A stretch of 64,000 bases of DNA from Gemmatimonadota bacterium (lineage in GTDB: Bacteria; Gemmatimonadota; Gemmatimonadetes; Gemmatimonadales; Gemmatimonadaceae): the NCBI GenBank assembly GCA_003223455.1, contig QHVE01000011.1:62001-126000 (forward strand). The letters run 5' to 3'. The translations under genes were made by a program, and so were the position numbers. This document shows, one piece after another, positions 1 through 64,000 of the stretch (the first letter of the stretch is position 1; each line of letters begins with the position of its first letter). Below the pieces are notes generated by a model, which was not told the DNA's origin, made no database searches, and saw nothing but the letters and a program-made list of their open reading frames with translations.

Positions 1-96
1 TTGTGTGGCGAAGCGCCCATACACACGTCGCGGCCGGGAACGGAGTAGCTGAGCACCACGCACTCCACCCACACGGGATAACGAACCCGGCCGCTT
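1..96 (+). promoter_or_regulatory. Structured 5' leader, possible attenuator or riboswitch of unknown class
   Basis: The stretch before the sulfur operon can fold extensively. An 8-bp GC helix pairs 31-38 with 86-93; inside it are a 5-bp hairpin (42-46/62-66) and a 3-bp hairpin (68-70/75-77), giving a three-way junction. A further hairpin pairs 2-6 with 21-25 around 7-10/14-17. The 3' strand of the outer helix (86-93) overlaps the 5' strand of the terminator at 88-115, so helix and terminator exclude each other, as in transcriptional riboswitches. I do not recognise a SAM, cobalamin, TPP or other known consensus. The 5' end is cut by the window. Role in controlling sulfate assimilation is inference. 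Confidence 0.35.
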
Positions 97-115
97 CGAC
101 AAGCGGCCGTTTTTT
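88..115 (+). terminator. Intrinsic terminator ahead of the sulfur operon
   Basis: A perfect 9-bp GC-rich stem (88-96 with 101-109) with the 4-base loop CGAC is followed by six T residues (110-115). It lies about 80 bp before the first gene, so it either ends transcription from an upstream gene outside the window or acts as the OFF structure of the leader described at 1-96. Confidence 0.8.
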
Positions 116-196
116 GTATCGCGCACCGAAGTCGTCGCACGCTCACCACTCAAGCAGTTCACGCATGTCCATGTCGTACCTCCACCGAGTCGCCCG

Positions 197-703
197 ATGA
201 CGATCACCGAGACCGGACACGCCTCCGACGCGCCCGAGCTGGACGAGTCGCGTCCGACGTCCACGACGGTGCACGCCACCTGGCGCGGCGATCGACGGTT
301 CGAGATCGGCCGGCCCGGTGGACCCGCGGTCACGATCGACGCGGCCGGCCAGGAGGGTCTGGGTCCGGTCGACACGATGCTGGGGGCGCTCGCGGCGTGC
401 TCGGCGATCGACGTGGTAGCCTATCTCACGAAGCGACGCACCCCGGCGACGCGCGTAGACGTCCGCGTCGACGCACAGCGGCGGGCTACGGCGCCGCGCC
501 GTGTCGTCCATGCCCGACTCGAATTCGCGATCGACGGCGAAGGTATCGACGTGGCCCACGCCGAGCGTGCGATCGCGCTCTCGTTCCAGACCTATTGCTC
601 GATCACGCACACGCTGGCGCCCGACGTGCGGCTGGAGTCGCGCCTCGTCCTGAACGGCCGAGAGCTGCCGGCGATCGCGCAGCGCGGGGAATCGCGCGCA
701 TGA
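197..703 (+). CDS. OsmC/Ohr-family thiol peroxidase-like protein
   Basis: 168 residues, the usual size of OsmC/Ohr proteins, which reduce organic hydroperoxides through a reactive cysteine pair. Both family cysteines are visible: Cys68 in ALAACSAID and Cys134 in QTYCSITHT, with the helical stretch [15 protein letters not shown] typical of the family. No signal peptide, so cytoplasmic. The stop codon overlaps the ATG of cysN (ATGA at 700-703), so the two are translationally coupled and the protein probably belongs to sulfur metabolism rather than to a general stress regulon. No clear Shine-Dalgarno precedes ATG 197. Actual substrate (peroxide, persulfide) cannot be read from sequence. Confidence 0.8.
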
Positions 704-2589
704 GCGTCCTTTCGGGATCCGTGACCACGACCCGGCCGCGCCGACTCGACGAGGAAGGGCTGCCGTTCGACGACGAAACGGCACCCAACCCGTTCCGCGC
801 CATCGCCGATCCGGCCGAGGTCGAGGCGCGAATGGGGATCGTCATCGTGGGGCACGTCGACCACGGCAAGAGCACGATCATCGGCCGGTTGCTCGCCGAT
901 ACGGGCACGCTGCCGGAGGGCCGCCTCGAACAGATCAAGGATCTCTGCGCCCGCACGTCGAAGCCGTTCGAGTATGCGTTTCTGCTCGACGCGCTGAAGG
1001 ACGAGCGCGCGCAGGGAATCACGATCGACGCGGCGCGCGTGTTCTTCCGCACGCCCAAGCGGCGGTACCTCATTCTGGACGCGCCGGGACACGTCGAGTT
1101 CCTCAAGAACATGGTCACGGGAGCGGCGCGCGCCGAAGCGGCGCTCCTGGTGCTCGACGCGGGCGAAGGGATCCAGGAGAACACGCGTCGGCACGCCTAT
1201 CTGCTCTCGATGCTCGGCGTGCGGCAGATCGCGGTCGTCGTCAACAAGATGGACCTCGTTGGATGCCGCCAGGAGGCATTCGACGAGTTCGCGCGCGAGC
1301 TCGGCGCCTTCCTGGCCACGATCGACATGACGCCGGCGGCGATCATTCCCGTGATCGGCCGAGACGGCGACAATCTCGCCATGCGCTCGACCACGATGTC
1401 GTGGTACACCGGCCCGACGGTGCTCGAGGCACTCGACGCCTTCCGCAGTCAGGGCGAAGGTGTAGAGGGTCCCTTCCGGATGCCGGTGCAGGCCGTGTTC
1501 AAGTTCACGAACGACGGTGACGACCGTCGCATCGTGGCCGGCACGATCGACAGCGGCCGGTTGCGCGTGGGCGACGAGGTCGTGTTCTACCCGTCCGGCA
1601 AGCGCACGCGGGTGAAGTCGCTCGAGGCGTTCAACCGCGTGGCGCCGTCGGTGGCCGGTGCCGGCGAGTCGACAGGATTCACGCTCGCGCAGCAGATCTA
1701 CGTCACGCGCGGCGAGTTGGCGACGCTGGCGCACGAGCCGCAGCCGGTCACGGCGACGCGGATTCGCGCCAGCATCTTCTGGCTCGGCGCGCGGCCACTG
1801 CAACTCGGACGGAACTACACCCTCAAGCTGGGCACCGCGCGCGTGTCCGCGCACCTCGAGCACATCGAACGGGTGCTCGACGCGTCGACGCTCGAGTCGG
1901 TGACCGGCCGCACCGCCGTGGTGCGCAACGAGGTCGCCGATTGCGTGATCAAGCTGCGGCACCCGATCGCGTTCGACCGGGCGTCGGAGCTGGCGGCGAC
2001 GAGCCGGTTCGTGCTCGTCGACAACTTCAACATCAGCGGCGGCGGTGTCGTGCGCGACGCGCTGACCGCGGCGACGCCGCGCACGACGTCGACTGGGGAC
2101 GGCGCCGTCGTCGCCCTTCGGCCGAGCGTGCTGTGGCTCACGGGCGAACGGGGAGCGGGCAAGAGCGCGTTGGCGCGATGGCTCGCCGGCCGCGCCGAGC
2201 ACTCGGGTGCCAAGGTCGAGATCCTCGACGACGACACCGTCGGGGCACTCTTTCCCGCCGGCGAATCGCGGCAGGAGCAGGATCTTCGCGCGCGGCGGCT
2301 CGCCTGGCTCGCGTCGCGCCTCGAGGCGCACGGCGCCGCGGTCGTCGTGGCGATCGACTCGGCCGATGAGGAAGCGCGCCGCTATGCACGTTCGATCGCA
2401 TCGGAGTTCGTCGAGATCCACCTCAATGCGTCGCCGGAGATTCTGGAAGCGCGTGGGCGGAGCCGCGACGGTCTCGCGTACGAGGCGCCCGTGCAGCCCG
2501 AGCTTCGGCTCGACACTGGGCGCCTGTCACTCGACGAAGCTGGCGCGGAGGTCATCGCGTGGCTTCAGGAATGGAGCAGTCAGTCATGA
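700..2589 (+). CDS. cysN: Sulfate adenylyltransferase subunit 1 (CysN) with a degenerate APS-kinase-like C-terminus
   Basis: 629 residues from ATG 700, chosen because it overlaps the preceding stop. Residues 45-270 form an EF-Tu-like GTPase with the P-loop GHVDHGKS (51-58), DAPGH and NKMD; beta-barrel domains follow. It is the GTPase subunit that drives ATP sulfurylase (with CysD) to make APS. Residues about 475-629 resemble an APS kinase: a P-loop GERGAGKS (482-489) and LDDDT in place of LDGD, but the FTG and KGLY-type substrate motifs seen in true APS kinases are absent and the domain is short. A complete cysC lies downstream (3541), so this domain is probably non-catalytic or structural. 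The gene order N before D is less common than D before N. Confidence 0.93.
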
Positions 2590-3512
2590 GCACGACACTC
2601 ACCGCACCGACGGCCAGCCGCGCGAGCCGGATCGATCACCTCGACCAGCTGGAGCATCGCAGCGTCCATCTGCTGCGCGAGGCGTACGCGAGCTTCCCGC
2701 ATCTGGCCATGCTGTGGTCGATCGGGAAGGACAGCACCGTCCTGCTGTGGCTCGCACGCAAGGCGTTCTTCGGCCATGTGCCGATGCCGCTCGTGCACAT
2801 CGACACGAGCTTCAAGATCCCGGAGATGATCCAGTACCGGGACCGCCTCGCCGCGGAGTGGCGGCTCACGGTGATCTACGGGCAGAACGAGGAGGCGCTC
2901 GCGGCGAAGCAGACCTTCCCCGATGGGAACGTCGACCGGCTCACGTGCTGCGGCAACCTGAAGACGGAGGCGCTGCGCCGCACGCTGTCCGGCGAGGGAA
3001 AGCGGTACCGCTTCGACCACAAGCTGGGCAAGTACGTCGTCGACACCAACACGGAGCCGTACACCGGCGTGATCGTCGGCGCGCGGGCCGACGAGGAAGG
3101 CAGCCGTTCGAAGGAGCGCTACTTCTCGCCGCGCTCCGGAGAGAACAACTGGAACATCGCCGATCAACCACCGGAGTTCTGGAATCAGTACGCGACGGAG
3201 TTCGCGCCGGGGACGCACGTGCGCATCCACCCGCTGCTCGATTGGACGGAGCTCGACATCTGGGAGTACATCGAGCGCGAGCGCATTCCCACCGTGAGCC
3301 TCTACTACGACCAGGGCAAGGGCGAACGCTATCGGTCGCTCGGCTGCTGGCCGTGCACCAAGTCGGTGACGTCGGACGCCAGGAACGTGCAGGAGATCAT
3401 CGTCGAGCTGAAGAGCGGCCGCTTCGCGAACATCGCCGAGCGCTCGGGCCGTGCGCAGGACAAGGACGACGGCGGCGGCCTCGAGTCGCTCCGCCGCGAA
3501 GGCTACATGTGA
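2586..3512 (+). CDS. cysD: Sulfate adenylyltransferase subunit 2 (CysD)
   Basis: 308 residues. PAPS-reductase/ATP-sulfurylase fold with the PP-loop motif SIGKDST, the [12 protein letters not shown] segment, and the C-terminal SLGCWPCT and RREGYM endings typical of CysD. Catalyses ATP plus sulfate to APS with CysN. ATG 2586 overlaps the cysN stop (ATGA) and has GGAG about 8 bases upstream; a GTG at 2559 and an ATG at 2571 in the same frame are possible but lie within cysN. Co-transcribed with cysN and cysC. Confidence 0.95.
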
Positions 3513-3540
3513 TCGCGTTGCATTCGCCATTCGGAGCTTC

Positions 3541-4158
3541 ATGTCACACACCACACACCACACGTCGGTGACGGTCGCACCGGGAACGCTCCCGAGCGGG
3601 AACACGCGCCGGGGCTTCACGCTCTGGCTCACTGGGCTGTCAGGCGCCGGCAAGTCGACGCTCGCGGGCGCTCTCGCCGAGCGGCTGCGCGCCGACGGCG
3701 CCGCGGTCGAGGTGCTCGACGGCGACGAAGTGCGCGAGCACCTGTCCAAGGGGCTCACCTTCTCGCGCGAGGATCGCGATCTCAACGTGCGACGGATCGC
3801 CTACGTGGCGAAGCTGCTGTGCCGTAACGGCGTCGCAGTGATCACCGCGGCGATCTCGCCGTATCGCGCGGCGCGTGAGGAAGCGCGGCGCGAGATCGGC
3901 GACGCGTTCGTCGAGGTGTACGTCAACGCCTCGCTCGAGACGTGCATCCGCCGCGACGTGAAGGGGCTGTACGGGAAAGCGCTCGCCGGGACGATCACCG
4001 CATTCACCGGCGTGTCTGATCCGTACGAGCCGCCCGCCGCCCCGGACGTCGAGGTGAACACCGAGCGCGAGACGATCGCCGAGAGCGTGGAGAAGGTGCT
4101 CGCCACGCTGCGTCGGCGCGGATTCATCCCTGCCCTCCAATCGCCCTCGGCGGCGTGA
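3541..4158 (+). CDS. cysC: Adenylylsulfate kinase (APS kinase)
   Basis: 205 residues. Complete APS kinase: P-loop GLSGAGKS, LDGDEVREHL, FSREDRDLNVRR, AAISPYR, DVKGLYGKA and FTGVSDPYE are all present, so it should phosphorylate APS to PAPS. ATG 3541 is preceded by GGAG at 3532-3535. Because the operon's CysH looks like an APS (not PAPS) reductase, PAPS may serve sulfotransferases rather than cysteine synthesis, or simply relieve APS accumulation. The short His/Thr-rich N-terminus (HTTHHT) is not conserved in the family. Confidence 0.94.
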   Translation: MSHTTHHTSVTVAPGTLPSGNTRRGFTLWLTGLSGAGKSTLAGALAERLRADGAAVEVLDGDEVREHLSKGLTFSREDRDLNVRRIAYVAKLLCRNGVAVITAAISPYRAAREEARREIGDAFVEVYVNASLETCIRRDVKGLYGKALAGTITAFTGVSDPYEPPAAPDVEVNTERETIAESVEKVLATLRRRGFIPALQSPSAA

Positions 4159-4162
4159 CGCA

Positions 4163-4906
4163 ATGACGATCGACGCGCGCCCACTCGCTTCGTCGCTCCT
4201 GACCCCCGCCGGCCTCCAGTCGGCGGCGGCCGAGCTGCGCGCGCAGTCTCCGGACGAGATACTCGCGTGGACGCTGCGAGCGTTTCCCGGCCGCACGGCC
4301 GTGACGGTGAGCTTCGGGGGACCCGGCGTGGCGTTGGCCTACATGGCGAGCCGGATCGAGCCATCCACGCCGATTGTGTTCCTCGACACCGGCTTTCTCT
4401 TCCCTGAGACCTACGCCCTGCGCGACGAGTTCGTGCGTCGGTACGGCATCAACCTCGTCGAGTACAAGCCGCTGTCCGATCCGGGGCCCCTCTACGAGAC
4501 GGACACCGACGGCTGCTGCGCGATCCGCAAGGTCGAGCCGATGCAGCGCGCACTCGGCGACTTCGATGCGTGGGTGAGCGGTGTGCGGCGCGATCAGGGC
4601 CCGACGCGCGCGAACACCGACGTCGTCGAGCATCACGTGATCGACGGCCGGCCGCTCGCGAAGGTGTATCCGCTGGCGTACTGGAGCCGCGGACAGATCT
4701 GGAGCTATCTGCTGGACAACGGAATCCCGTACAACCCGCTGCTCGACCAGGGCTACTCGAGCATCGGATGCTGGCCGTGCACACGTGCCACACGGGCCGG
4801 CGAGGACGAACGCGCCGGCCGCTGGGCGGGCACAGGAAAGACCGAGTGCGGCCTTCACACCTTCACGTCGATCGAGCGGTCGACGCCAACCGGGGGCGCG
4901 ACATGA
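4163..4906 (+). CDS. cysH: Assimilatory adenylylsulfate (APS) reductase
   Basis: 247 residues, CysH family. The pairs Cys118-Cys119 (GCCAIRKVEP) and Cys203/Cys206 (SIGCWPCTRA) are the ligands of the 4Fe-4S cluster that marks APS reductases and is missing in PAPS reductases; the C-terminal ECGLH carries the catalytic cysteine. Reduces APS to sulfite with thioredoxin. Starts 4 bases after cysC and its stop overlaps the start of the next gene, so it is inside the operon. Cytoplasmic. Confidence 0.93.
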   Translation: MTIDARPLASSLLTPAGLQSAAAELRAQSPDEILAWTLRAFPGRTAVTVSFGGPGVALAYMASRIEPSTPIVFLDTGFLFPETYALRDEFVRRYGINLVEYKPLSDPGPLYETDTDGCCAIRKVEPMQRALGDFDAWVSGVRRDQGPTRANTDVVEHHVIDGRPLAKVYPLAYWSRGQIWSYLLDNGIPYNPLLDQGYSSIGCWPCTRATRAGEDERAGRWAGTGKTECGLHTFTSIERSTPTGGAT

Positions 4907-5667
4907 GCGGCATGCTGTTGAATCTCGTCGTGGCGGGCCTCGTCGTCGGGTTCATGATCGGACTCACCGGCGTCGGCAGCGGCGCGCTGATGGCGCCCGT
5001 GCTGCTGCTGCTCGGCATTCCGCCCGCCACCGTCGTGGGCAGCGACCTGCTCTTCGGGCTGCTGACGAAGGTCGTCGGCGTCGGATCACACCTGCAGCAC
5101 CGCACGATCTCCTGGCGATGGGTGTGGGTGATGGCGATCGGCAGCGTGCCCGGCGTGCTGGTCGGCACGCGAATCCTCGCGCATTTCGCCGGGGCGCCGA
5201 AGACGATCCGCTTCCTGATCGGTCTCGTGCTCGTGATGACGCCGTTGCTCGCGCTCGTGATGGAGATCGCGCGGCGCCAGGATGCGCAGTGGGTCGAGCG
5301 ACTGCGTCACCCCAGCGGGCCGGCGATCGCGGCGATCGGCGCCGCCATCGGCATCACCGTGGGCGCGACGTCGGTGGGCAGCGGGAGCCTCGTCGACATG
5401 GCGCTCGTGCTCTTCTCGCCGCTCTCCGGCGTGGCGCTCATCGGCACCGGGATCGCGCACGCCGTTCTCATCACCGGGACCGGTGCCGCGGCGCACTGGA
5501 ATCTCGGCAACGTCGACCCTGCCCTCGTCGGGCAGCTTCTCATCGGCTCCATCCCCGGCGTGCTCGTCGGCGGATGGCTCGCCCGTCGGTCGAAGCCCGG
5601 CGCCGTGCGCTGGGGCGCGACGACGCTGGTTCTGCTGAGTGGCCTCACCCTTCTTTCCCGAGCCTGA
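4903..5667 (+). CDS. TauE/SafE-family sulfite/anion permease
   Basis: 254 residues, nearly all hydrophobic, with about seven to eight membrane helices and the two related halves of the TauE/SafE family (glycine-rich GLTGVGSGALMAPVL near residue 20 and GATSVGSGSLVDM near residue 160). Family members export sulfite or other organosulfur anions. Its position between cysH, which makes sulfite, and the sulfite reductase gene supports a role in sulfite export or in uptake of a sulfur oxyanion; direction is not determinable from sequence. ATG 4903 overlaps the cysH stop. Confidence 0.85.
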   Translation: MSGMLLNLVVAGLVVGFMIGLTGVGSGALMAPVLLLLGIPPATVVGSDLLFGLLTKVVGVGSHLQHRTISWRWVWVMAIGSVPGVLVGTRILAHFAGAPKTIRFLIGLVLVMTPLLALVMEIARRQDAQWVERLRHPSGPAIAAIGAAIGITVGATSVGSGSLVDMALVLFSPLSGVALIGTGIAHAVLITGTGAAAHWNLGNVDPALVGQLLIGSIPGVLVGGWLARRSKPGAVRWGATTLVLLSGLTLLSRA

Positions 5668-5670
5668 GAC

Positions 5671-7335
5671 ATGACCGGACCCACAACGACCACCCCCGAG
5701 ACCTCGACCGAGCTGACGCCGGTCAAGGAGACGCCGGCGCAGCGCGTCGAGCGCATCAAGCGCGAGAAGGCGCCGTGGTCGATCATGGACGACATCCGTC
5801 GCTACTCGCGCGAGGGCTTTTCGGCGATCTCGAACGAGGACCTGACCGTCCGCTTCCGCGCCTGGGGGTTGTACACCCAGGGTGACGGCCGCGGCACGCG
5901 CGGCGACGAGATGCCGTTCTTCATGATGCGCGTGCGGACACCCAACGGCTTCGTCACGTCGGACATGGTGCGACGCATCGCCGACATCTCGGACACGTAC
6001 GCGCGCAGCAGCATCGACATCACCAACCGGCAGAACTTCCAGCTGCACTGGCTGCGCATCGAGGACATCCCGACGATCTGGGAGTCGCTCGCCGAGGTGG
6101 GGTGGACGAGCATGGGTGCATGCGGAGACAACCCTCGCACGGTCACGGGTTGCCCGCTCGCCGGCGTGGAGCATGACGAGCTGATCGACGCGAGCCCGAT
6201 CGCGATCGCCGTCGACAAGCACCTCAACGGCAACCCGGAGTACGGGAACCTGCCGCGCAAGTTCAAGGTCAGCATCACCGGCTGCCAGCACTGGTGCTCA
6301 TATCCCGAGATCAACGACATCGGTGTGACGGCGGTGCGGCGCGCGGACGGCGTCGTCGGCTTCCACGTGCGCGTCGGCGGCGGGCTGTCGACGAAGCCGC
6401 ACCTGGCTGTGCTGCTCCCAGCATTCGTGCACGCGGAGCAGGTGCCGGAGGTCGTCGAGACAATCACGGCGATCTTCCGAGATTCGGACGAGCTTCGCGT
6501 CAACCGCGCGAAGGCGCGGATGAAGTTCCTCTTCGTCAACCACGGCTGGACGGCGGAGAAATTCCTCGCCGAGATCGAGCGTCGCCTCGGCGTCAAGCTC
6601 GACCCGCTCGCCGAAGAGCATCCGCCCGAGGGACACTATCGCGATCACCTCGGCATCCATCCGCAGAAGCAGGAGGGTCTCAGCTACGCCGGATACTCGG
6701 TGGTGTCGGGGCGGATCTCGCCCGCGCAGCTGCGCGGGCTGGCCGCGATCGCCGACGAGTTCGGCGACGGGTCGATGCGGCTCAGCGCGATGCAGAACAT
6801 CCTGATCACGAACGTGCGGAACGAGCGCACCGCCGAGTTGCTGGAGCGGAGCCGCGCGCTCGGTGTGGCGCTCGATGGTTCGCCCTTCCAGCGCGGCACG
6901 GCGTCGTGCACGGGCAGCGAGTACTGCAAGCTCGCGATCACCGAGACCAAGCTGTTCAGCATCCGGCTCGCGCAGGAGCTCGAGGAGCGACTGCCCGGAT
7001 TCACCGACACGGTAAAGCTGCACATCGCCGGATGCCCGAACTCCTGCGGTCAGCACCCGATCGCCGACGTCGGTCTGCAGGGCGTGCTGCTCAATCAGGG
7101 AGGCACGCAGGTGGAGGGATTCGACTTCTTCGTCGGTGGCGGCCTCGGAAAGAACAGCACACTGGGTCATCGCGTCGGCTTCCGCGCCCCCGCCGACGAT
7201 GTGCCCGAGGTGCTCGAGCGACTCTTCTCGACCTACGTGGCGCAGAAGCAGGACGGCGAGAGCGTGCGATCGTGGACGAGCCGCGTCGGTGATGCGACGG
7301 TGAAAGCCGTGCTGGGAGGCGCGGGGCTCTCGTGA
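5671..7335 (+). CDS. sir: Ferredoxin-type sulfite (or nitrite) reductase, siroheme/4Fe-4S
   Basis: 554 residues with two ferredoxin-like half-domains and two 4Fe-4S/siroheme domains. The cofactor ligands are visible as CTGSEYC (C-x5-C) and CPNSC (C-x3-C) near residues 412-456. Sulfite and nitrite reductases share this architecture; the position directly between the cysH/tauE genes and cysK makes six-electron reduction of sulfite to sulfide the likely reaction. No flavoprotein partner (CysJ) is nearby, consistent with ferredoxin as donor. No siroheme synthase gene is in the window. Starts 3 bases after the previous stop. Confidence 0.88.
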   Translation: MTGPTTTTPETSTELTPVKETPAQRVERIKREKAPWSIMDDIRRYSREGFSAISNEDLTVRFRAWGLYTQGDGRGTRGDEMPFFMMRVRTPNGFVTSDMVRRIADISDTYARSSIDITNRQNFQLHWLRIEDIPTIWESLAEVGWTSMGACGDNPRTVTGCPLAGVEHDELIDASPIAIAVDKHLNGNPEYGNLPRKFKVSITGCQHWCSYPEINDIGVTAVRRADGVVGFHVRVGGGLSTKPHLAVLLPAFVHAEQVPEVVETITAIFRDSDELRVNRAKARMKFLFVNHGWTAEKFLAEIERRLGVKLDPLAEEHPPEGHYRDHLGIHPQKQEGLSYAGYSVVSGRISPAQLRGLAAIADEFGDGSMRLSAMQNILITNVRNERTAELLERSRALGVALDGSPFQRGTASCTGSEYCKLAITETKLFSIRLAQELEERLPGFTDTVKLHIAGCPNSCGQHPIADVGLQGVLLNQGGTQVEGFDFFVGGGLGKNSTLGHRVGFRAPADDVPEVLERLFSTYVAQKQDGESVRSWTSRVGDATVKAVLGGAGLS

Positions 7336-8333
7336 GCACGCTGGCGCATCCTGCCACCGACCATGCACCCCGCCCCGAGGGCGCGGGCGCCGGTCACCGC
7401 GTCGACGCGGTGATCGGACGTACGCCCGTCGTCCGCCTCGAGCGCGTGGCGACGCCGGCGATGGCGGAGGTGTGGATCAAGCTCGAAGGGGCGAATCCGG
7501 GAGGCTCGATCAAGGATCGCACGGCGCTCGGGATGATCCTGGATGCCGAGGCGCGCGGCATCCTCAAGCCGGGCGACACGATCGTCGAGCCGACCTCGGG
7601 GAACACGGGAATCGGTCTCGCGCAGGTGGCCTCGGCGCGCGGGTACCGGTTGATCCTGTGCCTGCCCGATTCGGCCAGTGACGAGCGCAAGCGCACCCTC
7701 GAGGCCTATGGCGCGGAGCTGGTGCTCACGGACCCCGAGCGCCGGATGCTCGCGGCGATCGAGGCGGCGGAGCAGATCCGCGACGAAACGGGCGCCTGGC
7801 TGCCGAATCAGTTCTCGAATCCGGCCAATCCGCGCATTCACTACGAGACCACGGCGCCCGAGCTCTGGGCGCAGCTCGACGGGCGGATCGACGCATTCGT
7901 GTACGGCTCGGGAACGGGCGGGACGATCACTGGCGTGGGGCGATTCCTCAAAGAGCGCCGACCGGAGACGCTGATCATCGCGGTGGAGCCGGCGCGGTCG
8001 CCCGTGCTGTCCGGCGGCCAGCGCGGCCAGCACCAGTTCCAGGGGATGGGCCCGGGGTTCATCCCGGACAACCTGGATCGCTCGCTGCTCGACCGGGTGA
8101 TCCCGGTGTGGGAGGAGGATGCGTTCCCCGTGGCGCGCCGGCTGGCGCGCGAGGAAGGGCTGTTTGTAGGAATGTCGAGTGGGGCCATCGCCTTCGCGGC
8201 GCTGCAGGTGGCGACCGCGTTGGGTCCTGGCAAGCGCGTGGCGATGATCGCACCGGACACGGGAGCGCGGTACCTGTCCACGGTGCTGTTCTCGCCCGAG
8301 GACACCCCGGACCCCACGCACGTGGTGCTGTAG
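7332..8333 (+). CDS. cysK: Cysteine synthase (O-acetylserine sulfhydrylase)
   Basis: 333 residues, fold-type II PLP enzyme. Lys61 in GGSIKDR binds PLP; TSGNTG, GSGTGGT and GMSSGA are the substrate and phosphate-binding loops. Condenses sulfide with O-acetylserine to cysteine, the last step of the operon. The GTG start overlaps the stop of the sulfite reductase (GTGA, 7332-7335), supporting this start. An N-terminal extension of about 25 residues precedes the conserved core. O-phosphoserine or cystathionine-synthase activity cannot be excluded. Confidence 0.93.
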   Translation: MSTLAHPATDHAPRPEGAGAGHRVDAVIGRTPVVRLERVATPAMAEVWIKLEGANPGGSIKDRTALGMILDAEARGILKPGDTIVEPTSGNTGIGLAQVASARGYRLILCLPDSASDERKRTLEAYGAELVLTDPERRMLAAIEAAEQIRDETGAWLPNQFSNPANPRIHYETTAPELWAQLDGRIDAFVYGSGTGGTITGVGRFLKERRPETLIIAVEPARSPVLSGGQRGQHQFQGMGPGFIPDNLDRSLLDRVIPVWEEDAFPVARRLAREEGLFVGMSSGAIAFAALQVATALGPGKRVAMIAPDTGARYLSTVLFSPEDTPDPTHVVL

Positions 8334-8364
8334 CGCCGTTCGGCGTCGAGCGAAAGATCACAAA

Positions 8365-8397
8365 AGCGAGCCCGCGGTGCGGGCTCGCTGTTTTTTT
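8365..8397 (+). terminator. Terminator of the sulfur operon
   Basis: An 11-bp stem (8365-8375 with 8379-8389) with a 3-base loop is followed by TGTTTTTTT-like sequence with seven consecutive T residues (8391-8397). It sits about 30 bases after the cysK stop and ends the eight-gene operon. Confidence 0.92.
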
Positions 8398-8895
8398 GCC
8401 ATTTCGCGGGGCGCCGGTCGGCAAGGGATTGCTGGATGACCGTTCAAACGTGCAGAAACGGCCGGACAACCAGCACGAGAATACACTTTTTTCGCCGAAT
8501 TGCCGATAAATGCGGCACTATTTTGCATTTTTTGCAATCTTGGCTTGACACCCGGATTTTGTTGTCCTACTTTGCCGGCGTGACCGATCAACCTGCTGTG
8601 CCGGCCCCCTCCTCCCCGTTCGGTAAGCGCTCGGACGCCGTGTCGCGCGCGCGTCATCGCGCCGGCACGTCGAATCGCGGCTCGAACCGACTTGGGCGGA
8701 GGGAGAAGGAACCGAACAATCGCACGGCGGGACGGGCTGCACGCTGAGCATGACGCAGGACCGAGCGTGAGCGCCGCCCGCCCCCGTGCATCGCCAGGCG
8801 ACATGGGGGCTTCGCATGTGTCCGACACGGACCGGCGCGCAGGAGTTCGATAGACCATCGCAGAGCGGCCCACTCACCATCACTGAGGAGCGAAC
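8398..8895. other. Long intergenic region and ammonium-transporter leader
   Basis: About 500 bases without a convincing gene. The first half is unusually AT-rich for this genome, with T-tracts and two TTTTGCA copies just before a promoter (8545-8573). The second half would be a transcribed leader of about 310 bases. Its most obvious structure is a two-step hairpin at 8780-8810 (8-bp stem with one G-T pair, then a perfect 4-bp stem), not followed by T residues. The long leader suggests post-transcriptional control of the ammonium transporter, but no known RNA family is recognised. Confidence 0.5.
8545..8573 (+). promoter_or_regulatory. Sigma-70-type promoter for the amt cluster
   Basis: A perfect -35 box TTGACA (8545-8550), a 17-base spacer and TACTTT (8568-8573) as a -10 box, preceded by an AT-rich UP-like stretch. 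It is the best promoter match in the window and is oriented toward amt. The region has no sigma-54 GG/GC pair, although nitrogen genes often use sigma-54 elsewhere. Confidence 0.6.
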
Positions 8896-10464
8896 ATGGA
8901 ATCGCGGGGACACTCACCAATGCGGCGAGCGTTGATCGCAGGAGCGGTACTCGCCGCGGTTGCGGCGCCGACCGTTCTCTTAGCCCAGGCAGCGGCGCCC
9001 GCGCCGCCGAAGATCGAGGACGTCGCCAAGGCGGTTGCGGACAACGGCGCGGCGCTGAACATGGTCTGGACGCTCGTCGCCGGCTTCCTCGTGATGTTCA
9101 TGCAACTCGGCTTCGCCATGGTGGAGACGGGCTTCACACGCGCCAAGAACGCCGGCCACACCGTGACGATGAATTTCATGGTGTACGCGATCGGCATGCT
9201 CGCCTACTGGGTCGTCGGCTTTGCCATCCACATGGGCGGCGTCGGCGCACTCGGCACGCTTGGCGGCTACGATGGCCTGAACTCGATGTTCACGATCACC
9301 GTCGGTGGCCACGAGTGGGGCCTGTTCGGGATGAAGGGCTTCTTTCTGACCGGCGTCGCGTACAACGCGTCGGTGTTCGCCTTCTTCCTGTTCCAGATGG
9401 TGTTCATGGACACCACGTTGACGATTCCGACTGGCGCGCTCGCCGAGCGGTGGAAGTTCTCGTCGTTCTGCATCTTCACGGTGTTCCTCGGTGCGATCAT
9501 CTACCCGGTGTTCGGCAACTGGGCGTGGGGTGGCGGGTGGCTGTCGGCACTCGGGCGCAACGTCGGCCTCGGGAACGGCTACGTCGACTTCGCCGGCTCC
9601 GGCGTGGTGCACCTCACGGGCGGCGTGATCGCCCTCGTGACCTGCAAGTTGCTCGGACCTCGGCGCGGGAAGTTCAACGCCGACGGGTCGCCGAACGTGA
9701 TCCCCGGCCACAACATCCCGATGGCGATCTATGGCACCTTCGTGCTCGCCTTCGGCTGGTTCGGCTTCAACGCCGGCTCGACACTCGCCGGCACCGACGT
9801 CCGCATCGGCGTCGTCGCGACGAACACGATGCTCGCCGGCGCCGCCGGTGCGATCTCGGCGATGGCCTGGGTGTGGATGAAGTACGGCAAGCCTGATCCG
9901 TCGATGCTCGCGAACGGCATGCTCGCGGGGCTCGTCGCCATCACGGCGCCCTGCGCGTTCGTCACCGCGCCGTCGGCCGTGGCCATCGGTCTCATCTCCG
10001 GGCTGCTCGTGTGCTGGGCGGTGGTGTTCTTCGAGCGGACGCTCAAGCTCGATGATCCCGTCGGCGCGATCTCGGTGCACGGCGTGAACGGCGCGTGGGG
10101 TCTGATCGCCGTCGGCATCTTCGCTGATGGCACGTACGGTGGTGGACTGAACGGGGTGGCGGGCAACGTCACGGGCCTGCTCTATGGCGGTACCACGCAG
10201 CTCGTCGCGCAGGTCGTCGGCATCTTCGCGAACTTCGTGTGGGTGGGCGCCTCTGCCTACGCCGCGTGGAAGATCACGAGCGCCGTCACGAGCGGCAGCC
10301 GCGTCAGTGCGGCGGTCGAGGAGCTCGGGCTCGACATCCCGGAGATGGGCGCGCTGGCCTACCCCGATCGCGGCGGCATGACGACGGGCGTGGTATTGGC
10401 GCACGCCGAAGCGCCGTCGCTCAGCAGCACCGCCAGAGACTTCGCCCCGGTGGCGGGCGACTGA
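8896..10464 (+). CDS. amt: Ammonium transporter (Amt/MEP/Rh family)
   Basis: 522 residues. A cleavable signal peptide (about residues 1-31, ending LLAQAA) precedes the 11-helix Amt core. Family marks: FVMVETGFTRAKN-like FAMVETGF, DFAGSGVVHLTGG (His239) and DDPVGAISVHGVNGAWG (His395), the twin-histidine pore. Moves ammonium across the inner membrane. GAGGAG at 8885-8890 fixes ATG 8896. The cytoplasmic tail (SAAVEELGLDIPEMG) is the usual PII-contact region. Followed after 97 bases by the PII gene, the classic amt-glnK pairing. Confidence 0.95.
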   Translation: MESRGHSPMRRALIAGAVLAAVAAPTVLLAQAAAPAPPKIEDVAKAVADNGAALNMVWTLVAGFLVMFMQLGFAMVETGFTRAKNAGHTVTMNFMVYAIGMLAYWVVGFAIHMGGVGALGTLGGYDGLNSMFTITVGGHEWGLFGMKGFFLTGVAYNASVFAFFLFQMVFMDTTLTIPTGALAERWKFSSFCIFTVFLGAIIYPVFGNWAWGGGWLSALGRNVGLGNGYVDFAGSGVVHLTGGVIALVTCKLLGPRRGKFNADGSPNVIPGHNIPMAIYGTFVLAFGWFGFNAGSTLAGTDVRIGVVATNTMLAGAAGAISAMAWVWMKYGKPDPSMLANGMLAGLVAITAPCAFVTAPSAVAIGLISGLLVCWAVVFFERTLKLDDPVGAISVHGVNGAWGLIAVGIFADGTYGGGLNGVAGNVTGLLYGGTTQLVAQVVGIFANFVWVGASAYAAWKITSAVTSGSRVSAAVEELGLDIPEMGALAYPDRGGMTTGVVLAHAEAPSLSSTARDFAPVAGD

Positions 10465-10471
10465 GGTGCGT

Positions 10472-10511
10472 GGGCGAGTGGAGTGACGGAGACTCGTCGC
10501 TCCATTCGCCC
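10472..10511. repeat. Long hairpin between amt and the PII gene (repeat family, copy A)
   Basis: A 17-bp stem with one internal mismatch-type pair: 10472-10483 pairs with 10500-10511 (one G-T), and 10485-10488 pairs with 10495-10498 inside. No T-tract. The sequence to its right (CGCCCGAC, CCCCCTGCC, CGCATTC) resembles the right side of the element at 52203-52320, so it looks like one member of a dispersed palindromic family. It may separate amt and PII expression or stabilise the amt mRNA 3' end. Confidence 0.6.
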
Positions 10512-10561
10512 GACTCTGCCCCCTGCCCGCATTCACTCTCGTCACCCAAGGATGAACTGAG

Positions 10562-10954
10562 ATGAAGCTCATCACCTGCGTCATTCGTCCCGAGCGGCTC
10601 CCCGCCGTGAAGGAAGCCCTGTTCCGGGCCGGCGTCACCGGCATCACGCTCAGCCGCGCGAGCGGTCACGGCGGCGAGCAGGATCGGCTCGAGCATTACC
10701 GCGGCGGTGCCGTCGTGCTCGAGTTCCAGGACAAGGTCAAGATCGAGATGGTGTGCTCCGAGCCGTACGTGCAGCCCACGATCGACGCGATCGTGAAGGG
10801 AGCACGCACCGGCGCCGTCGGCGATGGCAAGATCTTCGTGCAGGCGATCGAGCGCGTCATCCGGATTCGTACGGGAGAACAGGACAACGCAGCGCTGACG
10901 CCGGTCACCGCGGACGAGGTGCGTCGCAAGGCGCTCGAGCCTGCGCACGTCTGA
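10562..10954 (+). CDS. glnK: PII-type nitrogen regulatory protein
   Basis: 130 residues, PII family. The B-loop TGAVGDGKIFV and C-loop RIRTGEQD are intact. The T-loop keeps a tyrosine (Tyr46 in HYRGGAV) at the position uridylylated in proteobacterial PII, but its tip reads GHGGEQDR instead of GFGRQKGH, so the 2-oxoglutarate/ATP-contacting glutamine is replaced by Glu if aligned without gaps. A short extra C-terminal tail of about 20 residues follows. Adjacent to amt, so it most likely gates the transporter. GGATGAACTGAG upstream holds a weak ribosome site. Confidence 0.92.
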   Translation: MKLITCVIRPERLPAVKEALFRAGVTGITLSRASGHGGEQDRLEHYRGGAVVLEFQDKVKIEMVCSEPYVQPTIDAIVKGARTGAVGDGKIFVQAIERVIRIRTGEQDNAALTPVTADEVRRKALEPAHV

Positions 10955-11036
10955 CCGGTCGTCGTCGCCAGCAATTCATTCGATAAACTCGCCGGAGCTT
11001 CTGCTCCCGCACGCACTCTCATCGCCAGGAGGTCCC

Positions 11037-12188
11037 TTGCAACGCCACCGATCCGCAGCGCTCGGCCTGATGCTCGCTCTGATACTGGCCGCGCCCGTCG
11101 CGTCCGCGCAGACGACTCCCCCCGCGAGCGATTCGGCATCGAAGGCCCCGGAGGCCGTGCCGAACTTCTTCCGTGACATCCAAGCGAACGCGTTCGCCTC
11201 GCTCGGCTACATCAGCAACCTGAACAAGCCGCAGGACCAGAGCATTGGTCTGCGCTACTTCGACAATCGTGCGAACACCTTCAGCGTCGATCTCGCCGAG
11301 CTCGTGGTGCAGAAGGCGGTCGCGAAGGCGGGTGACGCCGGCTTCCGGCTCGATCTCACCGCCGGAACCTTCGCCGGCCTGACACAGTCCGCAGGGCTGC
11401 GCATCGGTGACAACGCCGATCTGCAACAGGCGTTCGTGAGCTACATCGCCCCCCTCGGCACGGGGCTGCGGTTCGACTTCGGCAAGTTCGTGACCCACCT
11501 GGGCTATGAGCTGATCGAGGGCTACGACGGCTACAACGACAACTACAGCCGCTCGCTGCTCTTCAACTATGCCATTCCGCTCACGCATACCGGCGTCAAG
11601 GCGAGCTATTCGATCAGCCCCAAGGTCTCGCTGATGGCCATGGTGGTGAACGGCTGGGATGATGCGATCGACAACAACTCGAGCAAGTCGGTCGGCGCGC
11701 AACTCATGGTCAAGCCGGCCGATCCGGTGGCGCTGTACGTCAACTACATCGGCGGCCCCGAGAACTCGGATGACAACAGCAGCATCCGACACGTGATCGA
11801 TCTGGTCGGGACCGTGACGGTGAATCCCGTGCTGTCGCTGGGCGTGAATGCCGATTTCGGTCGAGAGGATCGCACGAGCACGGTCGTGCCGGGCAAGGAT
11901 GCGAAGTGGAATGGCTTCGCGGGCTATGCGAAGATCTCCACGCCCAGCCCGTTCTCGCTCGGCCTCCGCGCCGAGACGTTCAAGGACGAGGGAGGCACTC
12001 GCCTCGGCATCGGGGAGGCGCGGGTGAACGAGTTCACGATCACTCCGACGTTCAAGTTCGGCAGCAACTTCGTCGTGCGTGCCGAGGGCCGGTACGACTC
12101 GTCCGACGTCGCACCGTTCCTGGACGACAAGGGGTTGGCGAAGAAGGGCCAGGGCACGCTCGGACTCAACACGATCTGGGTGTACTGA
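11037..12188 (+). CDS. Outer-membrane beta-barrel protein (BBP2/OmpL-like porin)
   Basis: 383 residues. Signal peptide (residues 1-25, QRHR then a hydrophobic core, cleavage after VASA). The rest alternates polar and hydrophobic residues, is rich in Gly/Asn/Tyr/Phe and ends in an aromatic (WVY), as outer-membrane strands do. The text ELVVQKAV, FDFGKFVTHLGYELIEG and YNDNYSRSLLFNYAIPLTHTG resembles the putative beta-barrel porin-2 group. TTG 11037 is chosen because AGGAGG lies at 11027-11032, only 4 bases away, and because the signal peptide starts there. Following amt and PII, it may pass ammonium or another nitrogen source; this is inference. Confidence 0.8.
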   Translation: MQRHRSAALGLMLALILAAPVASAQTTPPASDSASKAPEAVPNFFRDIQANAFASLGYISNLNKPQDQSIGLRYFDNRANTFSVDLAELVVQKAVAKAGDAGFRLDLTAGTFAGLTQSAGLRIGDNADLQQAFVSYIAPLGTGLRFDFGKFVTHLGYELIEGYDGYNDNYSRSLLFNYAIPLTHTGVKASYSISPKVSLMAMVVNGWDDAIDNNSSKSVGAQLMVKPADPVALYVNYIGGPENSDDNSSIRHVIDLVGTVTVNPVLSLGVNADFGREDRTSTVVPGKDAKWNGFAGYAKISTPSPFSLGLRAETFKDEGGTRLGIGEARVNEFTITPTFKFGSNFVVRAEGRYDSSDVAPFLDDKGLAKKGQGTLGLNTIWVY

Positions 12189-12193
12189 GAAAG

Positions 12194-12264
12194 CAGCTTG
12201 CTGGGGGCAGCAAGCTGTGGTCCCACAGTGAAAGGCGTGCCGAAAGGCACGCCTTTCATTGTTT
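12194..12264 (+). terminator. Double hairpin terminator of the amt cluster
   Basis: Two hairpins in a row: a perfect 9-bp stem (12194-12202 with 12209-12217), then a perfect 13-bp stem (12229-12241 with 12246-12258) capped by a GAAA tetraloop and followed by TTGTTT. The second is a strong intrinsic terminator. Confidence 0.9.
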
Positions 12265-12406
12265 CTCGCGGAAGGTTGCCGAGTCCGTTTCGTCGGACGA
12301 TGCGCCAGCGCGACGATCGATCGTATTGCTGGAGTCAACGTTCCGACGTAGCGTGGTGTCTAATCGACGCTCGCGTTCGTTCGCTCCACTCCAGCGCCCT
12401 CCCCCC

Positions 12407-13813
12407 ATGGACCCGATCCGCCTGCTGCGTCAACACTGGCGTCCCGCCGCTGTTGCCGGGCTCCTCGTGCTCGGCACCGTCGCCTGGTACGCGTGGCCCT
12501 CCTCGAGCTCTGCGGCCGAAGCGGTGCTCCTGGCCCCGGTGAAATCGGGAGAATTCAAGGTGGTAGTGACGACGACCGGCGAGCTGCGCGCGCGCAAGTT
12601 CGTCCAGGTGAGCGGGCCCGCCACCGCGCAATCGGTGCAGGTCTATCAGACGAAGATCGGGTCGATCGTTCCCGAGGGCTCCGTCGTGAAAGCGGGCGAC
12701 GTGATCGCCGAGCTGGATCGCCAGCCGGTCGCGACGAAGATCGCCGACGTCACGCTCACGCTGCAGAAGGCACAGGCCGACTTCACCACCGCGCAGCTCG
12801 ATTCCGCGCTCAACCTCGCCCAGGCGCGTGAGGACGTGCGCACGGCGGAGTTCACCCTCGAGGAGAAGAAGCTCGCGCGCGAGCAGGCGAAGTACGAGGC
12901 GCCGACCATCAAGCGCCAGGCGGAGATCGACTACGAAAAGGCGCAGCGCGCGCTCGAGCAGTCCAAGCGAAACCTGCTGACCAAGACCAAGCAGGCAGTC
13001 GCCAAGATGTCGTCGGTGGGCGCGGACCTGGGGCGCCAGCAGAACAACCTGCAGAACCTCCAGACGGTGCGCGACCAGTTCTCGGTGCGGGCGCCCGCCC
13101 CCGGGATGGTGATCTACGTGCGCGAGTGGAACGGGAAGAAGAAGGGCGTCGGGTCGATGTGGAATGCCTGGGAGTCGACCGTGGCCACGCTCCCCGATCT
13201 GACACAGATGGAATCGGACACGTACGTGAACGAGGTCGACGTCCGGAAGCTCTCCCTCGGGCAGAAGGTGGTGGTCTCGCTGGATGCGGACCCGACGAAG
13301 AAGCTCTCCGGCAGCGTCACGCACATTGCCAACGTCGGTGAGCAGCGACCGAACCAGGACTCGAAGGTGTTCGAGGTCAAGATCGAGATCGCCACGTCGG
13401 ACACCACGCTGCGGCCGGGAATGACGACGTCGAACGCGATCGAGACGGCCTCGATCGCGAACGTGCTGTCCGTCCCGCTCGAGGCGGTCGTGAACGAGGC
13501 GGGCTTCTCGTACGTGTTCAAGAAGAGCGGGCGCGGCGTGGTGAAGCAGATGGTGGAGACCGGGGCGATGAACGACAACGAGATCGTCGTGCGCCGTGGG
13601 ATCGAGGCGGGTGACCATGTGCTCCTCGCGCCTCCGACCGACCGGTCTGGCATCGCGACGTCGACGATTCCGGGCCTCATGCCGACGACGGCTCCCATCG
13701 CCGGCGGGGATACGGCGCGAAGCGTGAAGATGCCGTCCAAGGCTCCCGCGCCGCCCGCACCCACGGCGCCGACGTCTGGTACCGCCGCGCCTGCGGCCAA
13801 GACCAAGCGCTGA
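12407..13813 (+). CDS. Efflux periplasmic adaptor (HlyD/MacA type)
   Basis: 468 residues. One N-terminal membrane helix (about 18-33), a lipoyl/biotinyl-like half (GSIVPEGSVVKAGDVIAELD), a long Glu/Lys/Gln coiled coil (about 100-205), then beta-barrel and membrane-proximal domains. The last 50 residues are Ala/Pro/Thr-rich. Links an inner-membrane transporter to a TolC-type channel. It is followed 3 bases later by a MacB-type permease and then an outer-membrane channel. ATG 12407 has only a C-rich upstream and no clear ribosome site. Substrate unknown. Confidence 0.88.
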   Translation: MDPIRLLRQHWRPAAVAGLLVLGTVAWYAWPSSSSAAEAVLLAPVKSGEFKVVVTTTGELRARKFVQVSGPATAQSVQVYQTKIGSIVPEGSVVKAGDVIAELDRQPVATKIADVTLTLQKAQADFTTAQLDSALNLAQAREDVRTAEFTLEEKKLAREQAKYEAPTIKRQAEIDYEKAQRALEQSKRNLLTKTKQAVAKMSSVGADLGRQQNNLQNLQTVRDQFSVRAPAPGMVIYVREWNGKKKGVGSMWNAWESTVATLPDLTQMESDTYVNEVDVRKLSLGQKVVVSLDADPTKKLSGSVTHIANVGEQRPNQDSKVFEVKIEIATSDTTLRPGMTTSNAIETASIANVLSVPLEAVVNEAGFSYVFKKSGRGVVKQMVETGAMNDNEIVVRRGIEAGDHVLLAPPTDRSGIATSTIPGLMPTTAPIAGGDTARSVKMPSKAPAPPAPTAPTSGTAAPAAKTKR

Positions 13814-13816
13814 GCG

Positions 13817-15217
13817 ATGACCGCCATTCCGCTCGGCGCGGGGGCCCTGCCCTCGCGATTCCGGGCACTGGTCGCGCACGTCGTGTTCAGCGGGGGGATC
13901 GCCGCCGAGGCCGTCGTACACAACAAGTTGCGCGCGAGTCTCACCTCGCTCGGCATCCTCTTCGGCGTGGCGTCGGTGATCGCCATGCTGGCGATCGGCA
14001 ATGGCGCCGAGCAGGAGATCCTCGCGCAGATGAAGCTGCTCGGAGCCAACAACATCGTCGTCACGCCGATCGTGGAACAGAAAGAGGGGAAGGTCGAGAA
14101 GGACGACGGGAAGAAGCAGTCGAAGAAGTTCTCCCCGGGGCTGTCGTACCTCGACGCGCAGGCGATCAAGCGCTCCATCCCCGCCGTGGCGGCGACGAGC
14201 GGCGAGGTGGTGGTGAACAGCGTGATCACGCGCGAAGGCCACCATCGTTCCGGAAAGGTGGTCGGCGTGGACTCGACCTACTTCCGCGTGATGAATCTGC
14301 GCATCGCCGAAGGTGGCGGATTCGCCGCGCCGCACTTCGTGAATGCCGCGCCGGTCGCGGTGATCGGCAAGGGAGTGAAGTCACGTTTCTTCACCACCGA
14401 GGATCCGATCGGCCACACCGTGAAGCTGGGCAGCCAGTGGCTGTCCATCGTCGGCGTGCTCGAGGACCGGAAGGTGTCGACCGAATCGGCCAAGCGACTC
14501 GGCATCCGCGACGCCGACATGGACGTGTACGTGCCGCTGCCCACGATGCTGCTCCGATTCCGTAATCGCAGCGAGGTGACCCAGAGCGACATCGAGGTCG
14601 CGTCGAAGCAGGACAACTCGGTTGATTCGACGGAGACGGACGACCAGCGCACGGAGAAGAAGAACTACCACCAGCTGGACAAGGTGGTCGTTCAGGTCGC
14701 GCGGTCCACCGACGTGACGGCCGTCGCCGAGGTCGTGCGCCGGATGCTCCAGCGGCGGCACAACGACGTCACCGACTTCGAGATCAGCGTCCCCGAGCTG
14801 CTGCTCAAGCAGGAGCAGCGGACCAAGACGATCTTCAACATCGTGCTTGGCGCGATCGCGTCGATCTCGCTCGTCGTCGGTGGGATCGGGATCATGAACA
14901 TCATGCTCGCCTCGATCCTCGAGCGCATCAAGGAGATCGGCGTCCGCCGCGCGATGGGTGCGACGCAGGGGGAGATCATGGCGCAGTTCCTCGCCGAGGC
15001 GGTGATGATCAGCGTCGCCGGCGGCGTCGCCGGCATCATCCTCGGCGTCGTCTTCGCCTCGGCCATCGAGCGGCTCGCGCACATCAGCACCATTGTGTCG
15101 CCGCTGTCCGTGGTCCTCGCGTTCGGTGTCTCGGTGGCGGTGGGACTCGTGTTCGGGATCGTCCCGGCGTCCAACGCGGCCAAGCAGGACCCCATCGTCT
15201 GCCTCCGCTACGAATAG
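13817..15217 (+). CDS. MacB/FtsX-type ABC transporter permease
   Basis: 466 residues with the MacB layout: an N-terminal helix (SLTSLGILFGVASVIAMLAIG), a large periplasmic domain (about 70-340) with a charged insert, then three helices near the C-terminus (SLVVGGIGIMNIMLAS, EIGVRRAMGATQGEI loop). No ATPase domain is fused and none is encoded beside it, although a MacB-type permease needs one. It may use the ATPase at 46299 or one elsewhere. Between the adaptor and the TolC-like gene, so a tripartite pump. Confidence 0.88.
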   Translation: MTAIPLGAGALPSRFRALVAHVVFSGGIAAEAVVHNKLRASLTSLGILFGVASVIAMLAIGNGAEQEILAQMKLLGANNIVVTPIVEQKEGKVEKDDGKKQSKKFSPGLSYLDAQAIKRSIPAVAATSGEVVVNSVITREGHHRSGKVVGVDSTYFRVMNLRIAEGGGFAAPHFVNAAPVAVIGKGVKSRFFTTEDPIGHTVKLGSQWLSIVGVLEDRKVSTESAKRLGIRDADMDVYVPLPTMLLRFRNRSEVTQSDIEVASKQDNSVDSTETDDQRTEKKNYHQLDKVVVQVARSTDVTAVAEVVRRMLQRRHNDVTDFEISVPELLLKQEQRTKTIFNIVLGAIASISLVVGGIGIMNIMLASILERIKEIGVRRAMGATQGEIMAQFLAEAVMISVAGGVAGIILGVVFASAIERLAHISTIVSPLSVVLAFGVSVAVGLVFGIVPASNAAKQDPIVCLRYE

Positions 15218-15257
15218 TCCGTCGCGCCCGCGTGGCGCGGCTCATCCGAAGGTTTCC

Positions 15258-16718
15258 ATGCGAACCTCCGCCCTGCTCGCCCTCCTGCTCCTCCCCGCGG
15301 CCATTCACGGGCAGGAAGCGGCACCGACCACGCTGACGCTCCAGGAGGCGATCCTTCGTGCGCAGCAGCAGGGGCCCGCGGCCCAGGTGGCACGGAGCGC
15401 GCGCGACGCGGCGCACTACCGTGACTACGCGTTCAATGCGCGACTGCTCCCGCAGCTCGTCCTGTCCGGCGAAGCAGCGAACCTGAATCGTGCGATCAAT
15501 CCGATCGACCTGCCCGACGGCTCGACGCAGTTCGTCAGTCAGGCGAACAACCGATCGTCGCTCGGTCTCGGGTTTAGTCAGGAGATTCCGCTCACCGGCG
15601 GGCGGGTCACGGTCGGCTCGCAGATCAGCCGCATCGACGAGTTCGGGAGTCGGAGCTCGCGGATCTACCAGACATCGCCGATCCTCGTGCAGCTCGAGCA
15701 GCAGCTGTTCCGCCCACGTGAGATCGTCTGGGACAAGCGGATCCAGAGTCTCGACGCGCGAGTGGCCGAGCAGGCGTACCTCGAGGCACGCGAAGACGTG
15801 GCACGGGCGACGGCCGATGCGTTCTTCAATCTGTACGCGCAGCAGATGACGCTGCGGAACGCGTCCAGCAACGTGGCGATCAACGACACGCTGTTCACCT
15901 TGAACAAGGGTCGGTACGAGGTCGGCAAGATCGGCGAGAACGACCTGCTCAAGAGCGAGCTCGCGCTCCTGCGGGCGCGCGCCGCCGTCGAGGACGCGCG
16001 CGTCGCACGAGCCCGTGCGGAGGCGGCGCTCCGCCGCCAGATCGCCTTCCCCGAGGGGCGAACGCTCGAGATCGTCACTCCCGACTCGATCCCCGTCGTC
16101 AACGCCCATCCTGCCGTCGCCGAGCGCCAGGCGCTGCACAACTCGAGCACCGTCCAGCAGAACGAGCTCGACGAAGTACAATCGCGGTACGGGATCAGCC
16201 GGGCGCGCGCGGACAATCGATTCAACGCCACGGTCGCGGCGAGCGTCGGCTTCAACCAGACGGCATCGGCGTTCGGCGAATCGTATCAGAGTCCGCTCGG
16301 TCGGCAGCAGGTCTCCGTCGGCGTGAACCTGCCGATGGTGCAGTGGGGCGCGGGACGCGCAGCCGTCGAGGCGGCGAAGTCGACGAATCAACGCGTCGTG
16401 ACGAGCAACAAGATCCGTCGCGATGTGCTGGCCGAAGACGCCCGGTTCTCGGCGCTCCAGCTTCAGCAGGCGCAGCGGACCGTGCTCCTCGCGGCGAAAG
16501 CCGACACGGTCGCCGGCAAGCAGTTCGAAGTGGCCCGCAACCGCTACATCATCGGCAAGATCGCGAACGACGCGCTCTACCTGGCGCAGAACGAGAAGGA
16601 TGCCGCTGTACTGGCGTACGTCCAGGCGCTCCGCAGCTACTGGACCTCGTACTACTACCTGCGCCGGGTCACGCTCTACGACTTCGCCACCGGTCGCGAG
16701 CTGGCCGACGACCGCTAG
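15258..16718 (+). CDS. TolC-family outer-membrane efflux channel
   Basis: 486 residues, start at ATG 15258 giving a signal peptide (MRTSALLALLLLPAAIHG). The mature part is made of long amphipathic helices with the two-fold TolC repeat (LTLQEAILRAQQQGPAAQVARS near the start and GVNLPMVQWGAGRAAVEAAKS in the second half). Third gene of the adaptor-permease-channel cluster. Its stop codon overlaps the stop of the convergent antiporter gene. Confidence 0.88.
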   Translation: MRTSALLALLLLPAAIHGQEAAPTTLTLQEAILRAQQQGPAAQVARSARDAAHYRDYAFNARLLPQLVLSGEAANLNRAINPIDLPDGSTQFVSQANNRSSLGLGFSQEIPLTGGRVTVGSQISRIDEFGSRSSRIYQTSPILVQLEQQLFRPREIVWDKRIQSLDARVAEQAYLEAREDVARATADAFFNLYAQQMTLRNASSNVAINDTLFTLNKGRYEVGKIGENDLLKSELALLRARAAVEDARVARARAEAALRRQIAFPEGRTLEIVTPDSIPVVNAHPAVAERQALHNSSTVQQNELDEVQSRYGISRARADNRFNATVAASVGFNQTASAFGESYQSPLGRQQVSVGVNLPMVQWGAGRAAVEAAKSTNQRVVTSNKIRRDVLAEDARFSALQLQQAQRTVLLAAKADTVAGKQFEVARNRYIIGKIANDALYLAQNEKDAAVLAYVQALRSYWTSYYYLRRVTLYDFATGRELADDR

Positions 16719-18067
16719 GCGGCGGGCGCGGCCACGGCTTCCGCTGCGCGGCGCCGCGCCACGCGCGTGAGCCGCCACTTGAGCGCGGGCGGCGTCACGA
16801 GCGTCGTCATCATCACCGCGACGACGACGGCGGCGAAGATGCGCTCGTCCACGACGCGCTCGCCGCGAACGGTGAGGCCGAGCCCGATGTTGGCGAAGAT
16901 GAGCCCCACTTCCCCGCGCGGGATCATCCCGATGCCGATCGCGGTTCGATCGACGGGGGCGCCGATGCCGCCCAGCGCGCAGACCTGCTTCCCCGCCACG
17001 GCCACGATCGTGAGCAGCGCGGCCAGGCCGAGCACGCCCGGCTGCAGGAAGGCGCCGAGCTCCACGCGCATCCCCATGAGGACGAAGAACACCGGCACGA
17101 GAAAGACGGAGATCGGCCGGACGAGCTCTTCGAGGCGATGCTCGCCCTTGTCCGCGAAGTCGATGTAGTGTGCCTCCTCGAGAATGAGCCCCGCCGCGTA
17201 CGCGCCGACGATCGGCGCGAGTCCGATCAGCGACGCGAGCGCCGAAAGGAGGAAGCAGAACGCCAGCGCCGTGGTGAGAAGCGTGCCTCGCCCTGGGAGG
17301 CGCGCCGCGACCGAGAAGACGCGCGGCGACGACAGGGCGCCGATGGAGAACGCGCCGACGAGGAACGCGAGCGCCTTCGCGAGTACCAGCATCGCGGCGC
17401 CGAGCGACAGGGAGGTGCCTCGATCGGCGGCGGAGATGATGCTGCCGACCACGGCGAGGATCACGAGCCCGATCACGTCGTCGATCACCGCGGCCCCGAG
17501 GATGATCCTCGCCTCGAGCGTCTGCGCATGTCCGAGGTCCTTCAGCACGCGAGCGGTGATGCCCACGCTCGTCGCGGTGAGCGTCGCGCCGAGGAACACG
17601 TGCACGTACACGCTGTGCTCGGGAAGCAGCATGCGGCCGACGAGGAATCCGAGCACCCACGGCGCCACCACGCCAAGCACCGCCACGGCGAGCGATCGCA
17701 TGCCGACGCGCAGCATCTCGCGCAAGGTGGATTCCAGTCCGACCTCGAACAGCAGAATCACCGCGCCAACCTCGGCCAGCATCCCGATCATCGGATCGCC
17801 GCGCACGATGGTGGAGAACTGTCGCGCCATGCCAGGCAGATTGCCGAGCAGCACGCCGACGAGCAGCTCACCGAGCACCGCTGGCTGCTGGAACCGCTCG
17901 GCGACGCTACCGCCGAGCCGCGCCGCGGAAAGGATGATCGCCAGAACGAGCAGCACCATGGCGATCGGTGCGATGTGAGAGACGTTCGGCACGGGGAGGC
18001 GGCGAGAGCGGTGGCTGACCAACGCAAGTTGCACCCTACTCGATCGTCGCGCCACAGCGAAGATCAC
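16715..18067 (-). CDS. CPA2-family monovalent cation:proton antiporter
   Basis: Up to 450 residues, about 12 to 13 membrane helices. Carries family features such as GELLVGVLLGNLP, ATLTATSVGITARVLKDLG, GAAVIDDVIGLV (paired Asp of the transport site) and MIPRGEVGLIFANIG. Exchanges Na+ or K+ for H+ across the inner membrane; no TrkA-N domain is attached. The N-terminal 25-36 residues are basic and not conserved, so GTG 17992 or ATG 17959 may be the real start. Converges on the TolC-like gene. Confidence 0.87.
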   Translation of the reverse strand: MIFAVARRSSRVQLALVSHRSRRLPVPNVSHIAPIAMVLLVLAIILSAARLGGSVAERFQQPAVLGELLVGVLLGNLPGMARQFSTIVRGDPMIGMLAEVGAVILLFEVGLESTLREMLRVGMRSLAVAVLGVVAPWVLGFLVGRMLLPEHSVYVHVFLGATLTATSVGITARVLKDLGHAQTLEARIILGAAVIDDVIGLVILAVVGSIISAADRGTSLSLGAAMLVLAKALAFLVGAFSIGALSSPRVFSVAARLPGRGTLLTTALAFCFLLSALASLIGLAPIVGAYAAGLILEEAHYIDFADKGEHRLEELVRPISVFLVPVFFVLMGMRVELGAFLQPGVLGLAALLTIVAVAGKQVCALGGIGAPVDRTAIGIGMIPRGEVGLIFANIGLGLTVRGERVVDERIFAAVVVAVMMTTLVTPPALKWRLTRVARRRAAEAVAAPAA

Positions 18068-18124
18068 GCCGATTATGCCGCTCGCGCTGACAAACTCCGC
18101 GTCGTTCGGCTCGCGCGCTTGCGA

Positions 18125-19012
18125 CTACGCGTGGAAGGTGCGCGCGTCCTGCGCCGCGACGAGCAGCGCGACCGCCATCTCGTTGAAGGGCGTCGCGATG
18201 CCGTGCTTCCGGCCGAACCGCACGACCGCGCCATTGCGCGCGTCGATCTCCATCGGACGCCCCGCCATCCGGTCGGCGATGAGGGAGTTGAGGGAATCGG
18301 GAGGTGCCTTTCGAGCGCCTTCCACGACTGCCTCGTCGATGCCGTCCTCGAGCTTCGCGCCTTCCGCACGACCGACGGCCAGGCACTCGCGCACGATGCC
18401 GCGCGTGAGCTCGGGAATCGGATCGATCTGAATCACTCCCGTCGGCTTCATGAGGATCGCCGAGATCGCACCGGGCGCGTTGATGCACAGCTTCGCCCAC
18501 GCGCGTGTCGTGAAGTCCCCCGTCGACACCTCGAAGTTCGTGCGGCGGAACAGCGGGACGAAGGCGCGGCCGTGCGCCATGTCGGGCACGACGATCCACG
18601 ACGCGCCGCGCTGCCGCATGCGACCCGGAGCCGTGCGTTCGGCGGGACAGTCGATCACGGCCGGGACGATTCGCTCGATCGGGACGTAGGGCGAGAACCG
18701 CTCCACGTGCTCCACGCCATTCTGGAGGACCACCACCGGGGTGTCGTCGCGACAGACGGCGGGCAGCCAGCGCGCCGCACCTGCCGCGTCGTACGCCTTC
18801 GTGGTGACGAGCACCCAATCCGCCGGTCTCGCCTCCGACGGATCGGTGACGACGCGCGGCGAAGCCGTGATCGTCCCCGTTGGCGTCTCGACCTCCAGTT
18901 CGCGGAATGGCGTCCGCGCGCACACCGTCACGGCGTGGTCGGGATCCTGCGCGAGCCACGCCGCGAGGACGCCGCCGATGGCTCCGGGTCCGATGATCGC
19001 GATCGTCGTCAT
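18125..19012 (-). CDS. panE: 2-dehydropantoate 2-reductase family (ketopantoate reductase)
   Basis: 295 residues. N-terminal Rossmann fold with GPGAIGGVLAA; VVLQNGVEH and the C-terminal helical domain with KLCINAP and SLIADRMAGRPMEID are typical of ApbA/PanE. Would reduce ketopantoate to pantoate with NADPH for pantothenate/CoA synthesis. Paralogues act on other 2-oxoacids, so the substrate is less certain than the family. ATG 19012 lies 43 bases downstream of comM and just after a TACGTT box (19018-19023), so it may have its own leaderless promoter. Confidence 0.82.
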   Translation of the reverse strand: MTTIAIIGPGAIGGVLAAWLAQDPDHAVTVCARTPFRELEVETPTGTITASPRVVTDPSEARPADWVLVTTKAYDAAGAARWLPAVCRDDTPVVVLQNGVEHVERFSPYVPIERIVPAVIDCPAERTAPGRMRQRGASWIVVPDMAHGRAFVPLFRRTNFEVSTGDFTTRAWAKLCINAPGAISAILMKPTGVIQIDPIPELTRGIVRECLAVGRAEGAKLEDGIDEAVVEGARKAPPDSLNSLIADRMAGRPMEIDARNGAVVRFGRKHGIATPFNEMAVALLVAAQDARTFHA

Positions 19013-19017
19013 GCCCG

Positions 19018-19023
19018 AACGTA
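19018..19023 (-). promoter_or_regulatory. -10-like TACGTT box directly before the panE start
   Basis: Read on the minus strand, TACGTT ends 5 bases before ATG 19012 and no Shine-Dalgarno fits in between, as expected for a leaderless mRNA. It is one of several TANNTT boxes placed this way in the window. No clear -35 box. Confidence 0.4.
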
Positions 19024-19055
19024 GTTTGTCGGGACGAAGCGGACAATCGAATGTC

Positions 19056-20609
19056 TCACGCCACCTCGGCCGCGGCTGCAGCCGCGCTCTCCACCCCGCG
19101 CGGACGGTAGCCGATCGCCTCGGCGACATGCGCCGACGCCACCCCCGCACTGTCCTCGAGGTCGGCGATCGTACGCGCGACTCGGAGCACGCGGTGGAAG
19201 GCGCGCGCCGAAAGATGGAGTCGATCGGCCGCGTCCTCCAGCAGTGCTCGCGCAGCGCTGTCGAGACCAGCGTGCACATCGAGCCAGCGACCGGGCGCGC
19301 GGGCATTGCACGCCGTATCGGCCCCGTACCGCTCGCGCTGTCGGCGACGCGCGCGCTCGACGCGCTCGCGAATGGACGCGGAGCGTTCGCCGATTGACCG
19401 GCTCGCGAGACGCGCCAGACTCACCGCCGGTACCTGCACGTGCAGATCGATCCGATCGGAGAGCGGGCCGGAGAGTCGGCCGCGATAGCGCAGCACGTCG
19501 GCGGCGGCGCAGCTGCACTGGTGCGCGGGATCCCCGGCATGGCCGCATGGACACGGATTCATCGCCGCCACGAGCGCGAAGCGGGCGGGGAATCGAAGCG
19601 ATGCGGAGGCGCGCGCGATGGAGACCGCGCCATCCTCCATCGGCTGCCGGAGCGCCTCGAGCACGGAGCGAGGGAACTCGAGCAGCTCGTCGAGGAAGAG
19701 GACGCCGTGATGGGCGAGACTCACCTCGCCCGGCCGCGGCGACGAGCCACCACCCACCAGCCCCGCCGTGGAGACCGAGTGGTGCGGTGCGCGAAACGGC
19801 CGACGCATCACGGTTCCGAGCGTGGGATCGAGCAGTCCCGCCACGCTGTGGATCGCCGTCACCTCGAGCGATTCGGCACCCGTCATCTCCGGGAGAATCG
19901 TCGGGAGGCGGCGGGCGAGCATCGTCTTGCCCGCACCCGGTGGGCCGATGAGCAATGCGCCGTGTCCGCCGGCGGCGGCGATGGTCAGTGCGCGCTTGGC
20001 GCTCTCCTGTCCGGCGACGTCGGAGAAGTCGACCGTGTCCTCGCACGTGGACGAGGGGACCTCGCGTCTGGGCGCGGGGAGAACACCGCCTCGCGTCAGC
20101 CACTCGACGAGCTCCGCCAGCGTCTCGGGGGCCGCGAGTGGGAGCGTGCACACGAGCGACGCCTCGGCGACATTCGCGCGTGGCAGCACGAGCGCCGAGT
20201 CGGCGGCGGCGTTCCGGCGCCCGACGAGCATGCGCGCGATCGAGAGCGCGCCGCGCACCGGACGAACGCTGCCGTCGAGTCCGAGCTCGCCGACGAACGT
20301 GTGGCGGGCAACGGCTTCAGCCTCGATGACACCGGTACCGACGAGCACACCGAGGGCGATGGGGAGGTCGAACGCGGTGCCCTCCTTTCGCACGTCGGCC
20401 GGCGCGAGGTTCGTCGTGATGCGTCGTGGCGGAACGGTGAAGCCCGAGTTGAGCAACGCCGCGCCCACGCGCTCGCGGCTCTCCTTCACCGCGCTCGCGG
20501 GCAATCCAACGGTCGTCCATTGCGGGAGTCCGAGGGCGACGTCGACCTCGACGGTCACATCGTACGCGTCGATGCCGAGGACGGCAGCGGAGTGGATCGC
20601 GGCGAGCAC
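19056..20609 (-). CDS. comM: ComM/YifB-family AAA ATPase
   Basis: 517 residues. N-terminal Lon-protease-like (ChlI) domain, central AAA+ module with Walker A GPPGAGKT and Walker B VLFLDELLEF, zinc-type cysteines in MNPCPCGH...CSC, and the C-terminal MCM-like helical part. The family is annotated as Mg-chelatase-like but ComM is a branch-migration helicase for integrating transformed DNA. GTG start at 20609. Divergent from the hybrid kinase gene. Confidence 0.93.
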   Translation of the reverse strand: MLAAIHSAAVLGIDAYDVTVEVDVALGLPQWTTVGLPASAVKESRERVGAALLNSGFTVPPRRITTNLAPADVRKEGTAFDLPIALGVLVGTGVIEAEAVARHTFVGELGLDGSVRPVRGALSIARMLVGRRNAAADSALVLPRANVAEASLVCTLPLAAPETLAELVEWLTRGGVLPAPRREVPSSTCEDTVDFSDVAGQESAKRALTIAAAGGHGALLIGPPGAGKTMLARRLPTILPEMTGAESLEVTAIHSVAGLLDPTLGTVMRRPFRAPHHSVSTAGLVGGGSSPRPGEVSLAHHGVLFLDELLEFPRSVLEALRQPMEDGAVSIARASASLRFPARFALVAAMNPCPCGHAGDPAHQCSCAAADVLRYRGRLSGPLSDRIDLHVQVPAVSLARLASRSIGERSASIRERVERARRRQRERYGADTACNARAPGRWLDVHAGLDSAARALLEDAADRLHLSARAFHRVLRVARTIADLEDSAGVASAHVAEAIGYRPRGVESAAAAAAEVA

Positions 20610-20864
20610 GCCGGATGATGGGGCGGCGAGCGATCATCGTCGCATCGATCGAGCGCGGCGCGTGTCGTGGCCCCGCTTGCAGAACCGCCTGCTCCGGCCG
20701 GGTCGGCTTGCAGTCGACCGAATTGCGGCTGACGTTTGCTGCACCACGCCGCGGCGCTACACATGCGGCGTCCGACGGCGCTGTGGCGTCGCGACCACTC
20801 TGAGGTAGTTGAGGCGAATGCCGACTCACGCGTTCGAGTCCGCTCACGATCACGACGCGAACGC

Positions 20865-23858
20865 ATGGTGAATGGACCAAAAGGCGATGTGCCGACCGCC
20901 CGGCGATTCGATGACGAAGCGACGACTGCCGCCCGCCCGATCGCTGATGCGGCGAAGCCGATCGGACCCTCGCCATCGCAGGACGACATCGCCTTCCTCG
21001 TCCTCGACCACCGACGTCGGCAGGAAGCACAGGAGGTCCTCGCGGCCGCGAGCGCGGTGCTCGGCCGGTCGCTCGACCTGGGCGAGACTGCCGACGCCAT
21101 CGCGCGCGCGGCCATCCCTCGCTTCGCCGACTGGGCAGTGGTCGATGCGCTCGACGAGAAGGGCCGGCTCGCGCGGCTCGCGCTCGCCCACGTCGACCCA
21201 GCGCTCCTCGCCGCCGCCGAAGCGATAAACCAGCGATGGCCACCGGACTTCGAGGAGGAGGCGGCCACGAACGCGGTGTTCGACACGGGCGAGCCACTGC
21301 TCCTGAGTGACTTCCGCGACGAGATCTTCGCGCCTTACGCCCGCGACGCCGAGCATTTTGCCGCGCTGTGCGCGTTCCGCGTGCGCTCCTGCGTGGCCGT
21401 GCCACTCGAGGCGGCCGGGGAGCGCCTCGGCGTCCTGACTCTCCTCGCCACCGAAGGAGGTCGCCGGTACACCGCCGAGGATCTCCCGCTCGCGCTCGAG
21501 CTCGGACGGCGCGCCGCGACCACGCTCGTCAATGCGAGGCTCTTCGCTCGCGAGCGCCGCGCCCGCGCCGAGGCCGTGTCGGCACGTGACCGCACGGAGC
21601 GGCTGCAGAGCCTCAGCGCGGAGCTCACGCGCAGCCTGACGCCCGACGCCGTGGTCGACGTCGTAGTCCGCCACCTGGTCCTCGCGCTCGGCGCCCTCTC
21701 GGCCGGGGTCTTCGAGCTTTCGGAAGACGGCCTCGAGTTCCGGCTCCTCGGTACCGCTGGCGTGGACGAGGCGACGCGAGAGCGCGTCGCTCGCCTGCCA
21801 ATCGACACGCCTTTCCCGATCGGCGAGGTCGGGCGGACGGGCGAGCCGATGCTGATCGAGGATTCTGCCGCGTGGCGCACCGCTCCTCCCGACGTGTCGG
21901 TCAGCTCAGTGGAGGACGTACGCGCCTGGGCGGCGCTGCCGCTCAGCGTCCCGGAGGGGCCGATCAACCGCTTGCTCGGCGCGCTGACCGTGACGCTCCC
22001 CGGTCCGCATCCCTTCGCCGACGAAGAGCGTCGGTTCCTCCAGGCGTTCACTGACCTGTGCGCGCAGGCACTGGATCGAGCGCGGCTCTTCGAGGCTGAA
22101 GCGACGGCCCGCGTGCTGGCGGAACGGCTCCAGGCGCTGATCGGCGCGCTCGCAGGAGTGCGCAGCGCCGACCAGATCGCGCAGACGATCGGCCACAAGG
22201 CGCGCGAGGCGCTTGGCGCGTCGGTCGCCGGCATCGCGCTGCTCGCCGAGGATGGGCGCGCGTTCACCATGAAGAGCCTCGAGGGTGTGAACGACGCCGT
22301 GCGCGACACGTGGCGGACCTTTCCGAACACCATCGACCTCCCCTACGGCGTCGTGGTCGCCGACGGGACACCGCTCTTCTTCCCCAGCCGCGCCGCGTAC
22401 ATCGCCCGCTTCCCGCATCTCGAGTCGGCGCTGGAGGCCGGAGGCTCCGAGGCGTGCGCGGTATTGCCCCTCGCCACCGGAGACGGGCGGGCGATCGGCG
22501 CAGTGCACTTCGACTTCGCCGCGCCGCGTGCATTCGGCACGGCGGCGCGTCAGGCGTTCGTCAGCGTCGCGCAGCAGTGCGCCGCGGCGCTGGAGCGTGT
22601 GCGACTGTACGAGGCGGAACGGGCCCAAGTCGTGGCGGTCGCGGCCCGACTCGAGGCGGAGACGGCGCGCGCCGTCGCCGAGGCGGCGAGCCTCGCCAAG
22701 GACGAGTTGCTCGCCTTCGTCAGTCACGAGTTGCGGGCACCGCTCGCGCCGGCGCGGGCGCTGGCGCAGGTACTCGCCCGCGCCGACACGCTCGCACCGG
22801 AGCTGCGCGCGACCGCGGCGGAGATAGAGCGGCACATCGCCGTCGAAGCGCGACTGGTGGAGAATCTGCTGGAATACGAGCGGGCTGGCCGGGGCCTGCT
22901 GACTGTGCGCTGCGGCCGCTGCGACCTCCGAGAGGTCGCCCGTCGCGCGCTGCGCGACGCCAATCCGACGTTGCGGGAGAAGAGGATCGACGTCGAGATG
23001 GCCCACGCCGCCGACGAAGCGGTCGCCTGGGCGGATCCGCTTCGTGTGCAGCAGATCATCGACAACCTGCTCACCAACGCGGCCAAGTATTCGCCTCGTG
23101 ACACCGCGGTCGTCGTCCGCACGTGCTACCCGGCTCACGGCTGGGTCGAGCTCGCGGTCGCCGATGCGGGGTACGGGATCGCGCCCGAGGACCTGCCGCG
23201 GCTCTTCACGCCGTTCACGCAGTTGGGGGGCGCTCGGAGCCGCCACGCGGGTCTGGGGCTCGGGCTCGCTCTCAGCCGGCGCCTCACGGAGTTGCAGGGC
23301 GGCACGCTGACGGCCGCGAGCGACGGCCGGGGTCGCGGGGCTACGTTCACGTTGCGACTTCCGACGCGAGCGGGCGTGAGGGACGCGATCGAACCGGACG
23401 TCCGGCCGGAGCTCGCGGTCGCGCCGGAAGCGGCGAGACCCGAGACAGCCGGCGGTGTCGACGCCCGTTCGCTGCGCATCCTCCTGATCGAGGACGATGA
23501 GGACACCGCGGTCGCGCTGCGCCGGCTCCTCTCCGCCCACGGCCATGTGGTCCACCTCGCCGCCAGCCTGGCGGCGGCCGAGGAGATCGTCGACACCGAA
23601 GCGCTCGACGTGCTGCTCAGCGACCTCCGGCTGGCTGGGGAGAGTGGTCTGGACGCGCCGCGCCGGGTCGCCGAGGCGGCGCGGCGCTCCGGGCGCCCGG
23701 TGCCGCCGGCCATCGTGTTGAGCGGGTTCGCCCGCGAGAGCGACGTGGTGCAGACACGCGCTGCCGGCTTCGCGGCGCACCTCGTCAAGCCCGTCAACGA
23801 GGAGACGCTGTTACAGGCGCTGCGACGCACGGTCGACGTGGGCGACGCGGAGCGTTGA
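20865..23858 (+). CDS. Cytoplasmic GAF-multidomain hybrid histidine kinase
   Basis: 997 residues from ATG 20865; an in-frame start at 20736 is possible but adds basic, unconserved sequence. Three GAF-like sensor domains (about 40-230, 240-420, 425-595), a HisKA domain with His621 in FVSHELRAP, an HATPase domain (DNLLTNAAKYS, ADAGYGI, GLGLGLALS) and a C-terminal receiver domain with Asp920 (LSDLRLAG), the acidic LIEDDED and LVKP. No membrane helices, so it senses a soluble signal. No output-domain regulator or phosphotransfer protein is nearby. The tail receiver suggests phosphorelay. Confidence 0.9.
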   Translation: MVNGPKGDVPTARRFDDEATTAARPIADAAKPIGPSPSQDDIAFLVLDHRRRQEAQEVLAAASAVLGRSLDLGETADAIARAAIPRFADWAVVDALDEKGRLARLALAHVDPALLAAAEAINQRWPPDFEEEAATNAVFDTGEPLLLSDFRDEIFAPYARDAEHFAALCAFRVRSCVAVPLEAAGERLGVLTLLATEGGRRYTAEDLPLALELGRRAATTLVNARLFARERRARAEAVSARDRTERLQSLSAELTRSLTPDAVVDVVVRHLVLALGALSAGVFELSEDGLEFRLLGTAGVDEATRERVARLPIDTPFPIGEVGRTGEPMLIEDSAAWRTAPPDVSVSSVEDVRAWAALPLSVPEGPINRLLGALTVTLPGPHPFADEERRFLQAFTDLCAQALDRARLFEAEATARVLAERLQALIGALAGVRSADQIAQTIGHKAREALGASVAGIALLAEDGRAFTMKSLEGVNDAVRDTWRTFPNTIDLPYGVVVADGTPLFFPSRAAYIARFPHLESALEAGGSEACAVLPLATGDGRAIGAVHFDFAAPRAFGTAARQAFVSVAQQCAAALERVRLYEAERAQVVAVAARLEAETARAVAEAASLAKDELLAFVSHELRAPLAPARALAQVLARADTLAPELRATAAEIERHIAVEARLVENLLEYERAGRGLLTVRCGRCDLREVARRALRDANPTLREKRIDVEMAHAADEAVAWADPLRVQQIIDNLLTNAAKYSPRDTAVVVRTCYPAHGWVELAVADAGYGIAPEDLPRLFTPFTQLGGARSRHAGLGLGLALSRRLTELQGGTLTAASDGRGRGATFTLRLPTRAGVRDAIEPDVRPELAVAPEAARPETAGGVDARSLRILLIEDDEDTAVALRRLLSAHGHVVHLAASLAAAEEIVDTEALDVLLSDLRLAGESGLDAPRRVAEAARRSGRPVPPAIVLSGFARESDVVQTRAAGFAAHLVKPVNEETLLQALRRTVDVGDAER

Positions 23859-23869
23859 CGATCGACGAA

Positions 23870-23908
23870 CGCGCGGTGGGCGAAGCCCAGTGCTTCGCCC
23901 ACCGCGCG
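23870..23908. terminator. Perfect 17-bp hairpin between convergent genes
   Basis: 23870-23886 pairs perfectly with 23892-23908 around a 5-base loop. It lies just after the hybrid-kinase stop and just before the end of the DUF4142 gene. The stem is very stable but has no T-tract on either side; as it separates convergent genes, a bidirectional terminator or mRNA 3'-end block is likely. Confidence 0.6.
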
Positions 23909-23916
23909 ATGCGCTG

Positions 23917-24465
23917 CTACTTCGGCTGCTTGTCGAGCAGCTGCTGCGCCGCGGCCATGTGCGCCTGAAATGCCGGCGCGACCTTCGTGACAAGCGCTCG
24001 CGCTTCCTCATTCTTGAGCGCCGGCAGCAGCGAGGTCGTCACCGCGTCGATCACAGCCTTGTGGTACGCCACTTCGTGCTCGAGGAACGCGCGATCGAAC
24101 GCCTTACCGCTCGTCGAGTGGAGGGTATGCAGCGCCTTGGCGTGGTCCTTCGCCAGCGCGAAATCCTTCGGGGGCGTGGGATGGACGCCGAGCTTCTTCA
24201 CGAGGTCGCGTCCCTGCTGGCGCACGGCCTTGTGGTCACGCTCGAGCATCGCCCCGAAGTCGCGGACCTCCTTCGTGCTCCCCTTCTTGGCCGCGAGCGA
24301 TCCAGTCTCCATGTCCCACGTGTTCGCCGCGTCGAAGATCGCGATGATCGTCGGATCGTCGAGCTTCGCGGCCTGTGCGGCGATCGGCGCGGTGGGTACG
24401 AGCATACCCGCGCCGACGAGCGTGGCGGCGAGGAGAGTACAGAATTTCAGTTGCGAAACCTTCAT
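23917..24465 (-). CDS. DUF4142 exported protein (ferritin-like four-helix fold)
   Basis: 182 residues: signal peptide (about 1-30, ending PIAAQA) and a helical DUF4142 domain with FDAANTWDMETGSLAAKKG, VRDFGAMLERDHK and the repeated His/Glu positions typical of this family. Function is unproven; DUF4142 proteins are predicted periplasmic, ferritin-like and often stress-induced. An AGAGGT ribosome site precedes ATG 24465. It is divergent from the SufR-like regulator at 24611 and shares its promoter region, so it may be a target of that regulator. Confidence 0.85.
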   Translation of the reverse strand: MKVSQLKFCTLLAATLVGAGMLVPTAPIAAQAAKLDDPTIIAIFDAANTWDMETGSLAAKKGSTKEVRDFGAMLERDHKAVRQQGRDLVKKLGVHPTPPKDFALAKDHAKALHTLHSTSGKAFDRAFLEHEVAYHKAVIDAVTTSLLPALKNEEARALVTKVAPAFQAHMAAAQQLLDKQPK

Positions 24466-24542
24466 TGATGACCTCTGGGGTTGGACGTATGGTGGCCGCC
24501 AGGAGGTGGCAGCTTCGCGGCGGAGAATGGGCAGCGCACCCT

Positions 24543-24570
24543 AATTTGTCAACGATTGCTTTGACTTATT
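24543..24570. promoter_or_regulatory. Operator-like inverted repeat in a shared promoter region
   Basis: GTCAA (24548-24552) and TTGAC (24561-24565) are separated by 8 bases, and the symmetry resumes at AAT (24543-24545) and ATT (24568-24570). This AT-rich palindrome lies in the divergent region between the DUF4142 gene and the regulator gene, about 40 bases before the latter. A site for autoregulation by the encoded winged-helix protein is the natural reading. TTGACT at 24561 could double as a -35 box. Confidence 0.45.
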
Positions 24571-24610
24571 GGCATCGGCGTTATGTTGTTGCTTCATGCG
24601 GAGGGTGGGT

Positions 24611-25243
24611 ATGCGCTGGTGGGAACGTCAGATCGGCGGCTCGATGCGGGGCCGAATCATTGCTCTCCTGCGCCGAGGCGCGTCGACCGTGGAGGAGCTC
24701 GCCACCGCTCTCGATGTCACCGACAACGCGGTGCGATCCCATCTCGCGCTTCTCGAGCGCGAAGGGGTCATCAGCGCCACGGGGACCCGCCAAGGCCCCG
24801 GCGCTGGTAAGCCAGCGACCACATACGAGATCGCCACCGAGGCGGAACCAGCGCTCTCCAGCGCCTACGCCCCGGTGCTCCACGCCCTGCTCCAAACGCT
24901 GGCGGAGCGTACGCCACCCGATCAGCTCGACGAGCTGCTGCGCGAGGTTGGGAAGCGGCTCGGGCCGGACAAGCCAAAGGGCGGCACTCTCGACGGCCGG
25001 GTGCGCGCCGCAGCATCTCTGCTGTCCTCGCTCGGCGCGGAGCTCGACGTCGAGCGCACACCCGGCGGTTACCTCCTCCGCGGCTTCGCCTGCCCACTTG
25101 CCACGCTGGTGCGGGACACGCCGAACGCATGTCACGCCATCGAGGAGCTCGTTTCCGCCGTGGTCGGAGTCCCGGTGCGCGAGTGCTGTGACCGGACATC
25201 GGGCGCTCGCTGTCGATTCGAGATCCTCCGCCCCAGCGCCTGA
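24611..25243 (+). CDS. Winged-helix regulator with a C-terminal cysteine cluster (SufR-like)
   Basis: 210 residues. N-terminal DeoR/ArsR-type helix-turn-helix (about 12-60: RGRIIALLRRGASTVEELATALDVTDNAVRSHL in outline). The C-terminal part holds Cys161-x12-Cys174-x17-Cys192-Cys193-x7-Cys201, resembling the Fe-S-binding domain of SufR, which represses suf genes when its cluster is bound. No suf operon is adjacent; the divergent target is a DUF4142 gene. GAGGG at 24601-24605 supports ATG 24611 rather than starts further up. Ligand is inferred only. Confidence 0.75.
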   Translation: MRWWERQIGGSMRGRIIALLRRGASTVEELATALDVTDNAVRSHLALLEREGVISATGTRQGPGAGKPATTYEIATEAEPALSSAYAPVLHALLQTLAERTPPDQLDELLREVGKRLGPDKPKGGTLDGRVRAAASLLSSLGAELDVERTPGGYLLRGFACPLATLVRDTPNACHAIEELVSAVVGVPVRECCDRTSGARCRFEILRPSA

Positions 25244-25259
25244 CGCGGGCGTACCCGAA

Positions 25260-25811
25260 TCAGTCGCCGATCGGGCGCGACATCCGCACAAGCGGAACTC
25301 GCGTGCCATCCGGCAGTGCGAGCTCGATGCGCTCGTCGGCGGAGAATCCGAGCGCGCGATACAGCGGCTCCCCGGGTAGCGTCGCCATCAGCTCGAGACG
25401 GCTGAATCCCGCCGCGCGCGCGTCCCGGGCACAGGTCTCGAACAGTGAACGCCCCAATCCGCGCCGAGCCCATGATGGATCGACGAAGAACGCGCGAATC
25501 CGCGCCGGCTCTCGCGACGGATCGAGTGGCTCGTCGACGCCGTGCTTCCACTGGTCGCCGCCGAACAGGGTGCGGCGACGACTCCAGCCTCCGGCCGCCA
25601 CGACGTCACCATCGGCCTCGACGACGTGATACGTTCCGTCCTCGACGAGCTGCGAATCGACGCCGAACATGAACCGGAGCGCGCTCTCGATCTGCGCGTC
25701 GTCGTAGTACCCGACGCTCAGCGTGCGCACGGATCGCTCGATCAGGCGCTCGATGCGTGGAATGTCGTCGCGGTGCGCGGCGCGAAGGAGCAGGCGATCG
25801 ATCCCGGTCAT
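25260..25811 (-). CDS. GNAT-family N-acetyltransferase
   Basis: 183 residues. Acetyl-CoA-binding core with IRAFFVDPSWARRGLGRSLFE (the R/Q-x-x-G-x-G/A loop as RRGLGR) and the terminal ELMATLPGEPLYRALGF segment. Acetylates an unknown small molecule or protein. ATG 25811 begins just where homology to GNAT proteins starts; the frame stays open upstream but reads as Arg-rich noise. Follows the radical SAM gene by 32 bases, so possibly co-transcribed. Confidence 0.85.
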   Translation of the reverse strand: MTGIDRLLLRAAHRDDIPRIERLIERSVRTLSVGYYDDAQIESALRFMFGVDSQLVEDGTYHVVEADGDVVAAGGWSRRRTLFGGDQWKHGVDEPLDPSREPARIRAFFVDPSWARRGLGRSLFETCARDARAAGFSRLELMATLPGEPLYRALGFSADERIELALPDGTRVPLVRMSRPIGD

Positions 25812-25843
25812 GCGACAAGCATCGCCGGCTGCCGCGCCACGCG

Positions 25844-26923
25844 CTACAGCGGCAGCGGGAGCTGCACGGAAGGCTCGCGAGTGGCCGCCGCCGCGTCGTC
25901 GTCCGATGCGTCGTCGGCGTCGTCCTCGGTCTTGTAGTAACGGTCGTAGACGACGCCGTGCTCCGCGCAGAGAGCGCGGAAGTGGTCGCGCAGCCCCTGT
26001 CGATAGCGTTCGCCGACGAGGGCGCTGCGGCCATAGGTCGAGCGATACCGCGGCGCGAGGTGCGGGAACTCGGCCTCGATGAATGGCAGGTAGCGCTGCC
26101 GCGCGGCCGACTGAAGTCTCAGCGCGCACGCACCGAGGTACGACGCCTTCGACTCGGCGACGGCGCGCACGAGCGACTCGAGAAGCCGAGGCGCGTCCGT
26201 GATGCCTGGCAGCACCGGCATCACGTTGACACCGACCTCGATGCCGTGGGCGCGAAGACGGGCGATCGCGCGCAGGCGTGCCTCCGGCGTCGGGGCCCGA
26301 GGCTCGAGACGACGCGCCAGCTCACGGTCGGCGGTTATCAGCGAGACGTGCACCGAGAGTCGCGAACGCGCGGCAATGCGGACCAGCAAGTCGGCGTCGC
26401 GCGTGACGAGAGGACTCTTGGTGATGATCGTGACGGAGAGCCCGTCGTGTTCAGCGAGGGTCTCGAGCACTCCGCGGGTGATGCGGAATCGTCGCTCCGC
26501 CGGCTGGTACGGATCGGTTGCGGTACCGATCACGACCGTCTCCCGATGGAGTGCCTGCAAACGCGCCGGGCGACGGAGCTCGCGACGCAGAATGGCGCCC
26601 GCTTCCCGCTTCACGAAGACTCGGCGCTCGAACGCGAGCCAGGGCGGGAGGTCGGCGAGCTGTTCCTGGGCGCCATCCGAAGTCGCGTTCGCCGCGGTGA
26701 GACGCTCGGCGACGTAACGATGGGCGTACCGGGCATAGCAGTATGCGCAGCCGAACGCGCAGCCGACGTAGGGATTGATCGACCAGAAGCTCATTCCCGT
26801 CGTAGCCGGGCTGTTCAGCAGGCTCCTCGGATCCGTGCCGAAGTATCGGATGTCCTTCTGCTCGCCTAGGACAGGGGGAAACCCGGATGGCGTGTGCTCC
26901 TGGATGAACATCGTGTGCTGCAC
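25844..26923 (-). CDS. Radical SAM protein, SPL/Rv2578c-like group
   Basis: 359 residues. The cluster motif is C-x3-C-x2-C in GCAFGCAYCYAR near residue 55, preceded by SPATTGMSFWSINPYVG. TATDPYQPAE, ITKSPLVTRDADLL and GVNVMPVLPGITD follow the pattern of the PA0069/Rv2578c-type proteins, distant relatives of spore photoproduct lyase. Reaction unknown. GTG 26923 has GGAG 5 bases before it; ATG 26911 four codons later is the alternative. The tail is Asp/Ala-rich and non-conserved. Confidence 0.82.
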   Translation of the reverse strand: MQHTMFIQEHTPSGFPPVLGEQKDIRYFGTDPRSLLNSPATTGMSFWSINPYVGCAFGCAYCYARYAHRYVAERLTAANATSDGAQEQLADLPPWLAFERRVFVKREAGAILRRELRRPARLQALHRETVVIGTATDPYQPAERRFRITRGVLETLAEHDGLSVTIITKSPLVTRDADLLVRIAARSRLSVHVSLITADRELARRLEPRAPTPEARLRAIARLRAHGIEVGVNVMPVLPGITDAPRLLESLVRAVAESKASYLGACALRLQSAARQRYLPFIEAEFPHLAPRYRSTYGRSALVGERYRQGLRDHFRALCAEHGVVYDRYYKTEDDADDASDDDAAAATREPSVQLPLPL

Positions 26924-26961
26924 GGGGTCTCCATGAGGCGGGTCCCGGACGGGGACGACAC

Positions 26962-26981
26962 GATACCGAATAGATACCGAA
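26962..26981. repeat. Direct repeat of GATACCGAA in a divergent promoter region
   Basis: Two identical 9-mers start at 26962 and 26973, an 11-base period, so they lie on the same helix face. They sit between the radical SAM gene (minus) and the lipoprotein gene (plus). A tandem regulator site is possible; nothing ties it to a known factor. Confidence 0.3.
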
Positions 26982-27073
26982 ACAGCAAGTCGCACGCCGA
27001 CCGAGCCGCTGGCACGGGCTATGGAGAGGAACGAGCGAGTCCACGAGCGGCGCGAACGACGAGAGGGAACTCG

Positions 27074-28786
27074 ATGACTACGATCCAGCGACGCGTGACC
27101 CGCGTACGAAGCATCCTGTTTGGAGCAGCCGGGCTGACGCTCGTGGCCTGCGCGAACGATTCCTCGGGGCCGGGCCTCGACGACGGCGTGCTTGCGCCGG
27201 GTCAGGCGGCAACGTTGAGCGGCACATCCGCCCTCAAAGTCCAAGGTGGCCCGACGGGCACGGAGAACGTGCTGGTCCTCGTCGACACCGGATTCTCCGA
27301 CATCAAGGCGAAGTTCACCTATCAGGTGACGGCGACCGGAACCGGAGGCGCGGGGGCGGTATCCCCTCCGACCACCGCGCTCGTGCCGTTAGCCGAGAAG
27401 TCCGTCGCCGCCGCGCCGAGCGCCAGCGCTCCCGTGCTCGACATCGGGTACGGTATGCGGCTCAACGCGAGAAATCGCGCCCGGTGGGCGCATGGATTCC
27501 GCGCTGCACGGTCGGCGTTGCAGACGGGCACCGCACGACCGAGCGGCAGCTCACGCAGTGTTGCGATCGTCGATCCGCAGGTCGGTGATGTCGTCACGGT
27601 CAACGTAGGTCAGGGTGCATGCACGCCCATCGAGAATCGCGGCGCGCGCGTCGTCGCGATCGGCACGCAATCGATCGTGCTCTCCGACACGCTGAATCCG
27701 GCCGGCGGGTTCACCGCCGCGGACTATCAGCGTTTCGCGACACGATTCGACACGTTGGTGTATCCGGTCGACGTCGCGAACTTCGGTGCGCCCGCCGACA
27801 TCGACAAGAACAAGAAGATCGTCCTGCTGTTCACGACGGCCGTGAACGAGCTCACGCCCGCGAACTCGCAGTCGTACGTCGGCGGCTTCTTCTTCGACCG
27901 TGATCTCTTTCCGATCGCCGACACGCCCGACTTGCAGGGTTGCGCGGGGAGTAACTTCGGCGAGCTGTTCTACCTGCTCGCGCCCGACCCGACGGGGGTG
28001 ATAAACGGAAACGTGCGCCGCACGGGCTTCGTGGACAGCGTGACGACGGCGGTGCTCGCGCACGAGTTCCAGCATCTGATCAACGCCTCGCGACGCCTCT
28101 ACGTGACGCAGGGCGTCGAGGACTTCGAGGTCACGTGGCTCAACGAGGGTCTCAGTCACATCGCGGAAGAACTCCTCTTTTTCCACGAGGCGAACCTCAC
28201 GCCGCGGCAGAACATCGACACGATCAAGATTCGCAGCACCAACACGATCCGCACGGCATTCAATGCCGATCAGTCGTCCAACGCCGCCCGCTATCGCAGC
28301 TTCCTCGTCGCGCCGTCGGAGAACTCACCGTTCCGCGACGACGACAGCCTCGAGACCCGCGGCGCGACGTGGAACCTCCTGCGCTACCTGGCGGATCAGA
28401 AGGGAGGATCGGACGTCGCGACGTGGCAAGCCCTCGTGAACACCGGGAGAGTCGGACTCTCTAACCTGTCGGCGGTGTTCGGGAGCGACATCGCCTCGAA
28501 GGAGCGCGACTGGAACGTGTCGCACTACACTGACGATATCGTGTCGGGTCTGGCGGCCGTATACACCCAGCCGAGCTGGCACTGGCACAGCATCTACAAG
28601 GCGGTGGCCGGCTCCGGCAAGGCCTATCCACTCGAGGCGAAGTCGTTCACGGCCGGCGCCGCCACCGGGACGCTCATCGGCGGCGCTGCTGCCTACTATC
28701 GGTTCTCCGTACCGGCCAACAGCACGGCGACGATCACGCTGTCGACACCAGGTCCGCTCGACGGGCGGGTCGTGCGGCTCCGCTGA
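27074..28786 (+). CDS. Lipoprotein with a zinc-metallopeptidase signature (M30-like)
   Basis: 570 residues. Lipobox LTLVAC near residue 26, followed by a Ser/Gly/Thr-rich linker. The catalytic part has HEFQH (330-334) and a downstream NEGLSHIAEE with Glu358 as the likely third zinc ligand, the H-E-x-x-H...E arrangement of gluzincins such as hyicolysin (M30). The preceding segment includes DIDKNKKIVLLFTTAVNEL. The C-terminal 80 residues look like a small beta-domain. Surface- or periplasm-anchored protease is the best guess. GAGGGA precedes ATG 27074. Confidence 0.68.
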   Translation: MTTIQRRVTRVRSILFGAAGLTLVACANDSSGPGLDDGVLAPGQAATLSGTSALKVQGGPTGTENVLVLVDTGFSDIKAKFTYQVTATGTGGAGAVSPPTTALVPLAEKSVAAAPSASAPVLDIGYGMRLNARNRARWAHGFRAARSALQTGTARPSGSSRSVAIVDPQVGDVVTVNVGQGACTPIENRGARVVAIGTQSIVLSDTLNPAGGFTAADYQRFATRFDTLVYPVDVANFGAPADIDKNKKIVLLFTTAVNELTPANSQSYVGGFFFDRDLFPIADTPDLQGCAGSNFGELFYLLAPDPTGVINGNVRRTGFVDSVTTAVLAHEFQHLINASRRLYVTQGVEDFEVTWLNEGLSHIAEELLFFHEANLTPRQNIDTIKIRSTNTIRTAFNADQSSNAARYRSFLVAPSENSPFRDDDSLETRGATWNLLRYLADQKGGSDVATWQALVNTGRVGLSNLSAVFGSDIASKERDWNVSHYTDDIVSGLAAVYTQPSWHWHSIYKAVAGSGKAYPLEAKSFTAGAATGTLIGGAAAYYRFSVPANSTATITLSTPGPLDGRVVRLR

Positions 28787-28803
28787 CCGAAGAGTGGAGT
28801 ACA

Positions 28804-28840
28804 TGCGACGAGGGCGCCCGATCGGGGCGCCCTCGTCGCA
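28804..28840. terminator. 16-bp hairpin between convergent genes
   Basis: 28804-28819 pairs perfectly with 28825-28840 around a 5-base loop. It follows the M30-like gene by 17 bases and precedes the end of the minus-strand lipoprotein gene; a weak TTGGT tail follows on the plus strand. Likely a bidirectional terminator. Confidence 0.65.
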
Positions 28841-28855
28841 TTGGTAGGCCAAAGG

Positions 28856-29098
28856 TCAATAGCCGAGGTAGCGATAGCGCGGATTGCGATCCTCCGGCGC
28901 CCGCAACCACATCCCCTCGCTCAAGCTGCGATGCTGGAACGGGAGCGGATTGTACAGACTGAGCATGCTGCGCTGCGCGGAGGAGTTTTCCTGCGGGAGC
29001 ATCGCGACGTGCGCGCTCGACAACTCCGCACAGCCCTGCAGCGCCGCCAGCGCTCCGACCACCAGGACCGCTCGACCGACCACCTTCGCGTATGTCAT
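28856..29098 (-). CDS. Small lipoprotein of unknown function
   Basis: 80 residues. MTYAKVV then a hydrophobic helix ending in the lipobox LQGC gives a mature lipoprotein of about 57 residues, rich in Ser/Arg/Tyr (AELSSAHVAML, RYRYLGY at the end). No domain is recognised. A GGGAG stretch lies 11 bases before ATG 29098. It stands alone, divergent from the O-antigen-ligase-like gene. Confidence 0.6.
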   Translation of the reverse strand: MTYAKVVGRAVLVVGALAALQGCAELSSAHVAMLPQENSSAQRSMLSLYNPLPFQHRSLSEGMWLRAPEDRNPRYRYLGY

Positions 29099-29209
29099 GG
29101 GTATTGGCTCCCGAAGAGAAACGTCGCGTTCCGGAGTATCGATGACATGCACGATACGCGCCGCACCGCGCACCGCCAGTCGTGCCCTGCCCCGGCACGC
29201 GCGGCCGGA

Positions 29210-29215
29210 TACATT
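29210..29215 (+). promoter_or_regulatory. -10-like TACATT box directly before a GTG start
   Basis: TACATT ends 5 bases before GTG 29221, with no Shine-Dalgarno. It fits a leaderless mRNA and supports 29221 rather than 29182 as the gene start. Confidence 0.4.
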
Positions 29216-29220
29216 CCGCC

Positions 29221-30849
29221 GTGCTCCAGACCGACCGATTGCGCTCCGAGGCGGCGCCGCCCGCACCGATCTTCTTCCACCGTGCTGCGCTCGTCGTCAT
29301 TCAGGCGGGCGCGCTGGCAGTCGTGGTCGCTGCGTCAGTCTACAAGCAGTTCGAGCTCGATCGGTTCTTCGTGCCGAAGGAGCTGGTCCTGCACACCGTC
29401 GCGACGGCCGCCGCGCTGTGCTGTCTCGCGCGCGCCCGCGCGCTGCGGCTCTCGCGTGTCGACGAGTTGCTCGGGCTGTTCCTGGCACTCGGCCTCCTCT
29501 CGGCACTGTTCGCGACGAACTGGTGGGCGGCTGGCCGAGCGGTGGCGCTCTCTCTGTCGGGCGCAACGTGCTTCTGGTGCGCGCGCGCGGTCGCGCGCGC
29601 CGGCCTCGCACGCTGGCTGATCGCCGCCCTCGCCCTCGCCGGCGTGGTCGGCGCGGTAACGGCGCTGCTCCAGACCTACGGATTGCGAATAGACGCATTC
29701 AGTTTGAACCGCGCACCGGGCGGGACGTTCGGCAATCGAAACTTCATGGCGCACCTGTGCGTGATCGTCTTCCCCGCACTGCTGCTGTCGACGCTGCGCG
29801 CACGGTCGCCGCGCGTCTTCGGCTGGTGGGCCGTGGCGGTGGCGCTCGTCGTGGCGGCGCTCGTCCTGTCGCGAAGTCGCGCGGCGTGGCTCGCCCTGAT
29901 CGCCTGCATGATCCTGCTCCTCGCATTCGCTCTGCTCGCGGTGCGGCGCACTCGGGGATTGATCCGCTGGCGCCGGCTGCCGCTGCTGCTCGCGATCGCC
30001 GCGGCCGGGGGCGGCCTTGCGCTCGTTCTCCCGAACACGCTCAACTGGAAGAGCGATTCCCCGTACCTCGAGACGGCGCGGAGCGTGGTGAACTATCGCG
30101 AGGGGAGCGGCCGCGGACGCCTCGTGCAGTACAAGAATTCAGCGCGGATGTCGGCGCATCATCCGCTGTTCGGCGTCGGACCGGGGAACTGGGCGGTCGT
30201 CTATCCGAAGTTCGCGTCTCCCGGCGATCCGTCGCTCGGGTCGGACGGCATGACGGCGAACCCGTGGCCGAGCAGCGATTGGATGACCTTTCTGTCGGAG
30301 CGCGGGCCGATCGCATTCATGCTGCTCGCGCTCGCGATGGTGGCGTTGCTCGTCGAGGCCGTCCGCGCACTGCGCACCGAGGGAGACGCGGAGCAGGTGC
30401 TCGCGGCATGGGCACTGCTCGGCACGGTCGCGGTGCTGCTCGTCGTGAGCACCTTCGACGCCGTGCTCCTGCTCCCCGCTCCGGCGCTCGTCGCGTGGGC
30501 CCTGCTCGGCGCCCTTTCGCCATCGTCGCGCTCTCGCATGGTCGTCGCGCTGCCGACGTCACGTCGAGTGGCGGCCATGCTGCTCGTCGCGATCCTCGGC
30601 GGACTCTCGATCGCGCGGAGCAGCACACAGCTCGCCGCGATGGGTGTGTTCGAGTCCAGCACGCGTGCGAGCCGCGTCGAGCCGGCCGCGCTGCTCGACC
30701 CGGGGAGCTATCGCATTCATCTCCGGCTCGCCGAAGCGTACGCGCGACGGGGCTCGTGCGCCGACGTGCGCATCCACGCGAGTGCGGCCCGGGCGCTGTT
30801 CCCGAACGCACCTGCGCCGAAGCGGTTGTTGTCGGGCTGCGGTCGCTGA
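29221..30849 (+). CDS. O-antigen ligase / Wzy-type membrane protein
   Basis: 542 residues from GTG 29221. About 11 to 12 membrane helices with the family's periplasmic loop: NRAPGGTFGNRNFMAH, then NYREGSGRGRLVQYKNSARM and HPLFGVGPGNWAVVYP. Proteins of this group join or polymerise surface polysaccharides on a lipid carrier. The C-terminal 60 residues are soluble and resemble a single TPR-like unit (IHLRLAEAYARRGSCADVRIHASAAR). No other polysaccharide genes are adjacent, so substrate is unknown. Confidence 0.82.
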   Translation: MLQTDRLRSEAAPPAPIFFHRAALVVIQAGALAVVVAASVYKQFELDRFFVPKELVLHTVATAAALCCLARARALRLSRVDELLGLFLALGLLSALFATNWWAAGRAVALSLSGATCFWCARAVARAGLARWLIAALALAGVVGAVTALLQTYGLRIDAFSLNRAPGGTFGNRNFMAHLCVIVFPALLLSTLRARSPRVFGWWAVAVALVVAALVLSRSRAAWLALIACMILLLAFALLAVRRTRGLIRWRRLPLLLAIAAAGGGLALVLPNTLNWKSDSPYLETARSVVNYREGSGRGRLVQYKNSARMSAHHPLFGVGPGNWAVVYPKFASPGDPSLGSDGMTANPWPSSDWMTFLSERGPIAFMLLALAMVALLVEAVRALRTEGDAEQVLAAWALLGTVAVLLVVSTFDAVLLLPAPALVAWALLGALSPSSRSRMVVALPTSRRVAAMLLVAILGGLSIARSSTQLAAMGVFESSTRASRVEPAALLDPGSYRIHLRLAEAYARRGSCADVRIHASAARALFPNAPAPKRLLSGCGR

Positions 30850-30888
30850 CACACACCAAGCATTCGGTGGCTCACCGCCAGCGGACCG

Positions 30889-31806
30889 TCACCCGCCCGC
30901 TGGTACCCTGAGCACCGTGCCCACCCGCAGCACTCCCCGCGCACTCCGGCGATTCGCACGGGCGAGTGCGCGCACGCTCACGCCGGTCCGTCGAGCGACA
31001 TCCGTGAGAGTGTCGCCCGCGCGCACGCGATACGTGCCGGCGCCGATCGGCGTGTCGCCCGCGCTCGCCGGAGTATTCGGAACGCGGTCGGCCGGTGCCG
31101 CTGCCGCGCGTGGAGCGACCTCGCCCTCGCTGCGCAGTGTGCGCGCGGCGGATCGCGCGAGCACGTTGCTGCCCAGCGGCGGCAGCGCGGCAATCTTGCC
31201 GGGCTCCGTGAGCACCGCGACGTGCAGATGCACGGGATGGCGCTCCTCCGTGGCTTCGACGTAGCCCTGCTGTTCGAGCTCGGCGAGCGCACTGCGCAGC
31301 CACGTCTGACAGGGGCCCGCGGGCGGCCGACGCAGGTCGACCGCGATTCCCGTCGGATGCACCGAATACGGGTTCGAGTTGCGCGGTTGCCGGCTCGTCG
31401 GGCGAGCGGCGCTCGTCACGATGAGCGGCGCGCCGCACGCCGCGAGATACTGCGGGGCGAACGACACGACGAACTGCTTCGCCTCGCGCGTCGCGTACGA
31501 GAACCCGACGCCATTCGTCAGCTCGTACGATGCGTCGCCGTCGAGCGGTACGAGCTTCCCGTCCGAGACCGCCTCGTCGATGTCGCCCGGCGTTCGATAG
31601 AAGGTGAGACCGTGCGTCGTCGCGAAGTCCCACATCTTCTGCACGCTCTCCGTCGATCCGCGGAGCTCGTCGGGAAACCGTGCGCGCGCGCGGCGCTGCG
31701 CGTGTGCAACGTGGGACGAAAGGAGTATTGCGACGACGATGGCGAGCGTGGCTCCGATCGTTCGGCTCGATGGCCCGGCAGTGGGGCGAGAATGCGTTAC
31801 CAACAT
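30889..31806 (-). CDS. Exported DUF5715/M15-like protein with LysM domain
   Basis: 305 residues from ATG 31806, giving a signal peptide that ends HVAHAQ. The central domain has TSAARP, NSNPYSVHPTGIAVDLR (H-x6-D) and HPVHLHVAV (H-x-H), the zinc-ligand pattern of M15/VanY-type peptidases. The C-terminal 45 residues are a LysM domain (YRVRAGDTLTDVARRTGVSV) for peptidoglycan binding. A cell-wall endopeptidase or carboxypeptidase is likely; some DUF5715 proteins may be inactive. The intergenic gap to the ABC1 kinase gene is 89 bases. Confidence 0.75.
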   Translation of the reverse strand: MLVTHSRPTAGPSSRTIGATLAIVVAILLSSHVAHAQRRARARFPDELRGSTESVQKMWDFATTHGLTFYRTPGDIDEAVSDGKLVPLDGDASYELTNGVGFSYATREAKQFVVSFAPQYLAACGAPLIVTSAARPTSRQPRNSNPYSVHPTGIAVDLRRPPAGPCQTWLRSALAELEQQGYVEATEERHPVHLHVAVLTEPGKIAALPPLGSNVLARSAARTLRSEGEVAPRAAAAPADRVPNTPASAGDTPIGAGTYRVRAGDTLTDVARRTGVSVRALARANRRSARGVLRVGTVLRVPAGG

Positions 31807-31895
31807 GCCAACGGAAAGAGCAGAGTGAGTGCCACGAGGAACGGCGATGTCGCTGTGTCGTCCTGCGCGGCGGGCGAGCCTCCGATCGCTCACCG

Positions 31896-33353
31896 TCAAC
31901 GCTCGACGATGGACGGCGCGGCCGCCGTCGGATCGGGAAGCGCGGCGCTCGCGACGGCGTCGCGCACGGCGGCCACGACTTCGACGCTCGCGCGCTGCAC
32001 CACGCGCGCGACGGCGCCGAGCGCCGCGCCGATGATGCGCGCCGGGTCGACGCGCGGTTGTCCACCATCGGGATAGAGCGACGCGAGGATCCGCGAGCGC
32101 AGTGACAGCGCGATCGGCGTGGCGAACGCGAGCGCGTTGAAGTGAGGATCGTAGTGGGTGCCGAGTCCCTCGATGAGGGACGCGGTCCGCGCGAAGTAGA
32201 CGAGTTGGCTCGGCAGCACGATGGGCCAGTCGTAGAGCTCAGCGATGACCTCGTCGGCCAGCAGCTCGACACGCTCGCGCGTCGTGTTGCGTTGGTGCGC
32301 CACGGAGAGCAGCGTGCCGGCGAGCCGCCGGATGACGGCGGGGTCCGCGCCGGTGACCACGAGACCGAGCGCATGGAAAGACTCGGCAAGCGCGTCGGCG
32401 TCACGACGGATCGCCGCGAAGATCGCGGCGACCAGCTGACGTCTCAGCTCGAGTGGAACTCGGACGACCATGCCGAAGTCGAGCAGGATGATGCGCCCGT
32501 CGTCGGCGACGTGGAGGTTTCCGGGATGGGGATCGGCGTGGAAGACGCCGTGGACCAGCATCATCCTGGCGTACAGCTCCATCACCTCGCGGACGAGCCG
32601 GTCGGGGCGGACACGCCCCTCCGCCACCCACTCGTCGAGCCGGTCGACGCGGCGGCCGGGGCAGTACTCGAGAACGAGCGCGCGGCGTCGGATCATCGGC
32701 TCGACGACGCGCGGGATCCAGACGTGGCGCGCGCCGGCGAAGTTCGCGCGGATGGCCACCGCGTGCGCTGCCTCCTGGCGGAAATCCATCTCCTCGGCGA
32801 CGCGTGCCGCAAACTCCTGGATCACGACGCGGGTACCGACGACGTGCGGATTGGGCCACCAGCGCTCGACCACGCCGATGATGCGTTGCGACACCCGCAC
32901 GTCCTCGGCGACGAGCGCCTCGACGCCCGGCCGCAGTACCTTGATCACGACTTCCTCACCAGCATGTCGCGCGCGGTGCACCTGGCCAAGCGATGCGGCC
33001 GCGATCGGGACGTCGTCGAATCGCTCGAACAGCTCCCTCGGCGGGGCACCGTATTCCTCACGGATGACCCGCTCGATTTCGGCGAGGGGCACCGGCGGCA
33101 CCTGGTCCGTCAGCGACGTCAGCGCCCTCGCGTAGGCAGGCGCCAGCAGGTCCGTCCGACCCGCGAACAGCTGCGCCATCTTCACGAACGTGGGGCCGAG
33201 CGCAGCGAGGCTCGCCACGAGACGCCGCGCGCGACGCTCGTGGTCGGCGGTCGTGCGCCGAGCTGGCGCGCCGAAGAACAGCCAGCGTCGGTGATCGCGC
33301 CAGAATGCCAGCGCGATGGGGAGGAGCCGCCAGAGAATCACGACGAGGCGCAT
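31896..33353 (-). CDS. ABC1/AarF/UbiB-family atypical kinase
   Basis: 485 residues. Family motifs: the N-terminal FVKMAQLFAGRTDLL (KxGQ-type, with M-A in place of the usual variant), AAASLGQVHRA, VVIKVLRPG, FHADPHPGN and LLDFGMV. Two hydrophobic stretches near the C-terminus may anchor it. UbiB-type proteins support isoprenoid quinone or other lipid metabolism through an unusual ATPase activity. GGAGGA precedes ATG 33353. No ubiquinone or menaquinone genes are adjacent. Confidence 0.9.
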   Translation of the reverse strand: MRLVVILWRLLPIALAFWRDHRRWLFFGAPARRTTADHERRARRLVASLAALGPTFVKMAQLFAGRTDLLAPAYARALTSLTDQVPPVPLAEIERVIREEYGAPPRELFERFDDVPIAAASLGQVHRARHAGEEVVIKVLRPGVEALVAEDVRVSQRIIGVVERWWPNPHVVGTRVVIQEFAARVAEEMDFRQEAAHAVAIRANFAGARHVWIPRVVEPMIRRRALVLEYCPGRRVDRLDEWVAEGRVRPDRLVREVMELYARMMLVHGVFHADPHPGNLHVADDGRIILLDFGMVVRVPLELRRQLVAAIFAAIRRDADALAESFHALGLVVTGADPAVIRRLAGTLLSVAHQRNTTRERVELLADEVIAELYDWPIVLPSQLVYFARTASLIEGLGTHYDPHFNALAFATPIALSLRSRILASLYPDGGQPRVDPARIIGAALGAVARVVQRASVEVVAAVRDAVASAALPDPTAAAPSIVER

Positions 33354-33390
33354 GCGTCCTCCGTCGGGCGCCGCGCCGATCCCATCGGGC

Positions 33391-34524
33391 TCAGCTCGCG
33401 CGCATGGTCGCGGGATCGATTCCGATTCGCCTGCACCACGCTTCGTATTCCCCGGGCAATACCTCCGACGGCTTGATCTCGCTCCGTCCGCCCCAGAAGA
33501 CGTTGGTGTAGCTCACGGGAATCCCCGCTTCCTCGAGATGACGGTCGATCGCCGCCTTGTGCGCGAGCACCGTCGACTTCTCGGTGCCATGCGCCACCGC
33601 CATGACGTTGACGTCGGCGAACTCGGGGCCGCCCTCGCGCCAGTAGGCGTGCGTGAGAATGTGATGGCGCCCCACCTCTCGCCCCGCCTCGATCTCTCGT
33701 CCCTTCGGCACGCGCCAGTGGAACAGCGCGTTGTAGCGCGTCGCTCGCGTCCCCGCGGCAGACGGCTTCACATGCTCGAGGAATGTGGAGAAGCGCCCGA
33801 TCACACGACGGTCGGAGAGCTCGCGCGCGACTCTGAGGAACTCGTCGTAGGAGACGCCGGCCTCCTCGGTGCGAGTCAACCACGGCGTGGCGTGCACCTC
33901 GTCCGGCGCGAGCTCGCGCTTGAGTGCGGCGAGCACGCGCCATTCTAGCGCGCTCAGCTCCACGATGTTGGTGTCGAGCACCTCTCCCAACTCCTCGGAT
34001 CGGCTGCCGGGCTCCAGGCCGCGTCGGCGAACGTGTCCGACGCCGAGCGCGAACAATCGCTTCGCGGGCATGATCCGAAATGCCGACGCGCCGATACGCT
34101 CGGCGAGGAGCTCGCAGTGCCGCTGCATGGAGAAGCCCTGCGGGACTTTCAACGTGGTCCAAAGCCGATAGACCGAACCCGGCGTCTCGGCATCCGTCGA
34201 GCGGATCACGACGTGGCCCGAGAAGGGATCCTCCCCCGCGAGATACTCGAATGCGGGATCGAGGCGGTCGGTCGGGACCTGCCACGCGACCAGCGCACCA
34301 GGCGCGAGGTTGGTCGCCATGAGTGTTTGTCGGATCCGACGAACCACTCCGGCCTCGAGCATCGCGCGCAGCCGTTCGAGCACGGTGTCGAGCGGGAAAC
34401 CGCTCAGGCGCGCGATCTCGGCGAACGGATCCTCGTGGAAGCCGGCGATGCGATCCTCGCTGACCGCGAGAATGCGGGCATTGACCGGGTCGCTGATCTC
34501 GGTGGAGAGGAGGGAAGACGGCAT
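33391..34524 (-). CDS. Tandem Lrp/AsnC-like protein resembling fused siroheme decarboxylase AhbA/AhbB
   Basis: 377 residues in two related halves, each a winged helix plus ferredoxin-like domain: residues 15-170 (EIARLSGFPLDTVLERLRAMLEAGVVRRI) and 190-345 (ALKRELAPDEVHATPWL, RELSDRRVIGRFSTFLEH). The second half keeps the pattern typical of AhbB (GRHHILTHAYWREGG...VNVMAVAHG). AhbAB removes two carboxylates from siroheme; related NirDLGH proteins act in heme d1 synthesis. A regulator role is the alternative. It begins 6 bases after a TACCTT box. The window has a siroheme enzyme (sulfite reductase) but no other ahb gene. Confidence 0.6.
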   Translation of the reverse strand: MPSSLLSTEISDPVNARILAVSEDRIAGFHEDPFAEIARLSGFPLDTVLERLRAMLEAGVVRRIRQTLMATNLAPGALVAWQVPTDRLDPAFEYLAGEDPFSGHVVIRSTDAETPGSVYRLWTTLKVPQGFSMQRHCELLAERIGASAFRIMPAKRLFALGVGHVRRRGLEPGSRSEELGEVLDTNIVELSALEWRVLAALKRELAPDEVHATPWLTRTEEAGVSYDEFLRVARELSDRRVIGRFSTFLEHVKPSAAGTRATRYNALFHWRVPKGREIEAGREVGRHHILTHAYWREGGPEFADVNVMAVAHGTEKSTVLAHKAAIDRHLEEAGIPVSYTNVFWGGRSEIKPSEVLPGEYEAWCRRIGIDPATMRAS

Positions 34525-34530
34525 GATCGA

Positions 34531-34536
34531 AAGGTA
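34531..34536 (-). promoter_or_regulatory. -10-like TACCTT box before the AhbA/B-like gene
   Basis: On the minus strand TACCTT ends 6 bases before ATG 34524. No ribosome site fits between them, suggesting a leaderless mRNA. Confidence 0.4.
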
Positions 34537-34563
34537 ATCAGCCGTCGTACCCCGCTGCCGTCG

Positions 34564-34842
34564 TCAGTATCCCGACAACCGGCCGCGAACTTCGCGCGAG
34601 CCGGCGAGCACGCCGGCACCAACCGAGAACCCGAACGAGAGCGCCGTGCCAGGTCCGACGATGGGCAGAATGGCGACGATCGGGAGCATCAGCAGCGCAG
34701 CGCCGACGCCGGCGACGATGGGAGCGAGCTTCGTGTGAACTGCGTCCACGTAACGCAGCCGCCCCCGCACGAACGCGCGGGCCTGGGCATATCCGACGAT
34801 GGCGAGCACGGTGCTCGCGAGAAAGCTCAGCAAGACGATCAT
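34564..34842 (-). CDS. Small membrane protein of unknown function
   Basis: 92 residues with two to three hydrophobic helices (about 2-22, 40-58 and 60-82) and a basic loop (RAFVRGRLRY). No family recognised. GAGG lies 8 bases before ATG 34842. Divergent from the small protein at 34967, and upstream of the AhbA/B-like gene, which has its own start signal. Confidence 0.6.
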   Translation of the reverse strand: MIVLLSFLASTVLAIVGYAQARAFVRGRLRYVDAVHTKLAPIVAGVGAALLMLPIVAILPIVGPGTALSFGFSVGAGVLAGSREVRGRLSGY

Positions 34843-34966
34843 TGGGAAACCTCGACGAAGGGGATGCGCTGTCCCATACGCCGGCGCTCGATGCGAGTTT
34901 CACTCGCGCGCTGGCCGGCGCGGCGCTCGCTTTCTAGCTTATCGCGCTCTCTCTCCGGCCATTCGC

Positions 34967-35278
34967 ATGATCACGCTTCGTGTTACACGCCACGACCGCA
35001 ATGAGGCGCTGCTGGCCGAGTGTCAGAGCAGCGTGATCCCGGCGCGCGGTGAGGTGCTGCAGCTCGATACGGTCGATGCCGACGGCAGCATGATTCGTGG
35101 AACGATGTGGCGCGTGATCGCGGTGACAGTGCATGTCCCGTCGCTGCAGTCGGCCGCACCGCTCGATGGCATGGCGTTGCGCGTGCGCATCGTCGAGGTG
35201 AGCGTCCTCCCGGACGTCTCGCTCCTGTCCGCCCTCGAACTGGCGGCCGAGGCCACGCTGACCGAGTCACGATTGTGA
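34967..35278 (+). CDS. Hypothetical small cytoplasmic protein
   Basis: 103 residues, soluble, mixed alpha/beta (MITLRVTRHDRNEALL, GTMWRVIAVTVHVPS). No recognisable family. ATG 34967 lies about 26 bases after a TAGCTT box (34935-34940), with no strong ribosome site. It precedes the pseudokinase-kinase gene by 44 bases but that gene has its own -10-like box. Confidence 0.5.
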   Translation: MITLRVTRHDRNEALLAECQSSVIPARGEVLQLDTVDADGSMIRGTMWRVIAVTVHVPSLQSAAPLDGMALRVRIVEVSVLPDVSLLSALELAAEATLTESRL

Positions 35279-35310
35279 CCGCCCGCCCTGCCCCGGCCCG
35301 CCCGGTTCGC

Positions 35311-35316
35311 TAACTT
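35311..35316 (+). promoter_or_regulatory. -10-like TAACTT box before the kinase gene
   Basis: TAACTT ends 6 bases before GTG 35323; transcription would start at or next to the start codon. No Shine-Dalgarno and no obvious -35 box. Confidence 0.45.
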
Positions 35317-35322
35317 GCGCAA

Positions 35323-37140
35323 GTGACCCGCCCCACCTCGCCGACTCGCGCCGAACCCGGCGCGCCGCGCCCGCTCCGTGCCTCCGGCGATTCGTATCGC
35401 GCGACGCACGAGCTGCCCCAGCATCTGGCCGACTGGCAGCTTCCGCCGGGCTGGAGCTGGGGGGCCGAAGGGGTATGGGACCAGCATCGACATTTTCAGG
35501 AGATCGTCGACGCGCTCGATCGCTCGCTCTCCCTGGTGAGTGCGCCCGATCCGCAGCACTGCCAGTGGCTCGAGGCGGAAGCGCGAGGGCTGGCGCACCG
35601 GAACCACCCGGCCGCGCCGACGACCTATCATTACTGGACGGCGTATCAGGAGACCCGCCGAGGCCCAGGCTACCTGCGCCGCTGGATCGCCGGCGAGACG
35701 ATCGGGGCACGGATCGCGCGCGCCGGCGCCGATGACGTGCCCGCCGTGCTGCGCGTCGTGCGCGAGCTGGGATCCGCGCTCGCCTACCTGCACGACGCCG
35801 GCACGGTCCACGGCGCGATATCGGTGGAGACAGCGTGGACGACGCCGATGGGGCGGCTCTGGCTCCTCGGCTGGCAGTGGGCCGTGCCGCTTTCCGAGGT
35901 ACCCGAGGGGCTCGCTCCCGACGCGGCGAAGATGCCCCTGCCTCCCGAGTGGGGGGACTCGTGGGCGCCGACCGCGGCGAGCGATCAGTGGCAGCTCGCC
36001 GCGTTGTGCTTCAATGCGCTCACCGGTGAGGCACCCCCACGCAACGACGTTCCGCCGATCATCCTCGTCCGCCCCGACGTGCCCCCGTCGGTCGCGCAGG
36101 TGATGGACAAGGCGCTCCAGCACGATCCCGCGCAGCGATTCAGCAGCGTCGCGGCGATGATCCGCGCGATGGACCGCATCGTCGGCAGCCGGACGGTGCT
36201 CACCTTGAGCGGCGAGCACACGGCGGCCGCGCGCGAGTCGCCCGAGGTTCGTCTTCGCTGGGCGCTCGCCGACGACTACGAAGTGATCGCGCCGCTCGGC
36301 GCCGGCAGCTTCGGCTCGGTGTGGCGCGTCCGCGACCTCTCGCTCGGACGAGAGGTGGCGCTCAAGCTCCTGCACCCGCACGTCGCACGGGACGAGCGCG
36401 CGGTCGGGCGGTTCCGGCGCGAGGCTCGGCTCGCGGCGCAGCTCGCGCATCCCGCGATTGTTCCCATCTACGATTGGGACAGCAGGGGTGACGTGGCGTG
36501 GTACACGATGGAGCTGGCCGAGAACGGCTCGGTGGGCGATCTCATCGAGCGCGCGGGAGCACGGTCCATCGCGGAGATCGCGCCGCAGATCGACGGAGTG
36601 CTGAGTGGGCTGGCCGCGGCGCACGCGGTCGGGATCATCCACCGGGATCTCAAGCCGGAGAACCTGCTGATCGACCGCTATCGCCGCTGGCGGATCGCCG
36701 ACTTCGGCATCGCCAATCCCACCGGCGAGGAGACGACGGGCGCGTCCGGCACGCCCGCGTTCTCGCCGCCGGAGCAGCTGCTCGGCGAGCCGCAGGAGGC
36801 GCCCGCCGACTGCTTCTCGCTCGCCGCGATCGTCGTCTTCGTGCTCACGGGTGAAGCTCCGTTCGGCGACAACGATCCGAAGACGATCCTCGCGCGCGAG
36901 CTGGCCGGAAAGATCGACCTGTCGCCGTTTCCGCCCGAGATCGGTGCATGGCTGCAGCGAGCGTTCTCGCCGGACCCCGACGACCGATTCTCCGACGCGG
37001 CCGCGATGCAGGCCGAATGGCGTACGGCCGCGACCGCCGTGCTCGAGCGCGAGCGGCGCGTTCCATGGTGGCGAAGGATCTTCGGCGGCGACGAGACCGG
37101 CGACGGCTGGTGGCGCGAGGGCGACGCCGTCATCGAGTGA
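35323..37140 (+). CDS. Soluble Ser/Thr protein kinase with an N-terminal pseudokinase domain
   Basis: 605 residues. Residues about 320-575 are a Hanks-type kinase: GAGSFGSVW (near 326), VALKLL with Lys348, IIHRDLKPEN (near 440), ADFGIAN (near 460) and GTPAFSPPEQ. Residues about 40-285 show the same fold in outline (ELGSALAYLHDAGTVHGAISVETAW, LCFNALTGEAPP, ALQHDPAQRFSSVAAMIRAMDRI) but the catalytic HRD is VHG and DFG is lost (LLGWQWA), so it is a pseudokinase. No membrane helix or sensor domain. The pseudokinase may regulate the active domain. GTG start after a TAACTT box. Confidence 0.88.
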   Translation: MTRPTSPTRAEPGAPRPLRASGDSYRATHELPQHLADWQLPPGWSWGAEGVWDQHRHFQEIVDALDRSLSLVSAPDPQHCQWLEAEARGLAHRNHPAAPTTYHYWTAYQETRRGPGYLRRWIAGETIGARIARAGADDVPAVLRVVRELGSALAYLHDAGTVHGAISVETAWTTPMGRLWLLGWQWAVPLSEVPEGLAPDAAKMPLPPEWGDSWAPTAASDQWQLAALCFNALTGEAPPRNDVPPIILVRPDVPPSVAQVMDKALQHDPAQRFSSVAAMIRAMDRIVGSRTVLTLSGEHTAAARESPEVRLRWALADDYEVIAPLGAGSFGSVWRVRDLSLGREVALKLLHPHVARDERAVGRFRREARLAAQLAHPAIVPIYDWDSRGDVAWYTMELAENGSVGDLIERAGARSIAEIAPQIDGVLSGLAAAHAVGIIHRDLKPENLLIDRYRRWRIADFGIANPTGEETTGASGTPAFSPPEQLLGEPQEAPADCFSLAAIVVFVLTGEAPFGDNDPKTILARELAGKIDLSPFPPEIGAWLQRAFSPDPDDRFSDAAAMQAEWRTAATAVLERERRVPWWRRIFGGDETGDGWWREGDAVIE

Positions 37141-37171
37141 GCGCGCACGCGCTCTGCACTGGAAGGAGCGC

Positions 37172-38575
37172 ATGACGACCATGAAATCGATCAACCCGGC
37201 CACGGGCGACACGCTGGCCGAGCATCCGATGCTCTCGCCCGAAATGCTGGAGCGTCGAGTCGCGCTCGCCGCCGACGCGGCGCCGCGGTGGCGAAGGACG
37301 CCGATCGCCGAGCGCGCTGCAATCGTGGCTCGGCTCGGCGCGTTGCTCGAGGCGGAGAAGGAGCAGCTCGGTCGGCTGATGACGCTGGAGATGGGCAAGC
37401 CGATCCAGGCGGCGATCGACGAAGCAGCGAAGTGCGCGACGGGTTGCCGGTTCTACGCCGAGCACGGGCCGTCGTTCGTCGCTGACGAGGAGATCGACGA
37501 CGACGGGCATCGCTCGTTCGTGTCGTATCAGCCGCTCGGCGTGGTGCTCGCGATCATGCCGTGGAACTTCCCGTTCTGGCAGGTCATCCGATTCCTCGCG
37601 CCGGCACTCGTCGCGGGGAACGTCGGCCTCCTCAAGCACGCGTCGAACGTTCCCGGGTGCGCGCTCGAGCTGGAGTCGCTCGTGCGACGTGCCGGTGCCC
37701 CCGACGGCGTGTTCCAGACACTGCTGATCGGCAGCGACGCGGTAGCGGGACTGCTGGCCGACGAGCGCGTGGCGGCGGCGACGTTGACCGGGAGCGAAGG
37801 CGCAGGTCGGAGCGTCGCGCAGCACGCGGGCGAGCATCTCAAGAAGACCGTGCTCGAGCTGGGCGGGAGCGATGCGTTCGTCGTCATGCCCAGCGCCGAC
37901 GTCGATCGAGCCATCGAGACGGCGGTGAAAGCCCGCACGATCAACAACGGCCAGAGCTGCATCGCCGCGAAGCGATTCATCGTGCATCGAGCGATCGCCG
38001 AACGGTTTCTCGCGGGCTTCTCGGCCGGAATGCAGGCGCTGCGGATGGGCGATCCGCTCGACCCGCGCACGCAGCTCGGGCCGCTCGCGTCGGTACGCCT
38101 CGCCGACGAGCTCGAAGACCAGGTGGAGGAATCGGTCGCGCACGGTGCGCGGCTGGTCTGCGGTGGCCGCCGTGCGGCGCCGGAGAGCGCATTCTTTCCT
38201 CCCACCGTGCTCACGGACATCCCGCGCGAGTCGCCCGCCTATCGCGACGAGATGTTCGGACCCGTGGGGTGCGTGTTCGTCGCCTCCGACATCGACGACG
38301 CGATCCGCATCGCCAACGACACGAGGTTCGGGCTCGGCGCGAGCGCGTGGACGAACGACGCCGCGGAGAAGGAGCGGTTCGTACGCGAGCTCGACGCCGG
38401 AAGCGTGTTCGTGAACGACATGGTCGTCTCGGACGCGCGATTCCCTTTCGGCGGCGTGAAGGCGTCGGGCTACGGACGCGAGCTGAGCGACGTGGGGCTC
38501 AGGGAGTTCGTGAATGTGAAGACGGTGAGGATGAAAACCGGAGACCAGGACAGCATCGCTGGAAATACCGAGTGA
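37172..38575 (+). CDS. NAD(P)-dependent aldehyde dehydrogenase (succinate-semialdehyde type)
   Basis: 467 residues. ALDH superfamily marks: MPWNFPFWQVIR, LTGSEGAGRSVA, LELGGSDAFVV with the general-base Glu, NNGQSCIAAKR with catalytic Cys263, and EMFGPVGCVF. The short form and the sequence EMGKPIQAAIDEAAKCA resemble succinate-semialdehyde dehydrogenases of the GabD/YneI type. AAGGAG precedes ATG 37172. It ends at a large inverted repeat facing the sensor kinase gene. Confidence 0.87.
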   Translation: MTTMKSINPATGDTLAEHPMLSPEMLERRVALAADAAPRWRRTPIAERAAIVARLGALLEAEKEQLGRLMTLEMGKPIQAAIDEAAKCATGCRFYAEHGPSFVADEEIDDDGHRSFVSYQPLGVVLAIMPWNFPFWQVIRFLAPALVAGNVGLLKHASNVPGCALELESLVRRAGAPDGVFQTLLIGSDAVAGLLADERVAAATLTGSEGAGRSVAQHAGEHLKKTVLELGGSDAFVVMPSADVDRAIETAVKARTINNGQSCIAAKRFIVHRAIAERFLAGFSAGMQALRMGDPLDPRTQLGPLASVRLADELEDQVEESVAHGARLVCGGRRAAPESAFFPPTVLTDIPRESPAYRDEMFGPVGCVFVASDIDDAIRIANDTRFGLGASAWTNDAAEKERFVRELDAGSVFVNDMVVSDARFPFGGVKASGYGRELSDVGLREFVNVKTVRMKTGDQDSIAGNTE

Positions 38576-38578
38576 TGT

Positions 38579-38656
38579 CGGTGGGGAGTGCGGAGTTCGG
38601 GGTGACGTCGTCCCGAGCGCCGTTGGCAGTTACTCCCCCCTCCCGACTCCCCACCG
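38579..38656. repeat. Long inverted repeat between convergent genes (repeat family, copy B)
   Basis: Perfect 11-bp arms 38579-38589 and 38646-38656, with an inner hairpin (TTCGGGG with TCCCGAG, one G-T). It fills the whole gap between the aldehyde dehydrogenase stop and the sensor kinase stop. The G-rich left arm (GGTGGGGAGTG) and C-rich right arm resemble copies at 10472 and 52203. Likely a bidirectional transcription or RNA-processing barrier. Confidence 0.6.
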
Positions 38657-41050
38657 CTACCTCGCGGCCCTGAGCTTCACCTTCACTGTCGTCCCCTTCC
38701 CCAGGGTCGACGCGATCGTCACCGTCCCGCCCCATCCCTCGACGAGCCGCCGGGTGATGGCCAGTCCGAGCCCGCTGCCGGACGTCCGCGTCGAGAAGTG
38801 GGGCTCGAAGAGGCGCGGCAGGATGTCGTCGGCGATGCCGGTGCCGTCGTCGGTCACCGCGATCTGCACGGCCGGCGCGCCGTCCTCGAACGCGTCGTCG
38901 CAGACCGTAGCGGTCACCTCGCTCGCCTTCGCCAGGCGTGCGTTCTCGAACAGGTTGAGCAGCACCTCCCGGAGCTCGTCCCCCCGGGCCAGCGCGTGTG
39001 TCGAGCGCGCCCTCACCTCGCACCGCCACGCCACCTGGCCTTCGCCGAGCGTCTCGAGCGTCACGACGTCGCGCACGATCTCTCCGACGTCCGTCGGCTC
39101 GGCCGGTGGCTGCTCCTCGGGCGCGCCCCCGTAGCGACTGAAGGCGCGCGCGATCTCGTCGAGCCGGTCGATCTCGTTCAGGATGCGCGTCACGTTCTGG
39201 TCGAGCACCTGATCGTAGTCCGGTCGTCCTCGCGCGCGGCGGAGATGCTGCACACCGAGTCGGATCGGCGTGAGCGGATTCTTGATCTCGTGCGCGACCT
39301 GTCGCGCCATCTCGCCCCATGCCAGCACGCGCTGCGCGTGCGCGAGCTCGGTGACGTCGTCGAGCGTGAGCACCGCTCCGCCGCTCGACAGTCGCGACAG
39401 CTGCCCGCGCAGCGAGCGTCCGTCACGCTCCATCTCGAAGGCGTCCTCGTGTCCATCGCTCCGCAGGAAACCGGCGAGCCGCGCCGCCACGGCGGACGAC
39501 GACATCCGGCTCACCGGTTCACCGGCGCGCGGCACGTCGCCGAGCAGAGTCTCCGCCCGCGGGTTCGCGAGGATGACTCGGCCCTGCTCGTCGACGGCGA
39601 CGACGCCGCTGGCCACGGTGCGCAGCACGGCATCCGTGCGGCGCTGCGCTTCCTCGAGCGCGGCTCGGCTCGCGCCCAGGTCCTCCGCCATCGCCTCGAA
39701 GGCGCGGAACACGGGGAGAAACTCGCTCGTCGCCTGGCCCTCGAATGGGAGCTCGCGCTCGCCGCGAGCCACCGCGTGCGCCGCATTGCGCAAGGCTCCG
39801 ATCGGTCTCGCGAGCTGACGTCCCGCGACGGCGCTCAGCCAGAGCGCCGCGACCGCGCCCACGGCCGTCGCGAACAGCACGAGCACGCCGAGGTCGCGTC
39901 GCCGCCGGTCGAGCTGTACGTCGTCTACACGCGCCGGCGCCGCGAGCACCAGGGCGCCATGCGACCCCGGCAAGACGCGGTAGCCCATCATGCCCGTTGC
40001 GCCCGCGAGCGGCTCGGACCTCGTCGCGCTCACCTCGTCCGACACCAGGACCTCGTGCACGTTGGGCCGCAGCAACGAGCCGAGTGGCGCAAGCTCGGCG
40101 AACAACGAATCGCTCGCGTCGACGAGCACGCCGGCGTCGTACAGCAGCAGCTTCGTGTCGAGCCGCAGACTCTCTCGGCGCAGCCAGTCCGGCTGCCGGC
40201 GATCGCCGGCCACCGCCCGCATCGTCTCCGTCACAAGCAACTGGCGCGACTGCTGGGCGTCGTCGAACAGCTGCTGCCAGCTCCAGATCGCGAACGCCAC
40301 GGCGGGCACGAGAAAAAACAGGAATAGCGCCAGCGACAGTCGCGTGCGATAGCTGCGCACGCGTCGGCGCCGTATTCGGAGCCAGCGGCCGATGCGACCG
40401 TCCGCCGTGGCCGACAACAGCCACACCAGCCCGACGGCGGCGAGATCGATCAGGAGCAGCAGCCCACCGCGTGGAATCAGCGAATCCAGGCCACGCAGAT
40501 CGACTTCGACGTGCGCGCGTGCCGGGCCTTCGGGGCTCGCGATCGGCCAGTCGCCATGCAGCTCCGAGCCGAGACGGCGCCAGTTGATCGACTCGCGCGG
40601 CGCGAGCGGATCGCCCACGACCTGCACCGTGTACGGCGGCTCGATCGCCTCACCGGGATTGAGCCCGTACCAGCGTGCGTACGCGTCACTGCCGATCAGC
40701 CGGGTGCGCGGCGCGAGGAGGATCGTGACCGCACCGCCGCGCATCGGCACGGCGACGACCCGTACGCCATATGCGCTCACGCGGTACGCAGTCTCCACCG
40801 GCGTCCCCTTCTCCGCCTCGAGCGCGGCGAGGCGCACGGCGTCCCAGGCCACGCCGAATGGCGCCGAGCCGAAGCTGGCGATCGGTCGTTCGCCCTCCCA
40901 CGCCGTGAGCGCGGCCGGATAGCCCGATGCAGCGAGGTCCGACAGCACGTACTGCTCGAGGAGGCCCTGCGCCGTGCGGGGCAACGTGTCGCCTCCGGCC
41001 GATCGGCTGACGCGCGGGCTCGCCCAACGCATGCCCGGCAGCGAGGTCAC
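38657..41050 (-). CDS. C-terminal part of a split NtrY-like sensor histidine kinase
   Basis: 797 residues as an open frame, but residues 1-22 are encoded by an inverted-repeat copy and are not real sensor sequence. From about residue 23: a sensory segment, a membrane helix near 205-220, a second near 240-260, an extracytoplasmic loop, a third helix, HAMP (RQLARPIGALRNAAH), PAS (VASGVVAVDEQGRVILANPRAE), HisKA with His587 (VAHEIKNPLTPI, the NtrY/NtrB form) and HATPase (LLNLFENAR, TDDGTGI, GSGLGLAIT). It should phosphorylate a response regulator, but none is nearby. The upstream membrane half is in another frame (40686-42566). Confidence 0.8.
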   Translation of the reverse strand: MTSLPGMRWASPRVSRSAGGDTLPRTAQGLLEQYVLSDLAASGYPAALTAWEGERPIASFGSAPFGVAWDAVRLAALEAEKGTPVETAYRVSAYGVRVVAVPMRGGAVTILLAPRTRLIGSDAYARWYGLNPGEAIEPPYTVQVVGDPLAPRESINWRRLGSELHGDWPIASPEGPARAHVEVDLRGLDSLIPRGGLLLLIDLAAVGLVWLLSATADGRIGRWLRIRRRRVRSYRTRLSLALFLFFLVPAVAFAIWSWQQLFDDAQQSRQLLVTETMRAVAGDRRQPDWLRRESLRLDTKLLLYDAGVLVDASDSLFAELAPLGSLLRPNVHEVLVSDEVSATRSEPLAGATGMMGYRVLPGSHGALVLAAPARVDDVQLDRRRRDLGVLVLFATAVGAVAALWLSAVAGRQLARPIGALRNAAHAVARGERELPFEGQATSEFLPVFRAFEAMAEDLGASRAALEEAQRRTDAVLRTVASGVVAVDEQGRVILANPRAETLLGDVPRAGEPVSRMSSSAVAARLAGFLRSDGHEDAFEMERDGRSLRGQLSRLSSGGAVLTLDDVTELAHAQRVLAWGEMARQVAHEIKNPLTPIRLGVQHLRRARGRPDYDQVLDQNVTRILNEIDRLDEIARAFSRYGGAPEEQPPAEPTDVGEIVRDVVTLETLGEGQVAWRCEVRARSTHALARGDELREVLLNLFENARLAKASEVTATVCDDAFEDGAPAVQIAVTDDGTGIADDILPRLFEPHFSTRTSGSGLGLAITRRLVEGWGGTVTIASTLGKGTTVKVKLRAAR

Positions 41051-41052
41051 GG
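40984..41052 (-). repeat. 69-bp perfect inverted repeat, secondary copy
   Basis: Identical, in reverse complement, to 41918-41986 over 69 bases with no mismatch. This copy lies exactly where the kinase reading frame breaks and, read in the kinase frame, encodes a peptide unrelated to sensor domains. It therefore looks like the inserted or misplaced copy. Confidence 0.97.
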
Positions 41053-41917
41053 CGTCCGCGCGACGTCGCGCCCCACACCACCGTAGTGGCTCCCAGCGCA
41101 GCGACCGATGCGGCGGAGAGGAGCCAGTAGCGGCGTCGTCGCGTGGCCACGAGTGCGGCCACCGCGGCGACCCAGAGGAGCGCGTACCACTCCGGCCACT
41201 GACCGGGTGCCATCCACACGAGCGGGGCGACGATGGCGGCGAGCATCGCCACCGCGGGCCCCGCGGCGGAGTCGGCGCTTCGGCGTCCCGCCAGTGCCGA
41301 TCGTCCGCCCCATGCGGCGAGGACGAGCAGCGTCGTCGCGGCCAGGCAGAGCGGAATCTCCCACATCAGCCAGAGCGCCGCACCGGCGCCTTCCGCCGGT
41401 GGCGTGATCCCGCGCGAGAGCGTGCGGACGAAATACGGACCCAGCACGGCGCCGAGGATCCCGATCGCCGCGCCGACGAGACGCGGTGGACCGCGGCGAA
41501 TGCGACGCACGACGAGGAGTGCGGCCAGCAGCATCGTGGCCGAGGTGAGCGTCAGCGCAGCGGCGTTGGACGTGTACGCTCGCCCCGCCCCGAGGAAGTA
41601 GATCGAGGCGTCGAACAGGCGCGAGCGGGTCGAGAACTCGCTCAGGGGCACGACCGCGATCGCGCGCAGGACGACCAGGACCGCACCCAACGTCGCGAAG
41701 GCACCCGCTTCGCGCCGGGAGGCGGCGATGAGGAACGCCACGAGCGCGATCAGGAGCGAGACGCCGACGCGAACGCGGGCGCGCTCGCGCATCCGGAAAC
41801 GGACCTCGTCCGCGGAGGGGACGATGGCTCGCGCGACGAACAGCGGCCGCCCATGATCGCTGTAGCGCAGGGCGTCCCGACCAGTCGAGTCCCTCGGCGT
41901 GGAGAAGATGAACCCTT

Positions 41918-41986
41918 CCGTGACCTCGCTGCCGGGCATGCGTTGGGCGAGCCCGCGCGTCAGCCGATCGGCCGGAGGCGACACGT
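41918..41986 (-). repeat. 69-bp perfect inverted repeat, original copy
   Basis: Partner of 40984-41052. Here the sequence is in frame inside the membrane sensor half and encodes YVSPPADRLTRGLAQRMPGS, with sensible sequence on both sides, so this is the likely original copy. The 865 bases between the two copies code for eight membrane helices in the present orientation. Confidence 0.97.
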
Positions 41987-42618
41987 AGAGCAGCGAGGTC
42001 GTGACCGCGCGGACGCCGCCGCTATCCGATGCCGCGTAGAGCGTGAGCCCGAACGGCGTCGCGACCACTCCGGACGGACCCGTCAGCGCCCGGGGATTGG
42101 CGTGCAGCGTTCCCGCCCATCCGAGCAGCGTGTCGCCGTGTACCACCAGCGCGCTGCGCCGGACCTGATCGCCGACGACGCGCTCCAGCGAGTGCGAGAC
42201 GTCATCGGTCGTCCCGACGAGGCGGCGGGCGCGGGTGGCAGCGGCACGCAGCGCGGCGAGCTCCGCGTCGACACGCGACGCGAGGAGCTTCTGCTGCGCC
42301 GCGGCCTGCTGAGCGCCCACGGCAGTCGGGTTGGTCGCGAACCGCGCGAGCCGCTGCTGAGCGCCCGCCGCCATGACGGCGAACGCGAGAAGCGCGACGC
42401 ACGATATCGCGAGCGGCAGGCGCAGCGCCACGCGCCGCGGACGCGCGACCGTTTCGACGATGCCCACCGCGGTGGCGAGGAGACAGATCGCTAGGTAACC
42501 TACGCGCGGCGTGGCGAGCCATCGGCTCGCTGCCAGGACGCCCACGGCGACCGCGGCCGGCGCCACCAGCGCGCGCCATCCCGCGGACGGCAGCGCTCGC
42601 TCGAGCAGAGTCCTCAGG

Positions 42619-43365
42619 ATGACCTATTCCCCCGGTCCGACGGGCTCCCCACGTCGGATCAAGCAGATGCGGCCGGACGAGGTCGCCGCGGCGATCAGAG
42701 CCGACCCCCGACTCATCATTCCGGTCGGCGCCTGTGAGCAGCACGGGCGCCACATGCCGCTCGGGACCGACACGATGATCGTCGAGCATCTGGCCGACGA
42801 CCTGTCGGCCGAGTTCGGTATCTGCATCTCACCCACTGTTGAGTACGGCGTCAACGTCGCCACCGAGCGCGGGTTTCCCGGGAACGCGTCGCTCCGCAAG
42901 AAGACGCTCCACCGGATGCTCAACGACTTGCTCGACACGTGGGAATCCACCGGAGTGCTGGAGTTCATCCTGCTCACCGCTCACGAGCACGATCCCCACC
43001 AGGAGGCGCTCGCCACGGTCATCACGACGACCGCCCGTGTGCGGGTCGTCGACGTCTTCGCCATCGACTTCCGCGAGATCATGGAGGGCCAGGCCGCCCC
43101 GATGCACGGCGACGAAGTCGACACATCGCTTCTGCTGTTTCTCGCGCCGCATCTCGTCCGGATGGACCTCGCCGAGGATTATATGATGTCGCGTGACGAG
43201 CTTCGGCGATACCGCCGGGGCTGGCTCAAGGTTCCGAAGGGCAGTTCGGGCTCGATCGGGCGTCCCTCGCTCGCCTCCGCCGCCAAGGGCGCCGCGATCT
43301 ACGCGCACATTCGGGAGAAGGTGCGTGCGAGGGTTTTCCTGACGCCGGAAGCGGATTCCGACTAA
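42619..43365 (+). CDS. Creatininase/MftE-family amidohydrolase
   Basis: 248 residues. Metal-binding family motifs: IIPVGACEQHGRHMPLGTDTMI near residue 40 (Glu/His/Asp ligands), ATERGFPGNASL, LTAHEHDPHQEAL and GDEVDTS. Creatininase-fold enzymes cleave cyclic or peptide amides using two metal ions; related proteins act in mycofactocin or riboflavin/F420 pathways. No such pathway genes are adjacent, so the substrate is unknown. Divergent from and very close to the split sensor kinase; ATG 42619 lies only 52 bases from that gene's GTG start. Confidence 0.8.
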   Translation: MTYSPGPTGSPRRIKQMRPDEVAAAIRADPRLIIPVGACEQHGRHMPLGTDTMIVEHLADDLSAEFGICISPTVEYGVNVATERGFPGNASLRKKTLHRMLNDLLDTWESTGVLEFILLTAHEHDPHQEALATVITTTARVRVVDVFAIDFREIMEGQAAPMHGDEVDTSLLLFLAPHLVRMDLAEDYMMSRDELRRYRRGWLKVPKGSSGSIGRPSLASAAKGAAIYAHIREKVRARVFLTPEADSD

Positions 43366-43426
43366 CTTTCTCAGCCCCAAGCGTCTGCCATTCTTCACGG
43401 TCGCCACGCTCCGCCATTCGCGGAGT

Positions 43427-43456
43427 GTGTCCGACCGTGTCCGGACGTGTGAAACC
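43427..43456 (+). promoter_or_regulatory. 10-bp-period direct repeats before the efflux operon
   Basis: GTGTCCGACC, GTGTCCGGAC and GTGTGAAACC follow each other in a 10-base period about 60 bases before the TolC-like gene. They overlap a 7-bp hairpin (TCCGGACG with CGTCCGG). A site for a regulator contacting one helix face is possible. A second hairpin (9-bp stem near 43405-43429) precedes it. Confidence 0.3.
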
Positions 43457-43515
43457 CTCCGTCCGGCCTCGCCGTACGAGCGGGTGGCCCACTCCTCCCA
43501 GCACCCTCCCCTACG

Positions 43516-45000
43516 ATGCGCATCCTGACGTTCGCCGCGCTCGCCCTGATCGCCGTTGCGCCACTCGCGCAGGCGCAGAACACGACGGCGCGCTCCTCAG
43601 CCGGTTCTCTGCTCACGCTCGACGACGCAATCAATCTCGCGCGGCGGAACAACCCGGTCTATCTCTCGCAGAGCACCAATCGCCGGACCGCCGACGCGGC
43701 AGTGCGCTCCGCACGTGGCGCGCTCCTGCCGAGCGCGGACGCCTCCTTCGGCACGCGCTACCAGCAGGGCGGCCAGCAGGTGTTCAACGGTCTCTCATTC
43801 AGCAACAGCTCGGACGTGGTACAGTCCAGCTATGGGCTGAACCTCAACTACCGCGTCAACAGTGCGACGTTCGTGAACCCGAAGGCCGCCGTGGCGAACC
43901 GCGATGCCGTCGATGCCGACATCAGCGGCTCGAGCGAGCAGCTCCGTGCGGCGGTGACGCAGCAGTACCTGAGCGTGCTGCAGGCGCAGGCGCGTGCCGC
44001 GCTGCAGGACTCACTCGTGAAGACGGCTGACGCTCAGCTCGAGCTGGCGAAGGCCAAGCTCGCGGTGGGTATGGGGACGACGCTCGACATCCGGCGTGCC
44101 GAGGTGGCGCTCGGCCAGGCGCAGGTCGCGCTGCTCACGGCGCGCAACAACGTCGAAGTCGAGAAGCTCCGTCTGTTCCAGCAGCTCGGAGTCACGCAGC
44201 CCACCGACGTGCAGCTCACCACCGACTTTCCGGTGAATCCCCCGACCTTCGCGCTGGACTCGGTGCTCGAGCTGGCGCGCCGCCAGAATCCGGCAGTCCT
44301 CGCGCTGCGCTCGCGCGAGCGGGCCGCCACGCTGAACGTGAAGGTGGCCAGAGCCGAGTACACGCCGACGCTCAGCCTGAGCACGGGCTGGGGTGGCAAC
44401 TCCTACCAGTACACCAACGCGGAGTATCTCGTCGAGCAGGCGCGCGGCGGCGTGATGGGTCAGCTGGCGTCGTGCCTGTCGCAGGATTCCCTCCGCACCG
44501 CCGTCGGACTGTCCTCGGCCAACTGCAACAGCCGGTACGTCTTCACCGACGCACAGGCGGCGTCGATCCGGGCGAACAACAGTCAGTTCCCGTTCCGGTT
44601 CCAGCGCTCGCCGCTGGCGCTCACGGCTTCGATCTCCATGCCCGTGTTCGACAACTTCAATCGTGAGGAGCGCGTCCAGCGCGCCTCGGTCGAGCGCGAG
44701 GCGGCGGCCTACAACGTCCGGGCGAAGGATCTCGCGCTGACAGCCGACGTGACGCAGGCGTATCTCACCGTCAAGACGGCGGCGCAGACCGTTGCCCTGC
44801 AGGAGCAGAACGCCCGGAAGGCGACGGAGGAGCTGACGTTCGCCGAGGAGCGGTACAAGGTCGGGGCGAGCACCTTCCTCGACGTCGTGACGTCGCGCGG
44901 CACGTACGAGCAGGCGATGATCGACCGCGTCAACGCGATCTACGACTATCACAAGGCCTTCGCCGCGCTCGAGAACGCGGTCGGGCGTCCCCTCCGCTAA
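43516..45000 (+). CDS. TolC-family outer-membrane efflux channel
   Basis: 494 residues with signal peptide (1-22, cleavage after AQA) and the two TolC repeats of long helices (LTLDDAINLARRNNPVYLSQ; SISMPVFDNFNREERVQRASV). First gene of an operon with adaptor, ATPase and four permeases. Ends 18 bases before the adaptor gene. No clear ribosome site before ATG 43516. Confidence 0.88.
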   Translation: MRILTFAALALIAVAPLAQAQNTTARSSAGSLLTLDDAINLARRNNPVYLSQSTNRRTADAAVRSARGALLPSADASFGTRYQQGGQQVFNGLSFSNSSDVVQSSYGLNLNYRVNSATFVNPKAAVANRDAVDADISGSSEQLRAAVTQQYLSVLQAQARAALQDSLVKTADAQLELAKAKLAVGMGTTLDIRRAEVALGQAQVALLTARNNVEVEKLRLFQQLGVTQPTDVQLTTDFPVNPPTFALDSVLELARRQNPAVLALRSRERAATLNVKVARAEYTPTLSLSTGWGGNSYQYTNAEYLVEQARGGVMGQLASCLSQDSLRTAVGLSSANCNSRYVFTDAQAASIRANNSQFPFRFQRSPLALTASISMPVFDNFNREERVQRASVEREAAAYNVRAKDLALTADVTQAYLTVKTAAQTVALQEQNARKATEELTFAEERYKVGASTFLDVVTSRGTYEQAMIDRVNAIYDYHKAFAALENAVGRPLR

Positions 45001-45018
45001 CCCCCCGAGAGACTGGAT

Positions 45019-46302
45019 ATGAGCAAGCGCGTGAAGTGGTCCGTGGCCGGCGGGGTCGTCCTCGTCGTGGTCCTGATCGGCGGGTTGACCGCCGCGAAAG
45101 GCAAGAACAAGGCGGTGGAAGTGCGCACCGAGCAGGTGCAGCCGCGCGACCTCGTCGCGTCGGTGACCGCGAGCGGACAGGTGCGGCCGCAGACCAAGGT
45201 CGATCTCAGCTCCGACATCACGGGCAAGATCGTCAAGCTGGCGGTGAAGGAAGGCCAGATGGTCACCCAGGGTCAGTTCCTGCTGCAGATCGATCCGCAG
45301 CAGCAGGAGGCCGCCGTGCAGCGCTTCGAGGCCGCGCTGGCCTCGAGCCGCGCGCAGATGGCGCAGGCCCAGGCGAACCTGATGCAGGCCCAGAAGAGCT
45401 ACGAGCGCACGGCGCAGATCAAGAAGGCCAACCCGCAGCTCATCTCCGACGAGAACCTCGAGCAGCTCCGCACGGCCGTGGACGTGAACGAAGCGCTGTA
45501 TCAGTCGGCGCGCCACTCGGTCGACCAGTCGAGCGCCGCGGTGCGCGACGCGCGCAGCTCGCTCGGTAAGACGACGATCTACGCGCCGATGTCCGGCCGA
45601 GTGACGCGCCTGAACGTCGAGAACGGCGAGACGGCGATCATGGGCACGCTGAACAAGGATGCCGCCACGCTGCTCACCATCGCCGACATGAGCGTGCTCG
45701 AGACGAAGGTGAAGGTCGATGAGACCGACGTCGCGCGCATCTCGCTCGGCGACTCGGCGGTGATCCAGATCGACGCCTTCCCTGACACGACGTTCATCGG
45801 CCGCGTGACCAAGATCTCGAACAGTGCCGTGAAGACGGCGGCCCAGCAGCAGTCGAACGCCGATCAGGCGGTTGACTACGAAGTGACGATCCAGCTGCTG
45901 AACACCCCGACCGAGACGCGTCCCGACTTCTCGGCGACGGCGAAGATCATCACCGATTCGCGCCGCAACGTGCTGTCGATCCCGATCATCGCGCTGACCG
46001 TTCGCGAGAACGAGGCGCTGGTGAAGGAGGACACCGCCGTCGGCCTCGGCAAGCCGAAGCCGAAGAAGGAGGTTGGGAAGAAGGACGTCGAGGGGGTGTT
46101 CGTCGTCGCGGCGGACAACAAAGTCACCTTCCGGCCCGTAAAGGTAGGGATCGCCGGCGAGAAGCATTTCGAGGTGCTGAATGGCCTCAAGAAGGGAGAC
46201 CGCATCGTTGCCGGCACCTATCAGGCGATCCGCGAGCTCAAGGACGGCGCGCTGATCCGCGAGGCGAAGGTCGACACCAAGAAGCCACAGGCCAAAACGT
46301 GA
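45019..46302 (+). CDS. MacA-like periplasmic adaptor of the efflux operon
   Basis: 427 residues. One N-terminal membrane helix ([18 protein letters not shown]), lipoyl half-motifs ([26 protein letters not shown] and [20 protein letters not shown]), a coiled coil of about 90 residues rich in Gln/Ala, and barrel domains. The Lys-rich insert [15 protein letters not shown] near residue 350 is unusual. Connects the MacB-like inner-membrane complex with the TolC-like channel at 43516. The ATPase start overlaps its stop. Confidence 0.9.
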
Positions 46303-47111
46303 GCCAGGACATCGTACACGATTCGCTCGAAGCCCCGCTCGGCTCCACCGCCGAGCGGCAGGCGGTCGTCGGTGCCGCCGGCGCCGCTCCGGGACAGGAC
46401 TGGGTGATCGTGACGCGCGGCATCAAGCGCGAGTACGACATGGGCGGCGAAGTCGTTCGTGCGTTGCGCGGCGTGGACGTCGCCATCCGCCGGAACGAGT
46501 ACGTGGCGATCATGGGCCCGTCCGGGTCGGGCAAGTCGACGCTGATGAACGTCATCGGCTGTCTCGACACGCCCAACGCCGGCGAGTACTGGCTCAACGG
46601 CACCCAGGTGTCGAAGATGTCCGACGACGCGCTGGCCCGGGTGCGGAACAAGGAGATCGGTTTCGTCTTCCAGACGTTCAACCTCCTGCCCCGCGCGAGT
46701 GCGCTGCACAACGTCGAGCTGCCGCTCGTGTACGCCGGTGTGCCGGGCGAGGAGCGCCGCCGTCGGGCCAAGGAGGCGCTGGAGCGCGTCCAGCTCGGCG
46801 GCCGCATCGACCACCGGCCGAACGAGCTGTCGGGCGGACAGCGGCAGCGTGTCGCGATCGCCCGCGCGCTCGTGAACAACCCCTCGATCCTGCTCGCCGA
46901 CGAGCCGACCGGTAATCTCGATTCGGCCACGTCGGAAGAGATCATGAAGGTGTTCGAGAGCCTGGCCGACCAGGGTCAGACGGTGATCATGGTGACGCAC
47001 GAGCCCGACATCGCGGCCCATGCGCGGCGCGTCATCGTGCTCCGCGACGGCATGGTGCACAGCGACGAGCGTCGGTCGACGTTCGTCGAGAAGCTCGGCC
47101 TGCCCGCGTAA
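46299..47111 (+). CDS. ABC transporter ATP-binding protein (MacB/LolD type)
   Basis: 270 residues. Walker [10 protein letters not shown]-loop FQTFNLLPR, signature LSGGQRQR, Walker [12 protein letters not shown] and H-loop VTHE are complete. The [22 protein letters not shown] opening is that of MacB/LolD-type ATPases. It is the only ATPase beside four permeases, so it probably powers all of them. GTG 46299 overlaps the adaptor stop; an extra N-terminal 35 residues are unconserved. Confidence 0.93.
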
Positions 47112-47120
47112 GCGGACGCC

Positions 47121-48365
47121 ATGCCATTCGTCGAGGCCATCCGGCTCGCGCTGCAGCAGATCTGGGTGCAGAAGCTCAAGAGCTTCTTCACCCTGCTCGG
47201 CGTGATGATCGGCGTCACCTTCCTCATCGCCGTGGTCTCGATCGTGGGGGGCATGAGCCGCTACATGACCGACCAGGTCGTCGGGAAGATCATGGCGGTC
47301 AACTCGTTCGAGCTGCGGCACCGCCCGAACATCAACCTCGGCGAGATGACCGAGGAGCGCTGGCGCGAGCTGCGCCGGCGCCCGCGCATCAAGGAATCGG
47401 ACATCCAGCCGGTGACCGACGCGCTTCCGCCCGACGTGAGGTGGGCGGCAGTCGGGAACGACAACCTCAGCGCCCAGTCGCGGTACGTCGCGAAGCCGCG
47501 TCAGGTGAATGCCTTCACCGTGACCGACGGCTACTTCGATGTGAAGAAGATGGCGCCTGTGAGCGGCCGGCTGTTCTCGCCGCAGGAGTACGAGCGCGGG
47601 ATGCCCGTGATCGTCATCGGCCAGGACGTCGCCAACTACTTCTTCCCCGCGCTCGACCCGGTGGGTCGTGAGCTCGTCGTGCGCGGGATCCCCTACACCG
47701 TCGTCGGCGTGATGGAGAAGCAGGGGAGCGCGTTCGGGATCTCGTTCGACAAGTTCATCGTCGCCCCGCACAAGTCGCCAATCAATCGGTACGTCAACGC
47801 GCACAACGTCATCGACGCGATCATGATCCAGACGGCGAGCCGCGAAGGGCTGCTCTCGACGATGGAGACCGTGCGTCAGGTGATGCGTGCGCGGCACCAT
47901 CTGCGTCCGAGCCAGAAGGACGACTTCGAGCTCGAGACGTCGGATTCGGCGCTCGAGTTCTGGAACAAGATCAAGAGCTATCTCGTGTTCGCCGGCGTGG
48001 CGCTGCCGGCGATCGGCCTCGTCGTCGGCGCGATCGTGATCATGAACATCATGCTCGTAGCCGTCGCCGAGCGGACGCGCGAGATCGGCATCCGGAAGTC
48101 GCTCGGCGCGCGTCGGCGCGACATCATGAGCCAGTTCCTCGTCGAGAGCGCGACGCTGAGCACCGTGGGCGCCGCGCTTGGCGTCGCGACCGGGTTCGCG
48201 TTCGCCAAGCTGATCGCCGCGGTCACGCCGCTGCCGGCAGCGGTCGAGCTGTGGTCCGTGCTGGTCGGCATCGGCATCGGAGCCGGTGTAGGGATCGTGG
48301 CGGGGGTCTACCCGGCGAGCCGCGCCTCGCGGCTCGATCCGATCACCGCGCTGCGGGCGGAGTAG
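47121..48365 (+). CDS. MacB-type ABC permease, pair 1 member A
   Basis: 414 residues. MacB layout: first helix (SFFTLLGVMIGVTFLIAVVSIV), a 200-residue periplasmic domain, and three C-terminal helices with the EIGIRKSLGARRRDIMSQF coupling loop and ending LDPITALRAE. Very similar to the protein at 49694 (shared opening EAI.LALQQI.VQKLKSFFTLLGVMIGV and ending), showing duplication. Begins 10 bases after the ATPase. Confidence 0.9.
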   Translation: MPFVEAIRLALQQIWVQKLKSFFTLLGVMIGVTFLIAVVSIVGGMSRYMTDQVVGKIMAVNSFELRHRPNINLGEMTEERWRELRRRPRIKESDIQPVTDALPPDVRWAAVGNDNLSAQSRYVAKPRQVNAFTVTDGYFDVKKMAPVSGRLFSPQEYERGMPVIVIGQDVANYFFPALDPVGRELVVRGIPYTVVGVMEKQGSAFGISFDKFIVAPHKSPINRYVNAHNVIDAIMIQTASREGLLSTMETVRQVMRARHHLRPSQKDDFELETSDSALEFWNKIKSYLVFAGVALPAIGLVVGAIVIMNIMLVAVAERTREIGIRKSLGARRRDIMSQFLVESATLSTVGAALGVATGFAFAKLIAAVTPLPAAVELWSVLVGIGIGAGVGIVAGVYPASRASRLDPITALRAE

Positions 48366-48368
48366 GCC

Positions 48369-49625
48369 ATGGCCAATCTCCAGCAGCGACTGCACGTCCT
48401 CCGCGAGGGCGTGACGATCGCCCTCGACTCGATCCGCGCGAACAAGGTGCGCGCGGGCCTCACCATCCTCGGCATCGCCGTGGGCGTGTTCGTGGTGGTG
48501 GTGATCTCGGCGGCCATCCACGGCATCAATGCCAGCGTCGCGAAGGACCTCGAGAGCACGGGCCCGACCACGTTCTTCGTCTCGCGCTTTCCGATCAGCT
48601 TCGAGGCGTGCGACGGCACCGACGAGACCTGCAAGTTCTTCCGCAATCCCCGGCTCACGCTGGCCGATGTGGACGCGCTGCAGCGGCTCCCGACCGTGCG
48701 CACCGCCGGCGCCCGGCTCGATACGCAGCGCGCCATCGCCTACAAGGACCGTCGCATCCGCTCGGTGGACGTCAACGCGTTCACCGGCAACTGGCAGCAG
48801 ATCGACGGCGGCGGCGACATCTACCCGGGGCGCAACTTCACGCAGAACGAAGCGACGACCGGCGAGCGCGTCGTCGTGATCAACGACGAGCTGGCCAAGC
48901 AGGCGTTCGGCGATTCGGATCCGCTCGACAAGACCATCGAGATCGGCGACGTGCCGTTCAAGGTCCTCGGCATCTACCACTACCAGGCGAGCTTCCTCTC
49001 GGGGGGCAACAAGCCTCGCGCGATCGTGCCGATCGAGTCGGCGCGCAAGCACCTGAAGGTGAACTGGAACGACATCGGGATCGCCGTCATCCCGGTGGCG
49101 GGAGTGACACGCGCCGAGGCGATCGACGACGTCATCGCCTCGATGCGCGGGCGCCACGCCCTGCGCCCGAGCTCGGAGAATGACTTCGCGATCATCACGC
49201 AGGACCAGCTGTTCGAGGTCTACAACAAGATCTTCGGCGCTTTCTTCCTCGTGATGCTGGTGCTGTCGGCCGTGGGCCTGATCGTCGGCGGGGTGGGCGT
49301 GATCGCCATCATGATGATCTCGGTCACCGAGCGCACGCGCGAGATCGGCGTGCGCAAGGCGCTTGGCGCGACCCGCGCCACGATCCTCTGGCAGTTCCTC
49401 GTCGAGGCCGTGACGCTCACCGGGATCGGCGCGATCATCGGCCTCGTCTGCGGCACCGGCGTCGCGGTCCTCATCAAGAGCCTGACGCCCGTTGCGGCCA
49501 GCGTCCCACCGATTGCCGTGGTGGCCGCACTCGCGACGAGCTGCGTCACGGGCGTGCTGTTCGGCATGCTCCCGGCGGCGAAGGCGGCGAAGCTGGATCC
49601 GGTGACGGCGCTCAGATACGAGTAG
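48369..49625 (+). CDS. MacB-type ABC permease, pair 1 member B
   Basis: 418 residues. Same fold as member A but a distinct subfamily: opening DSIRANKVRAGLTILGIAVGVFVVVVI, coupling loop EIGVRKALGATRATILWQF, ending LDPVTALRYE. Its periplasmic domain carries two cysteines (EACDGTDETC) that could form a disulfide. Closest relative in the window is the protein at 50935. Starts 4 bases after member A, so a heterodimer of A and B is likely. Confidence 0.9.
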   Translation: MANLQQRLHVLREGVTIALDSIRANKVRAGLTILGIAVGVFVVVVISAAIHGINASVAKDLESTGPTTFFVSRFPISFEACDGTDETCKFFRNPRLTLADVDALQRLPTVRTAGARLDTQRAIAYKDRRIRSVDVNAFTGNWQQIDGGGDIYPGRNFTQNEATTGERVVVINDELAKQAFGDSDPLDKTIEIGDVPFKVLGIYHYQASFLSGGNKPRAIVPIESARKHLKVNWNDIGIAVIPVAGVTRAEAIDDVIASMRGRHALRPSSENDFAIITQDQLFEVYNKIFGAFFLVMLVLSAVGLIVGGVGVIAIMMISVTERTREIGVRKALGATRATILWQFLVEAVTLTGIGAIIGLVCGTGVAVLIKSLTPVAASVPPIAVVAALATSCVTGVLFGMLPAAKAAKLDPVTALRYE

Positions 49626-49668
49626 GCCATCGGCGCTGACACTTCCACGCGCCTCGATCCGTAGGCCC

Positions 49669-49690
49669 GGTACCTTCCTCCGCCAAGGTA
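49669..49690 (+). promoter_or_regulatory. Hairpin over the ribosome site of the second permease pair
   Basis: GTACCTT (49669-49675) pairs perfectly with AAGGTAC (49684-49690), which contains the only purine-rich ribosome-binding candidate before ATG 49694. The left arm also holds TACCTT, the same -10-like box seen before 34524. So this site may lower translation of the second pair, or provide an internal promoter. Confidence 0.35.
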
Positions 49691-49693
49691 CGC

Positions 49694-50932
49694 ATGCCCT
49701 TCCACGAGGCCATCTGGCTCGCGCTTCAGCAGATTCGTGTCCAGAAGCTCAAGAGCTTCTTCACTCTGCTCGGCGTGATGATCGGCGTCATGTTCCTCAT
49801 CGCCGTCGTCTCCATCGTGACGGGGATGAGCAAGTACGTCGAAGAGGACTTCGCGGGCCGCGTGCTCGGCGCGAACACCTTCACCCTCCGCCGCTTTCCC
49901 TGGTTCGGCAACAACGTCACCGAGGAGATGTGGCGGGAGTGGCAGCGGCGACCGCGGGTGTACCACAGCGACGTCGCCGTCATTCGTGAGGCGCTGCCCG
50001 CGGGGACGAACTACGCCGTCGAGAGCCAGGAGAACCTGCAGGCCACCAGCAAGTACGCCCGGGCGCGGCAGCTCGAGGCGCACGCCGTTGAGGGCGACTA
50101 CTTCACCATCAAGAAGCTCGACCTGAAGGACGGACGCGTCTTCTCTCAGCAGGAGCAGGAGCTCGGCGCGCCGATCGTCGTGATCGGCGACGAGATCGCG
50201 AGCTACTACTTCGAGGGACTCAATCCGATCGGCCGCGAGCTGCGCATCGGCGGGATTCCCTACACGGTCATCGGCGTCATCGAGCATCAGGGAAGCCTGT
50301 TCGGCCAGTCGATGGATGCCACGGCGTACGCGCCGTTCGGCTCCCCCCTGCACCGGCTGACCAATCCACGCGGCGACATCGACGGGCTGATGGTCCAGGC
50401 CCCGAACGCCGTGATGATGGACGAGGCGATGGAGGTGACGCGCGAGGTGATGCGCGGGATGCGGCACCTTCGGCCCGGCACCCCGGACAACTTCGTCATG
50501 GAGACGTCGGAGACCGCGCTCGCTTCCTTCCAGAAGACGAAGCAGGTGATGACGATCGCGGGCACCGCGCTGCCGGCGATCAGCCTCGTGGTCGGCGGGC
50601 TCGTGATCATGAACATCATGCTGGTCGCCGTCGCCGAACGCACACGGGAGATCGGCGTGCGCAAATCGCTCGGCGCGCGGCGCAAGGATATCCTCCGCCA
50701 GTTCCTCGTCGAGAGCGCCACGTTGAGCACCCTCGGCGCGATGCTCGGGATCGCGCTCGGCTTGCTGGGCGCCAAGATCATCTCGTGGACCACGCCGCTC
50801 CCCGCCGCCGTCGCCCCGTGGTCGCTGGTGGTCGCGACGCTGCTCGGCACGGTGGTCGGCATCACGTCGGGCGTGTACCCGGCGCGCCGCGCCGCCCGCC
50901 TCGACCCCATCGACGCGCTGCGGGCAGAGTGA
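49694..50932 (+). CDS. MacB-type ABC permease, pair 2 member A
   Basis: 412 residues, paralogue of the protein at 47121: same first helix, same coupling loop (EIGVRKSLGARRKDILRQF) and same terminal LDPIDALRAE, with a diverged periplasmic domain. Separated from pair 1 by 68 bases holding an inverted repeat. Probably shares the single ATPase and adaptor of the operon. Confidence 0.9.
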   Translation: MPFHEAIWLALQQIRVQKLKSFFTLLGVMIGVMFLIAVVSIVTGMSKYVEEDFAGRVLGANTFTLRRFPWFGNNVTEEMWREWQRRPRVYHSDVAVIREALPAGTNYAVESQENLQATSKYARARQLEAHAVEGDYFTIKKLDLKDGRVFSQQEQELGAPIVVIGDEIASYYFEGLNPIGRELRIGGIPYTVIGVIEHQGSLFGQSMDATAYAPFGSPLHRLTNPRGDIDGLMVQAPNAVMMDEAMEVTREVMRGMRHLRPGTPDNFVMETSETALASFQKTKQVMTIAGTALPAISLVVGGLVIMNIMLVAVAERTREIGVRKSLGARRKDILRQFLVESATLSTLGAMLGIALGLLGAKIISWTTPLPAAVAPWSLVVATLLGTVVGITSGVYPARRAARLDPIDALRAE

Positions 50933-50934
50933 CG

Positions 50935-52194
50935 ATGCGAATCCTCACCTCGGCAAGCCAGGCGTTCGAGGGAGTCGGCATCGCCTTCGACGCGCTCCGC
51001 TCCAACAAGGTCCGCGCCGCGCTCACGATCATGGGCGTCGCGCTGGGCGTGTTCGTCGTCGTCGCGATGTCGTCGGTCGTGAAAGGCATCAACGAATCGT
51101 TCCGTCGTGATCTCGAGGCATCGGGACCGACGTCGTTCTTCATCTATCGTCGTCCGATCGGCGGATTCACGCGGCCACCCGAGTGGACGCGCAACAATCC
51201 CGGGATCACGCTCGACGAGGTGCGCATGCTCGAGCGCATCCCGACCATTCGCGCCGTCACGGCGCACGTCGGGATGGGCGCCGGGTTCCGCTACAAGGAC
51301 AAGTACATCCCCCGTGCGGGGATGGAGGTCTACACGCCGAACTGGGTCGACGTCGACGGCGGCGACATCTATCCCGGGCGGAACTTCAACTACGCGGAGA
51401 ACGCCAAGGGCGCGAAGGTCGCGCTCGTCAACGACAAGCTCGCCGCGCAGCTGTTCGGCGAGTCCGAGCCGCTCGACAAGATCATCAAGATCGACAACGT
51501 CGACTTCCAGGTGATCGGTCTGTATCACTACACGGCCAGTCCGATGGGGACACCGACGTCTGGCGGTCAGGGCGACTCGCCGAAGGCGATCATCCCGTAC
51601 GAGACGGGCAAGCGCCACCTCGACATGTGGCTCCGCGGCACGGACCTGATCGTGAAGCCGCGCGCCGGCGTGACGACGCAGGAAGCCGTCGACGACGTGA
51701 CCGCCGCACTGCGCGGCTACCGCGCGCTCCGGCCCAGCCAGCCGAACAATTTCGAGATCGTCACGCAGGATCGCCTCTGGTCGATCTACACGAAGCTGTT
51801 CGGCACCTTTTTCGTCGTCGGGCTCGCGCTGTCCTCGGTCGGCCTGCTCGTCGGCGGCGTCGGCGTGGTCGCGATCATGATGATCTCGGTCACGGAGCGC
51901 ACACGCGAGATCGGCGTGCGCAAGGCGCTCGGCGCAACGCGCTGGACGATCCTCTGGCAGTTCCTCGTCGAGGCCGTGACGCTCACCGGCATCGGCGCCT
52001 CGGTCGGCCTCGCGCTGGGCATCGGTGTGGCGATCGGCGTGCGGACCGCATGGCCCGCCGTTCCCGCCACGACGTCGTGGAGCACGGTCGCCGCCGCGCT
52101 CGGCATCAGTGCAGTGACAGGCATCCTTTTCGGCATGCTGCCGGCGATCAAGGCGGCTCGGCTCGATCCGGTGGTGGCGTTGCGGTACGAGTAG
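50935..52194 (+). CDS. MacB-type ABC permease, pair 2 member B
   Basis: 419 residues, paralogue of the protein at 48369 (SNKVRAALTIMGVALGVFVVV; EIGVRKALGATRWTILWQF; ending LDPVVALRYE). The two cysteines of its relative are absent and a longer proline/glycine loop (TPTSGGQGDSPKA) is present, hinting at different substrates. ATG 50935 lies 2 bases after member A. Followed by a strong hairpin terminator. Confidence 0.9.
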   Translation: MRILTSASQAFEGVGIAFDALRSNKVRAALTIMGVALGVFVVVAMSSVVKGINESFRRDLEASGPTSFFIYRRPIGGFTRPPEWTRNNPGITLDEVRMLERIPTIRAVTAHVGMGAGFRYKDKYIPRAGMEVYTPNWVDVDGGDIYPGRNFNYAENAKGAKVALVNDKLAAQLFGESEPLDKIIKIDNVDFQVIGLYHYTASPMGTPTSGGQGDSPKAIIPYETGKRHLDMWLRGTDLIVKPRAGVTTQEAVDDVTAALRGYRALRPSQPNNFEIVTQDRLWSIYTKLFGTFFVVGLALSSVGLLVGGVGVVAIMMISVTERTREIGVRKALGATRWTILWQFLVEAVTLTGIGASVGLALGIGVAIGVRTAWPAVPATTSWSTVAAALGISAVTGILFGMLPAIKAARLDPVVALRYE

Positions 52195-52202
52195 GGCGTT
52201 TC

Positions 52203-52315
52203 GCGCGTGGGGAGTGGGGAGGTGGGCAGTTTCACGGCCTCGGGAGAGCACTGCGTCCCGAGGCCGTTTGCTTTCACCCCCCACGCCCGACGCCCCACTC
52301 CCCCCTGCCACGCGC
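52203..52315. repeat. Large two-level inverted repeat after the efflux operon (repeat family, copy C)
   Basis: Outer arms: 52203-52210 pairs with 52308-52315, and 52211-52219 with 52293-52301, leaving a 6-base bulge. An inner perfect 12-bp stem lies at 52234-52267. G-rich left and C-rich right arms resemble the elements at 10472 and 38579. Together with the inner stem it occupies the whole gap before bshB1. Confidence 0.65.
52234..52274 (+). terminator. Terminator of the efflux operon
   Basis: A perfect 12-bp stem (52234-52245 with 52256-52267) with a 10-base loop, followed by TTGCTTT. A moderately T-rich tail makes this a plausible intrinsic terminator inside the larger inverted repeat. Confidence 0.7.
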
Positions 52316-52347
52316 ATTCCCGAGATGCTCGTCCGTGCAGCCATCTC

Positions 52348-52353
52348 TATATT
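52348..52353 (+). promoter_or_regulatory. -10-like TATATT box before bshB1
   Basis: TATATT ends 7 bases before ATG 52361 and is the closest match to the TATAAT consensus of the TANNTT boxes in the window. No Shine-Dalgarno lies in between; a leaderless mRNA is likely. Confidence 0.5.
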
Positions 52354-52360
52354 GTCCCCG

Positions 52361-53107
52361 ATGCCAGCCGAATCGACGCAGCCGGAAGTGCCTGCCGTCA
52401 CCATCCTCGCCATCGCCGCGCACCGTGACGACGTCGAGCTCACCTGTGGCGGCACGCTGATCAAGGCGGCCAGGCTGGGGCAGCGTACCGCGATCCTCGA
52501 CCTGACGCAGGGGGAGATGGGGACGCGCGGATCTGCCGAACTGCGGCGACAGGAGGCCGACCGCGCCGCGGAGATCATCGGGTGCAGCGCGCGGGAGAAC
52601 CTCGAGCTACCCGACGCCGCGATCGAGAACACGCCGCGCACGCGTGTGGCCCTCGTGCGAGCCATCCGGCGCTACCGTCCGCGCGTCGTCATCGCGCCGC
52701 CCCTTCAGGGGCGGCACCCCGATCACTGGGTGTCGGCACAGCTCATCCGTGACGCGTGCTTCCTCGCCGGTCTCGCCAAGCTCGCGCCCGATGTGCCGAA
52801 GCATCGGCCGTTCAAGATCCTTCACGCCCTGGCGTACCGGCAGGATTTCATCCGACCCAGCTTCGTCGTCGACATCACCGACGAGTTCGAGCAGAAGATG
52901 GCTGCGGTGCGCTGCTACCAGTCGCAGTTCGAGGGCGAGATCCAGGCGGGAGAGATCTACCCGAACGGCGAGCCGCTCTTCGACATCGCGACGCATCACG
53001 CCGCGACATACGGCTCGCTCATCCGCACCCGCTACGGCGAACCGTACTTCACCACGGAGATGGTGCGCGTCGACGACGTCGGCTCACTCGAGGTAGCGAC
53101 CTTTTGA
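52361..53107 (+). CDS. bshB1: PIG-L/LmbE deacetylase, bacillithiol synthesis type (BshB1)
   Basis: 248 residues. Zinc-site motifs AAHRDDVE (usually AHPDD, here Pro to Arg) and GRHPDHW, then CYQSQF and the C-terminal YGSLIRTRYGEPYFTTE typical of BshB1. BshB1 removes acetyl from GlcNAc-malate, the second step to bacillithiol. bshA and bshC are not in the window. The related mycothiol and GlcNAc-PI deacetylases are alternatives. Overlaps the next gene by TTGA. Confidence 0.82.
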   Translation: MPAESTQPEVPAVTILAIAAHRDDVELTCGGTLIKAARLGQRTAILDLTQGEMGTRGSAELRRQEADRAAEIIGCSARENLELPDAAIENTPRTRVALVRAIRRYRPRVVIAPPLQGRHPDHWVSAQLIRDACFLAGLAKLAPDVPKHRPFKILHALAYRQDFIRPSFVVDITDEFEQKMAAVRCYQSQFEGEIQAGEIYPNGEPLFDIATHHAATYGSLIRTRYGEPYFTTEMVRVDDVGSLEVATF

Positions 53108-53868
53108 GCGACGCGCCGCGCACCGACGACGCCGAGGTCACCTACGGATCGTACCTCGCGCTCGACGAGCTGCTCACGCTGCAGCGCCCGCGCTCCGTGC
53201 CCGAGCACTCCGACGAGCTGCTGTTCATCGTCGTGCATCAGGCGAGCGAGCTGTGGTTCAAGGAGATCCTCCACGAGCTCGATGCACTGATCGACGTCCT
53301 GACGCGTGGCGAAGCGGAGTTCGCGCTCTTCCGCATGGGACGCATCAACGCGCTCATGCGCATCGTCTCGGCGCAGCTCTCCGCGCTCGAGACGCTTCCG
53401 CCGCAGCACTTCGCCCAGTTTCGCGGCTACCTCGGCAGCTCGAGCGGATCGCAGAGCGTGCAGTTCCGCGCCATCGAGGCCGCGTCGGGGCTGCGCGATC
53501 CGCACTTCATGCAGGTGCTGCGAGAGCACGGCGAGATTCCTCCGCTCGTGCAGCGCGCGCTGGCGCGACCGACGCTGCAGGAGCTTTTCCTCACCCTGCT
53601 GCGCACGCGCGGCGTGGGGCTCGAGGCACTCTACGTGGGCGAGCGGCCCACCACGCTGTTCTTCCTCGCGGAAGCATTGCTCGAGTACGAGCAGCAGTTC
53701 GGCCTCTGGCGGTTCCACCATGTACAGCTCGTCGAGCGTGTGCTCGGTCCCCTCACCGGCGGGACGGGTGGAACGCTCGGCGCGAAGTATCTCTCGCGCA
53801 CGATCGATCAGAGGTTTTTTCCCGAGCTGTGGGTGGTGCGCGGCAAATTCTTCGGCGCGCCGAAGTAG
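53104..53868 (+). CDS. kynA: Tryptophan 2,3-dioxygenase
   Basis: 254 residues, all-helical heme enzyme. VHQASELWFKE (distal His and substrate contacts), YLGSSSGSQSVQFR, WRFHHVQLVERVLG with the heme-ligating His, and GTGGT close to the C-terminus. Opens the indole ring of tryptophan to N-formylkynurenine, the first kynurenine step. Its TTG start at 53104 overlaps the bshB1 stop (TTGA); no ATG occurs before the conserved DDAEVTYGSYLALDELL region. The next gene performs the next step. Confidence 0.93.
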   Translation: MSDAPRTDDAEVTYGSYLALDELLTLQRPRSVPEHSDELLFIVVHQASELWFKEILHELDALIDVLTRGEAEFALFRMGRINALMRIVSAQLSALETLPPQHFAQFRGYLGSSSGSQSVQFRAIEAASGLRDPHFMQVLREHGEIPPLVQRALARPTLQELFLTLLRTRGVGLEALYVGERPTTLFFLAEALLEYEQQFGLWRFHHVQLVERVLGPLTGGTGGTLGAKYLSRTIDQRFFPELWVVRGKFFGAPK

Positions 53869-53871
53869 CGC

Positions 53872-54492
53872 GTGCTGTACGACATCTCCGTCGCCGTGCG
53901 GGTCGGCACGCCGGAGTGGCCCGGCGATGCACCATTCGGTTGCGGATGGACCACCCGCATCGCCGACGGCGCGACCGTCAATCTGTCGAGCATCTCGGGC
54001 AGCCCTCACGTCGGCACCCACGCCGACGCGCCGCTCCACGTGCACGACGACTGGCCGGCCAGCGACGCCCTGCCACTCGCGGCGTTCGTGGGCGACGCAC
54101 TCGTGCTCGACGTGAGTGCGTTCGCGTCCGGGCCGATGCCCCTCGCCGCAGACGACCCGCGGCTCGCCGGCGTCGAGCGACTGCTGTTGCGAACCGGGCG
54201 CACGATCGCCGATGGACGCTTTCCCCCGGACTGGCCCGTGCTCGCGCCGGACACCGCCGCAACGCTCGCCGCGCGCGGGCTCAAGCTGGTCGGAGTGGAT
54301 GCGCCCTCGGTGGATGCGCGCGAGAATCGGACGCTCGACGTTCATCGGGCGCTCTTCGGTGGCGGGGCCTGGGTGCTCGAGAATCTCGACCTGCGCGCGG
54401 TACCCGCGGGGCGCTACGAGCTCATCGCGCCCCCGCAGCGCCTCGTCGGGCTCGATGCGGCCCCCGTGCGCGCGGTGCTGCGTAGGCCCTGA
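53872..54492 (+). CDS. kynB: Kynurenine formamidase (cyclase family)
   Basis: 206 residues. Metal-site motif HVGTHADAPLH (H-x-G-T-H-x-D), the hallmark of the KynB cyclase family; YDISVAVRVGTPEWPGD at the N-terminus and GVDAPSVDARE near residue 145 fit too. Hydrolyses N-formylkynurenine to kynurenine after the dioxygenase. GTG 53872 comes 3 bases after the kynA stop. Kynureninase is not in the window. Confidence 0.9.
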   Translation: MLYDISVAVRVGTPEWPGDAPFGCGWTTRIADGATVNLSSISGSPHVGTHADAPLHVHDDWPASDALPLAAFVGDALVLDVSAFASGPMPLAADDPRLAGVERLLLRTGRTIADGRFPPDWPVLAPDTAATLAARGLKLVGVDAPSVDARENRTLDVHRALFGGGAWVLENLDLRAVPAGRYELIAPPQRLVGLDAAPVRAVLRRP

Positions 54493-54523
54493 GTCGACCT
54501 CGCGCGGCGACATCCTGGCTCGT

Positions 54524-54529
54524 TAGTTT
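54524..54529 (+). promoter_or_regulatory. -10-like TAGTTT box before the cysteine desulfurase gene
   Basis: TAGTTT ends 8 bases before ATG 54538, without a ribosome site between them. Suggests a new, leaderless transcript starting here rather than read-through from kynB. Confidence 0.4.
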
Positions 54530-54537
54530 TCGAGCGT

Positions 54538-55698
54538 ATGCCCGAGCCAGTCTACTTCGACCACGCCGCTACCACTCCCGTCCGCGAGGAGGTGTTCGCC
54601 GCGATGCAGCCCTTCTTCGGGCCTCGCTTCGGGAATCCGTCGAGCATGCACCGATGGGGGCGGGAGGCGCGCACGGCGCTCGACGAGGCGCGCGAGCGCC
54701 TCGGCCGATGTCTGGGTGCGTCTCCGGACGAGATCGTGTTCACCTCGTGCGGTACCGAGGCCGATAACATGGCGCTCATCGGCGTCTGGCGCGCGCGGCG
54801 CGGCGAGGGATCCCGCAATGCCGCCGTGTCGACGCCGATCGAGCACAAGGCCGTGCTCGGTGCGCTGCACGAGATCGCGAAGGAGGGAGGCGAGGAGCGG
54901 CTCCTGATGGTCGACTCGGCCGGTCGAGTGGACGCCTCGTCGTTCGATGCGCTCGTCCGCGACGACACCGCGGTCTGCTCGGTGATGTGGGTGAACAACG
55001 AGCTCGGCACGCTCCAGGACGTGCAGACGATGGCCGAACGGGCACGGAGCCGCGGCGTCGTCTTCCACACCGACGCGGTCCAGGCGTTCGGCAAGGTCGA
55101 CATCGACGCGCGTCGCACGCCGTTCGACCTGCTGTCGATCTCGGGCCACAAGATCGGCGCGCCGAAGGGGATCGGCGCGCTGTTCATCCGGCGTGGCACG
55201 CCGATGGAGCCTCTGCTCTTCGGCGGGTCGCAGGACCGCGGCCGCCGGCCAGGCACGGAAAACGTCGCGATGGCGGTGGGACTCGCCCGCGCCGCGGAAC
55301 TCGCGGTCGCCGAGCGCGACGAGGAATGCCGCCGCCTCCAGGCGCTCCGCGACCGGCTCGAGTCGACGATCCTCGCGCGCGTCCCCGACGCCGTCATCCA
55401 TGGCCGCGAGGCAGCGCGCGCACCGCACATCTCGAACATCTCGGTGCCGGGCACCGAGAGCGAGTCGATGCTCATCGCACTCGATCTGCGTGGTGTCGCG
55501 TGCTCGGCCGGCTCCGCGTGCCAGAGCGGGAGCATCACGCCGTCGCACGTGCTCGAAGCGATCGGCGTGTCGACCGACGTCGCCAAGGCGGCGATCCGGT
55601 TCAGCCTCGGCGCCCTCAGCACCGAGGCCGGCGTCGATCGCGTGGCCGAGGTGTTCCCGATGCTCGCCGAGAAGGCGCGCCGTCTCGCGACGGCGTGA
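54538..55698 (+). CDS. Cysteine desulfurase (NifS/IscS type)
   Basis: 386 residues. PLP lysine Lys205 in SGHKIGAPKG, substrate-pocket HTDAVQAFGK, and the active cysteine Cys322 in CSAGSACQSGS. Takes sulfur from cysteine as a persulfide and passes it on. The gene lies 7 bases before mnmA, so feeding tRNA thiolation is the likely main job, in addition to possible Fe-S assembly. No scaffold (iscU/sufU) gene is adjacent. Start at ATG 54538 matches the conserved PVYFDHAATTPV opening. Confidence 0.93.
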   Translation: MPEPVYFDHAATTPVREEVFAAMQPFFGPRFGNPSSMHRWGREARTALDEARERLGRCLGASPDEIVFTSCGTEADNMALIGVWRARRGEGSRNAAVSTPIEHKAVLGALHEIAKEGGEERLLMVDSAGRVDASSFDALVRDDTAVCSVMWVNNELGTLQDVQTMAERARSRGVVFHTDAVQAFGKVDIDARRTPFDLLSISGHKIGAPKGIGALFIRRGTPMEPLLFGGSQDRGRRPGTENVAMAVGLARAAELAVAERDEECRRLQALRDRLESTILARVPDAVIHGREAARAPHISNISVPGTESESMLIALDLRGVACSAGSACQSGSITPSHVLEAIGVSTDVAKAAIRFSLGALSTEAGVDRVAEVFPMLAEKARRLATA

Positions 55699-55705
55699 TC
55701 ACCTG

Positions 55706-56806
55706 ATGCGCGAGCGGGTGCTGGTCGCGATGAGCGGAGGCGTGGATTCGTCCGTCGCCGCCGCGCTGCTCGTGCGCCAGGGCTACGACGTCGTCGGCGC
55801 GACGATGAAGCTGTTCTGTCACGGCGACGACGTCCCCGATCGCCCCTGCTGCTCGCTCGACAGCGTGAACGACGCGCGCCGCATCTGCGAGCAGCTCGGC
55901 ATCCCGCACTACGTGCTGAATCTCGAGAGTGCATTCGGTCGCGACGTGGTGCACGACTTCGTGGACGAATACGCGCGCGGCCGCACGCCGATCCCCTGCG
56001 TGCGCTGCAACACGTTCACGAAGTTTCGCGACCTCGTGCGACGCGCCGACGCGATGGACGCGCGATGGATCGCGACGGGGCACTACGCGCGCGTACTCGA
56101 CGGTGCGTTACACCGAGGACTCGATCCGACGAAGGACCAGTCATATTTCCTCTGGGGGATCGACCGACGCGTGCTGTCGCGCATGCTGCTCCCGGTCGGC
56201 GCGCAGACGAAGGCGGAGACGCGCACGGTCGCGCACCAGCTGGGACTGGAGCTGATCGCCGAGAAGCGGGAGAGCCAGGACATCTGCTTCGTGCCGGACG
56301 GCGATCACACGCGCGTGATCGCACGCACGCTCGGGGCAGATACACCATCGCTCGCGCACGGTCCGATAATGCTGCGCGACGGGACGGTGGTGGGCGAGCA
56401 TGCGGGATACGCGCGGTTCACCGTGGGCCAGCGGCGCGGGCTTCCCGGCGGATTTCCCGAGCCGATGTTCGTCGTCGCCATCGAGCCGTCGACGCGCGCC
56501 GTCGTGATCGGCCCGCGTAGCGAACTGCTGGGTCGCGGCGCGGTGGTGCGCGAGGTCAACTGGCTGGTCGATCCCGCGCCGGTCGCAGGGGACGAAGTGC
56601 GCGTGCAGATCCGACATCGCTCTCGCGCGGTAGCGGGCACGCTCGTTCGCGTGTCCTCGTCGGAGCACGAGGTGGAGGTCGCGCTCGAGGAGCCGGCGAG
56701 CGCCATCAGCCCGGGGCAGTCGTGCGTGTTCTACGACGGCGAGCGGGTGCTGGGGGGCGGCGTGATCGAGCGAGGGCGGCGGGAGCTGCCGGTGCGGGCG
56801 GCGTAG
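55706..56806 (+). CDS. mnmA: tRNA-specific 2-thiouridylase MnmA
   Basis: 366 residues. PP-loop SGGVDSS (10-16), Cys98 (IPCVRCN) and Cys194 (SQDICFV) as the catalytic pair, GHYAR, and TVGQRRGL. Thiolates U34 of tRNA for Lys, Glu and Gln using sulfur from a cysteine desulfurase, here the adjacent gene. Forms a two-gene unit with it. Confidence 0.95.
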   Translation: MRERVLVAMSGGVDSSVAAALLVRQGYDVVGATMKLFCHGDDVPDRPCCSLDSVNDARRICEQLGIPHYVLNLESAFGRDVVHDFVDEYARGRTPIPCVRCNTFTKFRDLVRRADAMDARWIATGHYARVLDGALHRGLDPTKDQSYFLWGIDRRVLSRMLLPVGAQTKAETRTVAHQLGLELIAEKRESQDICFVPDGDHTRVIARTLGADTPSLAHGPIMLRDGTVVGEHAGYARFTVGQRRGLPGGFPEPMFVVAIEPSTRAVVIGPRSELLGRGAVVREVNWLVDPAPVAGDEVRVQIRHRSRAVAGTLVRVSSSEHEVEVALEEPASAISPGQSCVFYDGERVLGGGVIERGRRELPVRAA

Positions 56807-56856
56807 CGAGGCGCGCGGCTCGTGGCGGGACGATGGCCATTGCGCGAGCAGCAGCG

Positions 56857-57023
56857 GATTTCCAGCACTACGGAGTACGAGGTACATGCTCGGTCTCGGC
56901 TGCTGATCCCGACGCGATCTCTAGATATCGCAGCGTGTCAGCACGCGAGTTCTTTCCGCATCCCTCTGCGATGTTGGTCGCGATGGATAGCGCGGACCGC
57001 CGTACTCTGTACTGCTGGAAATT
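56857..57023. mobile_element. MITE-like element with 22-bp inverted ends
   Basis: ATTTCCAGCACTACGGAGTAC (from 56859) reappears as its near-perfect reverse complement ending at 57021, with two mismatches over about 21 bases. The roughly 165-bp unit lies between the convergent mnmA and dnaJ genes, has no convincing reading frame and a locally AT-richer core (CTCTAGATATCG). Short size, terminal inverted repeats and intergenic site fit a MITE or a decayed insertion-sequence remnant. No target-site duplication is obvious. The rest of the 56807-57086 gap holds nothing recognisable. Confidence 0.45.
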
Positions 57024-57086
57024 CCCCGGCACCGCCGCGATCCCCTCGCGCCGCCGCGAGCCCTCCGCCGGCTCGCGAGGATAGCC

Positions 57087-58223
57087 CTAGTACTTCATCC
57101 CCCCGGCCTCGGCGAAGGCCTTCATCGCCTCTTCCTGCTCCGGCGTCAGCTTCTCCGGTACCGCCACCTCGACCTGCACGATCAGATCGCCCTTCGTCCC
57201 CTCCTTCTGGATTCCCTGGCCGCGGACGCGGAACCGCTTTCCCGATGCCGTCCCGGGGGGGATCTTGATCGCCACCTTCGTCCCGTCGAGCGTCTTCACG
57301 CTCACGCGTGAGCCCAGCGTCGCCTGCGCGATGTTGATCGGCACGGGCGCGATCAGGTCGATGCCCTCGCGCTTGTAGAATCGGTCTGGGGTGACGGCGA
57401 AGGTGATCAACAGATCGCCCGGGGGCCCGTTCTTCGTGCCTTTGCCCCCCTGCCCCTTGAGGCGGATCTTCGTGCCCGTGTCGACGCCGGGTGGCACCGT
57501 GATCGACACCTTTCTCCGCGTCCGTACCTCGCCGGCACCGGCGCACGTCGGACAGCGCTCCGTCGGGACCTGACCGCGGCCGAGACACACCGGACATGGG
57601 CGGTTCACGGCGAATCCGCCCTGGCCGAAGCTGATCGTGCCGCGTCCCTTGCACTCCTCGCACGTCACGAGCTTGGCGCCCGGCGCGGCGCCCGTGCCGT
57701 GGCAGGTGCCGCACTCCTCGTTGAGGTCGAGCTCGACGGGCACCTTTCCGCCCAAGGCCGCAGTGCGAAACGGGATCTCGAGCGTCGACTCCACGTCCTG
57801 GCCGCGCTGTGGCCCTCTCGCGCGGCCCCCAGAGGCGCCCGGGCGCGCCCCGCCACCACCGAACATCGAGCTGAAGATGTCGCCCAGTCCACCCAGGCCG
57901 CCAATGTCGAACTCGTCGAACCGAACGTTCGGCCCTCCCGGAGGGGCGCCTCCCCCCGGGCGCGTCCCCGCCCCTCGCGCGCCCCCGCCGAAGCCGCCGA
58001 ACGCGCCGAGTTGGCGCATCTGGTCGTACTGCTTCCGCTTCTCCGCGTCGCCGAGGGTCTGGTAGGCCTCGGAGATCGCTTTGAAGGTGTCGGCAGCCTT
58101 CGGGTCGTTTGGATTCTTGTCGGGATGATGCTTCGCCGCGAGCTTCCGGTACTGCTTCTTGATCTCGTCCTGGGACGCGGAGGCGGGGACGCCCAGGACG
58201 GCGTAGTAGTCTTGCTGCGCCAT
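57087..58223 (-). CDS. dnaJ: Chaperone DnaJ (Hsp40)
   Basis: 378 residues. J domain with HHPDKNP, a Gly/Phe/Pro-rich linker (unusually proline-rich, [11 protein letters not shown]), four CxxCxGxG zinc repeats ([32 protein letters not shown]) and the peptide-binding C-terminal domains. Works with DnaK and GrpE on protein folding. Sits 16 bases behind grpE on the minus strand. dnaK is not in the window and no CIRCE operator was found near. Confidence 0.95.
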
Positions 58224-58239
58224 GTCTGGCCTTACGGGG

Positions 58240-58782
58240 TCAACCGTTCCACTGCTTCACGACCACCCGCGCGGGTCGCAGGAGTTGCCCGTTGAACAGG
58301 TATCCGACCTGAAAGACGCGGGAGACGAGGTGGTCCTCCTCCTGCGACGCCGCCGCCTCGGTCATGACGGCCTCGTGCAGCGCGGGGTCGAACGGGTGGT
58401 CGACGGGGTTGATGATCTCCATCCCGTGGCCCGACAGCGTCTTGTGGAGCTTCTTCTCCACCATGTCGACCCCTTCCACGACTGTCTTGGCGTCGGTGGA
58501 AGCCGGATCGACGTGTGCGAATCGCCCGAGGTCGTCGAGGGCGTCGATCATCCCCTTGAGCATGTCGGCCTGCCCCCGCCAATGCGCCTCCTGCCGCTCC
58601 CGCGCCGTGCGCTTGCGGAAGTTGTCGTACTCAGCCGCCAGGCGAAGATACTTTTCGCGCTGTTCGTTCAGCTCACGCGGCTGATCCGCCGGCTCGGCGC
58701 TGGCGAGCGCCTCGGCGTCGTCGAGGACGGCGTCGTCGGCGGGGGTGGTGGTGTCGGTGGGAAACGGCTCGGCGTCTGACAT
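58240..58782 (-). CDS. grpE: Nucleotide exchange factor GrpE
   Basis: 180 residues. A variable acidic N-terminus, a coiled-coil helix ([22 protein letters not shown]) and the beta-domain with [15 protein letters not shown] and [21 protein letters not shown]. Releases ADP from DnaK. ATG 58782 gives the usual length. The 150 bases upstream hold only a weak TAGTAT-like box near 58880 on the minus strand. Confidence 0.95.
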
Positions 58783-58933
58783 GTGCGATGATTCTGGTAT
58801 GTCTGAAATGTCGTCGGTCGGCGATGCGGCATGCAACGGGCCGTGGAGACGACGGCCTGCGCGATGTCGAAGTCGCAGACGGATACTAAGGGGTGTAGTG
58901 GTGCAGCGGTGAGCTTGCGAACCAGCGAATCCC

Positions 58934-60220
58934 TCAGCCCTTGGCGCCCAGAGCCGCCGGCTCCCACAGAGCGCTCCCGTACAGCATCCGTCGGCGCGCC
59001 ATCTCGAGCGCGGCCTGCGCCGCGCGCTGACGTATCTCGGCCCGGTCCCCGATCAGCCGAAGGCGCCGTGACTCGACGACGCCGTCCAGATCGCATGCGA
59101 TCCACACCGTTCCGACCGGTTTCTCGTCGGTGCCGCCCCCCGGACCGGCGATTCCGGTGATTGCCAGCCCCATCGCCGCTCCCGTCGCCGCGCGCGCGCC
59201 CGAGGCCATCGCCCGCACCACCGGATCGCTCACCGCGCCATGCTCGGCGAGCATCGGCGACGGCACGGCGAGCAGCGAAGCCTTCAGGGCGTTCGAGTAT
59301 GCGATCACGCCGCCGACGACGACGTCGCTGGAGCCTGGGATGGCCGTCAGTCGTGCGCCGAGCAGGCCGCCCGTACAGCTCTCCGCGACGCTGATCGTCA
59401 GCTTCCGCTCGCGGCAGAGGTCGAGCACCACCGCGGCGAGATCGGCGCCGTCTTCCCCGTAGATCGCGTCGCCGACGACCGTGCGAAGTCGCTCCGCCGC
59501 GGCGGCCAGCCGGCGCTCCGCGTCTGCCGGCCGCGCATCTCGAACGGTCAGCCTCAGGTCGGTCCCTTCCGCGTTGGGGAGGTAGGCGAGGCCGGCGTCC
59601 TCGATCGCTCCGAGCGACGCGACGCGGTCGGCGATGAACGATTCGCCGATCCCGGTCGTGCGCAGCGTGCGGGAGCGGACGACGCGCCGGTCGTCCCCCA
59701 GCCGCTCGCGGATGAGCGGCGCGAGCGTGTCCGCCAGCATTCCGCGCATCTCGCGCGGCACGCCGGGAAGCATCGCGACCCACCGGCCGCGGTCGTCCTC
59801 GAGCCAGATCCCCGGGGCCGAGCCGTGGTTGTTACGGAGCTTGCGTGCCCCCTCGGGGAGCATCGCCTGCTGGCGGTTCGCGGCGGGCATCGGCCGCTGG
59901 AACAGCCGAGCGAACCGCTGTTCCATCCAGGCGAGGTGCTCCTCGTCGAGCACCATGCCGCGGCCGAACAGCGCCGCGATCGAGGGCTTCGTCAGGTCGT
60001 CGCTCGTCGGTCCCAGGCCGCCGGTCGTGATCACGGCGCCGGCCCGGTCGAGCCCCTCGCGCACCGCGGCGGCGATCGCGTCGGCGGTGTCGCCCACGGT
60101 GGTCCTCCTCGAGATCTCGACGCCCTCTCCGGCGAGCGTGCGCGCGAGATGAGCCGCGTTGGTGTCGATCGTGTAGCCGAGGAGAAGCTCGTCGCCGATC
60201 GTGACGACTTCGATGTGCAT
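58934..60220 (-). CDS. cinA: CinA-family nicotinamide-nucleotide amidase / competence protein
   Basis: 428 residues. N-terminal MoCF-binding (COG1058) domain: EVVTIGDELLLGYTIDTNAAHLA, TTGGLGPTSDDLT. C-terminal CinA domain with SVAESCTGGLLGARLT and ITGIAGPGGGT. The full-length form hydrolyses ADP-ribose and/or deamidates NMN for pyridine-nucleotide recycling and was named for competence induction. The gene begins 32 bases downstream of pgsA, as in many genomes. Confidence 0.93.
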   Translation of the reverse strand: MHIEVVTIGDELLLGYTIDTNAAHLARTLAGEGVEISRRTTVGDTADAIAAAVREGLDRAGAVITTGGLGPTSDDLTKPSIAALFGRGMVLDEEHLAWMEQRFARLFQRPMPAANRQQAMLPEGARKLRNNHGSAPGIWLEDDRGRWVAMLPGVPREMRGMLADTLAPLIRERLGDDRRVVRSRTLRTTGIGESFIADRVASLGAIEDAGLAYLPNAEGTDLRLTVRDARPADAERRLAAAAERLRTVVGDAIYGEDGADLAAVVLDLCRERKLTISVAESCTGGLLGARLTAIPGSSDVVVGGVIAYSNALKASLLAVPSPMLAEHGAVSDPVVRAMASGARAATGAAMGLAITGIAGPGGGTDEKPVGTVWIACDLDGVVESRRLRLIGDRAEIRQRAAQAALEMARRRMLYGSALWEPAALGAKG

Positions 60221-60252
60221 GGCGGATGAGTGAGCGGCCGCGCCCGCGCCGA

Positions 60253-60945
60253 TCAGCTCCGGCCGCGGACGGGCGCGCCGGTGAAGACGCGGCCGTAGCT
60301 GCGCAGATAGAGCGCGAGCGAGTAGATCGTGAGCGCGACGGCGCCGACCATCGCAAGAACGCCGACGAGGCCGTTGAAGTTCGCGAACACGCTCCACGAG
60401 GTCAGGTCGTCCCAGTGTTGCCGCGCCGCCAGCGTGGCGGCGAAGAACCAGAAGTACGCCGCGCCCACCCAGATCCACTGGAACGCCGTCTTCCACTTCG
60501 CCGGACCGATCGCGGCGATGACCACGCCGCGCCGTGCGGCGGCCTGGCGGAACAGCGTCATGAACGCCTCCCGCCCGAGCACGATCGCCAGGATCCACCA
60601 GGTCAGCGGGATGTCACCGATCGGCGTGTGGAACGGGAACACATTCGCCGCGACACGCGCCGGCAGTTCCTCCACTGCGGCCAGCGAGTGGCGCATCAGC
60701 ATGAACATCGGCACGAACGTGCCGAGGAGCAGCAGCTTGTCGGCGAGCGGATCGAGGAGCCGCCCGAGATCCGTCTCCTGCTTGCGCGAGCGCGCGAGGT
60801 GACCGTCGACGTAGTCGCTCACGGCGGCGACGATGAACAACACGAACGCAGTCAGCCGCAGGGCCGATGACGGGGCGAGCGGCAACCACGCGATCAGCGG
60901 CGTGATGGCAATACGACCGGCGGTGAATGCGTTCGGAAGATTCAC
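60253..60945 (-). CDS. pgsA: CDP-diacylglycerol-glycerol-3-phosphate phosphatidyltransferase (PgsA)
   Basis: 230 residues, about six membrane helices. The CDP-alcohol phosphatidyltransferase motif D-x2-D-G-x2-A-R-x8-G-x3-D-x3-D is seen in SDYVDGHLARSRKQETDLG and LLDPLADK. Makes phosphatidylglycerol phosphate. GTG 60945 is chosen because NLPNAFTAGRIAITP is the usual N-terminus. A roughly 40-residue loop (FPFHTPIGDIPL) between helices is longer than usual. Confidence 0.9.
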   Translation of the reverse strand: MNLPNAFTAGRIAITPLIAWLPLAPSSALRLTAFVLFIVAAVSDYVDGHLARSRKQETDLGRLLDPLADKLLLLGTFVPMFMLMRHSLAAVEELPARVAANVFPFHTPIGDIPLTWWILAIVLGREAFMTLFRQAAARRGVVIAAIGPAKWKTAFQWIWVGAAYFWFFAATLAARQHWDDLTSWSVFANFNGLVGVLAMVGAVALTIYSLALYLRSYGRVFTGAPVRGRS

Positions 60946-60961
60946 GTGGTGGAGCGAAGGA

Positions 60962-61639
60962 TCAGGCGAGCGACTTGAGCACGAGCTTGCTGACGGCGCG
61001 CAGCGTCTCGAACACGCCGTCGCCCGTGACGGCGACAGCTTCAAAATACGTCGCGCGCTCGATCCATTCCCCGGTCGGGAGCTGCTCGGTCAGGTTCTCG
61101 CCGGCATGATAGGCGTCGGGAGTGACCCGCTGCCTGGCTGCATCGGTGATCTCCCACCCCGGGTTGAGCGTCGCCTGTAGCTCGCGGACCGGGGCAGCGT
61201 TCGGAAGGTCACGCTTATTGTACTGGATCACGAACGGCATCTTCGTCAGGTCGTACCCGTACTCGGCCATGTTGTCGTACAGGTTCTGCATGGCCTCCTG
61301 GTTCGCTTCCATGCGCTCGACCTGCGAGTCGGCGACGAAGACGATGCCATCCACTCCCTTGAGGATGAGCTTCCTGCTGGCGTTGTAGTAAACCTGCCCG
61401 GGGACCGTGTACAGGTGGAACCGCGTCTTGAAGCCACGGATCGTACCCAGGTCCACGGGGAGGAAGTCGAAGAACAGGGTGCGCTCCGTCTCGGTGGCGA
61501 GGGAAATGAGCTTGCCTCGCGTATCGGGCTGCACCTTTCCGTAGATGTGCTCGAGGTTGGTCGTCTTCCCGCCGAGCCCCGACCCGTAGTACACGATCTT
61601 GCAGTTGATCTCGCGCGACGCGTAGTTGATCATCGACAT
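60962..61639 (-). CDS. mglA: MglA-type small Ras-like GTPase
   Basis: 225 residues. P-loop GSGLGGKTT (19-27), switch [13 protein letters not shown] with the MglA-type VPGQ in place of Dxx[10 protein letters not shown] and NKRDLP for guanine recognition. MglA sets cell polarity and drives pole-to-pole switching in Myxococcus; homologues are widespread in other phyla. This protein is about 30 residues longer at the C-terminus than the Myxococcus one. Directly downstream of its GTPase-activating partner MglB. GGGAGA precedes ATG 61639. Confidence 0.92.
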
Positions 61640-61651
61640 GGCTGTCTCTCC

Positions 61652-62140
61652 CTACTGGAACAGCTTGTCGATTTCGTCGTCGGCGCCGGCGAGCAACCCG
61701 GGACCACCACCCTGCGCCTGGCTGGGACGCGAGAATACCTGTTCGAACAGTCGCGTGAGCTCGTGCACGGTCTCCTTCATTTTGAGTCGGACGAGGCCGA
61801 GCGTCGTGCGGTTGTCGAACAGCACGACGAGAATGACGCGGCGCGCCACGTCGGCCAGGTACATCGATTCCTTCTCACCCTGGTGGAAGAGCGAGTTGAA
61901 ATCGCTTTCGCCGATCAGCTTGGCCAGCTGGTCGTTGGCACTGAAGTCCGCCGCAGTGAGCGTCGCGAACGCGGTGGGATCGAACTTGGGCTGCTCGCCG
62001 ACGGTCGCGACCAGCTGGCCGCTTCGGTCCACGAGCAGCGCGCAGCGCGCATCGCTGTCGTGCAGAAATCGTTGGAGCGACTTCGTGATGGCGGCGAAGT
62101 CGTCTTCCGTAAACGACCAGCTCGCGGCACCAACGGGCAT
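61652..62140 (-). CDS. mglB: Roadblock/LC7 protein, MglB-like GTPase-activating partner
   Basis: 162 residues from ATG 62140. A roadblock/LC7 fold: CALLVDRSGQLVATVGE, TLTAADFSANDQLAKLIGE and RVILVVLFDNRTTLGLVRLKM. MglB acts as the GAP of MglA, and the genes are 12 bases apart. The Gln/Gly-rich C-terminal tail (QAQGGGPGLLAGADDEIDKLF) ends in an acidic patch. A TTG three codons upstream (62149) is possible. Confidence 0.87.
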   Translation of the reverse strand: MPVGAASWSFTEDDFAAITKSLQRFLHDSDARCALLVDRSGQLVATVGEQPKFDPTAFATLTAADFSANDQLAKLIGESDFNSLFHQGEKESMYLADVARRVILVVLFDNRTTLGLVRLKMKETVHELTRLFEQVFSRPSQAQGGGPGLLAGADDEIDKLFQ

Positions 62141-62152
62141 GAGTCTCAAAGC

Positions 62153-62428
62153 CTAATCGAGGTGAGCGTGCATGCGGCGCAGCAGGTGCTGGCCGCGGCG
62201 GCGAAGGGCTGGCCGCGTCTCCCAGTTGACATAGTCTCTCAGGAGCCGCGCGGTCTCCGCGCCGGGCCGGCCGGCGAGAAACCCGAGCGCGGCGTAGCGC
62301 CGCATCGGGGACCGGCTGAACAGCTCCCGACGGCTGCGCTGCACCTGTGTTGACCAGACGACGAGCCCTATCGCGAGGCCACCAGCGAATCCCGCGGCGG
62401 CGATCCTGAGGTGCCGTTCCAGGCTCAC
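62153..62428 (-). CDS. Small single-helix membrane protein of unknown function
   Basis: 91 residues. One membrane helix (about 8-26) with a basic, Arg-rich cytoplasmic tail (QRSRRELFSRSPMRRYAALGFLAG...RRRGQHLLRRM) that resembles a single HEAT-like unit. Its start overlaps the recR stop and its stop is 12 bases before mglB, so it is co-transcribed with both. A membrane anchor or partner for MglAB is an attractive but untested idea. Confidence 0.65.
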   Translation of the reverse strand: MSLERHLRIAAAGFAGGLAIGLVVWSTQVQRSRRELFSRSPMRRYAALGFLAGRPGAETARLLRDYVNWETRPALRRRGQHLLRRMHAHLD

Positions 62429-63012
62429 ATCGCCCTCCGGGCCGACAGGGCCTGGGCGATCGTCACACCGTCGGCGTACTCCAGATCACCCCCGACCGGC
62501 AGGCCCCGGGCGATCCGGGTCACCGTGCGCTGGAGGGGAGCCAGCTGCCGCTGGACGTAGAGCGCCGTCGCTTCACCCTCCAGGCTCGGGTTGGTGGCCA
62601 GGATCACCTCCCGGACCTCTTCCTGCTCCACCCGCTGGACGAGCTGCCGGATCGTGAGGTCCTCCGGCGTGATCCCGTCGAGGGGCGAGAGTCGGCCGCC
62701 GAGCACGTGATACTGACCGCGGAACTCCCCCGCGCGCTCGATCGCGCCGATGTCGGCCGCGTCCTCGACCACGCAGATGAGTGCCGCGTCGCGCCGAGGG
62801 TCGCGGCAGATCGAGCAGAGATCCTCCTCGGTGAGGTTGAAGCAGCGCGAGCAGGGCCGGACCTTTTCCGACAGCGTCTGGAGCGCCTGCGCCAGCCGGC
62901 GACTCTGCTCTGGCGGCTGCTTGAGCAGATGGTAGGTCAGTCTGAGCGCCGTCTTCCGCCCGATCCCCGGGAGCCGCGCGAGCTCGCTGGTGAGGTCGTC
63001 GATCGCCGACAC
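62425..63012 (-). CDS. recR: Recombination mediator RecR
   Basis: 195 residues from GTG 63012. Helix-hairpin-helix LPGIGRKTALRLT, zinc finger CSRCFNLTEEDLCSIC and Toprim domain (VVEDAADIGAIE, LATNPSLEGEATALY). With RecF/RecO it loads RecA at gaps. Follows ybaB by 13 bases, the classic dnaX-ybaB-recR order. Confidence 0.95.
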   Translation of the reverse strand: MSAIDDLTSELARLPGIGRKTALRLTYHLLKQPPEQSRRLAQALQTLSEKVRPCSRCFNLTEEDLCSICRDPRRDAALICVVEDAADIGAIERAGEFRGQYHVLGGRLSPLDGITPEDLTIRQLVQRVEQEEVREVILATNPSLEGEATALYVQRQLAPLQRTVTRIARGLPVGGDLEYADGVTIAQALSARRAM

Positions 63013-63025
63013 GTCCGGCGCTCGG

Positions 63026-63337
63026 CTAGAAGGGAAGCTTGAACGGGAGCCCGCCAGTGAGCTTGCCCATCTCCTCCTGCTTCGCCTGCTCGGCCTTCTT
63101 CTGGGCTTCCGTGACGGCGACGAGCAGCAGGTCCTCGAGCATTTCCACATCGCCGGGCACGACGACGCTGGGATCGATCTTGATGGACCGCACCACGCCG
63201 TGCCCGTTGGCCTCGACGGTGACCATGCCGCCACCCGAGGAGGCCCTCACGGTCTGCTGCTGCAGTTCCTGCTCGACCTTTTGCAGGCGGCCCTGCAGCT
63301 CCTGCGCCTGCTGCAGCATCTTCATGAAATCAGCCAT
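63026..63337 (-). CDS. ybaB: YbaB/EbfC nucleoid-associated protein
   Basis: 103 residues. ADFMKMLQQAQELQGRLQKVEQEL at the N-terminus and VTVEANGHGVVRSIKIDPS, the standard YbaB dimer sequence. Binds DNA with little sequence preference. Between dnaX and recR as in most bacteria. Confidence 0.95.
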   Translation of the reverse strand: MADFMKMLQQAQELQGRLQKVEQELQQQTVRASSGGGMVTVEANGHGVVRSIKIDPSVVVPGDVEMLEDLLLVAVTEAQKKAEQAKQEEMGKLTGGLPFKLPF

Positions 63338-63412
63338 CAGTGCGCAACGGATCGAAGAGTAGGAAAGCTAGGCGGCGTCGCTGCATCGAGGCAAGCGATG
63401 CCGAACGAGTGA

Positions 63413-64000
63413 TCAGTCGGCAAGATCCAGATCGAGCGCGTCGATCGCCGCGTCGAGGACCGGGTCCTTCCGCCTCAGCACTGCGATGCGCTCGGAGCGC
63501 ACCATCTCGTCGGTGAGTCGCGTAGGCGGTGTCGTGGCTCCCTCGGGCACACGCACCACGAGGCGCTGCACGCCAGGGAACCACGCGCGCAGTGCCGCTA
63601 CGACGTCGGCCTTCACCGCGTCGATGGCCTGCTCGTAGATCGGATTCGCCTCGTCGAGCGCAAGCGTCACGTCGCCACGCACGTTGACGGCCGCCGGCGC
63701 CGCGTGCTCGAGCGCCGAGGCAGCGACACTCTTCCCCGCCGCGCGCACATGCGCGACGATGTCGTCCCAGCGCTCGACGAGATGGTTCAGGTCGGGCGCG
63801 CCCGCGAGCGCTGCGCTCACCGCCTCCTCGCGCGGTGTACCCGCTCGCGCGGGAGAAGTCGTGACGTCGGTGGCGGCACGGTCCGCGTCGCGGATCACGG
63901 CACGCCAGTCCGACGCCGGCGTATCCAAAGGTGATCGTTCGGCCTTCCGCGTCGCTGAGGCCTGCGCCGACGGCGCGGCGCGGCGCGCGGACGACGGGCC
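63413..64000 (-). CDS. dnaX: DNA polymerase III subunit gamma/tau, C-terminal part (cut by the window end)
   Basis: The last 195 codons of a gene that continues beyond base 64000. The visible part is an Ala/Arg/Ser-rich linker (from 64000) followed by a tau-type C-terminal domain (NHLVERWDDIVAHVRAAG...AALEHA-like segment, then NPIYEQAIDAVKADVVAALRAWF). Assignment rests on that domain and on position directly before ybaB-recR; the ATPase domain lies outside the window. Confidence 0.82.
   Translation of the reverse strand, partial: GPSSARRAAPSAQASATRKAERSPLDTPASDWRAVIRDADRAATDVTTSPARAGTPREEAVSAALAGAPDLNHLVERWDDIVAHVRAAGKSVAASALEHAAPAAVNVRGDVTLALDEANPIYEQAIDAVKADVVAALRAWFPGVQRLVVRVPEGATTPPTRLTDEMVRSERIAVLRRKDPVLDAAIDALDLDLAD

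Follow-up and report, generated by a model that had tools for sequence, protein, structure and literature searches.

Inverted repeats inside a gene can be of very different origin. In phase variation by inversion, such repeats flank an invertible segment of DNA. A mutational origin is described by the four-point template-switch model, in which one exact inverted repeat is formed together with a replaced segment (Walker et al., 2021, PMC7954356). For metagenome assemblies that include scaffolding, gaps and local assembly errors have been described, with incorrect gene sequences as a result (Chen et al., 2020, PMC7111523). The sensor histidine kinase locus examined here resembles all three. It shares with invertible switches the inverted repeats bordering a segment within a gene, with four-point template switches the replacement of native sequence by an exact inverted copy of DNA close by, and with the reported assembly errors a short unsupported sequence in the native one's stead, broken genes and wrongly sized scaffold gaps in the draft. 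A local assembly error appears to be much the most likely origin of this repeat.

The interrupted sensor kinase gene

The window, that is the whole stretch of DNA analysed, comprises 64 kb (G000:C57:62001-126000) of a draft of 4.96 Mb in 127 contigs, most probably a metagenome-assembled Gemmatimonadaceae genome. It has a single inverted repeat of at least 30 nt (20-nt seed), which is far above chance expectation. The two arms are exact reverse complements of each other at 69 of 69 positions and are separated by 865 nt, both being associated with an NtrY-like sensor histidine kinase gene (Table 1). The outer arm is in frame within the sensor half, corresponding to about residues 194-217 of a 626-aa ORF. 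Position 41052 is precisely where the sensor frame breaks off, and from 40984 the kinase half follows in a different frame. These three features, namely the exact arms, the in-frame outer copy and the change of frame at the inner copy, were read correctly in the first-pass annotation.

Table 1. Parts of the NtrY-like sensor histidine kinase gene and arms of the inverted repeat, in window coordinates.
Feature	Position	Strand	Basis
Sensor (membrane) half of NtrY-like sensor histidine kinase gene, native	41053..42566	-	Residues 1-505 match the continuous protein of relatives
Outer arm: native coding sequence, source of the copy	41918..41986	-	Unbroken alignment in all relatives covering the arm
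Inner arm: exact inverted copy of 41918-41986, in place of about 99 nt of native coding sequence	40984..41052	+	Exact match and relatives
Kinase half of the same gene (membrane segments, HAMP, PAS, HisKA, HATPase_c), native	38657..40984	-	C-terminal part of relatives' proteins, Pfam

Pfam analysis of the kinase half identified HATPase_c (5.7e-22) as well as HisKA, HAMP and PAS domains, while the sensor half gave no Pfam match. The latter possesses approximately eight hydrophobic segments, of which six (residues 265-452) fall between the two arms and two are upstream of the outer one. The annotation had placed eight helices between the arms; this number holds for the sensor half as a whole, but only six lie within the 865 bp.

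The site in related genomes

Up to its end at 41052, the sensor half, which corresponds to residues 1-505 of the 626-aa ORF, shows 54-60% identity to one continuous protein in relatives of the same genus. For the kinase half (from 40984), identity to the C-terminal region of these proteins is 68-75%. Seven of these relatives are informative (G001-G006 and G009; loci L005-L007 and L009-L012). All seven have a single uninterrupted gene at the site, with exactly 33 strongly conserved residues between the parts corresponding to the two halves, and the inverted copy is absent from the site in every one of them. Two genomes of the same family (L013, L014) are likewise intact at this position. G008 (L008) was left out because its open frame no longer follows the alignment just ahead of the site, and G007 was left out of the kinase comparison as its kinase gene was not recovered. 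The relatives obtained by protein search are metagenome-assembled Gemmatimonadaceae or Gemmatimonadetes.

The 33 codons (99 nt) of the relatives are represented in the window by 67 nt, every one belonging to the inverted copy, and it is this net loss of 32 nt that causes the frameshift of the kinase. The outer arm is considered native, and hence the source of the copy, because its alignment is unbroken in the relatives that cover it. Replacement of native sequence had been suspected from the window by itself, with the proposal to align the gene to intact homologues and see what was lost at 41052. This comparison bears out the suspicion and identifies the missing part as the 33 conserved codons. 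The sequence at the kinase site is therefore in conflict with the relatives and breaks a conserved gene, as would be expected of an assembly error. No second copy or paralogue of the kinase was found elsewhere in its own assembly. The relatives' version of the missing stretch has nothing unusual in its GC content or folding, and these unremarkable sequences speak against GC or hairpins as the cause of a gap.

The gene could alternatively be a functional split gene, encoding sensor and kinase as two separate proteins, the latter possibly starting at GTG 41050. The 797-aa open frame from this codon does contain all the catalytic domains. However, its first 22 codons would consist of the patch itself, no Shine-Dalgarno-like sequence is visible by eye ahead of the GTG, and the gene is fused in all informative relatives. 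With the patch as first codons and the relatives fused, a working split gene is very improbable.

An ON/OFF switch of the kinase by inversion of the 865-bp segment between its 69-bp repeats was also put forward in the first-pass annotation. Exact inverted repeats do border a segment within the sensor gene, and 69 bp could serve homologous recombination. This idea is contradicted by the relatives, which have one fused gene and no repeat at the site, and by the reading frames. The present orientation is frameshifted, and in the opposite one the inverted sensor frame enters sequence lacking the six helices of the segment, an exchange of helices for other sequence that the annotation had foreseen. 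Thus neither orientation yields an intact kinase and, unlike in known invertible switches, there is no functional alternative orientation. A linked invertase, another feature of such switches, is also lacking here: serine recombinases (PF00239) were not found in the assembly, and its three tyrosine recombinases (PF00589) are all on contigs other than that of the kinase gene. Five neighbouring genes encode a protein kinase, an aldehyde dehydrogenase, a creatininase-family protein, an outer-membrane efflux protein and an HlyD-type protein, none of them a recombinase. Given the relatives, the frames and the failure to find an invertase, phase variation can be given practically no credence and was rejected.

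Similar patches elsewhere in the draft

A scan for near-copies was performed on 2.39 Mb (48%) of the draft, considering exact copies of at least 20 nt lying within 5 kb of each other and with unrelated flanks. Exactly three isolated exact near-copies of at least 60 nt are present in the scanned 2.39 Mb, the kinase patch included, two of these being inverted and one direct. Isolated near-copies of 20-30 nt were left out of this count, as by eye they resemble shared motifs in paralogous genes or repeats.

The second inverted copy is 199 bp in length and also exact (C6:6840-7038 from C6:7597-7795, 558 nt apart; L039). It breaks the middle of an SDR dehydrogenase gene, where relative G007 has 64 residues (192 nt) and the draft has 194 nt of the copy. 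Its source gene resembles, by eye, one of the dihydrofolate-reductase/RibD type. The direct copy is an exact one of 69 bp (C81:127621-127689 from C81:126620-126688, 1001 nt apart), at positions 7621-7689 and 6620-6688 in the numbering of L178 (G000:C81:120001-137780). By eye, its source gene resembles that of a PQQ-type sugar dehydrogenase and its target that of an M1 aminopeptidase. The M1-type gene is longer in relatives by about 60-70 nt at the patch, where the reading frame happens to survive, and a further deletion of about 43 nt some 0.5 kb beyond the patch does shift the frame. In both the SDR and M1-type genes the relatives have different native sequence at the patch.

All three patches replace native coding sequence, and two of the three are exactly 69 nt long. 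The distance from copy to source, centre to centre, is 934 bp for the kinase, 757 bp for the SDR gene and 1001 bp for the M1-type gene. The patches have no gene, motif or orientation in common, but they are alike in that each has its source no more than about 1 kb away and lies in coding sequence. This would be expected of wrong gap closure with locally recruited sequence, and the occurrence of a like defect on C6 and C81, unrelated to gene content, also points to the assembly. As a direct copy cannot invert, the pattern to which the kinase patch belongs is a further argument against an invertible switch.

The sampled 2.39 Mb also has 62 runs of N, ranging from 2 to 266 nt. The reading frame is kept across such runs in eight of 23 same-strand coding pairs, compared with 92% at N-free control places. 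As the frame is mostly lost, most of the runs appear to be wrongly sized scaffold gaps, and exact masking was rejected for the set. One contig of 254 nt (G000:C65, L099) consists entirely of N and may be masked.

Origin of the kinase patch

Of the three explanations originally offered for the repeat, an assembly error, a template switch and an ON/OFF switch, it is the first that is best supported, by the comparison with relatives, by the two comparable patches in other, unrelated genes and by the wrongly sized scaffold gaps. The kinase patch is thus very probably a local assembly error in the draft. A short part of the gene, some 99 nt long judging by the relatives, may have been missed in the assembly, and the hole may then have been filled with 69 nt of the same gene from about 0.9 kb away, in the wrong orientation. 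This source would be close enough to be reached by read pairs anchored next to the hole. The patch would accordingly be the product of a bogus gap closure and not of replication in the cell, and the real organism most likely has one unbroken kinase gene without an inverted repeat. Two observations count against this reading: the kinase patch has neither adjoining N nor a long overlap with its own flanks, and the missing stretch is unremarkable in the relatives. Inverted near-copies such as those found here do not feature in the main text of Chen et al. (2020, PMC7111523), and a literature search for gap closing with inverted copies found nothing.

A real and recent template switch is the other candidate, although an unlikely one. 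Here, replication would have jumped to the opposite strand some 0.9 kb away, taken 69 nt from it and come back to the original template about 99 nt beyond the point of departure, breaking the kinase gene. The presence of an exact inverted copy of nearby sequence (69/69) is what such an event would leave, the anatomy of the site matches the four-point model, and exact identity would imply that the event was recent. However, the set of patches would call for three or more events in half a genome, all of them recent, independent of each other and within genes, and one of them a direct copy, which differs from four-point template switches. The range of 0.75-1 kb also exceeds that of short-range events, which span tens to hundreds of nt (Walker et al., 2021, PMC7954356). 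In addition, junction homology appears to be negligible: inspection by eye of the relatives' sequences gives a possible source-target homology of about 1 nt or less at each kinase junction, and of 2-3 nt in the SDR case.

Should the patches be real, double template switching would be frequent in the bacterium or its population, acting over a long range (about 1 kb) and in one orientation or the other, and would overwrite 69-199 nt of coding sequence. Such a state of affairs is improbable, and a mutational process this frequent would be surprising. The case for a local assembly error carries a caution, in that a perfect inverted repeat inside a gene of a draft genome can mimic either a template-switch mutation or a switch for phase variation. 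A search of the draft for further isolated near-copies, combined with a comparison of relatives, quickly reveals the pattern.

Several other repeats were encountered. Loopless palindromes of 24-60 bp occur in the draft and were considered as the same artefact, a suggestion that was rejected as many of them, by eye, resemble a tRNA arm or terminator hairpins. Long palindromes, perfect or nearly so, are located in L119 (G000:C85) at 5482-5541 (60 nt) and in L123 (G000:C89) at 5790-5855 (28-nt arms with a 10-nt loop). The motif GGGGTCAGACTCCTT is found in L119 and also in L103 at 8762-9057, and resembles a dispersed repeat. Within the window, positions 47193-51989 have several exact direct repeats of 25-44 nt with a constant spacing of approximately 2570 nt, suggesting tandem paralogous genes.
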